From assembly GCA_007121535.1 (NCBI GenBank), contig SKKK01000173.1, positions 1-41,537 on the forward strand: a DNA stretch of 41,537 nt. The letters are read 5' to 3'. The notes beneath the pieces were generated by a model, which ran no database searches, had not been told where the DNA came from, and was given only the letters and a program-made list of their open reading frames with translations. The number at the start of each line of letters is the position of its first letter. Position 1 is the stretch's first letter. Shown here piece after piece: positions 1 through 41,537 of the stretch. A program made the position numbers and the translations under genes. The stretch is from Planctomycetaceae bacterium (GTDB lineage: Bacteria; Planctomycetota; Planctomycetia; Pirellulales; Pirellulaceae).

Positions 1-82
1 ATCGGCGTACCACCCGATTTACCACATGGACCACCGCAATTTCGTCTGCTCCAAAAAGTTCCGCTCTTGCTAAACGTGCCAT
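1..82 (-). CDS. REP-associated tyrosine (Y1) transposase, N-terminal part, runs off the window
   Basis: The minus-strand reading from the ATG at 82-80 gives MARLARAELFGADEIAVVHV followed by a V-N-R-V-V-R-R stretch. This resembles the N-terminus of the IS200-like Y1 transposases that accompany palindromic repeats (RAYTs) in planctomycetes, in which an HV(M/V)NRTVRR segment begins the domain. A strong ribosome binding site (AAGGAG on the minus strand) sits about 8 nt before the ATG, which supports this start. The catalytic HUH motif and tyrosine lie beyond the window edge, so integrity cannot be judged. Y1 transposases nick single-stranded DNA next to hairpins. Palindromic repeats near this gene and in the rest of the window are candidate substrates, which is inference. 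The family identification rests on remembered sequence resemblance over only 27 codons. Confidence 0.6.
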   Translation of the reverse strand, partial: MARLARAELFGADEIAVVHVVNRVVRR

Positions 83-203
83 AGAAGATCTCCTTGTCCT
101 CAACTGTCGCCGATCACCGATCACCGATGACCAGCCTCAAGACACCACAGCCATTTAACCAAGGCATCAAACAAAAGTCAATTAGGGTATTCAATAAACA
201 CCC

Positions 204-270
204 TATAAAAACCTGTGTCCCTTTGCTATAAAAACCTGTGTCCCTTTGCTAAAACCTGTGTCCCTTTGCT
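204..270. repeat. Three tandem copies of a ~23-nt unit upstream of the Y1 transposase
   Basis: The unit contains AAAACCTGTGTCCCTTTGCT and occurs at 204-227, 227-250 and, shortened by the initial TATA, at 251-270. It is followed by two copies of GCTGATCCGTCAGC (268-281 and 292-305), each able to form a small CTGA/TCAG hairpin. Read on the minus strand the unit is AGCAAAGGGACACAGG plus a T-rich tail and lies in the 5' leader of the transposase gene. It is either a regulatory repeat or a relic of transposase activity. Confidence 0.8.
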
Positions 271-284
271 GATCCGTCAGCAAA

Positions 285-488
285 AACTCCGCGCTGATCC
301 GTCAGCAGGTCTGCCAGCGCCTCGCCTGGCTCGGCATCGCCCTCGACCCGGATGCCAATCAGCGCTCAAGCCCATGCATCTCACCTCGTGGACAGGCGCC
401 GTCGGTGTGGGTGATTCCGACCGACGAGGAAATCGTGATCGCCCGCCACACCCGGACACTGGTACTGAAAACACAGAATCCAAAATGA
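285..488 (+). pseudogene. ackA: Acetate kinase, C-terminal remnant
   Basis: The reading frame starting at AAC 285 encodes NSALIRQQVCQRLAWLGIAL, continues with DPDANQ, and ends in VIPTDEEIVIARHT plus a short tail with a stop at 486-488. This matches the C-terminus of acetate kinase: a GEN(S/A)..R start of the helix, an LG(I)xLDPxxN segment, and the VIPT(D/N)EExxIARxT ending. Only about 67 of the usual ~400 residues remain, and the 5' side runs into the tandem repeat, so the gene is truncated. Its stop overlaps the next remnant's ATG (ATGA at 485-488). Acetate kinase makes ATP from acetyl phosphate; this fragment cannot. Confidence 0.75.
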
Positions 489-822
489 ACGGCGATAGCC
501 AACCTGGCAGCAGTTATCCGCTCGGTGCGACCATCAGCGCTGATGGCACGAATTTCAGCTTGTTCTCCCGTTCGGCTTCGCGCGTCGAGCTGATCTTCTT
601 CGATCGCCCGGCACTGCCATGAGAAGCGTTGTGGCCGATCCAGCCGCCTACGATTGGTAGGGCGATGCACCCCGGCACCATCCGTCCACGCGGACCATCA
701 TCTACGAAATGCACGTGGCCTTCTTCACGCCACACCAAGCCTACAGCTCGCGTCGGGACCCGCTCGGACCGCTGGATGAGTTTCGCGATCTGGTCAAGGC
801 CCTGCATCGCGCAGACAGACAC
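485..822 (+). pseudogene. glgX: Glycogen debranching enzyme (GlgX/isoamylase type), N-terminal remnant
   Basis: From ATG 485 the frame reads GSSYPLGATISADGTNFSLF and RVELIFFDR, the N-terminal carbohydrate-binding (CBM48-like) segment of GlgX/isoamylase proteins. After about 620, another frame carries SVVADPAAYDW, a stop (TAG 658-660), GDAP, then TIIYEMHVAFFT and GPLDEFRDLVKAL. This corresponds to the VVDPxxYDWxGD ... (V/I)IYEMHV(G)GFT region of the same family. Relative to a full gene, roughly 80 codons between the two blocks are missing, the tryptophan codon is followed by a nonsense codon, and everything after about residue 170 is gone. The ATGA overlap with the acetate kinase remnant shows the two were once translationally coupled. 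Confidence 0.75.
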
Positions 823-828
823 CGGAAG

Positions 829-1000
829 AGGCGGCGAAGTACCGCAAGATTCGTGAAGAAGTCGAGCTGGAGAAACCGGAAATCAACGCCAAGGCGCAGC
901 ATGCACGTTGCGAGGCCCGCCGCCAGCAACTCCCCACGGTCATGCACAAGCTGAAAGCCGCCCGCGAAGTCAAAAGGTTAAGCCTGGCCGATCTCTAAGC
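829..1000 (+). pseudogene. XRE-type regulator fragment
   Basis: This frame reads AKYRKIREEVELEKPEINAK, then a charged helical stretch, then LKAAREVKRLSLADL and a stop at 998-1000. The ending resembles the first helix and turn of XRE-family helix-turn-helix domains (LKxAREAKGLSLADL...), which should continue for another 35-40 residues. The N-terminal charged helix with IREE and KPEI is typical of small antitoxin-like XRE proteins. It directly follows the glgX remnant, without a start codon or ribosome binding site of its own. A non-functional scrap is most likely. Confidence 0.45.
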
Positions 1001-1044
1001 CCCCGGCCAGGAGTGTCTTGTCAATTAAGGCGGCCTTGGATTGG

Positions 1045-1145
1045 GAACGCAACGGGGGCGGGAGTCGTTTTCGGGCAACGATTCACCACATGGAAAACGG
1101 GGTCTCCGAAAACGATTCCCGACCCCTTTCGCCGGATTCCACCCG
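1045..1145. repeat. Dispersed palindromic repeat R1, copy A
   Basis: Arms at 1059-1074 (CGGGAGTCGTTTTCGG) and 1106-1121 (CCGAAAACGATTCCCG) pair with a single G-T difference that would be a G-U wobble in RNA. The ~31-nt loop contains ACCACATGGAAA. Copies B (4268-4490) and C (15698-15920) share arms, loop and flanks. This copy lacks the longer 3' flank seen in B and C. Confidence 0.9.
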
Positions 1146-1202
1146 CAGATTCTGCTGACGAGGCGAACTATTTGGCTGGGTGCTTGCATACGAAGACTCT
1201 AG

Positions 1203-1327
1203 GGATCGGCAAACAGAAGAATGTCGGTCATCACGTGAGCGGCACAGCGCTAGCCGCCGGTACTTTCGCGGCTCAGGACTGACGGCTGGCGCCATTGGAC
1301 CGGTGGCTATCGCCGTTCCGCTCAGTT
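1203..1327. repeat. Dispersed palindromic repeat R2, copy 1
   Basis: The core starts TCACGTGAGCGGCACAGCGC, continues with TAGCCGCCGGT, and has on the other side ACCGGTGGCTATCGCC and CGCTCAG, forming an imperfect long stem. It matches copy 2 at 2693-2797 in the same orientation, including the ATCGGCAAA lead-in. It lies about 110 nt before the phosphofructokinase start. Confidence 0.85.
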
Positions 1328-1438
1328 ATTGATCTTGCGATCCCAATCTTGGACGAAGACGATTGCTGGACGGTGACCATTGATCGGGTACAATTGCGAT
1401 CTAAACGATGAAGCAGTAATCCAGCGAGAAGGGAAACC

Positions 1439-2521
1439 ATGAGTACACGTATCGGAATCGTCACCGGCGGTGGCGACTGCCCCGGACTGAACGCGGTGAT
1501 CCGTGCGGTGGCCAAGGCGGCTGCCAAGCGGGGCTGGGAGTCGATCGGCTTTCTGGGCGGCTACGAGGGCATCTTGGAACCGCAGAGGTACATTCAGCTC
1601 GAATACCAGCAACTCGGATCGCTGCTGACTCGTGGCGGGACCATCTTGGGGACTGCCAACCGCGGTCGCTTCTCGGCCAAGGTGGGGCACGGCGAGACGC
1701 GGCGTCTGCCCCAAGAGTTGATCGACGGGGTCAAGGCAGGCATGCGGACGCTGAACGTCCAAGCTCTGGTCTGCATCGGCGGCGACGGATCGCTGAGCAT
1801 CGCCCAGCAGTTGTTCGAGGGCGGCGTGCCGTTGGTGGGTGTGCCCAAGACGATTGACAACGATCTGGAAGGTACGGTGATGACCTTCGGTTTCGACTCG
1901 GCGGTAGCCTGCGCGACCGATGCGCTCGACCGGCTGCACACGACGGCGGAGAGCCACAACCGAGTGATGGTGCTGGAGGTCATGGGCCGGTACGCAGGTT
2001 GGATCGCCATCTACGCCGGTGTGGCCGGCGGCGCGGACGTGATCCTGATCCCGGAGATTCCCTTCACCTACGATAGCATTTGCGCGAAGATCCGGCAGCG
2101 GACGCACGTCGAGAAACACTTCACCCTGGTCATCGTTGCGGAAGGCGCCCGCGAGCAAGGCGGCGAGTTTGTCACGGCGGTGGACCAAGTTGCGAACCGC
2201 GAGGCCCGGCTGGGCGGCGTTGCCCACCGAGTGGCAGCGGAAATCGAGAAACGCACGGGCCAAGAGGCTCGAGCCTGCGTCCTGGGGCATTTGCAACGGG
2301 GGGGCAGTCCCACGAACTTCGACCGCGCCCTCTGCACGGTGTTCGGCGCCGAAGCCGTGGAACTGATTGCGGCCGAGGAGTATGGGAAGATGGTATCGTA
2401 CCACGTTGCCGGCGTGGGCGCCGTAAACATCACCGAAGCAGTGGGCCGTCTGAAGACCGTGTCGGCAGACGGCAGTCTCGTGCGGACGGCCCGGGCACTG
2501 GGTATTTGCTTGGGGGATTAG
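1439..2521 (+). CDS. pfkA: 6-phosphofructokinase, PfkA family
   Basis: This 360-residue protein phosphorylates fructose 6-phosphate to fructose 1,6-bisphosphate, the committed cytoplasmic step of glycolysis. Family motifs are clear: GGGDCPGLN (10-18), GGDGS (114-118), PKTIDND (136-142) and MGRYAG (182-187). The glycine in GGDGS is the ATP-type residue, while the lysine of PKTIDND is the residue usually seen in pyrophosphate-type enzymes. The Gly/Lys combination is known from a group of ATP-using enzymes, so ATP is the better guess. Length is slightly above the bacterial ATP-PFK norm (~320). The start is set by AGAAGGG 6-12 nt upstream of ATG, and a possible -10 (TACAAT, 1389-1394) precedes it. 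The gene is intact but sits between decayed ackA/glgX and a defective gadB, and two direct R2 repeats flank it. Confidence 0.95.
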   Translation: MSTRIGIVTGGGDCPGLNAVIRAVAKAAAKRGWESIGFLGGYEGILEPQRYIQLEYQQLGSLLTRGGTILGTANRGRFSAKVGHGETRRLPQELIDGVKAGMRTLNVQALVCIGGDGSLSIAQQLFEGGVPLVGVPKTIDNDLEGTVMTFGFDSAVACATDALDRLHTTAESHNRVMVLEVMGRYAGWIAIYAGVAGGADVILIPEIPFTYDSICAKIRQRTHVEKHFTLVIVAEGAREQGGEFVTAVDQVANREARLGGVAHRVAAEIEKRTGQEARACVLGHLQRGGSPTNFDRALCTVFGAEAVELIAAEEYGKMVSYHVAGVGAVNITEAVGRLKTVSADGSLVRTARALGICLGD

Positions 2522-2692
2522 TCAGCATGCAGAATGTGTTCCCAACGGCCAGCGCCAAATGGATGGTCTCCGTCCCGCCTTCCCGGCATTTCGGGAACGG
2601 TCCGGCCGCTGGCTCTACGATGATGGCGATCTGGGTTGCTGCGTGGCCGAAAAGCGTGGACCACTTTCTTGAGCCACAGGGATCTCGTTCAA

Positions 2693-2797
2693 GCATCGGC
2701 AAAAAAAACTGTCGGGTTTTCACGTGAGCGGCAAGGCGCTAGCCTCCGGTCTTCCGGCCGCTCGAGAACCGGTGGCTAGGGCCACTTGCGCTCAGTT
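2693..2797. repeat. Dispersed palindromic repeat R2, copy 2
   Basis: The arms GAGCGGCAAGGCGCTAGCC plus TCCGGT (2726-2750) and ACCGGTGGCTAGGGCC plus ACTTGCGCTC (2768-2793) form an imperfect hairpin between the convergent ends of pfkA and gadB. It could terminate transcription in both directions. The remaining 170 nt after pfkA show nothing recognisable. Confidence 0.85.
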
Positions 2798-2813
2798 GTT
2801 TCCTGGCCGGTCC

Positions 2814-4103
2814 TTAGTGGTGAAAACCTGACGCTTCTACCGCGGTCATCGGCGCATGCACCGGATGCTGCCCAAAGTAATCGATGGCCCGTTTCATGTC
2901 CTCGACCAACAGCGATCCCAAATCGCGGCTGACGCCGTGCCGGACGAGGATTCCCTGGATGGAGAGGTCCTGCACGTTGGGGGGCAGCGAGTACGCTGGC
3001 ACCTGCCAGCCGCGCGTTCGAAGCCGGTCGGCCAAGTCGTAAAGGCTGAACCCTGGGGCGACGCCGGCTTTCATCTTCCAGCAGAGCGCCGGAATCCCAG
3101 CGTCCATCTGGCCGTCATAAATGACTTCGAAGGGGCCCAGCCTGGCGATCTCGGCGGAGATGTACTTCGCCGTCTTGTAGCGGGCGGTGTGGATCTTGCG
3201 GTAGCCTTCCCTGCCCAACCGGTGGAAATTGTAGTACTGGCACATGATCTGACCACCGGGCCGGGAGAAGTTCAACGCGATGTCGCGCATATTGCCGCCC
3301 AGACAGTTCACCCAGAACACGAGTTCCTCGGGCAAATCGTCCTCCTCGCGCCAGATGATCCAGCCGACCTCCAGCGGCGACAAACCGAATTTGTGCCCCG
3401 AGGCGTTGATCGACTTGACCAGTCGATCCAGGGCCTGTGCGACGACCTTCACCGGCTCGTACTGGCAGGTGAACGTCACGCCCAACGTCGGGACCACGCC
3501 GATGGTGTTCTCGTCGCAACGCTTGATGACTTCCTCCGGCGTCATGATCAGCCGGTCGCGGTCCATGGGGATCTCGCGATGCTCGATCTCCCAGTACCGC
3601 GTGAACTTATGCCAGCAGATCTGCACGGGGCCGGTCACCAGATTCGGTTTATCGACCGGCTTACCGGCGGCCTTGCGTTTTGCTTCCCAAGCCCGCTTCA
3701 TCGCCATGCCGCCGAGCATGGCCGCTTCGCTGGAACCGGCGGTCGAGCAGCCGACCGTGTTGGCGGCCTCCGGCGAATTCCACAGGTCGGCCAGCATGTG
3801 GTCGCAACGCCCTTCGATCTCCGCGGTTTGCGGGTACTCGTCCTTGTCGATCATGTTCTTGTCCATGCACTCGTCCATGAGTTTGTGGACTTCCGGCTCG
3901 GCCCACGTCTGGCAGAACGTCGCCAGGTTCTGACGCGAATTGTCGTCCAGCATCAATTCGTCATGCACCACGGCGTAGGCGTGGCGCGGCTCCTGCTCAG
4001 TGTCCGGAAACTTGTACTTCGGCACCGCGACGGAGAGATCCGCCGACGAGTAGAGTTCGTCGTCCAGGTCGTTTCGAACCGAGTGTTTCGAGTGCAGGAG
4101 CAT
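2814..4103 (-). CDS. gadB: Glutamate decarboxylase with an internal active-site deletion
   Basis: The family converts glutamate to 4-aminobutyrate and CO2 using pyridoxal phosphate, often for acid resistance. The 429-residue product keeps N-terminal [11 protein letters not shown], the [13 protein letters not shown] phosphate-binding region, PVQICWHKF, and the catalytic-lysine motif [13 protein letters not shown] (lysine about residue 238), then NFSRPGGQ and a C-terminal tail. Between QALDRL and [10 protein letters not shown] (junction about 3417-3428) roughly 36 residues are missing compared with E. coli GadB. The lost block includes the H(I/V)DAASGGF motif, whose aspartate contacts the cofactor ring nitrogen. 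The frame is preserved. Loss of that aspartate should abolish or severely reduce activity, so this is probably a young pseudogene or an assembly artefact. It begins 25 nt after the stop of another truncated frame on the same strand. Confidence 0.9.
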
Positions 4104-4128
4104 TGCTTTCTCCTGTAACGAATGGGGT

Positions 4129-4260
4129 CTACTCGCGGGCGGCTTCGATCTTCTTCATGCCTTCCTCGAGTTGCTTGATGTCCGCGGGTGTTGAACGCCA
4201 GCGTGCCGACGCCGAGTCCTTCGTAAGCACCCGGCCAGAATTCCTTTGCACTAGAGTAGC
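4129..4260 (-). pseudogene. Truncated, frameshifted C-terminal fragment upstream of gadB
   Basis: On the minus strand one frame encodes YSSAKEFWPGAYEGLGVGTL plus AFN. A one-base shift then continues as [18 protein letters not shown] with a stop at 4131-4129. The ending is amphipathic and looks like a genuine protein C-terminus, but the family was not recognised. Upstream it runs directly into repeat R1 copy B. The stop lies 25 nt before gadB, so it was probably the preceding gene of the same operon. Confidence 0.4.
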
Positions 4261-4267
4261 CTTGCAT

Positions 4268-4490
4268 GGGGGACGCAACGGGGTCGGGAGTCGTTTTCGG
4301 GTAACGATTCACCACATGGAAAGCGGGTTCTACGAAAACGACTCCCGACCCCTTTCGCCCGATTCTACGAAGAAACATCCGGTTGGGTACTCGCAATACT
4401 GCGAATTCATACGTCGCCCCGAAGGGGCTGTGACAAACCAGGCTCGGGCAGAGCGAAGTGGCGATAGTCGCGCAGCGCCGCAGCGTAATT
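4268..4490. repeat. Dispersed palindromic repeat R1, copy B
   Basis: Perfect 20-bp arms GGGGTCGGGAGTCGTTTTCG (4280-4299) and its complement (4333-4352) enclose a 33-nt loop with ACCACATGGAAAGCGGG. The 3' flank, including CGAAGAAA, GGGTACTCGCA, GCCCCGAAGGGGC and GCAGAGCGAAG, is shared with copy C, giving about 220 bp of homology. Confidence 0.9.
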
Positions 4491-4895
4491 TGCTGGATTT
4501 CGCGCGTGTGCCCAGACGAAAGGTAGAGGATTGTTCCCGGTGATGGCCTGACGAGCACAGGCAGCGGCCAGTTATTCCAAGCACCATGCGGACTCGCCCG
4601 CTGCATACCAACGCTCCCGTCACAGGCTGCGAGTTGTCGAACGCCCCCGAAATAACGCCTTCTCCTGGCGATGGACGGGCTGAGAAGCCCATCCCACAAG
4701 AGATCCCTCACTCTCACTCCGCAACCATTATCTTCCGGATAGTCTGCTGGTTCGTTGCAAGTTGCCAATTCAACTCATTTTTCCAGGCTTGTCGCTTTCT
4801 TTCACCAAAGATCGTGGATTTGCCGATATTGATCGTGGCACGCTAGCGGCTGAACCGCGTTTCCGTCAGAAAACCGATGTGCAAGGAAGCATATC
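4491..4895. other. Intergenic stretch, no gene seen
   Basis: No reading frame with family resemblance and no clear terminator were found between repeat R1-B and the porin gene. The stretch presumably contains the porin promoter, but no convincing -35/-10 pair was identified. Confidence 0.5.
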
Positions 4896-6175
4896 ATGCT
4901 CTCGATCTTCACTCGTTGCGTCCTGGTCGGCTTGTTGCTCGGCGGGATCATCTGCCCAACGCGCACGGCTCAGGCCCAGGTATTCGGGGTCGAACTCCAC
5001 AACAATCTCATGCCGGCCTCAGGGGGCATGGGAGGCGTGAGCATCGCCCGGCCTCAGGATCTCACCTCCGGCATCAACGGCAACCCGGCGACGCTGACCC
5101 AGTTTCACGGAACCAAGTCCATTTCGGCGGTGCCTGGGCGGAACCGACGCTTACCATGAACCAGGCGGAGCCATTGCCGACCTTCCTCCCAGATCCGTGG
5201 ATCGAGCCCTATTCCGCCAAATCGACCGCTCCGGGCACGCCGGTGGGAAACATCGGCATCACTCAGGATCTGAGCGAGTTGGGGCTGCCCGCAACTTTCG
5301 CCTTGGGTTTTGTCACCACCAGTGGCGCGTTCGCCGATTACCGCCACGTACCCGAAAGCAACGGGACCAATGCGGGGTTGACCGTTTTTTCTCTGCCTGT
5401 TGCTTTGGGCGTCGATCTGACCGAGCGTCTCTCGGTGGGCGCCAGCATGGCACTGGGGATCGCGTTTTTCGACGGTCCGTTTGTGGGCATCGGCGGGATG
5501 ACGCCCGATTACGCGCTCCGCGGCACCGTCGGTGCCAACTACCGCCTGACTGACCGTACGACGCTGGGCGTCTATTACCAGACGAAGCAGTCGTTGACGT
5601 TCGACAATGCGATCCTGCTGTTCAACGATAACGTCCGCCGTGACATCGATATGGACCTGCCGCAAAACATCGGTTTCGGACTTGCCAATAACACACTGTT
5701 GGACGGACGGTTGTTGATCGGCGTCGACGTGTTGTACAAGCTGTGGAACGATACGGATCTGTTCGGTGCGGTCTACGATAATCAGTGGGTGGTTCAGGTC
5801 GGCGCCCAATACAGCGCGGGCCGCTATCGGCTGCGAGCCGGATATGCCTGGGCAGAGAACCCGATCGATTCCACGCCGGATTTCAACGTGGGTGGCATCA
5901 ACTTGGGAGAGCTGCCCTTGGTGGCGTATACGCAGGGTCTGTTGGCGATCACGTGCCAGCACCGGATCTCGGCCGGGTTCGGCATCGTGGATGTCCTGCC
6001 GGGCATCGACCTGGACTTCATGGCCGGCGGCATGTTCCGTGACACTCAGCAACTCGGCCAGTTTACCACGACGTCGCTGGCCAGCTATTGGCTGGGCGCG
6101 GGCTTGACGTGGCGATTCGGTCGAGGCTCCTGCAAAGACTTGCCAGTTCCCGACCGTTGGAGCTGCGAATGGTAA
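4896..6175 (+). pseudogene. FadL/OmpP1-like outer-membrane transporter with a frameshift
   Basis: FadL-family barrels move hydrophobic compounds across the outer membrane. The ATG at 4896 opens a signal peptide (MLSIFTRCVLVGLLLGGIIC, ending near AQA) and the family N-terminus VELHNNLMPASGGMGGVSIA, RPQDLTSGINGNPATL. At about 5121-5127 (CATTTCGGCG) the frame is lost. The continuation FGGAWAEPTLTM is in another frame, as if one T were missing, and that frame stays open to 6175. The distal part shows alternating beta-strand patterns (GFGLANNTLLDGRLLIGVDV; YSAGRYRLRAGYAWAENPID) and ends in LGAGLTWRFG, typical of porin C-termini. A repaired product would be about 425 residues, a normal FadL length. 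A single-base indel in a short T run may be a sequencing error. Confidence 0.8.
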
Positions 6176-6237
6176 TAGGGCCGTTTTCGCCACGTGCCTC
6201 ATCAGGCGGTAGCGGGCATTCGACGCCCTCGAATCGT

Positions 6238-6420
6238 TCAGGGTTGGTAGTTGGTCATGCCGGGGCCGGTCTTGTCGTAGATATTGAAGAACTCGTCTGA
6301 CATGATCGTGGCGACACCGCCTTCCGGCCTCTCAATCAAGTCCTTTTCGAGCATTTTCACCCGGAACCTCCAGCCCTGCGGGAGGTTCTTGAAGTATGTA
6401 CTGCGCACCGATGCCGTCAC
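6238..6420 (-). pseudogene. C-terminal fragment of an unidentified protein at the end of the sulfatase operon
   Basis: The minus-strand frame reads LPQGWRFRVKMLEKDLIERP, EGGVATIMSDEFFNIYDKTG and PGMTNYQP, a well-formed C-terminus quite unlike the shadow frames around it. It overlaps the last 89 nt of the DUF1254 frame in a different register and lacks a ribosome binding site. It looks like the tail of a once separate downstream gene whose first part was deleted, leaving its end fused against the DUF1254 gene. The family was not recognised. Confidence 0.4.
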
Positions 6421-7861
6421 CTAACACCTCGGGCGTCGTGGGCGAAAATTGCGCTCGCATCAGCGGTGGCTGTTGCCACGTGCCGTCAAGGGCCTCTTGC
6501 TTTGGCCAGTAGAGACGCAGGGCTATCCAGAAGGGACCCTTCGGGGCTGGCAGCCAGTTCGATTCCAGCTCCGCGCCAGGCGAATCCGTCTGGATGTACA
6601 GCGTCAGTCCGCCGTCGGCGTCCCGCTTGAGGTCGGGCAGCATCGGCGAGTTGATGAGGTAGCGGTTAATGGGATTGGCCACCAGCAGGTTCTCGGGCAG
6701 GCCGTACATCGTCGCCGACCAGAACGCATGGACCGGCGGCAACTGGCTCAGGGTGAAGCGCAGGGTGTAGCGGTATTTCGAGGCGTCGAGCGGTTCCCCG
6801 GCGGCATCCGCCCGGTAGAACGGGTACATGGCCTCCGCCTTGGAGTTGCCATAGAGCCCGATCACCGCCGCGACAAAGCGGTAGAGGTAGTTGTTCTGCA
6901 GGAACTCCCTCGTACCGAAGAGGTCGCCGCTCTCCACCTTGTTGGTCTCCAGATGCGTCTTGTTAAAGGTATTGAACTCGTCCCAGGCATCGGCCATGCC
7001 CGCAGCGAGCGCTTGTTTCATTTCCGGCGACAGCTCATCGACGTTGACCCGCCGGCCGGCGCCCACGCCGATCCTGGCGAAACGCGCCATCAGCTCCGTT
7101 TCAGAGGGGGCGGTGGGGCAGAATCCCAACACGAAGTTCAGGACATTGAAAAACTCCAGCGAGGTTTTCTGCGTTTCGGGCGTCAATGGCGGCAGGAATT
7201 GAATCGGTGCGCCGGCCCTTGGTGCGGGCGTGCCGAGAAAGGCCGAGAGCGGCTGGACCTTGTACCCGGCCTGCACCTTCTTGACGTTCTCGATATCGTC
7301 GGGTTGAAACAGTTGAGTGCGGTAAACAGCGAACACCAGATCGGTTTCCGCGCGAAACACCTTCTGGATGCCCGCGGGTGTTTCGCCTTTCCAGTTCGGT
7401 CCGGCCACCAGGTAGCTGCCGCCTTGATTGCCCGTGGTGCGGCTGCCGATGTAGTCGAAGTTGAAGGTGTACGCATCGATGAGCTGAATCGAGAAATAGC
7501 GGTCCGGATCGATCTCCGGCACGGTCAGGACGATGGGCTCTGCCCGCAGCAGCAGGCCGGCCAGCGAATAGGGCGTGTCGGAGTTGGGCGCCACAATGGC
7601 CCGGTCGTCGGGCGTGAAGACGCGGGGGATATTGCGGAGCTGGTTCCAAGGCGCCTTGAACTCCGGGTTTTCGCGATCCTCGCAGTAGGTGTACATCACG
7701 CGGTAGCCATCCACCATCGGAAAGCCGTAGATGTAGGCTTCCTTGGCGATGCGGCGGGCTTCCTCCGCGCTGACTGCCGGCGGAGATGCCGAACAAGCCT
7801 GGACTAGGCCGAATGCAAGCGCTCCGACAAATAGTCCAGTGATGAACTTCGTTGAATTCAT
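6332..7861 (-). CDS. DUF1254/DUF1214 domain secreted protein
   Basis: The product has about 509 residues. The start is placed at ATG 7861 (MNSTKFITGLFVGALAFGLV) because it opens a lipoprotein-like signal sequence with a possible lipobox LVQAC. The DUF1254 domain follows (EEARRIAKEAYIYGFPMVDG, RNIPRVFTPDDRAIVAPNSD, TPYS, VPEIDPDRYFSIQLIDAYTF). The C-terminal DUF1214 domain carries FTLSQLPPVHAFWSATMYG, NPINRYLINSP and TLYIQTDSPG, ending near DGTWQQPP. The biochemical role of these tandem domains is not established. About 40 residues after the normal DUF1214 end (from about 6450 onward) look like read-through into the remnant described separately. It lies 82 nt downstream of the sulfatase and is likely co-transcribed. 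Confidence 0.85.
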   Translation of the reverse strand: MNSTKFITGLFVGALAFGLVQACSASPPAVSAEEARRIAKEAYIYGFPMVDGYRVMYTYCEDRENPEFKAPWNQLRNIPRVFTPDDRAIVAPNSDTPYSLAGLLLRAEPIVLTVPEIDPDRYFSIQLIDAYTFNFDYIGSRTTGNQGGSYLVAGPNWKGETPAGIQKVFRAETDLVFAVYRTQLFQPDDIENVKKVQAGYKVQPLSAFLGTPAPRAGAPIQFLPPLTPETQKTSLEFFNVLNFVLGFCPTAPSETELMARFARIGVGAGRRVNVDELSPEMKQALAAGMADAWDEFNTFNKTHLETNKVESGDLFGTREFLQNNYLYRFVAAVIGLYGNSKAEAMYPFYRADAAGEPLDASKYRYTLRFTLSQLPPVHAFWSATMYGLPENLLVANPINRYLINSPMLPDLKRDADGGLTLYIQTDSPGAELESNWLPAPKGPFWIALRLYWPKQEALDGTWQQPPLMRAQFSPTTPEVLGDGIGAQYILQEPPAGLEVPGENARKGLD

Positions 7862-7943
7862 GGTGTAGTGCCTCCGTTGATTTTCTCTCGACGTTCGTAC
7901 GAGTGCTTCTGTTCGTTCTTCCGTGCTCTGCATGCCCCTGGAG

Positions 7944-10313
7944 TCAATGAACCTCCACTTCCACTCTCGGTATCCGACCGGTGAACCTGGACCTTCGCTC
8001 GGAGCCGATCTCTTCGACCACCGGCGTCGCCAGGTCGATGCCGACATCGGCAGTCTCGTCAGCAGAGAAGATCATCGGCTGGGTGCGTTCGATACGGCCT
8101 TCACCGACCTTCTTGTCGTTGATGAACAGCGTGCCCATGCCGCCCTTGCCGAGGTCGCCGCCGTCGTACGCGAACTCGAACCGGACCGTGTGCTTCCCCG
8201 ACCTCAGCCGTTCCGCCGAACGCACGGTAAATCGCTCAAGGCCAAGGAAGTTGTAGTCGTACGCCGGGACGCCGTTGAGGACATACAGCGACCAGCCGCC
8301 GAATCGGCCGCCCTGGACGATGACGGTCCCGTGGGCGACGGTGCCATCAGGAATCTCGACCTCAGCAGTGATTGTCTTGGACTTGTTCTTGATGTTGAGG
8401 AAGACGTTCTCCGTCATTCCGGTCATGCCCTCGGCCAGGGTGATCGACGTGCGATCGCCCATGAGGTCGGGCCGCCCGACGAGTTCGGCGTTCACGCGCT
8501 CCAACACGCGGTCGTCGATCGGCAGCGCATGGTTCCGCTTCGCCTCCGCCAGAAAGAGCGCCTTCAAGTCCTCGAGCTTCTGCGGGTATCTGGCGGAAAG
8601 ATCGTTGACTAGACTGAAGTCGTTCCGATCGTCATAGAGTTCCCAGCCCGAGTCATCTTCCAGCGACCGGCGCGGGGCTCTTTCCCAGGGAGCGCGGTGG
8701 ATCGTCCTCGCAAACCACCCATCGTTGTAGATGGCTCGATTGCCGAACATCTCGAAGTATTGCGTCACGCGCCGCCCGGGCGCGTCGGCATTGTCGAAGG
8801 TGTACGCCATGCTCACGCCGTCCATGGCGCGCTGCTTGACGCCGTTGACCAGGACGGGCTCGGGAAGCCGCGCCGCTTCGAGGATCGTCGGCGCGATGTC
8901 GATCACATGGTGAAACTGTGTCCGCAATTCACCTTGGGACTTGAAACCCGCGGGCCAGCGGATCGCCGTGCAGACCTTGGTGCCACCGTGGTCGGACGCC
9001 ACCTGCTTGGTCCACTGATAGGGCGTGTCGAACATGACCGCCCATCCTGCGGCCATGTGCGGGTAGGTTTCAGGTCCGCCCCAAATGTCGATGTGCTGCA
9101 GCATGTCCTCGACCTTCTCCTCGACCACGTTGAAGTAGGTCATCTCGTTGAACATGCCGTTGGCGCCCCCTTCCGCGCTCGTGCCGTTGTCGCCGTAGAT
9201 CAGGAAGATCAGCGTGTTGTCGAGTTCCCCGGTCTCTTCAATCGCCTTGATAACCCGCCCGACCTCATGGTCGGTCATCTCGACGAACGCGGCGAAGACT
9301 TCGACCTGACGCTGAAAGAGCCGCTTCTGATCGTCGGAGAGCGTGTCCCAGTCCTGGATTGCCTCGGGCTTGGGCGCAAGCGGCGTGCCGGGCGGCACAA
9401 CACCAAGCTGGATCTGCCGGGCGAGAATTTGATCACGCATCTTATCCCAGCCCTGATCGAACCTGCCCTTGTCGCGCCAGCGATCGATCCAATCCTGCGG
9501 CACGTGGTGCGGCGCATGCACGGCGCCGGGCGCATAGTAGATGAAGAAGGGCCTGTCGGGAGTCAGCGCCTTCTGGTATTTGAGCCACGCGACCGTCTGG
9601 TCGGTCATATCGGTCAGGAAGTGGTAATCCGGATCCTCCGGCAACTCGACCTGATGCGTGCCGTCGCAAATGAACGGCGCCCAATGGTTCGTCTCGCCGC
9701 CGAGGAAGCCGTAGAACTTGTCGAAGCCCTGCCGCGTCGGCCAGCGGTCAAAGGGCCCCCCGAAGCTCGCCTCCCATGCCGCCGTCTCGTGCCACTTGCC
9801 AAAAGCGGCGGTCGCGTAGCCGTTCAGCCGGAGCATCTCCGCGACGGGCGCCACCTCGTTGGGGATCTGGCCCGTGTTGCCGGGGAAGGCCGTGCCGGTC
9901 TCGATGATCGCGCCCATGTTGCAAACATGGTGGTTCCTGCCGCTCTTGAGGGCAGCGCGCGTCGGCGAGCAGACCGCCGTGGTGTGGAAGCTGTTGTACT
10001 TGACGCCTTCCGAAGCGACCCGATCGAACGTCGGCGTGGGAACGGGTCCGCCGAAGGCGCTGGTCCCGGCGAAGCCCAAGTCGTCAAGCAGCACGATCAG
10101 CACGTTCGGGGCACTCTCCGGCGGCCTCACCACGAATCTCGGCGGCGGCGTCGCCTTGCGAACGTCAACCTCGTCGTACAGCGGACGAGGCGGTTCGGGG
10201 ATCGGCAGCACGGATCGCTCAACTTCTTCTTGCTGTGCCAAGCTGGGGCCTGCTAAGCTGCTGAACACGAGCATCGTCAGCGCCCCGAGGACGACCAGAT
10301 GGATTGTTTTCAT
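7944..10313 (-). CDS. Large arylsulfatase (formylglycine-dependent)
   Basis: This 789-residue secreted sulfatase hydrolyses sulfate esters, in planctomycetes usually of sulfated polysaccharides; the substrate here is unknown. A signal peptide (MKTIHLVVLGALTMLVFSSL, cleavage near LAQQ) is followed by the alkaline-phosphatase-like domain with metal-binding LLDDLGFAGTSAFGG (about 75-89). The activation motif CSPTRAALKSGR has its Cys at residue 115, to be converted to formylglycine. GYATAAFGKWHE, APGAVHAPHH and YGDNGTSAEGG carry further active-site residues. The C-terminal ~200 residues form a beta-rich extension. Length resembles the ~790-residue actinobacterial AtsD group rather than ~500-residue PAS/AtsA enzymes. 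The AAAGGAAA ribosome site lies before ATG 10313. It follows the STAS gene by 13 nt. No maturase gene is in the window. Confidence 0.93.
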   Translation of the reverse strand: MKTIHLVVLGALTMLVFSSLAGPSLAQQEEVERSVLPIPEPPRPLYDEVDVRKATPPPRFVVRPPESAPNVLIVLLDDLGFAGTSAFGGPVPTPTFDRVASEGVKYNSFHTTAVCSPTRAALKSGRNHHVCNMGAIIETGTAFPGNTGQIPNEVAPVAEMLRLNGYATAAFGKWHETAAWEASFGGPFDRWPTRQGFDKFYGFLGGETNHWAPFICDGTHQVELPEDPDYHFLTDMTDQTVAWLKYQKALTPDRPFFIYYAPGAVHAPHHVPQDWIDRWRDKGRFDQGWDKMRDQILARQIQLGVVPPGTPLAPKPEAIQDWDTLSDDQKRLFQRQVEVFAAFVEMTDHEVGRVIKAIEETGELDNTLIFLIYGDNGTSAEGGANGMFNEMTYFNVVEEKVEDMLQHIDIWGGPETYPHMAAGWAVMFDTPYQWTKQVASDHGGTKVCTAIRWPAGFKSQGELRTQFHHVIDIAPTILEAARLPEPVLVNGVKQRAMDGVSMAYTFDNADAPGRRVTQYFEMFGNRAIYNDGWFARTIHRAPWERAPRRSLEDDSGWELYDDRNDFSLVNDLSARYPQKLEDLKALFLAEAKRNHALPIDDRVLERVNAELVGRPDLMGDRTSITLAEGMTGMTENVFLNIKNKSKTITAEVEIPDGTVAHGTVIVQGGRFGGWSLYVLNGVPAYDYNFLGLERFTVRSAERLRSGKHTVRFEFAYDGGDLGKGGMGTLFINDKKVGEGRIERTQPMIFSADETADVGIDLATPVVEEIGSERRSRFTGRIPRVEVEVH

Positions 10314-10326
10314 GACGGATTTCCTT

Positions 10327-10587
10327 TCATAATGTAGTTCCCCATTTTAGAAGCAACTCGAGGTATCGCGAAGCGGCTCGCAATTCCATCCCCGCCGCGA
10401 TGGAGTCTCGCAGCAAGACCACGCTGGTCCGATCGACCGACTGAAGTTCCGTCAAGTCCAGCGCAGCACGCCCCTCTACCGTGCGGAAGATCCGCACCAG
10501 TTCCCCCGTGTCGTCCTGAGTCAGCCGGCCATCGATCTTGATGACCGTTGTCTCAGAATCCGGGATCGTGGTGATGCGGATGCTCAT
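10327..10587 (-). CDS. Small STAS-domain-like protein
   Basis: This 86-residue cytoplasmic protein has the beta-strand and helix order of stand-alone STAS domains: VIKIDGRLTQDDTGELVRIF, then ALDLTELQSVDRTSVVLLRD and GMELRAASRYLELLL. Such domains act in anti-anti-sigma switching or as small binding modules. The usual phosphorylatable serine is not obvious: the corresponding loop reads LQSVDRTSVVLL. It is the first gene of a minus-strand operon with the sulfatase and DUF1254 genes. Whether it regulates that operon is inference from position. Confidence 0.65.
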   Translation of the reverse strand: MSIRITTIPDSETTVIKIDGRLTQDDTGELVRIFRTVEGRAALDLTELQSVDRTSVVLLRDSIAAGMELRAASRYLELLLKWGTTL

Positions 10588-10632
10588 GACCGTCCGCCAG
10601 TAGCAATCGCTGCGCCAGATTGTGACCGACTC

Positions 10633-10765
10633 AGGAAGATTGACCTAACCCATTTTACCGTAACAACTTACAGAGAATGCTTCTCCGATAAAGCAGGCCG
10701 GGCTCCCTCGCTTGAAGGGGCAAAGAAGGGGCTAATCTGCCCTTTGCCCCTTGCCCCTTGCACCT
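10633..10765. repeat. Dispersed repeat R3, copy 1
   Basis: AGGAAGAT(T/C)GAC, ACAGAGAATG, AAGCAGGCCGG, CAAAGAAGGG and GCCCCTTGCACCT occur in the same order here and at 12627-12760. The inner GGGGCAAAGAAGGGG and CTGCCCTTTGCCCC form a hairpin. No coding potential was seen. Confidence 0.8.
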
Positions 10766-10875
10766 GTTTGAGTCTTCGGTCGTCCCTTCTCCGCTTGGCA
10801 ATCAGCCCTCGGACATGCAACCGCGAACCTTTTCGAGCGGAAGCGGGAAAGCGAAACAAACGGACCGGATTCGGA

Positions 10876-11026
10876 TTTCCAGCAGATTCAGGGAGGCCAG
10901 CAGATTGGGATACAGGATGGAACAGCGCTTGGAAGAAGGAACTTGTGGTTGACGGGCGCGGTTGCCGGTTTCTCTTTCATTCTCAACAAACTCAATCTGT
11001 TGGCCTCCCTGAATCTGCTGGAGAAA
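10876..11026. repeat. Repeat R4: long inverted repeat with inner conserved segment
   Basis: The arm TTTCCAGCAGATTCAGGGAG plus GCCAGCAGATTGGGA (10876-10910) is the near-perfect complement of 10993-11026. The ~80-nt interior (10911-10992) includes GGAAGAAGGAACTTGTGG and GCCGGTTTCTCTTTCATTCT, and recurs at 20469-20557. A single arm recurs at 40781-40817. Each arm contains AATCTGCTGG twice at an 18-nt period. No gene was recognised in 11027-11139. Confidence 0.8.
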
Positions 11027-11139
11027 AATACGTCTGCATGCCCCGCCAATTCAAGACACAGAGGTCTGTTGAACCCAACCGGACGAGCTGTAATCCAGAG
11101 TTCGCCGTCGCTGGGCCGTTATGGCCGAGCAGTTTTCTG

Positions 11140-11169
11140 TTGACAGATCAATCTACAATCTAGTAGACT
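11140..11169 (+). promoter_or_regulatory. Promoter with palindromic operator for the RHH-MazF pair
   Basis: TTGACA (11140-11145) and TAGACT (11164-11169) are separated by 18 nt. The palindrome TCTAC-N6-GTAGA (11152-11167) covers the spacer and the start of the -10. An RHH antitoxin or toxin-antitoxin complex binding here would give the autoregulation usual for such modules; the binding itself is inferred. Confidence 0.5.
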
Positions 11170-11198
11170 GAGGGTCGTGCCCTAAAGAGGAGAAAATC

Positions 11199-11447
11199 AT
11201 GAGCAGTACCACGGTTCGCGTCAGTGATCCGACCCACCGGACGTTGCGGGAACTGTCCGAGCAACTGGGCGAATCCATGCAGGGAATCCTGGATCGCGCG
11301 ATCGAGGACTTCCGCCGGAAGCGCATCCTGGAGCAGGTGAACGCCGGATATGCTGCGCTGCGCAACGATCCCGATGCGTGGGACGCAGAGCGGGCAGAAC
11401 GCGCTGCTTGGGAGGCGACCTTGTCTGACGGACTGGACAACGAATGA
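11199..11447 (+). CDS. Ribbon-helix-helix antitoxin of a MazF-type toxin
   Basis: The 82-residue protein starts with MSSTTVRVSDPTHRTLRELS, a ribbon-helix-helix DNA-binding domain: one strand, two helices, with EQLGESMQGILDRAIEDFRR completing helix B. An acidic C-terminal tail (about residues 45-82, rich in D/E/A/W, ending SDGLDNE) would wrap the toxin. A good ribosome site (AAGAGGAG) precedes ATG. Its stop overlaps the toxin start by ATGA (11444-11447), the usual coupling. It should repress its own promoter through the palindrome upstream. Confidence 0.85.
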   Translation: MSSTTVRVSDPTHRTLRELSEQLGESMQGILDRAIEDFRRKRILEQVNAGYAALRNDPDAWDAERAERAAWEATLSDGLDNE

Positions 11448-11791
11448 TCCCACAACTTCCGTCGCGCGGCGAGATTTGGTTGGTCGATCTGAACCCGACT
11501 CGTGGACACGAGCAGTCCGGCGTCCGTCCGGCGATTGTCGTGTCGGTTGACACATTCAATCATGGCCCGGCCGGTCTGGCAGTCGTGCTGCCCGTGACAT
11601 CGCGGGGGAAGGGAATCGCCTTGCACGTATCCGTTGATCCGCCGGAAGCAGGTCTGACGATGAGGAGCTTTATCAAGGTGGAAGATGTTCGTCCCGTGGC
11701 CGTGGAACGTCTGACGCGCCGGCTCGGGCAGGTGAGCCGTGCGACGATGGACCAGGTCGAAGATCGCTTGCGGATTCTGCTCGATCTTTGA
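11444..11791 (+). CDS. MazF/PemK-family endoribonuclease toxin
   Basis: This 115-residue protein is a complete PemK-like barrel. RGEIWLVDLNPTRGHEQSGV, then RPAIVVSVD carries the conserved RG(E/D)IW start, the LNPxxGHEQ(x)G loop and the RPA(I/V)V strand. Further on come VVLPVTSRGKG, the FIKVEDVRPVAVERL strand and a C-terminal helix QVEDRLRILLDL. Members cleave mRNA at short sequences and are held inactive by the antitoxin encoded just upstream. All expected elements are present and in frame, so this module appears functional, unlike the others in the window. Confidence 0.92.
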   Translation: MIPQLPSRGEIWLVDLNPTRGHEQSGVRPAIVVSVDTFNHGPAGLAVVLPVTSRGKGIALHVSVDPPEAGLTMRSFIKVEDVRPVAVERLTRRLGQVSRATMDQVEDRLRILLDL

Positions 11792-11924
11792 GTTCTGCCG
11801 GACTTGAAGCAAGTCGTCATCGACGGCAGCACAGTCAACTGCACCGGCGCCGACAAGACAGGAGCGAATCTGCCCTTCGCGCTGTGCCCCTTGCCCCTTC
11901 ACGTGATCGAAGAACAAGCCGCTC

Positions 11925-12055
11925 GAGTTATCGATCTTCACGAGGGTGGTGCGTTCGGGACTCGCCGCCTTGGATGGGCGATTGAAACGACTGGCCCCCG
12001 CGTTCCAAGAAGACCTGCGGCGACAGACTTACCGGCCGGCTCCGCGTCCGCAGTG
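11925..12055 (+). pseudogene. Fragment of the secretin-like gene found at 18860-20045
   Basis: The DNA from ATCGATCTTCACGAG to about CCGGCCGG closely matches 19243-19355. After one frame slip it encodes RSGLAALDGRLKRLAPAFQE plus DLRRQTYRP, corresponding to RSELAALDGQLKRLATAFQD plus DLRRQFYWP in the longer copy. It then reads APRPQ and stops (TGA 12053-12055). It lacks start and signal peptide. Its right end coincides with the point where the minus-strand MazF gene loses its C-terminus, so this DNA is the probable cause of that truncation. Confidence 0.65.
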
Positions 12056-12308
12056 AAAGGAGGTAACCCGAAAGCAGACTGTCCCTCGAAAGCCCTGCCG
12101 CCCGACCTTCAGGGCTTTCCGTTTTGACGAGCAAGCACGCTGGATCGTCTTGGTCTGATAGATTCGTGGTGAGCTGGACGACCACGGCGTGGCGCAGTCT
12201 CTGATTGTACACATCGGCCTGGACGACTACGACGGGACGTCTCTTCCCTCGAGTTCCCAACGCGTGTGGAAACCGGGCTAGGTAAACCTCTCCCCGCTCA
12301 ATACTCAT
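11928..12308 (-). pseudogene. MazF/PemK-like toxin with a replaced C-terminus
   Basis: From ATG 12308 the frame reads MSIERGEVYLARFPHALGTR, GKRRPVVVVQADVYNQRLRH and AVVVQLTTNL, then AAGLSRDSLLSGYLLSL, a typical PemK-like toxin N-terminus and core. After about 12058 the family sequence ends and the frame runs for another ~40 codons through the antisense of the secretin-like fragment (RTRSRPVSL...). The normal ending, roughly 25 residues forming the last helix, is missing. The start overlaps the antitoxin stop by 11 nt. A perfect 10-bp stem (12088-12097/12110-12119) lies inside the frame. The toxin is probably inactive. Confidence 0.75.
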
Positions 12309-12507
12309 CCGTTTCCCCCTCGGCGATGATGGCGCTCGCTTCGTCGGCCAGCATGTCCATCTCGTCTTTCGACATCACATGATCGTCGACTTTCTCCAAC
12401 GCATCGAAGGCTTGCTGGCTGAGCAGGTAGAACGTGTGACCATCTGCCTCGATCTTCACGGGCTGACCGCACCGGGCTGCGGTCAAGTATTCGGTTTTCA
12501 ATTCCAT
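12298..12507 (-). CDS. Antitoxin paired with the truncated MazF
   Basis: The start at ATG 12507 is preferred because GGAAGAGA lies just upstream. The product of 69 residues reads MELKTEYLTAARCGQPVKIE, ADGHTFYLLSQQAFDALEKV, and an acidic C-terminus ending EGETDEY. Size, acidic tail, and position directly before and overlapping a PemK-like toxin mark it as an antitoxin. The DNA-binding fold is not clearly assignable. With its toxin truncated it may persist as an orphan regulator. Confidence 0.65.
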   Translation of the reverse strand: MELKTEYLTAARCGQPVKIEADGHTFYLLSQQAFDALEKVDDHVMSKDEMDMLADEASAIIAEGETDEY

Positions 12508-12626
12508 ATTCTCTTCCCATTCGGCTAGCAGCAACCGCCGTCCATTCAATTTGTGACTTCATCCATGTCATCCAGCATATCGAACTCCGTCATTCTGGTC
12601 ATGCCCTCGGAGTTTGTCCGGGCCGC

Positions 12627-12760
12627 AGGAAGATCGACATAAACCACTTGATCGTAACACATTACAGAGAATGTTTCTCCCATGAAGCAGGCCGGAACTG
12701 CTCGCTGAAAAGGTGCAAAGAAGGGTCAAATCTGCCCTTTGCGATCTGCCCCTTGCACCT
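12627..12760. repeat. Dispersed repeat R3, copy 2
   Basis: Homologous to 10633-10765 in the same orientation. Downstream, 12825-12905 carries GGACATTCCTGTCCGTC and a later GAATGTCCGTCAG, another small inverted element. No gene was seen between the antitoxin start and the regulator. Confidence 0.75.
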
Positions 12761-12950
12761 TTACGGGGCACCAGTTAGAGTGCGGGCATTCGAGGTCCGA
12801 GTTGTTTGGCCGAACTGAAGTAGCAGGATGGACATTCCTGTCCGTCATCTACCGCACGAAGGACACGAATGTCCGTCAGCGTTGGTCGGCCACAGCACTA
12901 CAAATAGGTGATTCCCCGAAATCTCATCTTGCAACGGGAGACATTCTGTG

Positions 12951-15641
12951 ATGGGCGAATCAGCAACGCGGCAGCAAGCGGCCTTCGACGCATTGATCAC
13001 GGCGGTCCTGGCCCGTTTTGCCAGCGGGACTGCGGCGGAGGTCGAGTCGCACATCCAGACAAGCCTGCGGGAAATCGCCGAGTTCGTGGGGGTCGATTAC
13101 GCATTCATCGGCCGCACATCCGAGGATCTCTCTTGCTGGAGCCTGGCCTACGAGTGGTGCTCGCCGGATACGCCCAGCCAACTCGCCAGTCATCAGAACG
13201 TTCCGATGGGAACGTATGATTGGACCGAGCGGGTGCTGCTTGCGGGCGAGGTGGTCCTGCTGAATCGCTTGGATGACATTCCGCCGGGGGAAGACGGCAT
13301 CCGCCAGCGCATCGAGTCGTTGGGATTCAAATCGACGCTCCAAACGCCCATGCGGGGACCGGGAGGCCGGATCAGCGGGTGCATTGCGCTCAGTTCGCTG
13401 GCGCGGGAAATCACCTGGACAGAGGCCGATGTGGCAAGGCTGAAGCTGGTGGGCGACGCGATTGCCACCGCCATCGAGCGGGCTCACGTGGAGAAAGAAC
13501 GCCGCCATAGCGAAGCGCGATTCCGGACGATTTTTGAATGGGCTCCCGTGGGAATTCTGAACGTCGCGCCCGATGGCAGACTCCTTCGAGCCAACCAGCG
13601 GTTTTGCGAATTGTTGGGATACTCGCACCAGGAAGTCCTCGGCCGACACTCTTCCGACTTCACGCACCCGGACGACCTTCGCATCACTGCGGCCTTGTAT
13701 GACGACTTGCTCGCCGGCCGGGATGCGGTTCCTACCTTGGAAAAACGTTACCTGCGCAAGGACGGCCAGGTCGTGTGGGGCAACCTTACGCTGTCACGGC
13801 TGTTCGAGGATGGCTCGGAGCACCAAGTGATCGTCGCCGTGATCGAAGACATCACAGCGCGCAAACAGTCCGAAGAGACGTTCGACGCGGTGCCCGATCT
13901 CATCTACGTGGCCGACCGCCATCAGCGCATCGTGCGGGCCAATCTTGCGACGGCCCAACGGCTGGGAGTCCGCAAAGAAGACGTGTTGGGACGATTCTGC
14001 CACGAGATCATTCGCGACGACGCGGGGATGCCCGAAGTATCATCGCACGGCCAATTGGCAGCCGACGGACGGCCGCACCAGTTTGAAATGCACGAACCCG
14101 GTCTCGGTGGCGACTTTCTGGTGTCGTGTACGCCTTTGCACGACGCACGCGGCCAGTTGACGGGGACTGTCCACGTGGCTCGCGATGTGACCGAATTGCG
14201 ACGGTCCGAGGCCGCATTGCGCCAAGCCCACGAGAAGCTGTCCCAGCGGCGAGCCCTGGTGGCGGCGGCGTCGCTGGACGGCGTTTGGGAATGGGAAGCT
14301 TTGTCCGAGCAGGTTCATTACTCCAAGCGTTTCGCCGAGTTGCTGGGGTACGATGCCGCCGAGGTGCCGCACACCTTGGATTGGTTCCGCAGCATCCTGC
14401 ATCCGGATGACGCACAGATGCTCTGGACCGCCATTGACCGCCACCTGACACAGGGTGCTGCCTACGACGTCGAGTGCCGCCTGCGCACAAAGACCGGAAA
14501 TTATCGTTGGTTCCGAACTCGCGGCCAGGCGCAGCGCGATGCCGAGGGCCGACCGACCTGGATGGCGGGATCGCTTCAAGACATCCACCAACAGAAGACG
14601 GCAGAGACCGATTTACGAAAAGCACTTTGCGACATCCAGGAACTCACGCAGCAACTGCGCGCGGAGAACGTCTATCTGCAAGAGGAGATCACCAGTTCGC
14701 TGGGGTTCGACGAGATCGTCGGCGAGAGCGACGTGCTGCGCCAGGTCCTCACGCAGATCGAGCACGTGGCCGGTACCGACGCAAGCGTGCTGCTGTTGGG
14801 CGAGACGGGCACGGGAAAGGAACTGCTGGCTCGCGCCCTCCATGAACGCAGCCCGCGCAAGCAGCGTTCTCTAGTCAAAGTCAACCTTGCCGCGTTGCCG
14901 TCCAGTCTGATCGAAAGCGAGCTGTTCGGTCACGTCAAAGGAGCCTTTACGGGAGCCATCACGAACAAGCCCGGTCGGTTCCAATTGGCCGACGGAGGCA
15001 CCCTGCTGCTGGACGAGATTGGCGAACTCGACCCCGATCTCCAGATGAAATTGCTGCGGGTATTGCAGGAAGGCGAGTTCGAGCGGATCGGTTCCGGCGA
15101 GACGATCCGCGTCGACGTCCGTCTGGTAGCCGCCACCAACCGCGACCTACGGCGAGCGATGGAGCAGGGCCGGTTCCGCCGCGATCTGTATTACCGCCTG
15201 GCCGTATTTCCGATCGAAGTCCCTCCGTTGCGGCTGCGGCGGGACGACATTCCGCTGCTCACGTGGCATTTCATCGGCAGGAAACAGGGCCGACTGGGAA
15301 AGTCCATCCAGCACGTGCCCGACGAGGTGATGCAGGCGTTGACCGAGTACGACTGGCCGGGCAATATCCGCGAACTGGAGAACGTGGTGGAACGTGCCAT
15401 GATTCTTTCGACAGGCACGACCTTGAACTTGACCGAACCGCTCCAGCCGCTCCTGCATTCGTTACCCACCACAGCAGCCGCCCCCGACCAGATCGATCGC
15501 GATCAAATCCTGGCCGCACTCGACGCAAGCCACTGGAAAGTCAAAGGGCCTGGCAATGCCGCCGAGCGTCTGGGACTGAAGCCCAGTACCCTGCGATACC
15601 GGATGAAGGTCTTGGGAATTCAGCGGCCTGATAGAAAGTAG
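12951..15641 (+). CDS. Sigma-54-dependent activator with GAF and three PAS domains
   Basis: This 896-residue cytoplasmic enhancer-binding protein senses signals through an N-terminal GAF domain (about 5-180) and three PAS/PAC units (about 185-300, 305-425, 435-555). PAC signatures include KDGQVVWGNLTLSRLFEDGS and KTGNYRWFRTRGQAQRDAEG. A coiled-coil linker (QELTQQLRAENVYLQEEI) leads to the AAA+ domain with Walker A GETGTGKE (617-624), the sigma-54 contact loop GAFTGA (664-669), Walker B GGTLLLDEIGE and the arginine-finger region FRRDLYYRLAVFPIEVPPLR. A Fis-type HTH (NAAERLGLKPSTLRYRMKVL) ends the protein. ATG 12951 is chosen; GTG 12948 is adjacent in frame. No receiver domain or adjacent kinase is present, so it likely senses its ligand directly. 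Target genes are unknown. Confidence 0.95.
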   Translation: MGESATRQQAAFDALITAVLARFASGTAAEVESHIQTSLREIAEFVGVDYAFIGRTSEDLSCWSLAYEWCSPDTPSQLASHQNVPMGTYDWTERVLLAGEVVLLNRLDDIPPGEDGIRQRIESLGFKSTLQTPMRGPGGRISGCIALSSLAREITWTEADVARLKLVGDAIATAIERAHVEKERRHSEARFRTIFEWAPVGILNVAPDGRLLRANQRFCELLGYSHQEVLGRHSSDFTHPDDLRITAALYDDLLAGRDAVPTLEKRYLRKDGQVVWGNLTLSRLFEDGSEHQVIVAVIEDITARKQSEETFDAVPDLIYVADRHQRIVRANLATAQRLGVRKEDVLGRFCHEIIRDDAGMPEVSSHGQLAADGRPHQFEMHEPGLGGDFLVSCTPLHDARGQLTGTVHVARDVTELRRSEAALRQAHEKLSQRRALVAAASLDGVWEWEALSEQVHYSKRFAELLGYDAAEVPHTLDWFRSILHPDDAQMLWTAIDRHLTQGAAYDVECRLRTKTGNYRWFRTRGQAQRDAEGRPTWMAGSLQDIHQQKTAETDLRKALCDIQELTQQLRAENVYLQEEITSSLGFDEIVGESDVLRQVLTQIEHVAGTDASVLLLGETGTGKELLARALHERSPRKQRSLVKVNLAALPSSLIESELFGHVKGAFTGAITNKPGRFQLADGGTLLLDEIGELDPDLQMKLLRVLQEGEFERIGSGETIRVDVRLVAATNRDLRRAMEQGRFRRDLYYRLAVFPIEVPPLRLRRDDIPLLTWHFIGRKQGRLGKSIQHVPDEVMQALTEYDWPGNIRELENVVERAMILSTGTTLNLTEPLQPLLHSLPTTAAAPDQIDRDQILAALDASHWKVKGPGNAAERLGLKPSTLRYRMKVLGIQRPDRK

Positions 15642-15697
15642 ATCGACAGTAATGCGGTTCTCGGGGATTGCCGCCGAAAGTAGCCGAATTCCAAGCA

Positions 15698-15920
15698 AGT
15701 CGGGGACGCAACGAGGGCGGGAGTCGTTTTCGGCCAACGTTCTACCACATGGAAAGCGGGTCACCCGAAAACGACTCCCGACCCCTTTCGCCGGATTCTA
15801 CGAAGAAATATCTGGTGGGGTACTCGCAGTACTGCGAATTAATACTTCGCCCCGAAGGGGCTGTGACAAATCAGCCCAGGGCAGAGCGAAGCGGTGATAG
15901 CCGCGCAGCGCCGCCCTGGG
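15698..15920. repeat. Dispersed palindromic repeat R1, copy C
   Basis: Arms CGGGAGTCGTTTTCGG (15718-15733) and CCGAAAACGACTCCCG (15765-15780) are perfectly complementary over 16 bp. Loop and 3' flank match copy B. The 3' flank merges into the nested inverted repeat that follows. Confidence 0.9.
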
Positions 15921-16084
15921 GTGTGGTGAGCAGAACAACGAAGCCCTGAAAGGGCGAAACAACGCATGACGTCCAGGAAGACCGCTGTTTTGCCCTTTCA
16001 GGGCGAGACGCTGATTCATCACGCTACCCAGGGCGACGCTCCGTCCGCTAACGGCGGACTCCGCTTTGCCCTGGGCTGATTTGT
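15866..16084. repeat. Nested long inverted repeat
   Basis: The outer arms ACAAATCAGCCCAGGGCAGA (from 15866) and CCGCTTTGCCCTGGGCTGAT plus TTGT (16061-16084) are complementary with a small bulge. Inner arms are GCCCTGAAAGGGCGAAAC (15943-15960) and GTTTTGCCCTTTCAGGGC (15986-16003). The whole could fold into one ~220-nt structure. No gene was seen; 16085-16364 also shows none. Confidence 0.8.
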
Positions 16085-16364
16085 TAAGGCCACTCCGGGG
16101 CAAACTGCCGCTCACCGTCCGCATTTTTCGCCTGGACAACGCACTGGTTTCGAGCTTCGCACCCCAATACCCAGCGGCTGAGATCCTGGCGATCAAGCCA
16201 ACCGTCACCTGATCACGCGGATTGATTCTTGCTCCCATGTTTCGTACAATCTCCAATGATATGGAGATGCGGCGTCATCGCGAAACGCCCTGCTGGAAAG
16301 ACGTAAGTTACTACTTTCAGTGACTTTATTTTCACGACAAGGCTCTTACACGAAGGGGAATCGC

Positions 16365-17255
16365 ATGAAAAGACTGATGTTGACTGCCGTGCTCATTGCT
16401 TGCAGTATGGCCCCGGCCATCGGAGTTCGGGCGGAGGGTCAAGCCGGCGAAGAGGCGGCCATCCGTAAGGCGATCGAGTCTTACGTGGCTGCGTTCAATC
16501 GAGGGGACGCTATGGCTCTGGCGGCCCTGTGGTCGCCCGAAGCCGTGTACACCAGTCCGCTGAGTGGCGTGCAGGTCGTCGGCCGGGCTGAGATCGAACA
16601 GCAGTTTGCCGCCATGTTCGCCGACGCAAAGGGGGCGAAGCTGGAGGCGACGACGGAGGCCATCCAATTCGTCTCGCCCAACGTGGCCGTCGAACAGGGA
16701 ACGGCCAAGCTGATCCTTCCCGATCAGGCACCGGAAGAATCCGAGTACACGGCCGTGTACGTGAAACGCGACGGGCAGTGGCTGTTGGACCGCGTGACCG
16801 AAGAAGAACTGCGTGTCGTCCCGTCGCACTATGAACACCTGAAGGATCTTGAGTGGATGATCGGCCGTTGGGTGGACGCGGACGATCTGGCCGCGGTGGT
16901 CACGGAATGTAACTGGACGAAGAACAACAACTTCATCACGCGTTCGTTCACCGTCCAGGTCCGGGATCGCATCGACATGGCCGGCATACAGATCATCGGC
17001 TGGGATCCGTCCACGAAACAGATCCGCTCGTGGGTCTTCGACTCTGACGGCGGATTCGGCCAGGGGATTTGGAGCAAGAAAGGCCAGTCGTGGCATATCC
17101 AGACGACCGGTACCTTGCCCGACGGCACCAAGTCGTCGTCGGTGAACATCATCACGTACGTGGACGACGATACCTTTACCCTGCAATCGGTCAATCGCGT
17201 GGCGGGCGGCGAACTGTTGCCCAATGTAGACGAAGTGGTGGTCGTACGGGAATAG
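16365..17255 (+). CDS. Secreted SnoaL-like (DUF4440-type) protein
   Basis: The start at ATG 16365 is supported by GAAGGGGA upstream and by a signal peptide (MKRLMLTAVLIACSMAPAIG, then VRAEG). Residues about 28-145 form a SnoaL-like cone fold: EEAAIRKAIESYVAAFNRGD, ALAALWSPEAVYTSPLSGVQ, VGRAEIEQQF, ending YVKRDGQWLLDRVTEEE. The second half (about 150-296) is a beta-rich domain starting HLKDLEWMIGRWVDADD, like the DUF1579-type or lipocalin-like ligand-binding folds that often follow. Planctomycetes carry many such 'SgcJ/EcaC family' proteins of unknown substrate. The 296-residue protein is complete. It is followed 62 nt later by the repeat-rich surface protein. Confidence 0.8.
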   Translation: MKRLMLTAVLIACSMAPAIGVRAEGQAGEEAAIRKAIESYVAAFNRGDAMALAALWSPEAVYTSPLSGVQVVGRAEIEQQFAAMFADAKGAKLEATTEAIQFVSPNVAVEQGTAKLILPDQAPEESEYTAVYVKRDGQWLLDRVTEEELRVVPSHYEHLKDLEWMIGRWVDADDLAAVVTECNWTKNNNFITRSFTVQVRDRIDMAGIQIIGWDPSTKQIRSWVFDSDGGFGQGIWSKKGQSWHIQTTGTLPDGTKSSSVNIITYVDDDTFTLQSVNRVAGGELLPNVDEVVVVRE

Positions 17256-17317
17256 CTCCCCGAAGAACCTAGGATCAACAAAGAACAATGGAAGCAAACT
17301 TAACACGAGGTGTTGTC

Positions 17318-18622
17318 ATGAAACGGTTTTCTCTGCTAGTGATTGTCTTGGCGATAGGTCTGTTGTTTGCGGGCGAGCTGCTGGCACGCGGTGGTCGTGG
17401 CGGCGGCGGAATGTCCCGCGGTGGAGGTGGTATCTCTGCGCCTTCGATTTCGCGGTCCCCGTCGGTCAGCCGGCCATCCCCGTCGGTCAGCCGGCCATCC
17501 CCGTCGGTCAGCCGGCCATCCCCGTCGGTCAGCCGGCCGTCGGTACCCAGCGTGTCGAGGCCCAGCGTCGATACCCGCCCCAGTGTTGGCGGCGGTCCTA
17601 GCGTCGGCGCACGGCCCAGTGTCGGCGCACGGCCCTCGGCCGGCGATCTGCAGAATTTCTTGGATGTCAAACCGTCGGTCGGCGGCGCACGGCCGAGCAC
17701 TCTGCCCGCGGGCGGCGCCCGTACCGCTGCCGGTGCGGTGGCCGGTGGCGCCGCCGCCGAGTTCCTGCGCGGTGGGGCGCCTTCCGCCGGAACGCTGCCC
17801 GCAGGGGGCATTGGACCGGGTATCGGCGACCGACCGGGTATCGGCGACCGACCGGGTATCGGCGACCGACCTGGTATCGGCGACCGGCCTGGTGTTGCCG
17901 ATCGACGCGAGGTCGGTGATCGGCAGTTGGCAAGTAACCGTCCCGAGCGGATCGACAATCGGCAGCAGTGGCGTGAGAATCGCGTGGACCGCCGCGACGA
18001 GATCCTCGATCAGGTCAACCATACTCCGATCCGCGACTTTTGGTCGGATCATCCCTTGTGGGGCGCCTGGGCGATCACCCGACCGTTTCGTTGGGCGACT
18101 TGGGGAGGAATCGCCGGTTGGGTGAACTACGGCTGGACCGAACCTGTGTATTATTCCTACGGGGACAACATCTATTACCAAGACAATTCAGTGTATTACG
18201 GCGATCAGGTGGTGGCGACGGCCGAGGAGTATGCCCAGCAGGCGGAAGCGATTGCCGCTGCAGCCCCTGAGGCAACTCCGGAAAACGTCGAATGGCTGCC
18301 GTTGGGCGTCTTCGCCTTGACACCCGACGGCCAGGACTCCGGTCCCGAGCCGACCCTGTTCCTGCAGCTTGCGATCAGCCAAGAAGGAATCATCGCCGGT
18401 ACCCTGCACAACAAGAAAGACAACTCGACCAAAGAGATCGAAGGCATGGCGGAGAAGCAATCCCAGCGATGTGCCTGGACCGTCACCGGCCAGACGCGGC
18501 CGGTCATGGAGACCGGCATCAACAATCTGACCGAGAATACCGCTCCGGCACTGGTGCATTTCGCCGACGGATCAACCCAGCAGTGGCTGATGGTACGGTT
18601 GGATGATCCCCAGGCTCAGTGA
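17318..18622 (+). CDS. Secreted repeat protein of the planctomycete 'mu-protocadherin-like' type
   Basis: ATG 17318 follows GAGGTG and opens a signal peptide (MKRFSLLVIVLAIGLLFAGE). A Gly/Arg-rich segment is followed by SVSRPSP repeats (about 47-75), Gly/Ala-rich linker, and five PGIGDR-type repeats (about 166-194). Next is a segment rich in R, D, N and Q (NRPERIDNRQQWRENRVDRR). The C-terminal half is conserved and folded-looking: DFWSDHPLWGAWAITRPFRW, tyrosine-rich YSYGDNIYYQDNSVYYGDQV, and a domain ending ALVHFADGSTQQWLMVRLD. I recall this architecture from planctomycete proteins annotated as putative cell-surface or mu-protocadherin-like. It is probably exported and envelope-associated. 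The function is unknown. Confidence 0.75.
   Translation: MKRFSLLVIVLAIGLLFAGELLARGGRGGGGMSRGGGGISAPSISRSPSVSRPSPSVSRPSPSVSRPSPSVSRPSVPSVSRPSVDTRPSVGGGPSVGARPSVGARPSAGDLQNFLDVKPSVGGARPSTLPAGGARTAAGAVAGGAAAEFLRGGAPSAGTLPAGGIGPGIGDRPGIGDRPGIGDRPGIGDRPGVADRREVGDRQLASNRPERIDNRQQWRENRVDRRDEILDQVNHTPIRDFWSDHPLWGAWAITRPFRWATWGGIAGWVNYGWTEPVYYSYGDNIYYQDNSVYYGDQVVATAEEYAQQAEAIAAAAPEATPENVEWLPLGVFALTPDGQDSGPEPTLFLQLAISQEGIIAGTLHNKKDNSTKEIEGMAEKQSQRCAWTVTGQTRPVMETGINNLTENTAPALVHFADGSTQQWLMVRLDDPQAQ
17457..17540 (+). repeat. 21-bp tandem repeat inside the surface-protein gene
   Basis: Four nearly identical copies of CCCCGTCGGTCAGCCGGCCA plus T encode SVSRPSP. The DNA is conserved even at synonymous positions, pointing to recent expansion by slippage. 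Confidence 0.9.
17814..17903 (+). repeat. 18-bp tandem repeat inside the surface-protein gene
   Basis: About five copies of GACCGGGTATCGGCGACC encode PGIGDR; the last ones diverge (GGTGTTGCCGATC). Copy number may vary between strains. Confidence 0.88.
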
Positions 18623-18704
18623 ACGGTGTGATGGTGACAGTGAGCCGGATTCATTTGGCATTGGAGTCTTCGGCTGTAGGATGCGCGCAGGGTGCGCGTA
18701 TCTT

Positions 18705-18754
18705 TGTAGGTTGGGACTCTGTCCCGACCGGGTCGGGTCGGAGACCCAACCTAC
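18705..18754. repeat. Hairpin repeat downstream of the surface-protein gene
   Basis: TGTAGGTTGGGACTCTGTCC plus CGACC pairs imperfectly with GTCGGAGACCCAACCTAC, 83 nt after the stop codon. GTAGGTTGGG-type palindromes are common dispersed repeats. It may also act as a terminator, but no U tract follows. Confidence 0.7.
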
Positions 18755-18859
18755 GTCGGTTGCGGCCGTAGGCCGCGTTAGGAATTGATATGTCTCTTTC
18801 CCGTCAAGTGTGCTACAGGCCCGGCTTCTGGTTCAACTTGTTCTGGAGATACGGGTCGG

Positions 18860-20045
18860 ATGAACGGTGCGACAGCAGTGCTTGCTTCAAGTGCCCACAG
18901 CATGGAACGTCCCGGTTCCGCCCTGCGGTTTGCGCTGCTCGCCGTCTTGACGCTCAGCAGCTTGGTGGTTGATCCCACGATGGGGCAGGACATGCGGGAT
19001 CCGCGGCGAGACGCCCCGCCCGATGTGGCTATCGCCACCCGTCTGGTTCCGCTCTACTACGTCCGCGACGCAGAGCGAGTGCTGGCGATGGTGCGAGGAC
19101 CGGCGGCGCCCCCATTTCGCCCGCCCCCGTCCCCACACACAGACCGAGCGGCTGCAATCGTTGGCGGAAGAGCAGCGGCTTTTGCAATCCGAGCAAGCCT
19201 TGCGGGCCGACGATTTCCGTGAGCAATCCCAGTACCGGTTCAATCGATCTTCACGAGTTGATGCGTTCGGAACTCGCCGCCTTGGATGGTCAATTGAAAC
19301 GGCTGGCCACCGCGTTCCAAGATGACCTGCGGCGACAGTTCTACTGGCCGGTCTTGAAAGATATGCGGCGCAGGTCGAACGCCGGAAGATTGCGGATGGG
19401 CCAGATTCAGACGACCACGATCCGCACCAATGACCGCACGGTCGCCCGCGTCAGTCCGGGCCCGGTTGCCGTCCTGGAGCGTCCTGTCCGCCCGGTACTG
19501 GCCCAAGAAGGGCTCCAGGTGGCCCACGGCTTGGTCCAGGAAGCTCAAACGGTGGCCCAGTACGGGAGCATGCAAGCCGCTGGTAACGCGCTAGCGCCAG
19601 GCGGTGGCGCCTTGTTGGCTCAAGTCGGCGTGAGTCCCGTCCCCGGCCAGCATCTCGGCCAACTCGTCGCCCAGTCGGAACAGGTCACCGTCTCGGTGGG
19701 AGACGACATTCAAGTCACCCCGGTCATTCAGTCGGACGGGTGCAGCGTGGCGTTTCACCTGGTGTACACGCACACCCCGCGCCGTGACGACGATGCACGG
19801 ACGCCGGTCGCCTCGGGTGTCCAGCGACACATGGTCGAAGCGGACGTGCATTTGGCGAGCTTGGAGTTGCAGGAAGTCAGCCGCCCGCGGCCCAGCCGCC
19901 TCGGCCGGGCAGGACGAGTTGACGGCCTGGGTACTCCAGACGCTTCGCCGCCAAGCGCGCGACAGCCTCGCGGCCCCAGAAACCGCCCCGCGAACCGCGC
20001 ACCCCCCCGGCCGATCCGGCTCCGCGTCCGCTCCTACGGTAGACC
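18860..20045 (+). pseudogene. Secretin-like exported protein, multiply frameshifted
   Basis: The protein can be followed through several frames. First comes a signal peptide and N-terminus (MERPGSALRFALLAVLTLSS; IATRLVPLYYVRDAERVLAM). Then, after about 19100, TERLQSLAEEQRLLQSEQAL, RADDFREQSQYRFN. After about 19230 follows IDLHELMRSELAALDGQLKR, TIRTNDRTVARVSPGPVAVL, LAQEGLQVAHGLVQEAQTVA, VTVSVGDDIQVTPVIQSDGC, SVAFHLVYTHTP and HLASLELQEVS near 19885. A last block, DELTAWVLQTLRRQARDSL, is in yet another frame. The VEADVHLxSLELQEVS region resembles the C-terminal core of secretins (type II/III secretion domain) as seen in planctomycete homologues. At least two frame changes make it a pseudogene unless the assembly is wrong. 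A piece of it is duplicated at 11925-12055. Confidence 0.65.
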
Positions 20046-20468
20046 TGAAGCGTCAATCGGGAAGAAGAAACTGAGCGAAGTGCGGTGTGAACTGACCGAA
20101 TCGCTAGAACAGCTTCCAAGGGAGCCCTCGGGATCATGGATCGAACGGGAGATCCAAACCGCCGAGGGGCAAGCTGAACGGGATGTCGAGACATTGAGCG
20201 CGGCAATTTTTTTGCCATCAATCTTTCTGCCAAATCACAAGCGTACTGACGTTGCCGCAACCTATGGCAACCCGAGCAAGCTCGCTGGCGATGGCCGGGT
20301 CTTGTCCCAACTCGCCGGGAATCCAATCGTAGCCTTGTGGCGGCTGTTGAAACGCGACCAATCGTACACGGCATCGACCAAGGAGCGGACCCGCGAACAG
20401 TAGACGGCCTCGAAGCCGTCGGGGGCAGGAAAGGGGGAAGGGGGGGGTTCGTGCGGCCTCGGGCAGAT
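20046..20468. other. Stretch without a recognised gene
   Basis: One frame stays open on the plus strand to 20401 (KLSEVRCELTESLEQLPREP ... RTREQ) as a continuation of the secretin-like frame, but without family resemblance. I see no convincing gene or RNA here. Confidence 0.4.
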
Positions 20469-20557
20469 GGGGATGCTGGATGGAACTGCAATTGGAAGAA
20501 GGAACTTGTGGTTGACTGGCGCGGGTGCCGGTTTCTCTTTCATTCTCAACAGACTCA
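20469..20557. repeat. Repeat R4, interior segment copy
   Basis: GGAAGAAGGAACTTGTGGTT and GCCGGTTTCTCTTTCATTCT plus CAACA match 10907-10994 with a few substitutions and in the same orientation. The inverted arms are absent. It abuts the 3' end of the Y1 transposase fragment. Confidence 0.8.
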
Positions 20558-20560
20558 GGA

Positions 20561-20950
20561 CTACCGGAAAAATGGAACAGGAGAAAACAGAGAGAACAGA
20601 GCATACTTGCCCGACAACGTTTGCCGGGACGTCCAGTCCAGCAACTGCAGGTACTCGGCCACCGACATGCGCAAGAAACCCTTGTCGCTACAGCGGCCGC
20701 CGCTCCGGTTCCCGCACGACCCAAGTTCGCCACCAAGCTCGCCTGAGCCAACTGTTTCTGCCCGTTGCGCCTCGATCCGGCGTTGGACCGATGTGTGATC
20801 GCTCGCTTCCAGCGTCTCGGGCATCGCAGGACGGATCGGATGGAGGTCCACGTAAGCAGCACAAGCCAACAACAATTCCTTGCCCATCAACCGCACGGCA
20901 GGGTATCGGCTCTGCCAGAGTTTTCCGGCTTCCCCTGGCGTGGCACGCAT
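20561..20950 (-). pseudogene. REP-associated Y1 transposase, C-terminal fragment
   Basis: The minus-strand frame contains KLWQSRYPAVRLMGKELLLA, CAAYVDLHPIRPAMPETLEA and SDHTSVQRRIEAQ, later GFLRMSVAEYLQLLDWTSRQ. These match the C-terminal half of planctomycete-type RAYT proteins: (F/L)W(E)xRxxxxxLLD..ALLACM.YVDLNPIRA.(M/I)AETPE.SD.TS(V/I)Q.RI ... (M/P)...YL.L.DWTGRQ. The HUH and catalytic tyrosine part, about 150 residues, is absent. The last ~15 residues are unrelated. It is therefore a dead copy, distinct from the gene starting at 82. Confidence 0.75.
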
Positions 20951-21039
20951 TCGTTTACAGTCCTTGCAGTCGAATACGAGAATCTGTAAGCTAAAGAGGG
21001 CTTGAGTGATGGCTGGTGCGTGATGAAAGGCGATTTTGC

Positions 21040-21273
21040 ATGACCGAAACAGCAGAAAGAATGAAAACGAAGCTCTTGGGATTCTCCCTGCAGGATCGAG
21101 CCGAGTTGGCTCATTTTCTGATCGAGTCCTTGGACGTGGGCCAAGATCCAGACGCGGAGCCTGCCTGGGACGCGGAACTCTCCCGGCGGCTGACGGACAT
21201 CGAGAACGGACGGGAACCCGGTGAACCTGCCGGCTCTGTGTTCGCCGAACTGCGGGCCAAATACTCCTCGTGA
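21040..21273 (+). CDS. Addiction-module antitoxin (ParE-partner, short helical type)
   Basis: ATG 21040, with GAAAGG upstream, gives a 77-residue protein. MTETAERMKTKLLGFSLQDR, then AELAHFLIESLD and the WDAELSRRLTDIENGREPGE segment match the 'putative addiction module component' family (LxxxxRxxLAxxLxxSLD ... W..E...R..ei..G.). Such antitoxins neutralise ParE/RelE-like toxins encoded immediately downstream. Its end overlaps the GTG start of the toxin remnant by 4 nt. The antitoxin itself looks intact. Confidence 0.8.
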   Translation: MTETAERMKTKLLGFSLQDRAELAHFLIESLDVGQDPDAEPAWDAELSRRLTDIENGREPGEPAGSVFAELRAKYSS

Positions 21274-21472
21274 AACCGGTACGATTTTACCGCTCTGCGC
21301 GCGCCGAACTCGAGAAGGCCGTCGATCACTAAGCACCCGAATTCGCTACCGCGTTGTGCGACGGTTCCCTTACGTCGTGTTCTACCGCGAACTTGAAGAC
21401 GCGATCTGGATCGTTGCGGTGGCTCATGGAAAACGCCGCCCCGACTACTGGTCGAGACGTCGAGTGCCGTAG
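21270..21472 (+). pseudogene. ParE/RelE-like toxin with collapsed middle
   Basis: From GTG 21270 the frame reads VKPVRFYRSARAELEKAVDH and then a stop (TAA at about 21330). The adjacent frame continues immediately with STRIRYRVVRRFPYVVFYRE, LEDAIWIVAVAHGKRRPDYW and a stop at 21470-21472. These are the start and the end of a ParE toxin. The usual ~35-45 residues between them (acidic helices and the LG..F...L segment) are deleted and the junction is out of frame. The toxin is dead, which leaves the upstream antitoxin unpaired. Confidence 0.8.
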
Positions 21473-21832
21473 GCAAAAGAGTCAGGCTCGGGCATAGGAA
21501 AAGAAAACGGCCCGTGGGTTGAACGGTACGGTTACGGTCATCTGTTGCTTCCCGGCAAAGACCGCGGGAGTGGAGACCACAAGACGGACACCGGGGAATC
21601 CCGACGGCAGCCCCTCGATTTCCTTGCCCCGAAGCCTGCCTGCTCATTCCCTTGCCCGCAATTCGCTTGCCCTAAAACCCGCCGCTGACGATTCCCCTGC
21701 TGTCTTTCTCCGGATTCCGCAAGCGACCGCCTTGCTCTTGTCCGGACGCCCGGCACGGCGGACGACAGCGGCTAGTGAGATGACGGGATTGCCTCGGCTT
21801 GCGAATGGTGATACCCTGGACATACGAAATAG
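21473..21832. other. Stretch without a recognised gene
   Basis: No reading frame here resembles a known family on either strand. There are several short TTGCCC-containing repeats (21620-21680) but no clear element. Confidence 0.4.
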
Positions 21833-21926
21833 TAACACATCGGAGGTAACACATCGGAGGTAACCCATGATCAAAAACCCTGACCAAACACGGCAACAGT
21901 TATGCCCTTGTGATCGATAAGCCGAT
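21833..21926 (+). pseudogene. AbrB/MazE-type antitoxin fragment with duplicated ribosome site
   Basis: TAACACATCGGAGG occurs twice in tandem just before ATG 21867, giving two Shine-Dalgarno sequences. If one A is removed from the run at 21872-21876, the product reads MIKTLTKHGNSYALVIDKPI plus LEL. That is the swapped-hairpin N-terminus of AbrB-type antitoxins (K.GNS.AL.I.KP.LELL). As it stands the frame breaks after three codons, and the homology ends after about 23 residues. Confidence 0.6.
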
Positions 21927-22018
21927 TCTGGAACTATCGGAACTCGGTTGTACAAACGTGGTATTGGCATCGGTTCTGTTCAGGAACAACGCCGTCGCGA
22001 TGAACAAAGCGGGCCAGT

Positions 22019-25000
22019 CTAAGGCTCCAGTGAAATCTTCCTGCCCCCGGCAGCCTCGCCCGTTCGGTGGCCATCGAGCGAAAACTGGACCCGGGTGTGC
22101 GCGTCCGGGTCGGGAAGGACTTCCGGAGGTTCGAAGGCCGATCGGTAGCGGACCGTATCAGAGATGCGAATCTGTGCGATCGTCCCATCCAGCGGGCCGA
22201 TCGCGATGCTCTCTTCAGCCTCGCGCCGATGGAACACGTCGTCACCGCTCACCCTGCCGGGCCAGAAGTGCAACACGCCTCCGCGCCCGAGATCGTCTGC
22301 CCTGACAGGCTGGCCATCGACGTAAACCGCGTAATCACCATCGTCGCCAGCCGCACCGTCCACGGTGCGCCAGACAAATGCCAAGTGATACCACTGGCCC
22401 GCCTTGAACCAATACCGGCCGGTGAAGCCGGCGTTCGATTCCCGACCATGTGCCCAAAGGTTCAGCGATGCCAACTCGGGCCCGGTGGCTCTTACTCGAC
22501 CCCGCCGGTACTGGAGATCATGCGAACCGGCTCGTAGAAAGAACAGGTCGTTGAACCGGCTGCCCATCGCGTAGGCCAGATCGCCCGACGACCAATTGGG
22601 TCGGAACCAGAACTCGACGGTTCCTTCGTTGCCGGGAAAATGCGCGTAACCTTCCGCCGTCTCGTCACCGCGAGAAAACCGAAGTCGCGTGCTGCCGGGC
22701 ACGTGCAATGCCTGACGATCACCAAGTCCCGGCACAAACGCCACCTCGGCCGAGGGCGGCTCGAACTTCGGCGTCGGCGCGACCTCGGCGCCCGTCACCA
22801 GCCATTGCGGCGACCGCGAGAACAGCGGCTCGACGTTCAGCAGTCGCACCATCCCCGACTGAGTGGCATTCAATCGCCAAACCCCGGCATGGCCGGCGGC
22901 CGGGATCTGCTGTTTGCCGATCTTGCCCGCGTCGGCCTCCAACGCCACGGAGCCGTCCGGCCGTCGCACCTGGGTGGGTACGCCCAACAAAATCTCAAGT
23001 GTCTCGACATCCTCCGTTACCCGGAAATAGTCCGTCGCTCGGGCGCCTTGCATCCGGAAACCGTCCGGCGCGTAGATCGAGACCTGTGGCGAGTCGGTAT
23101 CCAGCACGTCGACAAGCTGTGCTCCGGGCACTTCCAGCGTGTACAGCCCCGGCGCTTCGGCGGCAGGCACGGTCAAGGCGATGTGCCGACGGCGCGGATC
23201 GTTCCGCGCCGCGTACGCAGTCCGCATCATCGCTTCCGCCTCGATTTGCACGTGTTCTACCGGTTTGCCGTTTGCGTTCGAGGCATGGCTGGCAATCACG
23301 GCTGTCGCTGCGGCGTCTTCCTCCCCATCGTCGGACAGCCGCAAGTGAAGCCGCATGTTCACCGGTCGATCGGCCGGTTTGCGAAACAAGATGCGCGATG
23401 GCGGCGGAGTGCCGTATTGCCGGGCGACGGGAAACGCCGTAATCGGATCTTGCGCTTCCGCCAGCACCCCAAGCGCGGCGGGTAGACCCATGGTTGGATT
23501 GATCTGAGATGTGATGTTAACCCTGCCCGGCCAGCGGCGATGTTCATCGACCGTTGCATTCACCACTCGCAGGTAATTCGGATCGCCTGTCCAGCGATAG
23601 GCGACGCTGAACAGAAAGCTGGGATAGGCCTGCCCGTCGAAGGCTCCGCTGACGCGATGGAACCGGTACTCGTAGTCGATTCCCTGCAGAAACGCCTGAC
23701 GGGCCAACGGGTCGCCCGTTGCACGGTAATAGAAATACAAGGAGATCAAGTTGCGATCCACCTTGTACAGCGAGCCGAAGCGGATCGCGTCGTTGATCCC
23801 GTTGGGGCTATCCAGGTCGATCACGTACCGGGCGAGTTCCCGGGCCATCTGGCCGAAATCTTCGTCCCACTCGCGGGCGTACAGATCGGCCAGAACACGC
23901 AAGATCATGAAGATTCCGTCGTACCGTTCCCGCGATCGCGCGGTCTGTTCCCAATGGGCCTTGAACGCCTGGCCGTGCATGCGAGTCAGTTCCATCACGT
24001 ACTCGTCGCCCGTCAGGTAGTATTCCAGCAGCCAATTGATGATGTCGTGCCCCGTGTTGCCGCCCGCTGGCTCCAATGCGCTGTGAGTCCCCCAGTACAG
24101 CGGTCGGCTCCAAAAGCCATCCAGCGGTCGGGCGGTGGTGAAACCGCCGACGAACTTCTCGTCCGTCGCATGGTGGACGATCGACCAATCGCCGGCGAAA
24201 CGATTGAACCGGGTGGCGTAATCGTAGTAGCGTCGATCGCCGCTGCGCGCAAACAATCCCCACACGTGCCGCCGCAGCCCGTAATCGACCTGGCCGGACA
24301 CGCGAAAGAACGCCGACCCGGCGCCGCGAATATGCGGCGGATCGCCCCAGGCGATGAAACCCGTTCGCCGCAGTCCCTCGTAGCTGGCCATCAGCCGATC
24401 CCAGAACTCCGAAAGCACCGCTTCCTCTTCGGGAAACTGCTGGTCGTCCACCGGGTGCATGGGCCAGCCGACCGCCTCGGTCGCCGTCAGCCATCGGGGT
24501 TCGGCCAGCACCAGCGGCGGCTGCGAAGCGGCCGTTGCTCGGGCAGCGATTTTCTTCGGGTCGTCGTCGACGCCGCGCGGCAGGAGCCAAACGTCATGGG
24601 TGCGCGCGGCGCCCTGTGCGTTGCTCGGTGCAACCTTTAACGATTCGACCCCTTCGGGCGCGCGCTCGGCCCACTGCTGCCAGTAATCCTGTACCAGTGT
24701 TGCCGGGCGAAAGTCCAGTTCCCGCCCGCTCCGCCCGGACCAGAATGCCACTCGCGTCCCCTCAGGCCCGAATGCGATCTCCTTCGGAAAACGTTGCGCC
24801 AGCCAGGGCATCACGACCGTCAAGCCATGGTCCTGCCAGACGGCGTCGGCCCAGTCGCCCACCGTCGCGGTCTCGTGCAGCCGGCGATGATCGGATGACA
24901 CTTGCCGGCGCTTATCCGTATCGGACAGCCCGGACTCGAACGGTGCGCCACGTGCGACAATCGCTCGAGCCTCGCGCTCCAGGAAATGGGGAAAGACGTC

Positions 25001-25918
25001 TTGAAGCATGAACACCTCGTCATCCACCGGCGCCGCCGTGAACAAGGATTCTGCCTGGACTGGCTGCATCGACAACCATTCATCATCCGCCTGCTGTGCC
25101 TCGCCCAAAGCGAACGTCGCTTCGCGAGGCGTCTCGGGCGCGCGAAATTGCAGTCCGTAGTCGCGGATCCAAATATCGTTGGTGTCTTCGGTCAGGATCA
25201 GCGAATGCGTGACGCGCAGATACGGGCTGCCGGCCGTGAAATAGAACCAGGCCCTGGCTCGAGCTACCTGCTGGCCGTCGTCGGTGACGTACCAACCTTC
25301 CCGCCGCACCACGGTGCGGGTTGGTCCCTGTTTGACGATTTCGCTCACAACCTTGGCTGGCGCTCCGGCAACCCGCGCCAAACGGCCCCGGTTGTCGACC
25401 AGGTAGGCACCGTCGCCCGAGGCGGCCAGAAAAACCGTTTCCCCCATTCGTGCATTTTCGGGCAACAGCCGGTCCGCGACAAATTCGTAAACCGCCGCAC
25501 CCGTATCCATGGTCAATCCCCCGGCATCATCGCAATCGATACGAAGCGGTTGCGGCGGCACGCTCCGCGATACTCCGGATCCGAACTCGACGCGATAGGG
25601 CAATGCCGGGCTGGAATGAAAACCGACCAGCGCCCAACGGATGCTGCCATCGCGCCACGTGGCCGTCACATCAACCTGGGCGGGAATCTCTACGCCGTCG
25701 CTGCCGACGATGCGAATCTGCGAATCGTCGTGCAACTTGCCTTCGGGAAAGGGCAGACCACCGACCAACGGCCAAGGCTCATCCAGGCCCGAAACGTCGT
25801 GGATTCGAAGGTCAAAGCTGGTCGCCATCGCTGTACCCAGCCACCCTGTGGAACCTATCAGAGTCAGGAACAATCCCGTCATCCGAAAACCGCGTCTAAA
25901 ATCGCCTTTTCGCGACAT
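22019..25918 (-). CDS. Exo-rhamnogalacturonan-lyase-like secreted protein with LamG-like C-terminus
   Basis: ATG 25918 is preferred (AAGGAA 7 nt upstream; MSRKGDFRRGFRMTGLFLTL opens a signal peptide ending near AMA), giving 1299 residues. An upstream ATG at 25951 is in frame. The N-terminal domain (FDLRIHDVSGLDEPWPLVGG, LPFPEGKLHDDSQIRIVGSD, GVEIPAQVDVTATWRDGSIR) matches the RIFT-barrel start of PcRGLX/YetA-type proteins. The middle has a helical-barrel character (SGDRRYYDYATRFNRFAGDW; GGNTGHDIINWLLEYYLTGD). The last ~230 residues are a concanavalin/LamG-like domain (GTVEFWFRPNW; GQWYHLAFVW; DYAVYVDGQPV; IAQIRISDTVRY). It probably degrades a pectin-like or other acidic polysaccharide outside the cytoplasm. 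Substrate and catalytic residues are not established. It is the last gene of a three-gene operon. Confidence 0.75.
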   Translation of the reverse strand: MSRKGDFRRGFRMTGLFLTLIGSTGWLGTAMATSFDLRIHDVSGLDEPWPLVGGLPFPEGKLHDDSQIRIVGSDGVEIPAQVDVTATWRDGSIRWALVGFHSSPALPYRVEFGSGVSRSVPPQPLRIDCDDAGGLTMDTGAAVYEFVADRLLPENARMGETVFLAASGDGAYLVDNRGRLARVAGAPAKVVSEIVKQGPTRTVVRREGWYVTDDGQQVARARAWFYFTAGSPYLRVTHSLILTEDTNDIWIRDYGLQFRAPETPREATFALGEAQQADDEWLSMQPVQAESLFTAAPVDDEVFMLQDVFPHFLEREARAIVARGAPFESGLSDTDKRRQVSSDHRRLHETATVGDWADAVWQDHGLTVVMPWLAQRFPKEIAFGPEGTRVAFWSGRSGRELDFRPATLVQDYWQQWAERAPEGVESLKVAPSNAQGAARTHDVWLLPRGVDDDPKKIAARATAASQPPLVLAEPRWLTATEAVGWPMHPVDDQQFPEEEAVLSEFWDRLMASYEGLRRTGFIAWGDPPHIRGAGSAFFRVSGQVDYGLRRHVWGLFARSGDRRYYDYATRFNRFAGDWSIVHHATDEKFVGGFTTARPLDGFWSRPLYWGTHSALEPAGGNTGHDIINWLLEYYLTGDEYVMELTRMHGQAFKAHWEQTARSRERYDGIFMILRVLADLYAREWDEDFGQMARELARYVIDLDSPNGINDAIRFGSLYKVDRNLISLYFYYRATGDPLARQAFLQGIDYEYRFHRVSGAFDGQAYPSFLFSVAYRWTGDPNYLRVVNATVDEHRRWPGRVNITSQINPTMGLPAALGVLAEAQDPITAFPVARQYGTPPPSRILFRKPADRPVNMRLHLRLSDDGEEDAAATAVIASHASNANGKPVEHVQIEAEAMMRTAYAARNDPRRRHIALTVPAAEAPGLYTLEVPGAQLVDVLDTDSPQVSIYAPDGFRMQGARATDYFRVTEDVETLEILLGVPTQVRRPDGSVALEADAGKIGKQQIPAAGHAGVWRLNATQSGMVRLLNVEPLFSRSPQWLVTGAEVAPTPKFEPPSAEVAFVPGLGDRQALHVPGSTRLRFSRGDETAEGYAHFPGNEGTVEFWFRPNWSSGDLAYAMGSRFNDLFFLRAGSHDLQYRRGRVRATGPELASLNLWAHGRESNAGFTGRYWFKAGQWYHLAFVWRTVDGAAGDDGDYAVYVDGQPVRADDLGRGGVLHFWPGRVSGDDVFHRREAEESIAIGPLDGTIAQIRISDTVRYRSAFEPPEVLPDPDAHTRVQFSLDGHRTGEAAGGRKISLEP

Positions 25919-25952
25919 GCCTTGTTCCTTCTTCAAGTGTCTTTCTTTCATC

Positions 25953-26864
25953 CTAGCGGAACGAGCGGGCCAACAGCACGAGAGCAGAGTCCACCAGGCC
26001 GCCCAGCATATCGTAGGAACGAACGCGGCCCAAGGATGGCTGTATCGGTTCGAGCGAGGCGGGACGCGACGATGTCGCGGATCGAGATCTTTCTTCCGCC
26101 AAAGCGATACGACGACGCGCGTGATCGTCCGAACCGCTGAGTCGAGCCAGATCCTGCAGCACCTGTTCACGACCTCCGCTGCGTACCCAGATCATCAATT
26201 GGGACAGTTCGTCGGCGTCGAACCAGATGCCATGTTCGCCACACAGGTCGACGATCACTCCGCTGCTACGTCCCATGTTGCGTCGTACCATCAGTTTGCC
26301 ACAGACCACGCAAGCTCGGTAACGCGGGCCGGGCTGTTCGGTAATCGATGGAGCGCGACCTCGCGGGGCGTTACCGGAACGGACCTCCTGCCGATCCATC
26401 AGCGCGCCGAACGCCTCCAGCCCCAGCCAGAGACCACCGCACACCTGGCATTCCAAGACCGTGACTTGGTGACCGGTCAATCGGCGGCTGGTCAGCGATC
26501 GGCCTTCACCGCAGACGGGGCAGTGATGTACGGTGGGATCTCCGGCGATTTGTTCCGGCGCGATGGGCGTCGCGCAGTGATGGCAGAATCGAGCTTGATC
26601 GCTGACGCGGGCCAGACAATTGGGACAAACCGTGTGCAGATCCTGTTCGTGGATGGTGAAGTCCGCGCCGCAATGAGCGCAGGAACTCGCCCCGCTTCCG
26701 CGCGGAGCCCCACACGACGAGCATCGGACCACGGCGGCCGAGTGGCCTTGGGGCTGGCGTACGGTGATCTCCGAGCCGCAGTGGCAATGAAAACGTTTTC
26801 CAATTTGGTTGGCGCGAGCCCGGTACTGGCGCTGGCATTCCGGGCAGGCTACGATCAAACGCAT
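25953..26864 (-). CDS. Multi-zinc-ribbon protein with TFIIB-like fingers
   Basis: ATG 26864 (AAGGCGA upstream) gives 303 residues. Cysteine pairs occur throughout: CPEC ... CHC (7-29), CSSCG ... CAHCG, CPNC ... CHHC, then CPVCGEGRS ... LECQVCGGLWLGLEAF and CVVCGKLMVRR ... DLCGEHGIWFDADELSQL. The last two are zf-TFIIB-like units, recognisable by the C..C(G)(G)xWLdxxE/(I)WFDxxEL pattern. The C-terminal ~60 residues are basic and low in complexity. There is no signal peptide. The function is unknown; such proteins may bind nucleic acid or partner proteins. It lies 34 nt before the lyase-like gene and 34 nt after the isomerase gene, so it is part of that operon. Confidence 0.8.
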   Translation of the reverse strand: MRLIVACPECQRQYRARANQIGKRFHCHCGSEITVRQPQGHSAAVVRCSSCGAPRGSGASSCAHCGADFTIHEQDLHTVCPNCLARVSDQARFCHHCATPIAPEQIAGDPTVHHCPVCGEGRSLTSRRLTGHQVTVLECQVCGGLWLGLEAFGALMDRQEVRSGNAPRGRAPSITEQPGPRYRACVVCGKLMVRRNMGRSSGVIVDLCGEHGIWFDADELSQLMIWVRSGGREQVLQDLARLSGSDDHARRRIALAEERSRSATSSRPASLEPIQPSLGRVRSYDMLGGLVDSALVLLARSFR

Positions 26865-26898
26865 CGAATTCGCCTTGTCATTCGTTGGAAGTTTGCGA

Positions 26899-27846
26899 TC
26901 AAGAATCTGAAAACGCCCGCCGCAACAGGTCCAGGCTCTTGGGGATCGCCGTACGGTGGTCTTCCCGGCCTTCGTACTCCAGGGAAATGTAGCCCGAGTA
27001 CTCGTGTCGGCGCAACAGGTCGGCGATGCGGCTGTAATCCAGATCCAACGTATACCAAGTACCGCCGCCGAAATAGGTCTTGGCTTGCACCAACACGGCA
27101 TGGGCGGCGATTTGCTCCATTTGCTCGTACGGGTTTTCCAGGAAGTTCCCGGTATCCAGGGTGACTTGCAGCCAAGGTGAATCGATGGCCCGAACGATTC
27201 GCAAGACGCCCTCGGCGGTGCGCCCCAGTCCCCAATGGTTTTCGAGACCCAACATCACACCGCACTGTTCCGCACGTTTCAGGCATCGTTGCAGACTGTC
27301 GATCACCCATTGGAATCCGTCGTCGTCCGAGTAGCCTTCCAAGCGAGGTTCGATCCCTCGATTCTCCATCAATTCGTCGAAATCGTCGATCGTCCCCCAC
27401 CGTCCCGTGTTGACTCGCATCGTGGGGATTCCCATGGCATAGGCCAATTCGATGCAGTGCAACGTATGGTCGACGTTTTGCTGTCGCACGGCCGGGTCGG
27501 GTGAGACGAATCCCTGATGAATCGAGAATCCGCATAGATCCAGGCCGTTGAGAAAGGCGCGTCGCTTCAGGCTTTGCAGATAATGGTTCGTTTCGCTTTC
27601 CATCTGGCGATGCAGGATCTCGACGCCATCGAAACCAGCTTCCGCAGCGAGGTCGATGCACTGTTCGATCGACAGCTTGCTAGCCGCGTCGTATCGCCAG
27701 TACGAGTAGGTCGAGACAGCGATCCGATTCCGTCGGCTGGAAGTTGACGATTCGTTCGAGGAATCGGCGCCGGACTTGGCAGCCCCGAGTCCCGAGACAC
27801 CGGCTGCGGCTGTTCCCGTAAGGAATCGACGACGTGGTAAGCTCAT
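26899..27846 (-). CDS. Tat-exported sugar isomerase/epimerase (xylose-isomerase-like TIM barrel)
   Basis: This 315-residue protein begins MSLPRRRFLTGTAAAGVSGL, a twin-arginine signal. The TIM barrel of the AP-endonuclease-2/xylose isomerase-like family follows: AVSTYSYWRYDAASKLSIEQ, CIDLAAEAGFDGVEILHRQM, GIPTMRVNTGRWG. Metal-site candidates are GLENHWG (Glu), VTLDTGNFL (Asp) and the terminal SLEYEGRED (Glu). Members isomerise or epimerise sugars or polyols; the substrate cannot be told from sequence. It leads the operon with the zinc-ribbon and lyase-like genes, which suggests a role in carbohydrate breakdown outside the cytoplasm. Confidence 0.85.
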   Translation of the reverse strand: MSLPRRRFLTGTAAAGVSGLGAAKSGADSSNESSTSSRRNRIAVSTYSYWRYDAASKLSIEQCIDLAAEAGFDGVEILHRQMESETNHYLQSLKRRAFLNGLDLCGFSIHQGFVSPDPAVRQQNVDHTLHCIELAYAMGIPTMRVNTGRWGTIDDFDELMENRGIEPRLEGYSDDDGFQWVIDSLQRCLKRAEQCGVMLGLENHWGLGRTAEGVLRIVRAIDSPWLQVTLDTGNFLENPYEQMEQIAAHAVLVQAKTYFGGGTWYTLDLDYSRIADLLRRHEYSGYISLEYEGREDHRTAIPKSLDLLRRAFSDS

Positions 27847-27907
27847 GAAACACTCGATTCAATAAAACGAAGACGTTTGTCGAATAGGATAATCCCGCAC
27901 AGTCGTC

Positions 27908-27937
27908 ATTCTACGCGAAGATTCTGACATGAGTAAA
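27908..27937 (-). promoter_or_regulatory. Possible promoter of the isomerase operon
   Basis: On the minus strand TTTACT (27937-27932) and TAGAAT (27913-27908) are separated by 18 nt, about 60 nt before the ATG at 27846. This is a sigma-70-like pair judged by eye only. Confidence 0.4.
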
Positions 27938-28045
27938 CCAGCGTGAACAAAATCGGCCGTCAGACAACTCGCACGATTCTGTGAAGACCGTCTCCGTTGT
28001 AAGCACAACCCGTTCGTCCGAGGCTCCGTTCACGGCGGCGAAAGC

Positions 28046-28390
28046 TCACCAGAAAACAGCCAGCCAGATGGTCTCTTGATCGGGGTCGGTCGCGACGACC
28101 TTGTGTTGGTCGCGGGCCGGAATGTACAGGTAGTCGCCCGGGCTCAAGGTGATTTCCCGGCCATCGGCGAACAGCAGGACGCCGGACCCTTGCAAGACGA
28201 GAATCCATTCATGCTGCGTTTGATCCCACCAACCTTCTGCGGGCGAGGTGTGGCCTCGCGATACGATGCGCTCCACGCGCACTCCGGCCTTGTTCAGGAT
28301 CGTCTGAAAACACTCTTCGCCAAGGTCGCTCGGCAGATCTGCGAAAAGATTGCCGTCCGGCGGAGTCGGATTGGGGGAGGTTGGCGTCAT
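28046..28390 (-). CDS. Cupin-domain protein
   Basis: This 114-residue single-domain cupin carries motif 1 around WWDQTQHEWILVLQGSGVLL (a QTQHEW histidine/glutamate set) and motif 2 around LSPGDYLYIPARDQHKVVAT. This leaves two His and a Glu as likely metal ligands. The N-terminus is proline-rich. The usual N-terminal histidine pattern is partly altered, so the metal and reaction cannot be predicted. It sits alone on the minus strand, diverging from the lipoprotein gene; the start codons are about 180 nt apart. Confidence 0.85.
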   Translation of the reverse strand: MTPTSPNPTPPDGNLFADLPSDLGEECFQTILNKAGVRVERIVSRGHTSPAEGWWDQTQHEWILVLQGSGVLLFADGREITLSPGDYLYIPARDQHKVVATDPDQETIWLAVFW

Positions 28391-28568
28391 GGTCGTAGGG
28401 TGGTTTGCAGCAAGCCGCCCGGGCGCAAAGAACCGGCAAACGGAATCACGTGGAGCATTCTGGCGAATGCAGTCACGCGCCTGGACGACTACTCAAGAGT
28501 CGCTTAAATTGTAGATTGACGTGGGAAGTCGCCGCAAGGGCTTTCAATATTCGGAGCTTGAAATCGAG

Positions 28569-29528
28569 ATGACGAGCTTTGCTCAGTGGTCTGTCGCTTG
28601 TTGTGTCGCGGTGTCCTTTGCCGTGTTGGGCGGTTGTGGTTCACCATCGCAACCCGCTCGACCGTCCGCTGGTGGCGATGCGTCGCGGCCGGTCATCTAT
28701 ACGGTGAACTACCCATTGGCTTATTTTGCCGAACGGATCGGAGGCGACCACGTGCGGGTGGTTTTTCCGGCACCTGTCGGTGTGGACCCGGCCTTCTGGC
28801 GGCCCGAGGGGGAAGTGATCCGCGATTACCAGACAGCCGACCTGATCCTGCTGAACGGCGCCTCGTTCGCACAATGGGCCGAACACATGGCGTTGCCGCG
28901 TCGCCGAGTGGTCGTCACATCGCGGGCATTTGCAGATCAATACATCGAAATCGAGGATCGGGTGGTTCACCAGCACGGTCCGCACGGCGAACACGCTCAC
29001 GAAGGTTTCGCCTTTACCACGTGGCTGGACCCCCAATTGGCGTTGCAGCAGGCTCAAGTCATTTTCGAGGAATTGATCGACCGTTGGCCCGAGCATTCGG
29101 CCGCTTTCCGTGCCGGCTGGGAAGCCTTGCAAGATGACTGGAGGGAATTGGACGAACAATTGACGGCCATCAATGCCGCCGATCAAGATCAACCGCTGCT
29201 TGCCTCCCACCCGGTTTATCAGTATTTGGAGCAGCGTGGTGGATGGAATCTGGTCAGTCTGCACTGGGAGCCTGACGAAATGCCCGAGGACGAAAAGTGG
29301 GAGGATTTGCGGCAGATCTTGGAGGATCACCCGGCCGCTTGGATGATTTGGGAAGCCGAGCCACTGGCCGAGAGCCGGCAGCGATTGGCGGACAAGGGCA
29401 TCGACAGCGTCGTGTTCGATCCGTGCAGCAACGTTCCCGTGTCGGGTGATCTGTTATCGACCATGCAGAATAATTTCAAGCAACTGCAAAGGGTCATGGA
29501 TGCTGAACCATTGAGTTCTGCCCCGTGA
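28569..29528 (+). CDS. ZnuA-like metal-binding lipoprotein with altered ligands
   Basis: ATG 28569 gives 319 residues starting with a lipoprotein signal (lipobox VLGGC, Cys 23). The fold is that of cluster A-I substrate-binding proteins for Zn/Mn: VIYTVNYPLAYFAERIGGDH, a DLILLNGASFAQW segment, a His-rich loop HQHGPHGEHAHEG (134-146), TTWLDPQLALQQA, LLASHPVYQYLEQRGGWNLV, and the ending VFDPCSNV. Two canonical ligand positions are changed: DPAFWRP replaces the DPHxYxP-type histidine motif, and TTWLDP replaces HxWLDP. The His-rich loop and the His of SHPVYQYL remain. It may bind metal differently or act as a chaperone. No ZnuB/ZnuC genes are adjacent. Confidence 0.75.
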   Translation: MTSFAQWSVACCVAVSFAVLGGCGSPSQPARPSAGGDASRPVIYTVNYPLAYFAERIGGDHVRVVFPAPVGVDPAFWRPEGEVIRDYQTADLILLNGASFAQWAEHMALPRRRVVVTSRAFADQYIEIEDRVVHQHGPHGEHAHEGFAFTTWLDPQLALQQAQVIFEELIDRWPEHSAAFRAGWEALQDDWRELDEQLTAINAADQDQPLLASHPVYQYLEQRGGWNLVSLHWEPDEMPEDEKWEDLRQILEDHPAAWMIWEAEPLAESRQRLADKGIDSVVFDPCSNVPVSGDLLSTMQNNFKQLQRVMDAEPLSSAP

Positions 29529-29603
29529 TCGACACATGATGCTCATGAACTTTTATCCTCTCAAACGTTCCCTTTTTCCCTACTGATCGATAAAGAGGAA
29601 AGC

Positions 29604-31475
29604 ATGATTCCAAAACCAGCGTTTCCCCATTCCGGGATCATTCGACGATTCGGCTTGAGTCTGTTTCTGTGCCTGGTTGTCAGCGGAACCACCGCCGTGG
29701 CCGAGGAAGTCGCGTCGGCAATGGCTCGCGTCGCCGACGACATCCGTTACCTAGCCTCGGAGGAGTTGGAAGGTCGAGGCCCCGGTACGCAGGGCAGGCA
29801 GTTGGCGGCGGAGTACATTCGCGACGAGTTTCAGCAGATCGGTTTGAAGAGCGGTGTCGAGGACGGCTCGTATTTTCAGCCGTTCGAGATGCCTCTGGAC
29901 ACCGAGGTCATCGAAGACCAGACGCGGCTGGTCCTGCATTCGCCCGACCAGCAGGCTTTTCCCTTGGAAATGGGCAAGGACTTTCAACCTTTGGCCGCCG
30001 GAGGCGGCGGCCAGGCCAGTGCTGCGATCGTTTTCGCCGGGTACGGGATCTCGGCACCGGACCTGCAGTACGACGACTATGCGGATATCGACGTGGAGGG
30101 AAAGATCGTCTTGGTCATCCGTCGCGAACCCCAGCAGGATGATGAAGATAGCGTCTTCGATGGCAAGCGAACGACAACGCATTCGTTGATCCGCACCAAG
30201 CTGAATGTCGCAAAAGAGCAGAAGGCGGCGGGGGTGTTGTTCGTCAACGATCCTTTCAGCGTCAAGCAGGACGGGAAGGACCAGTTGACCAATCCCGCGG
30301 GTTTCGGGACGCGTAACGCCGAGATCCCGTTCGCCCACGTCTCGCAGGCATGGGTGAATCAGATCCTCCAGCAGACGCCGATCCGGGCGGCTGATGGGCG
30401 TTCTTTCTCGGATCTGTCGGAGGTCGAAGCGGAAATCGATCGGACCGGAAAACCGATTTCGCAATCGCTCGAGGGCTGGTCAGCCGACATGCAAGCGGCC
30501 TTTGAAGTTCGGCCGGTACCCTTGGCCAACGTGATCGGAGTGCTCGAGGGGTCGGGGCCGTTGGCAGACGAGACCATCGTGCTGGGCGCTCACTACGACC
30601 ATCTGGGGTTTGGTGGATACGGCTCGCGTCGGCCCAACGAACGAGCCGTGCATTACGGCGCCGACGACAACGCCTCCGGTACGGCAGCGATCATCGAACT
30701 GGCTCGACGCTTCGCAGCAATGCCAGTACCGCCAGCACGCCGCTTGGTGTTCATCGCGTTCGACGGCGAAGAGCGAGGTCTACTGGGCAGCCGCCATTAC
30801 GTGGATAACCCAACTTTTCCTCTCGCAGATACCATCGCCATGCTGAACTATGATATGGTCGGCCGGATGAGCGATGGGGTGCTGACGGCGATGGGCAGCG
30901 GATCGGCCGCCGAATTCGCGAGATTGCTGGATCAAGCGGCTGACTCCAGCGGGGTAAACGTGCGGCAATCGACTCGCATGACCCGGAACAGCGACCATTT
31001 CCCCTTCTTCCAGCAGAACATTCCCACCTTGCACTTTTTTACCGGCCTCCATGATGATTACCACACGCCCGAGGATACGTTCGACAGGATCAACATGGAC
31101 GGAGTGATGCAGACCATCGACGTTTCGGAGCGGCTGTTGACTGCGATTCTGGAGATGCCACAGCGACTCAGTTTCGTCGAGACGCAGCCGAAGCCTCGTT
31201 CGAAACGCGGCGTCGCCTACTTGGGCATCACGCCGGATTACTCGGGCGGAACCGAGGGGTTGCGAGTGGTTTCGGTCGCTGACGATTCGCCAGCCAAAAG
31301 GGGAGGGTTGGAGGCCGGAGATATTATTACGCAATTTGGCGGAAATCCGATCGAGGACATCACTGCCCTGACCGCCGGATTGCGTGAACACCGGTCGGGC
31401 GATACTGTCGAGATCACTGTACACCGAGACGGACAGACGGTATCATGTTCCGTCACACTCGGCGATGCCCCTTGA
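29604..31475 (+). CDS. Secreted M28-family metallopeptidase with PDZ domain
   Basis: This 623-residue protein starts after AGAGGAAAG with a signal peptide (FGLSLFLCLVVSGTTAVAEE). A PA-type insert (about 110-275, IVFAGYGISAPDLQYDDYAD) precedes the zinc aminopeptidase core. Ligand motifs are present: GAHYDHLGFGG, YGADDNASGTAAIIELARRF, FIAFDGEERGLLGSRHYV, LNYDMVGRMSDG and TGLHDDYHTPEDTFDRIN. A C-terminal PDZ domain (about 535-620, GVAYLGITPDYSGGTEGLRV, DSPAKRGGLEAGDIITQFGG) follows. It would remove N-terminal residues from peptides in the periplasm using two zinc ions. It follows the ZnuA-like gene by 75 nt. Confidence 0.93.
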   Translation: MIPKPAFPHSGIIRRFGLSLFLCLVVSGTTAVAEEVASAMARVADDIRYLASEELEGRGPGTQGRQLAAEYIRDEFQQIGLKSGVEDGSYFQPFEMPLDTEVIEDQTRLVLHSPDQQAFPLEMGKDFQPLAAGGGGQASAAIVFAGYGISAPDLQYDDYADIDVEGKIVLVIRREPQQDDEDSVFDGKRTTTHSLIRTKLNVAKEQKAAGVLFVNDPFSVKQDGKDQLTNPAGFGTRNAEIPFAHVSQAWVNQILQQTPIRAADGRSFSDLSEVEAEIDRTGKPISQSLEGWSADMQAAFEVRPVPLANVIGVLEGSGPLADETIVLGAHYDHLGFGGYGSRRPNERAVHYGADDNASGTAAIIELARRFAAMPVPPARRLVFIAFDGEERGLLGSRHYVDNPTFPLADTIAMLNYDMVGRMSDGVLTAMGSGSAAEFARLLDQAADSSGVNVRQSTRMTRNSDHFPFFQQNIPTLHFFTGLHDDYHTPEDTFDRINMDGVMQTIDVSERLLTAILEMPQRLSFVETQPKPRSKRGVAYLGITPDYSGGTEGLRVVSVADDSPAKRGGLEAGDIITQFGGNPIEDITALTAGLREHRSGDTVEITVHRDGQTVSCSVTLGDAP

Positions 31476-31596
31476 TCGCAACGGGCCAGGAACGCTGAGT
31501 ATGAAGTATTGCTGGCGATCCGGACAACCATAAGTGCCGGATCTTCTCGGCAATGTGTGACCGGCCGATCCTGACGTTCCGCTAGCAGAAAGGGCA

Positions 31597-32520
31597 ATGA
31601 GTATGAAGCGACGTGAATTCCTGTGGACCGGTGCCGCCGTGGTAGGGAGTGCATGGGCAGATCGGGCGGTACAGGGGCATCCACACGTCGCAGTTGACAA
31701 GCAGCACCCGTTTCGCTTGAAATACGCGCCGCATTTCGGCATGTTCAAGCATTCGGCCGGCGATGACTTGATCGATCAGTTAAGGTTTGCCGCTGAGCGA
31801 GGTTTTCGGGCTTGGGAGGACACGGGACTGACGAACCGCCCGCAGAAAGTTCAAGACCAAATCGTCAACGCCATGCGGGATGATGGGCTGGAAATGGGCG
31901 CCTTGGTCGCCATCGAATCCTATCAGGATGCGACGTTTGCGGGCAAGAGTCGCCCTCGTCGGGAACAAGTGCTTGACGGACTTCGAGAGAGCATCGAGTT
32001 GGCTCAGCGAGTCGGCGCCAAGTGGTTGACAGTCGTTCCGGGGACTCGCGACGACTGCTGTTCCCTGGCAACTCAAACCGGTCATTGTATGGAACTGCTC
32101 GACCGATGCTGTGATCTGGTGGAACCTGCGGGTCTGGTGATGGTGCTGGAGCCGATCAGCGGTCAAGCCGGCCACAGCGGCTGTTTGTTGCAGTCCGTCG
32201 AACAGGCTTATCGGTTGTGCCGGACGTTGGGGCGTCCCGGCTGCAAGATCCTGTTGGACCTCGGGCGCCAGCGTTTGTCTGCAGAGAAACTGGTCGGATT
32301 GCTCGATGCGACTTGGCCGGAAATCGCCTATATCCAAAGCGGCGACAGTCCCGGACGGCGGGAGCCTGGAACGGGGCACATCGATTATCGCCGGGTTTTT
32401 CAACATCTCTTTCGAAAGGGATACGACGGGATCGTGGGCATGAAGCATGGCAACTCGCTGCCGGGTGTCCAAGGCGAGCGTGCCGTTCTCCGGGCCTACG
32501 CCGACATCGATCCTTGTTAA
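31597..32520 (+). CDS. Hydroxypyruvate-isomerase-like TIM-barrel protein, Tat-exported
   Basis: This 307-residue protein carries a twin-arginine signal ([20 protein letters not shown]). ATG 31603 two codons later is an equally possible start. The barrel sequence [70 protein letters not shown] and the ending [13 protein letters not shown] follow the Hyi subgroup of xylose-isomerase-like proteins. The Glu of LEP, Asp of LLDLG and nearby His are candidate metal ligands. The usual LDxYH-type motif is LDLGRQ here. The stop lies 4 nt before the ABC ATPase start, so translation is coupled. Confidence 0.8.
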
Positions 32521-32524
32521 GGTT

Positions 32525-33283
32525 ATGATCCGGGTCCACGAATTGACAAAGCGTTTCTTCGCTGATGGCCGCGAGATCGTGGCGGTGGACCGGCTTTCCT
32601 TCGAAATCCAACCCGGGGAGGTCTACGGGTTGCTAGGTCCGAACGGAGCTGGCAAGACCACCTCGATTCGCATGATTGTCGGGCTATTGCGGCCCGATAG
32701 CGGCCATGCGGAAGTGGCCGGTTGTCGGACGGTGGAAGCACCGGACGACGTGAAGGCAAAAATCGGAATGGTTTCGGCCAGCGACGGGCTCTATCCCTGG
32801 TTGACCGTCCGCGAAATGCTGATGTTCTTTGCCGATTTGTACGGCGTGCCGTTGCGAGCGGCCGAGGCGAAGTTAGGGCAACTGAGCGAGTTATTACAAT
32901 TCAATCATCTGCTGGGACGCCGTTGCCTGCGGCTGAGCACCGGACAGAAGCAGCGCGTGACGTTGGCTCGAGCCTTGATGCACGATCCACCCGTCATGCT
33001 GCTGGACGAACCGACTCGCGGGCTGGATGTGATCGGCACCCACGTCGTCTTCGATTACATCGGCCATCTTCGCGAGCAGGGGAAGAGCGTGATCGTTTCC
33101 ACTCACCGGCTGGATGAAGCCGAACGCTTGTGCGATCGGTTCGGTTTATTGCATCAGGGGCGTCTGTTGCATGAGGGAACTCTGACTGAACTGCAGCAGA
33201 TGACCGGATGTCGCAGTCTGATCGATATGTTCACTCTCTTGCTTCGCAGCGACGCGACGATTACCCCGTCGCCGGTCTGTTGA
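32525..33283 (+). CDS. ABC transporter ATP-binding protein (NatA-like)
   Basis: This 252-residue ATPase has Walker [10 protein letters not shown] (38-46), the Q-loop replaced by [10 protein letters not shown] (81-90), signature LSTGQ (137-141), Walker B VMLLDE (157-162), D-loop and switch histidine [13 protein letters not shown]. The Q-loop Ser where Gln/Glu is common is also seen in the NatA group. The closest group by architecture and partner is NatA, energising an ABC-2-type exporter. ATG 32525 follows AAGG. It is followed 21 nt later by its presumed permease. Confidence 0.92.
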
Positions 33284-33304
33284 TGAACCGATGGATTTTC
33301 TGCC

Positions 33305-35437
33305 ATGTCCTTTACTCGTCTAGCTCGATTATGCCTGAAGGAATGGCGCGAAACCTTGCGGGACCGTCGTACGATTGTCACGTTGGTCTTGATGCCCTTG
33401 CTGGTCTACCCGTTGCTCAGCATCCTGTTGCAACGTTTCTTGGTGACATCGCTGACCGATGCGAGGGATCCGGTCTACTTGATCGGATTGACGGATGATC
33501 GGTACCTTCCGTTGCTGCAGCAATACTTGGACGCTGGCGGCGAAATGCTGCGACAGGAGGATGCTCACGCGGCCGAAGCAATCGGTAACGCCGGAGCCGG
33601 TCCGGATCTACGCGACCAGCAACCTCGCGTCCAATGGTTCGGCGTACCGGACTTGGAACAAGCCGTTCGAACCGGCCAGATCGACGTGGGGATCGTTGTC
33701 GTCGTGGAAGACGAAGACCTGCCAGCCGAAGGTTTGTCAGCGGCCGCCCGTTATCGTCTGATGTATCGTCGGGAATCGGCGCTCAGCCGAGCCGCCTTCG
33801 AGTATGTTCGCGAGTGCTTGCGTGCGGTGAACGATTACGACTTGAACCAGCAGGCTCAAGCCATGGGCGAACGTTTGATGCTGCCCGCCGCCATCGAAGC
33901 GAGGCCGTTGGCCGGTGTGGATGGGGCGGTATCCCTGACCACGCTGGTCCCCTTGATCCTGATCCTGATGACGATTACCGGCGCCGTCTATCCGGCCATC
34001 GATCTGACGGCAGGCGAACGCGAACGAGGTACGCTCGAGACCTTGATGGCGGCCCCGGTCCCCCGACTCGGGCTGCTGGCCGCCAAGTACGTGGCCGTGC
34101 TGACCGTGGCCCTGTTGACGGCGGGCGCGAACCTGCTGGCGATGACCATCACGTTGTTGAGCAGCGGATTGAGCGAGCTGGTGTTCGGCGAGCAGGGGTT
34201 GTCGATGCTGGTGATCGTCCAGGTCTTGGCGCTGTTGGTTTTGTTCGCGGCGTTTTTCTCCGCGATCCTGCTGGCAATGACCAGTTTCGCTCGCAGCTTC
34301 AAAGAGGCGCAGGCGTATCTGATCCCCATCATGCTGCTGGCCCTGGCGCCGGGGCTATTGAGCTTGATGCCCGGGCTGGAGTTCTCTACTTGGCTGGCCT
34401 TCACACCGCTGGTGAACATCGTCCTGCTGGCTCGCGACGTGTTCGAAGGCACGGTGGATCCTGCGATCGCCGTACTGGCAGTCTTCTCGACGCTATTGTA
34501 CGCATTGGCCGCAATCGCCGTGGCAGCTCGGATCTTTGGAACCGATGCACTGCTGTACGGCAGCGAAGGGCGTTGGAGCGACCTGTTCGCGCGGCCGCTG
34601 CAGGAGCGTCCGGTCGCCACGCTGCCTGCCGCCATGTTCTGCATCGCCCTGCTCTTTCCGGGCTCGGTGCTAATGGCAGGCTACCTGAGCCAGCAGGAGC
34701 AACTGGCGATGAGCCATCGTCTGCTGCTGAACGCTCTGGCCACGATTCTATTGTTTGCTGCCGTCCCTTGGGCTGCCGCACGAATCCAGCGGGTTCGCGT
34801 GGGCGAGGGATTTCGCATGCATCGGTCAGGCTGGCTGGTCTTTCTGGCGGCAGCGCTATGGGGCTTGAGTCTCTGGCCGATCGCGCACGAGATCTTCCTG
34901 TTGAACCGCTGGCTTGGCCTGACCGCCGTGTCCAGCGAACAGATGGATATGGTCTCGCAATTGCTGGTGCAATTGCGAGAGGTGTCTCCGCTGCTGTTGC
35001 TTCTGGCTTTGGCTGTGGTGCCTGCGGTCTGCGAAGAACTCCTGTTTCGCGGCTATCTGTTCGCCGCCCTGGAACGATCTACATCGGGCGGACGAGCGAT
35101 TTGGATTTCTGCGCTTCTGTTCGGCCTGTTCCACGTCGTGGTGGGCAGCCCCGCTTCGCCCGAAAGGTTCTTGCCGAGTACCTTTTTGGGATTGGTATTG
35201 GGTTGGCTGGCGTGGTACAGCGGCAGCGTCCTTCCAGGAATGCTGCTCCATTTCGTCCACAACGGCCTGCTGTTGATGTTGGCTTACTACCGCGATGCGT
35301 TGATGCAGCGGGGTTGGGGCCTACAGCAGCAGCAACATCTGCCAGCGTCCTGGCTGATCGCAGCGGGGATCGCCATCGCTATCGGTGCTGTGTTCCTTTT
35401 CGTTGTCGGGCGGGCGAAACGCCGTACAATACCGTAG
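33305..35437 (+). CDS. ABC-2 permease fused to a CPBP intramembrane protease
   Basis: The 710-residue protein has two parts. Residues 1-~410 are NatB-like: LCLKEWRETLRDRRTIVTLV, a large extracytoplasmic loop (about 45-215), then six predicted membrane segments beginning LVPLILILMTITGAVYPAID and containing the AGERERGTLETLMAAPVPRL motif. Residues ~435-705 are a further membrane block containing the CAAX/CPBP signature. This comprises EELLFRGYL (Glu 577/578, Arg 582), LFGLFHVVVG (His 610) and LLHFVHNGLL (His 649, His 652, Asn 653), all expected catalytic positions. The ATPase upstream and this protein form a likely exporter. The protease half may process or protect the exported substrate (inference). 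Such fusions recur in planctomycetes. Confidence 0.9.
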   Translation: MSFTRLARLCLKEWRETLRDRRTIVTLVLMPLLVYPLLSILLQRFLVTSLTDARDPVYLIGLTDDRYLPLLQQYLDAGGEMLRQEDAHAAEAIGNAGAGPDLRDQQPRVQWFGVPDLEQAVRTGQIDVGIVVVVEDEDLPAEGLSAAARYRLMYRRESALSRAAFEYVRECLRAVNDYDLNQQAQAMGERLMLPAAIEARPLAGVDGAVSLTTLVPLILILMTITGAVYPAIDLTAGERERGTLETLMAAPVPRLGLLAAKYVAVLTVALLTAGANLLAMTITLLSSGLSELVFGEQGLSMLVIVQVLALLVLFAAFFSAILLAMTSFARSFKEAQAYLIPIMLLALAPGLLSLMPGLEFSTWLAFTPLVNIVLLARDVFEGTVDPAIAVLAVFSTLLYALAAIAVAARIFGTDALLYGSEGRWSDLFARPLQERPVATLPAAMFCIALLFPGSVLMAGYLSQQEQLAMSHRLLLNALATILLFAAVPWAAARIQRVRVGEGFRMHRSGWLVFLAAALWGLSLWPIAHEIFLLNRWLGLTAVSSEQMDMVSQLLVQLREVSPLLLLLALAVVPAVCEELLFRGYLFAALERSTSGGRAIWISALLFGLFHVVVGSPASPERFLPSTFLGLVLGWLAWYSGSVLPGMLLHFVHNGLLLMLAYYRDALMQRGWGLQQQQHLPASWLIAAGIAIAIGAVFLFVVGRAKRRTIP

Positions 35438-35486
35438 ATACGTCAGACAAACGCTTCGCAAGCAACCCAAAAGTGGCAGTATTTGT

Positions 35487-36704
35487 ATGTGGAAAGAACT
35501 TGTGCTTTCGATGTGGCAGGTCCTGGGACATCTCGCTCCTTGGATTCTGCTCGGCACGTTGATTGCGGGTTTGATGCATTTGCTGCTGCCTCGCGACTTG
35601 ATTCGCCGCAGTTTTCACGGTGTGGGCGGAGTGTTCAAGGCCGTGGGGTTGGGTGTGCCGCTGCCTTTGTGTTCTTGTGGAGTGATTCCTGCCGGGATCG
35701 GGTTGAAGCAAGACGGGGCCAGCAACGGTGCGGCGGTCGGCTTTCTGATCAGCACTCCGCAAACGAGCGTCAGTTCGATTCTGGTCAGCGCATCGTTCCT
35801 GGGGTGGCCGTTCGCCCTGTTCAAAGTCTTCAGTGCCGCGGTCACCGGCATCTTCGGCGGTTTGACGGTGGATCGGTTTTGCGAAGACGATTCCGAGCAG
35901 ACGGAAGCGGGCACGAGTACCGTGGAAACCGCGGCGACCGAGCGTCGAGGCTGGCGCGAAGGGGTAGCTCATGGCTTGGACATTATCCGCTCGATCTGGC
36001 ACTGGTTGCTGATCGGGGTCATCGTCTCGGCAGCGATCGAGGTCATGGTGCCCGAGGCAGTATTCGTTCGGTTGAACGAGTGGGGCAGTTTTTCGTCAGC
36101 GTTGGCCGCGTTGGCGATCTCGCTGCCGATGTATGTCTGTGCCACGACTTCGGTGCCGGTGGCGGCGGCCATGGTCGCCGGAGGGCTACCACCCGGAGCG
36201 GCGATGGTGTTCTTGATGGCGGGACCGGCGACCAATGTCGCAGCGATCGGTGCGATCTACCGCCGTTTCGGCGGGAAGACAATCGCGATCTACTTGGCAA
36301 CGATCATCATCGGCAGCATGCTGTTCGCCGTCACCTTTGATTGGCTGTTGGTCGCGACGCCGATCGCGATGCCTGACTGCCATGAACACGGCATGCCGAT
36401 TTGGGGCACCCTTTCGGCGCTGGTTCTGCTGGCTTTGATCGTCTGTTTCGCCTTCGAGGATCTGCAGCGTCTGTGGCACAAGAAGAGTGCGGGCGAAGGG
36501 GATGCAAGCCCCGAGCTGCGTATCCCCGTGCAGGGCATGAATTGCAACAATTGCGTCATGCGGCTAGAGAAGGCCTTGCAGGCGACGCAGGGGATCGATT
36601 CCGTTTTCGTTACCTTGGAACCGGGCGAGGCGGTCGTTCGCGGCGGCGTCGACCGAAAACAAATTGTGGAAACGATCCAGGCCGCTGGATTTCAGGCGCA
36701 ATAG
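35487..36704 (+). CDS. SO_0444-type metal efflux permease with C-terminal HMA domain
   Basis: ATG 35487 gives 405 residues. The permease part (PF03773-like, about 1-330) has two repeat halves with LGVPLPLCSCGVIPAGIGLK (Cys 62, Cys 64) and SLPMYVCATTSVPVAAAMVA, then GAAMVFLMAGPATNVAA, typical of the Cu/Zn efflux transporter family. The linker carries a CHEHG motif. The C-terminal 60 residues form a heavy-metal-associated domain: RIPVQGMNCNNCVMRLEKAL, with GMNCNNC at 350-356. The HMA domain may deliver copper or zinc to the channel. It lies 49 nt after the ABC-CPBP gene and 3 nt before the activase. Confidence 0.9.
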   Translation: MWKELVLSMWQVLGHLAPWILLGTLIAGLMHLLLPRDLIRRSFHGVGGVFKAVGLGVPLPLCSCGVIPAGIGLKQDGASNGAAVGFLISTPQTSVSSILVSASFLGWPFALFKVFSAAVTGIFGGLTVDRFCEDDSEQTEAGTSTVETAATERRGWREGVAHGLDIIRSIWHWLLIGVIVSAAIEVMVPEAVFVRLNEWGSFSSALAALAISLPMYVCATTSVPVAAAMVAGGLPPGAAMVFLMAGPATNVAAIGAIYRRFGGKTIAIYLATIIIGSMLFAVTFDWLLVATPIAMPDCHEHGMPIWGTLSALVLLALIVCFAFEDLQRLWHKKSAGEGDASPELRIPVQGMNCNNCVMRLEKALQATQGIDSVFVTLEPGEAVVRGGVDRKQIVETIQAAGFQAQ

Positions 36705-36707
36705 AGA

Positions 36708-37649
36708 ATGCTGACCGGCCGCATCTTTCACATTCAGCGTTATTCGATTCACGACGGTCCCGGAATCCGCACAACCGTGTTCCTGAAGGGCTGCCCGCTG
36801 CATTGCCGGTGGTGCCATAATCCGGAGAGCGTCAGGATCGAACCCGAACTGATGATCCGCGACCAGCGATGCACGGTTTGCGGCGTTTGCTGGCACGCAT
36901 GTCCGGTAGCGGCCGAGCCCGGCGAAGTATCTGGCCAAGTTTCTGGCCAACACGTAGCGAACTTCGACAGACCGTGGTTCGACAAGGGACTTTGCTCGTG
37001 TTGCGGTCGATGCGTCGAGGCCTGCCCGTCGGGCGCCCGCGAAGTGATGGGCTGCTTGATGACGGTGGACCAGACGGTGGCCGAAATACGTAAGGACCGC
37101 ATCTTTTTCGAGGATTCTGCGGGGGGCGTAACGATCTCGGGAGGCGAGCCGTTGCTGCAAGTGCCGTTCGTGGCAGCATTGCTCACCGCATGTCGCTCGA
37201 TCGGTATATCGACGGCCGTGGATACCAGCGGCTACGGCGATCGAGACGGTTTGCTGGCCCTCGCTCAGTGTACCGACCTGTTCCTTTTCGACGTAAAACA
37301 TCTGGACGACACCCAGCACCGACGGCATACGGGCGTTTCCAATAGGATCATTTTGGGAAATCTTCGCGAGTTGGCCAAGCTGGACGTTCCGATATGGATT
37401 CGCATTCCCCTGGTCGCCGGCTTCAACGACTCGGATCTGAATTTGGAATGCACGGCTCGGTTGGCCGCTTCGCTGCCTACGGTGACTCGTGTGAATTTGC
37501 TGCCATGTCATCAACTGGCAGTGCATAAACACAATTCGCTCGGTAGACTGACGGACGCTTGGTCTGCCCGCGCTCCGGCTGCCGAAGTGCTGGATCGGGC
37601 TGTCAGCATTTTTCGATCTTTTGGACTGAACGTACAAATCGGTGGTTGA
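36708..37649 (+). CDS. hypE: Glycyl radical enzyme activase (radical SAM)
   Basis: This 313-residue radical SAM enzyme binds its catalytic [4Fe-4S] cluster with CxxxCxxC (Cys 29, 33, 36 in LKGCPLHCRWCHNPES). It carries an inserted two-cluster ferredoxin domain (Cys 55, 58, 61, 65 and Cys 96, 98/99, 102, 106). GGVTISGGEPLLQ (139-151) is the SAM-binding GGEP motif. HIQRYSIHDGPGIRTTVFLK is the standard activase start. It abstracts hydrogen from a glycine of its partner, surely the adjacent downstream gene, whose ATG lies 4 nt after its stop. The symbol follows from the HypD-like partner and is less sure than the family. Confidence 0.93.
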   Translation: MLTGRIFHIQRYSIHDGPGIRTTVFLKGCPLHCRWCHNPESVRIEPELMIRDQRCTVCGVCWHACPVAAEPGEVSGQVSGQHVANFDRPWFDKGLCSCCGRCVEACPSGAREVMGCLMTVDQTVAEIRKDRIFFEDSAGGVTISGGEPLLQVPFVAALLTACRSIGISTAVDTSGYGDRDGLLALAQCTDLFLFDVKHLDDTQHRRHTGVSNRIILGNLRELAKLDVPIWIRIPLVAGFNDSDLNLECTARLAASLPTVTRVNLLPCHQLAVHKHNSLGRLTDAWSARAPAAEVLDRAVSIFRSFGLNVQIGG

Positions 37650-37653
37650 TGCC

Positions 37654-40020
37654 ATGAACGAACGAACCCGCCGCTTGCGCCAGGCCAGCCTGGATGCCAC
37701 GCCAAGCATTTCCGAGCAGCGAGCCTGTCTGTTAACCGATTTCTACCGCGAACACGAGGGTCGATATTCGACGCCCGTCATGCGGGCTCGGGCGTTCGCC
37801 CATTTGTGCGAGCACAAGACGATCTATCTGGGCGACGACGAATGGATCGTGGGCGAGCGAGGTCCGCAGCCAAAGGTGGTGCCCACGTATCCCGAACTGA
37901 CCTGCCATAGCCTGGAAGACCTTCAAATCCTGGACTCTCGCCCCAAAACCCGGTATGCGGTCCCGAAGGCATGCCTGCAAGCCTATCGCGAGCAGATCGT
38001 TCCGTACTGGCGCGGTCGAGCCATGCGAGACAAGATCTTCGCTGCGATGTCCACCGAATGGTTGGAAGCCTACGAAGCCGGGATCTTTACGGAGTTCATG
38101 GAGCAGCGATCGCCGGGACACACGGTATTGGATGACAAGATCTACCATGAAGGGATGGAGCAGCGCAAGCAACGCATCGCCCGTGCCATCGATGCGTTGG
38201 ACGAAACGACGGATCCTGTTGCCTACGATAAACGCGAACAGCTCAAGGCCATGGCCCTGGTGTGTGACGCGGTGATCCGTTTTGCCCACCGACACGCCGA
38301 ATTGGCCGAAGCAAAGGCCGCCGAGTGCCAGGATCCGGTACGGCGTATCGAGCTGGAGAAGATCGCGCGAGCCTGTCGTCACGTACCGGCCCAGCCGCCT
38401 CGCGACTTTCACGAAGCGTTACAAGCCTATTGGTTCTGTCACTTGGCGGTCATCACCGAACTGAACGGTTGGGACTCGTTCAGCCCCGGACACCTGGACC
38501 AACATCTTTGGCCCTTCTATCAGCAGGGCTTGGCCGATGGTTCGTTGACGAAGGAACACGCGCGCGAGTTGCTCGAGTGCTTCTTCATCAAGTTCAATAA
38601 CCATCCCGCGCCGCCGAAGGTCGGCGTCACGGCTGCCGAAAGCGGAACTTACACCGATTTCGCCAATATCAATCTGGGCGGTTTGCTGTCGGATGGCTCG
38701 GATGGTTCCAATGAATTGACGCATTTGTTGCTGGAGATCATCCAAGAAATGCATTTGCTGCAACCCAGCAGCAACCTGCAGTTATCCCGCAAGACACCGG
38801 ACATCGTTTTGAAGCATGCCTTGCGAGTCATCCGGCAGGGATACGGATTTCCCTCGATCTTCAACGCCGATGCCGTGGTCCAACAGCAGTTGCGGCAGGG
38901 AAAAACGTTGGAGGACGCTCGGGCCGGCGGATGCAGCGGCTGCGTCGAAACGGGAGCGTTCGGCAAGGAAGCGTACATTCTGACCGGTTACTTCAATCTG
39001 CCGAAGATCCTGGAATTGGCCTTGCACCGCGGAATTGATCCCCGCTCGGGCAAACAACTGGGATCTCGCACTGCGGCGATCGAGGATTTCACGGACAGCA
39101 ACCGATTGTTCGCCGCCTTTGGCCAGCAGTTGCGGCACTTTATTGAGATCAAAGTCCGTGGTAATCAGATCATCGAGCGGATGTACGCCACGGCGATGCC
39201 AGCCCCATTCTTGTCCGTGATCACCGACGATTGCATTACCAAAGGCCTGGATTACCATGCGGGAGGCGCCCGGTACAATCACACGTTCATCCAGTTCGTC
39301 GGGATCGGGACGCTGACGGACAGTCTGTCGGCCATCGATAGGCTGGTCTTCCAGGATCACGTGATCGATCTTCCCAGCCTCGTCGCCGTCTTGGACAATG
39401 ATTGGGCTGGCCAAGATAGCCTGTGGGCTCGCTGCCGTCATCGCACAGCCAAATACGGCAATGACGATCCGCTGGCGGACCGCTGGCTGCAACGAGCCTT
39501 CCAATTGATCTTCCAGGAAGTGGATGGCCGTCCGAACACCAAGGGTGGATGCTATCAGATCGAGATGTTACCCACGACCTGCCACGTCTACTTCGGCTCC
39601 GTCACCGGTGCAACTGCGGATGGCCGCTCGTCAGCAGCCCCGTTGTCCGAAGGGATCTCCCCGGTTCAAGGCGCCGACCGGAACGGTCCGACCGCGGTCA
39701 TTCGATCGGCGGCGAAGATGGATCATTTGAAGACCGGGGGAACCTTGTTGAACATGAAGTTCGCGCCCAGCCTGTTGGCCGACGACCATGGCATCGACAT
39801 GCTGGCTCATCTGGTTCGCAGCTATTTCAAAATGGACGGGCACCATCTGCAATTCAACGTCGTCACTGCCGATGCACTCCGGCAAGCCCAGACCGATCCG
39901 GCCGGTCACCGCGATCTGATCGTACGTGTCGCCGGATACAGCGATTACTTCTGCGACCTTTCCCGCGAGCTACAGGAAGAGATCATCACCCGCACCCAGC
40001 ACGATCACTTTTCGCCATAG
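37654..40020 (+). CDS. hypD: Glycyl radical enzyme, probably trans-4-hydroxy-L-proline dehydratase
   Basis: HypD removes water from trans-4-hydroxyproline to give pyrroline-5-carboxylate, anaerobically. ATG 37654 gives 788 residues, the usual length. The catalytic cysteine lies in GGCSGCVETGAFGKEAYILT (Cys 430), and the glycyl radical site is RVAGYSDYFCDLS (Gly 761). The CVETGxFGKEAYxLTGYxNxPKILEL block, LLPTTCH-like LPTTCHVYFG, SAAPLSEGISPVQGAD and NGPTAVIRSAAKMDHLKTGG match what I recall of C. difficile HypD across the whole length. The N-terminal YEAGIFTEFMEQRSPGHTV segment matches as well. Other glycyl radical enzymes (pyruvate formate lyase, choline or glycerol dehydratases) differ around the Cys-Val-Glu motif. 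A close paralogue with another substrate remains possible. GTG 37642 is an alternative start. No pyrroline carboxylate reductase is adjacent. Confidence 0.8.
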   Translation: MNERTRRLRQASLDATPSISEQRACLLTDFYREHEGRYSTPVMRARAFAHLCEHKTIYLGDDEWIVGERGPQPKVVPTYPELTCHSLEDLQILDSRPKTRYAVPKACLQAYREQIVPYWRGRAMRDKIFAAMSTEWLEAYEAGIFTEFMEQRSPGHTVLDDKIYHEGMEQRKQRIARAIDALDETTDPVAYDKREQLKAMALVCDAVIRFAHRHAELAEAKAAECQDPVRRIELEKIARACRHVPAQPPRDFHEALQAYWFCHLAVITELNGWDSFSPGHLDQHLWPFYQQGLADGSLTKEHARELLECFFIKFNNHPAPPKVGVTAAESGTYTDFANINLGGLLSDGSDGSNELTHLLLEIIQEMHLLQPSSNLQLSRKTPDIVLKHALRVIRQGYGFPSIFNADAVVQQQLRQGKTLEDARAGGCSGCVETGAFGKEAYILTGYFNLPKILELALHRGIDPRSGKQLGSRTAAIEDFTDSNRLFAAFGQQLRHFIEIKVRGNQIIERMYATAMPAPFLSVITDDCITKGLDYHAGGARYNHTFIQFVGIGTLTDSLSAIDRLVFQDHVIDLPSLVAVLDNDWAGQDSLWARCRHRTAKYGNDDPLADRWLQRAFQLIFQEVDGRPNTKGGCYQIEMLPTTCHVYFGSVTGATADGRSSAAPLSEGISPVQGADRNGPTAVIRSAAKMDHLKTGGTLLNMKFAPSLLADDHGIDMLAHLVRSYFKMDGHHLQFNVVTADALRQAQTDPAGHRDLIVRVAGYSDYFCDLSRELQEEIITRTQHDHFSP

Positions 40021-40200
40021 TCGACCAGCAATTTCCCGCTGATCAACTGCAGGAACTCGGCATTGCTCTTGAAGCGTCCCAGTTGTTTGGTCAACTGTTG
40101 CATCGCGTCCACCGGATGCATGGTGGTCAGCGTTCGTCGCAGCATCGTCACCGCGTGCAGCGTGTCGGCGTCGTGCAGCAGTTCTTCGCGTCGAGTTGGG
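40005..40200 (-). pseudogene. rho: Transcription terminator Rho, C-terminal fragment
   Basis: The minus-strand frame reads RREELLHDADTLHAVTMLRR, TLTTMHPVDAMQQLTKQLGR and FKSNAEFLQLISGKLLVDYG, then EK and a stop at 40007-40005. This is the very end of Rho (RREELL....L......LRR.L..M.P.(D/E)AM..L...L...K(T/S)NAEFL). Only ~64 residues of a >400-residue helicase remain. The break coincides with the start of the IS66-type fragment. It overlaps the end of the glycyl radical enzyme gene by 16 nt, tail to tail. Confidence 0.85.
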
Positions 40201-40219
40201 GCGCCAGGAGGGCCCGCGC

Positions 40220-40801
40220 ATGAGTTCGGCCAGCACGATCACGGAACTGGATCTGGCGGATGTCGAACGCGCCGTGACGCTGGTCGAGCAGCAACTGGGC
40301 GAGGATATCGCTCGCCCACTTCGCCTGCTGCTGGTGTGGAGCAGTACGGTCCTGACCTTGCTGCGGGAGAAGAATCTGAGCATCCGTTGGTTGGGGCGGA
40401 TGCTGTTCGGACCTAGCACCGAGCGAACCGATGATATCGTTGCCGCACAAGACACGAACGAGTCGGCTGCTAACAAACAGTCCAAGGAGAAGCCGTCGAA
40501 GCCCCGCACGTCATTTGGGAACGGCAGTAAGCAACCTCGACGACGTTCGAAAGGACACGGGCGGACTCCGTCGCCCTATCCCAAATCCGACGCCCGGAAA
40601 TTCAAGATTTTGCAGCGTTGCCGAAACGACACGGGAAAGCCCATCCAAGCAATTCGGGCCGTTTGCGACGTCCTCAGACAGAGTTCGAAAGAAACGCTTG
40701 CCAAGGGCAGAACGCACGGGATACAATGCGGGGAAGCCAACAGATTGGGTTTATTGAAAATGAAATCCTCAATACCTGGCGTCATCTGCTGGCCTCCGTG
40801 A
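40220..40801 (+). mobile_element. IS66-family transposase, N-terminal fragment
   Basis: ATG 40220 with AGGAGGG upstream encodes MSSASTITELDLADVERAVT, a helical segment, REKNLSIRWLGRMLFGPSTE, then RRRSKGHGRTPSPYPKS. The (R)EKN.SI..L.R.LFG..TE(K/R) and KGHGR motifs are typical of the N-terminal region of IS66 transposases. After about residue 115 (near 40565) the homology stops and the frame runs on without resemblance to 40801. The catalytic domain and the companion tnpA/tnpB genes are missing. It lies head to head with the rho fragment; the insertion may have broken rho. Confidence 0.7.
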
Positions 40802-40817
40802 ATCTGCTGGAAATCCG
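40781..40817. repeat. Repeat R4, single arm
   Basis: ATCTGCTGGCCTCC(G)TGAATCTGCTGGAAATCCG matches the complement of 10872-10908 with one substitution, including the double AATCTGCTGG-like unit. The rest of R4 is absent here. Confidence 0.75.
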
Positions 40818-40847
40818 AGTGCCTGCCATGCCAGCGTCGCAAAAAGG

Positions 40848-40935
40848 GGGCGGTAACGCCGGCCATGCGCGTCGAGCGGTTCGACGCCTACGGCAACATG
40901 GTCTGGGCACGGGCCGCCCCGGAAACAGTTCTTCT
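40848..40935 (+). pseudogene. Short RHS-like fragment
   Basis: One plus-strand frame reads VTPAMRVERFDAYGNMVWAR plus AAPETVL. ERFDAYGNxVWAR is a YD-repeat-like pattern of RHS proteins. It has no start codon context and ends quickly. Such short homology could be chance, but RHS sequence also appears at 41296. Confidence 0.35.
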
Positions 40936-40971
40936 TTGCCGATGATTGCTGTCTTAGCTCGAGCGGTCCTG

Positions 40972-41000
40972 TTTATTGATCCGTTGACCACGCCTATAAT
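40972..41000 (+). promoter_or_regulatory. Possible promoter of the orphan antitoxin gene
   Basis: A perfect -10 hexamer TATAAT (40995-41000) lies 17 nt after a weak -35, TTTATT (40972-40977). A better hexamer, TTGACC (40984-40989), is too close. The start codon is 38 nt downstream. Confidence 0.4.
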
Positions 41001-41037
41001 GCACGAAACGGCGAAACACTCCAGAAAGAGCAAACCG

Positions 41038-41232
41038 ATGGCTGCAGTCAAAACGTACCAGGGCGTGGTCGATAACGGGATCATCCGACTCGACCCCGAG
41101 ATTCGGCTTCGCGAAAATCTACAAGTATTTGTCGTCGTGCCGGAGACCGTCGACGAGAGGCCCTTGCAAATCCACAGTCCAAGGCTGGTTCATCGAAACC
41201 AACTTCCGGACTTTGCAAAGGAGGTCAGTTGA
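41038..41232 (+). CDS. Small antitoxin-like protein without a visible toxin
   Basis: This 64-residue product reads MAAVKTYQGVVDNGIIRLDP, EIRLRENLQVFVVVPETVDE, RPLQIHSPRLVHRNQLPDFA and KEVS. The YxGVVxNGxIxLxP...L.....V.VVVP opening and the SPRLxxxxQxxDFxxEV ending match a family of small proteins usually encoded before PIN-type toxins. AGAAAGAG precedes the ATG. No PIN-domain frame follows; the next frame is RHS-like, so it appears orphaned. Confidence 0.65.
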   Translation: MAAVKTYQGVVDNGIIRLDPEIRLRENLQVFVVVPETVDERPLQIHSPRLVHRNQLPDFAKEVS

Positions 41233-41295
41233 ACCATCTTGCCGTTATTCTCGTTGGACCGCGACTGTGCTGGGACACGCTTTATAAGCGATTTT

Positions 41296-41537
41296 ATGCT
41301 GATGACTGACCAAACCGATAATCTGCCGAATGACCTACCCGGCGGGGCGACGCCCCAGGCCGCGACGATGGACGACGTGTTCGGCACGACGCTGGCTGAC
41401 AGCGATTCGCCCGGCGACACGCTCGCGGAGTACGCGTATCTGGGGCTCGGACGGATCGTGACCGAAGATTATGTTCAGCCGCAAGTGAAGCTGAACTACG
41501 ACAGCGGCACGCCCGGCGACTACGCCGGCTTCGACCG
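41296..41537 (+). CDS. RHS/YD-repeat protein segment, partial at the right edge
   Basis: The frame from ATG 41296 (or 41302) is open to the window end. It starts MTDQTDNLPNDLPGGATPQA without resemblance, then GDTLAEYAYLGLGRIVTEDY, VQPQVKLNYDSGTPGDYAGF and D. The second part resembles planctomycete RHS-repeat proteins (EYxYLGLxRIVxEDYxxPxVxLxYDxGTPGxYxGFDRFGRV). These are large secreted or surface proteins with repeated YD motifs. Here only an internal stretch appears, so the start may be artificial and the gene a remnant. The rest lies beyond the edge. Confidence 0.5.
   Translation, partial: MLMTDQTDNLPNDLPGGATPQAATMDDVFGTTLADSDSPGDTLAEYAYLGLGRIVTEDYVQPQVKLNYDSGTPGDYAGFD

Follow-up and report, generated by a model that had tools for sequence, protein, structure and literature searches.

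Gut bacteria degrade hydroxyproline, an amino acid of collagen, with the oxygen-sensitive enzyme HypD. A sequence-only reading of the window analyzed here (the whole stretch of 41,537 nucleotides, from a contig of an uncultured planctomycete) proposed a HypD-like glycyl radical enzyme with its activase and called such an enzyme unexpected in this setting. Does the locus encode HypD, what could the host do with the product, and does the locus belong to a planctomycete at all? The features concerned are as follows.

29604-31475: M28 peptidase, four genes away from the activase
35487..36704, + strand: SO_0444-like permease with a C-terminal HMA domain (NF033936, PF03773 and PF00403)
36708..37649, + strand: radical-SAM glycyl-radical activase, the cognate HypD activase by position (TIGR02494, NF043069, domains, position)
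37642..40020, + strand: predicted HypD, trans-4-hydroxy-L-proline dehydratase, a glycyl radical enzyme (NF043068, 6vxc, PF02901 and PF01228, Foldseek)
38941..38949, + strand: Cys434-Val435-Glu436, the CXE motif, with the thiyl-radical Cys and the catalytic Glu (codons checked; roles from the available text of PMC7077986)
39934..39936, + strand: Gly765 of RVAGYS, the glycyl radical site (codon checked; PF01228)

The hypD frame encodes 792 amino acids from a GTG, but ATG 37654 is the likelier start because homologues in the alignment begin with MNER. The predicted protein contains both the PF02901 and PF01228 domains and scored 1180.8 bits with the HypD profile NF043068, 81 bits above the curated equivalog cutoff of 1100; the second-best family profile scored 602 bits, 579 lower, and the match to NF043068 is by these scores far beyond chance. 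Among solved structures, the best match by sequence was the HypD of Clostridioides difficile (PDB 6vxc/6vxe), at 951.7 bits for 6vxc, with an alignment that runs gap-free across the whole length (residues 6 to 787); the next solved enzyme scored 479.6. A Foldseek search with the structure model also placed 6vxc first (TM score 0.96, rmsd 2.2, 51% identity). Several active-site loops have low confidence in this model, which therefore served for fold comparison, with side-chain overlay and pocket geometry outside what it tests.

Residue identity was assessed by sequence alignment, in which all 14 residues checked are identical to those of C. difficile HypD. The motifs picked out in the earlier reading, SGCVETGAF (Cys434 and Glu436) and VRVAGYSD (Gly765), occur where it described them, giving both the CXE and the glycyl radical loops. 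Among the unchanged residues are Asp278, Asp339, His160, Ser334, Phe340, Tyr450, Thr645, and Glu436; in the C. difficile enzyme, substitution of His160, Asp278, Asp339, Glu436, Ser334, or Phe340 abolished activity, according to the available text of PMC7077986. The 14-residue signature is common to 86 of 93 aligned rows. The other seven comprise three truncated rows, which agree where letters exist, and four other glycyl radical enzymes, which differ.

The activase gene (313 amino acids) lies directly upstream of hypD. Its product has radical SAM and ferredoxin-like domains and scored 336.1 bits with TIGR02494 (glycyl-radical enzyme activating protein), above the cutoff of 174.35. With NF043069, the HypD activase equivalog, it scored 330.9 bits, below the curated cutoff of 425. 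Nine of 10 activases adjoining other HypDs, with N termini chosen by alignment, also fell below this cutoff; unlike the window protein, the activase of the related Clostridium locus L085 passed, and there too the activase adjoins hypD. Of 98 HypD loci, 73 have an activase gene immediately before hypD; tree distances of activase and HypD correlate (r = 0.687, 72 rows, none of 500 permutations as high). Given that the family cutoff, the fold, and the 14 residues agree, the locus very probably encodes a glycyl radical dehydratase of the HypD type together with its own activase, as had been proposed, and both genes were confirmed at the positions first assigned to them.

Further upstream, the permease frame opens at GTG 35385 with a likely start at ATG 35487, and the gene ends 3 bp before the activase. 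The protein contains PF03773 and PF00403 and scored 276.8 bits with NF033936, below the cutoff of 300. By blastp of the window neighbors against 111 records, many of them with short flanks and with loci L111 to L141 outside the set, such a permease stands beside HypD only in the window, in G001, and in G003/L014; it was not found by HypD in G002, a genome of the same genus. It is perhaps cotranscribed with the activase and hypD in this sublineage. Such a restricted occurrence does not support a role for the permease in HypD systems at large. The M28 peptidase had been thought a fitting partner for peptide use, but four genes (TIM barrel, ABC ATPase, ABC permease/CPBP, and SO_0444-like permease) separate it from the activase, and we found no evidence that links it to the HypD unit, in which we do not include it. 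The G001 contig begins at the ABC ATPase gene, which places the M28 region outside that comparison.

We infer the radical chemistry and the substrate from the C. difficile enzyme. Without oxygen, the activase, with S-adenosylmethionine and iron-sulfur clusters, would put a radical on Gly765. The radical would pass to Cys434, which would abstract a hydrogen from C5 of trans-4-hydroxy-L-proline, and loss of water would then give (S)-Δ1-pyrroline-5-carboxylate (P5C). ProC would reduce P5C to proline.

Gene content gives a slight preference to this route, from hydroxyproline through P5C to proline, as the main fate of P5C, because proline dehydrogenase was not found and no match to TIGR01237 (P5C dehydrogenase) exceeded the cutoff. 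The host genome (G000) encodes ProC (281.3 bits; cutoff, 196.75) on a separate contig, C490, unlinked to hypD, unlike the Stickland-type clostridial arrangement: the available text of PMC7077986 places the P5C reductase gene next to hypD in Clostridiales. Proline dehydrogenase was found in 51 of the 60 genomes compared (own genome included) and not in G000, G001, or G003, the only sublineage among the HypD genomes to share this absence; G002, G010, G026, and G042 have both HypD and proline dehydrogenase. We do not tie the loss to HypD, since the difference (missing from 3 of 7 HypD genomes versus 6 of 53 others) was not significant in a Fisher test that counts related genomes as independent (P = 0.06).

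Alternatively, HypD may be real and P5C may instead be passed to glutamate and thus to central carbon and nitrogen metabolism, an outcome that we consider rather unlikely but worth keeping in view. P5C equilibrates with glutamate semialdehyde, five aldehyde dehydrogenases of the host match TIGR01237, and the proline dehydrogenase of G002 lies in a 1,066-amino-acid frame, the length of PutA. None of the five matches, however, exceeded the cutoff (best, 308.1 bits versus 659.65) of what is a narrow model, the sole one used for P5C dehydrogenase and passed by 3 of 14 control genomes, in a host genome that is 95.3% complete. The best match also scored higher as a succinate-semialdehyde dehydrogenase (547.7 bits, below that model's cutoff), and the missing proline dehydrogenase of G000, G001, and G003 again argues for proline. 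The D-proline reductase PrdA gave no match in four genomes, in a search that was silent in the controls too.

The host genome also carries a candidate aerobic hydroxyproline operon (G000:C120). Its putative epimerase has the motifs MCGHG and DRSPCGTG and a Cys six residues before the latter, in agreement with 4-hydroxyproline 2-epimerases, which are described in the available text of PMC4364671 as having two catalytic Cys and a Cys or Tyr where proline racemases have Phe. The neighboring genes encode a D-amino-acid oxidase and a DHDPS-family protein, the context given for such epimerase genes in the available text of PMC4113996. The epimerase scored 371.5 bits with NF052296, below the curated cutoff of 450. 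We take 3na8 and 2azp to be products of the P. aeruginosa hydroxyproline cluster. Mutual exclusion between HypD and the epimerase family was considered and dropped: PF05544, counted as full-length matches of >190 bits in a family that also includes proline racemases and trans-3-hydroxyproline dehydratases, occurs in 2 of the 7 genomes with HypD, which include the incomplete G003 (63% complete) and G026 (78%), and in 30 of the 53 without it, a difference that was not significant (Fisher P = 0.23).

The identity of the dehydratase itself could be questioned, as other glycyl radical enzymes of the proline type, such as the C-N-cleaving HplG or N-methyl-4-hydroxyproline dehydratases, have the same fold and, judging from the titles of their PDB entries (7vua, 8iof, and 8id1), act on hydroxyprolines. 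We regard this as highly improbable. These three structures scored 419.7, 389.1, and 404.1 bits, respectively, versus 951.7 for HypD, and structural-alignment identity was 28 to 30% versus 51%. Glycerol dehydratase, propanediol dehydratase, and CutC resemble the window protein in fold, in the CXE and Gly loops, and in the expected radical mechanism, but they match it at about half the bit score of HypD or less. Asp278 and Asp339, reported in the available text of PMC7077986 as conserved in HypD but not in other eliminases, and as lacking from these three, are both kept in the window. In the HypD tree, a branch with support of 99 separates 98 HypD rows, including the window and the Clostridium copy, from four uncharacterized glycyl radical enzymes that served as the outgroup; for C. 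difficile HypD and characterized non-HypD enzymes, the comparison was one of scores.

Host phylum sets the window HypD apart from that of C. difficile, and in the tree it lies with copies from Planctomycetota and Verrucomicrobiota, apart from the Clostridium copy at L085. We do not claim a single Planctomycetia clade, as the 12 rows concerned reached SH-aLRT 80 in the first quick tree and 39 in the second, which had the outgroup. A planctomycete origin of the locus is supported by same-genus genomes, one of which has the same upstream genes as the window over 7 kb. That the contig is instead a contaminant and the planctomycete assignment wrong is scarcely credible, even in a bin of 706 contigs with 3.13% estimated contamination, against HypD in all four genomes of the genus examined, the same neighbors in G001 at 75 to 90% protein identity (ABC ATPase, ABC permease/CPBP, SO_0444-like permease, activase, and HypD), grouping of the window copy with five copies from planctomycetes (SH-aLRT 100), and G+C content of 60% both in the window and in segments taken from three further contigs of the same bin.

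The expectation that HypD would be out of place in a planctomycete did not hold, because HypD relatives span 14 phylum labels and recur within Planctomycetota (15 of 392 sampled genomes, own genome counted; a single HypD match in the 9.32-Mb host genome, 95.3% complete). As judged from predicted proteins, planctomycete HypD is real and not exceptional, and the enzyme is widespread in environmental bacteria. The literature found discusses HypD mainly in gut bacteria, in the portions available. A description of planctomycete HypD was not found in the literature searched, which left subscription papers outside, and a prior mention is possible.

The host may use HypD under anoxia, perhaps on hydroxyproline from collagen-like material or plant or algal glycoproteins, as the earlier reading suggested. 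The anaerobic ribonucleotide reductase NrdD was not found in a search with positive controls, which leaves strictly anaerobic growth unsupported and counts against a strict anaerobe. HypD is also carried by Aeoliella straminimaris ICT_H6.2 (L017) and by G042 (tentatively Aeoliella mucimassa Pan181), both cultured strains listed as aerobic in the available text of PMC13315336. Their HypDs are 74% identical to that of the window, with an activase upstream and the same 14-residue signature; unlike the window, these loci have no detected SO_0444-like permease upstream. We speculate, with considerable doubt, that hydroxyproline use is split by oxygen, with HypD acting under anoxia to take up electrons and supply proline and the epimerase operon serving when oxygen is present. 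With proline dehydrogenase lost, the cell would convert hydroxyproline of algal or animal debris to proline and retain that proline for protein and, possibly, as a compatible solute where the sediment is saline and alkaline; on the return of oxygen, the products of the epimerase operon would oxidize hydroxyproline to 2-oxoglutarate. If so, Aeoliella strains reported to be aerobic would also possess a concealed anoxic metabolism.

The sequences put HypD into a wide range of environmental lineages, among them planctomycetes that are listed as aerobes. Proteins rich in hydroxyproline may thus be turned over anaerobically as a general process beyond the gut. Because cultured Aeoliella carry HypD, the idea is testable in culture, and these strains could show directly whether an oxygen-sensitive glycyl radical enzyme is in use in a bacterium that has been described as aerobic.

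The gene pair that the sequence-only reading had taken for a HypD-like glycyl radical enzyme and its activase is a real, well-supported trans-4-hydroxy-L-proline dehydratase (HypD) with its activase. The genes around it in the window are as follows.

35487-36704, plus strand: SO_0444-like permease whose C terminus carries a heavy-metal (HMA) domain, 3 bp before the activase
36708-37649, plus strand: radical-SAM activase, 313 aa (gene call)
37642-40020, plus strand: glycyl radical enzyme HypD, 792 aa from a GTG (gene call)
40005-40196, minus strand: Rho terminator relic, last 63 codons, abutting the transposase fragment
40196-40798, plus strand: IS66-like transposase fragment (PF13007, 17.8 bits, below the cut-off of 22.9)

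The enzyme scored 1180.8 bits against the NCBIfam HypD model, above the cut-off of 1100; the second-best NCBIfam model, for a broad subfamily, gave 602 bits and fell under its own cut-off. Against solved structures, HypD of Clostridioides difficile scored 951.7 bits and glycerol dehydratase 479.6, with the other proline-type enzymes at 419.7 (HplG, 7vua), 404.1 (8id1), and 389.1 bits (8iof). Alignment to C. difficile HypD is gap-free across residues 6-787, so residue numbers transfer, and all 14 positions checked are identical (F152, R156, H160, W277, D278, K326, S334, D339, F340, C434, E436, Y450, T645, and G765). According to one study, Asp278 and Asp339 are conserved in HypD and not in other eliminases, and activity is lost when His160, Asp278, Asp339, Glu436, Ser334, or Phe340 is changed (PMC7077986). 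The same 14 letters occur in 86 of 93 aligned rows, in which some genomes were entered twice; three further rows are truncated yet agree wherever letters are present, and the four that differ are other glycyl radical enzymes. When four other glycyl radical enzymes were added to the HypD tree, all 98 HypD rows fell on one side of a branch with a support of 99.

An AlphaFold2 model built from 34 window and locus sequences had a mean pLDDT of 85.3 and a pTM of 0.88, with several pocket loops below 50. Its best solved match in Foldseek was C. difficile HypD (6vxc), at 51% identity with TM 0.96, rmsd 2.2, and E 1.2e-75; glycerol dehydratase ranked lower (E 1.1e-55). The model supports the predicted fold only.

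The GTG that opens the long hypD frame falls within the activase gene. The ATG at 37654, 5 bases past the activase stop, is the likelier start, because aligned homologues begin with the corresponding MNER. Whichever start holds, we infer that the spacing is tight enough for translational coupling.

The activase carries radical-SAM and ferredoxin-like cluster domains and passes the general TIGR02494 model (336.1 bits; cut-off, 174.35); it scored 330.9 bits against the HypD-activase model, below the cut-off of 425. We scanned ten activases adjoining other HypDs with the latter model, choosing N termini by alignment. Nine were also under the cut-off (312 to 374 bits), so the model looks narrow; only the activase of the Clostridium locus exceeded it (432.6 bits). 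A same-strand activase frame lies directly upstream of HypD in 73 of 98 loci, the remaining 25 including loci cut by contig ends or with short flanks. Activase and HypD tree distances are correlated over 72 loci (r = 0.687; none of 500 permutations as high), a correlation that host kinship alone can explain in part.

In the window's sub-lineage, the permease directly precedes the iron-sulfur activase. Further upstream are an ABC permease/CPBP protein and then an ABC ATPase, an order common to G001, another genome of the genus, and, to the contig's extent, to G003/L014 (bin CSSed162cmB_149); it was not found in G002, also of the genus, or in the remaining HypD loci compared, many of which have short flanks. 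An M28 peptidase, which the sequence-only reading had seen as fitting peptide use, lies beyond these genes, and no link to HypD was found. In G001 the site of the Rho relic is occupied by a complete rho frame of 429 aa, convergent to hypD; rho frames of the window genome are on contigs C47 (429 aa; 474.9 bits, below the model cut-off) and C467 (645 bits).

A genome-collection scan with the window protein gave at least 577 relatives, of which the best 80 were kept and combined with loci from genome searches into 98 tree rows. These bear 14 phylum labels, taken from submitters' titles and mostly of metagenome bins, including Planctomycetota, Verrucomicrobiota, Acidobacteriota, Thermodesulfobacteriota (Geobacteraceae), Chloroflexota, and Bacillota. 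HypD was present in all four genomes of the genus examined and, counting the window's own genome, in 7 of 60 relatives; of these, six score above the cut-off and the other, G010, has its gene split across two contigs. Among 392 evenly drawn Planctomycetota, again counting its own, 15 matched at E ≤ 1e-200 and 13 passed the cut-off.

In the quick 98-row tree, the window HypD groups with those of G001 and L014 (SH-aLRT 99), and L015, L016, and L042 complete a group of six (100). This group belongs to a set of 25 Planctomycetota and Verrucomicrobiota/Lentisphaerota rows (94), within which 12 Planctomycetia rows form a set (80). In the tree with other glycyl radical enzymes these sets received 98 and only 39, respectively; the planctomycete-Verrucomicrobiota grouping is therefore supported, and a branch of Planctomycetia alone is tentative. 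Other planctomycete HypDs (Phycisphaerae, Sedimentisphaerales, and families without names) are scattered elsewhere. The Clostridium copy was placed away from the window's group, and hypD in this lineage looks like a settled gene rather than a recent clostridial import.

In the G002 HypD, 32 residues are inserted in frame following residue 571 (L015, 7714-7809). The insertion contains a pair of GC-rich repeats of 23 nt, imperfectly palindromic and spaced 36 nt apart; no copies of the repeat turned up in the loci compared from elsewhere. Four loci (L010 to L013, in G026, G002, and G010) encode additional, different glycyl radical enzymes, with 26 to 29% identity to the window enzyme; two such genes of G026 converge with a single activase gene between them.

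ProC was found above cut-off in the window genome, on a different contig from hypD. Proline dehydrogenase was detected in 51 of 60 compared genomes, mostly as frames of more than 1,000 aa that, from their length, are probably fused PutA; searches of the four genomes of the genus failed to find it in three (the window's, G001, and G003). Judging from gene content, hydroxyproline to P5C to proline would be the simplest reading. Conversion of P5C to glutamate is a possible alternative fate: the genome is incomplete, and the one P5C dehydrogenase model covered, TIGR01237, is narrow (only 3 of 14 control genomes pass it). Five aldehyde dehydrogenases matched this model, none over the cut-off.

The window genome also holds a candidate aerobic hydroxyproline operon (deaminase-like, epimerase-like, and D-amino-acid-oxidase-like).

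Locus L102 (contig C120), 2718-6000 of the locus, minus strand: adjacent DHDPS-family, proline-racemase-family, and FAD D-amino-acid-oxidase-like genes

This trio matches the neighborhood that PMC4113996 describes for 4-hydroxyproline breakdown via an epimerase. The middle protein best matches 4-hydroxyproline epimerase (371.5 bits, below the cut-off of 450); it keeps both catalytic Cys residues and has Cys where proline racemases carry Phe, which PMC4364671 uses as a criterion for epimerase assignment. Among the 12 loci compared for this protein family (L111 to L122), all three genes recur in L114, and the epimerase and oxidase pair in L115, L117, and L120. By our count, 32 of 60 genomes, including the window's and G002, have a full-length proline-racemase-family member. 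Such a gene, 31 to 32% identical to that of C120, also lies inside the HypD loci of a Bacillota bin (L093) and an Acetothermia bin (L077), an arrangement that would suit proline fermentation.

L014 and G003 have matching protein identities; the source of the CSSed bins is a soda lake in Siberia, and PMC6704655 describes its top sediment as largely anoxic. PMC13315336 lists Aeoliella straminimaris (L017), whose HypD is 74% identical to the window's, as "Aerobic, grows under microaerobic conditions," and Aeoliella mucimassa Pan181 as aerobic. NrdD was searched for and not found in the window genome, which makes a strictly anaerobic life unlikely.

Planctomycetes are a host not discussed for HypD in the literature that we examined. 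What the finding adds is the environmental spread of HypD, its presence alongside a candidate aerobic route, the failure to find a proline dehydrogenase, and the cultured relatives that allow a test.
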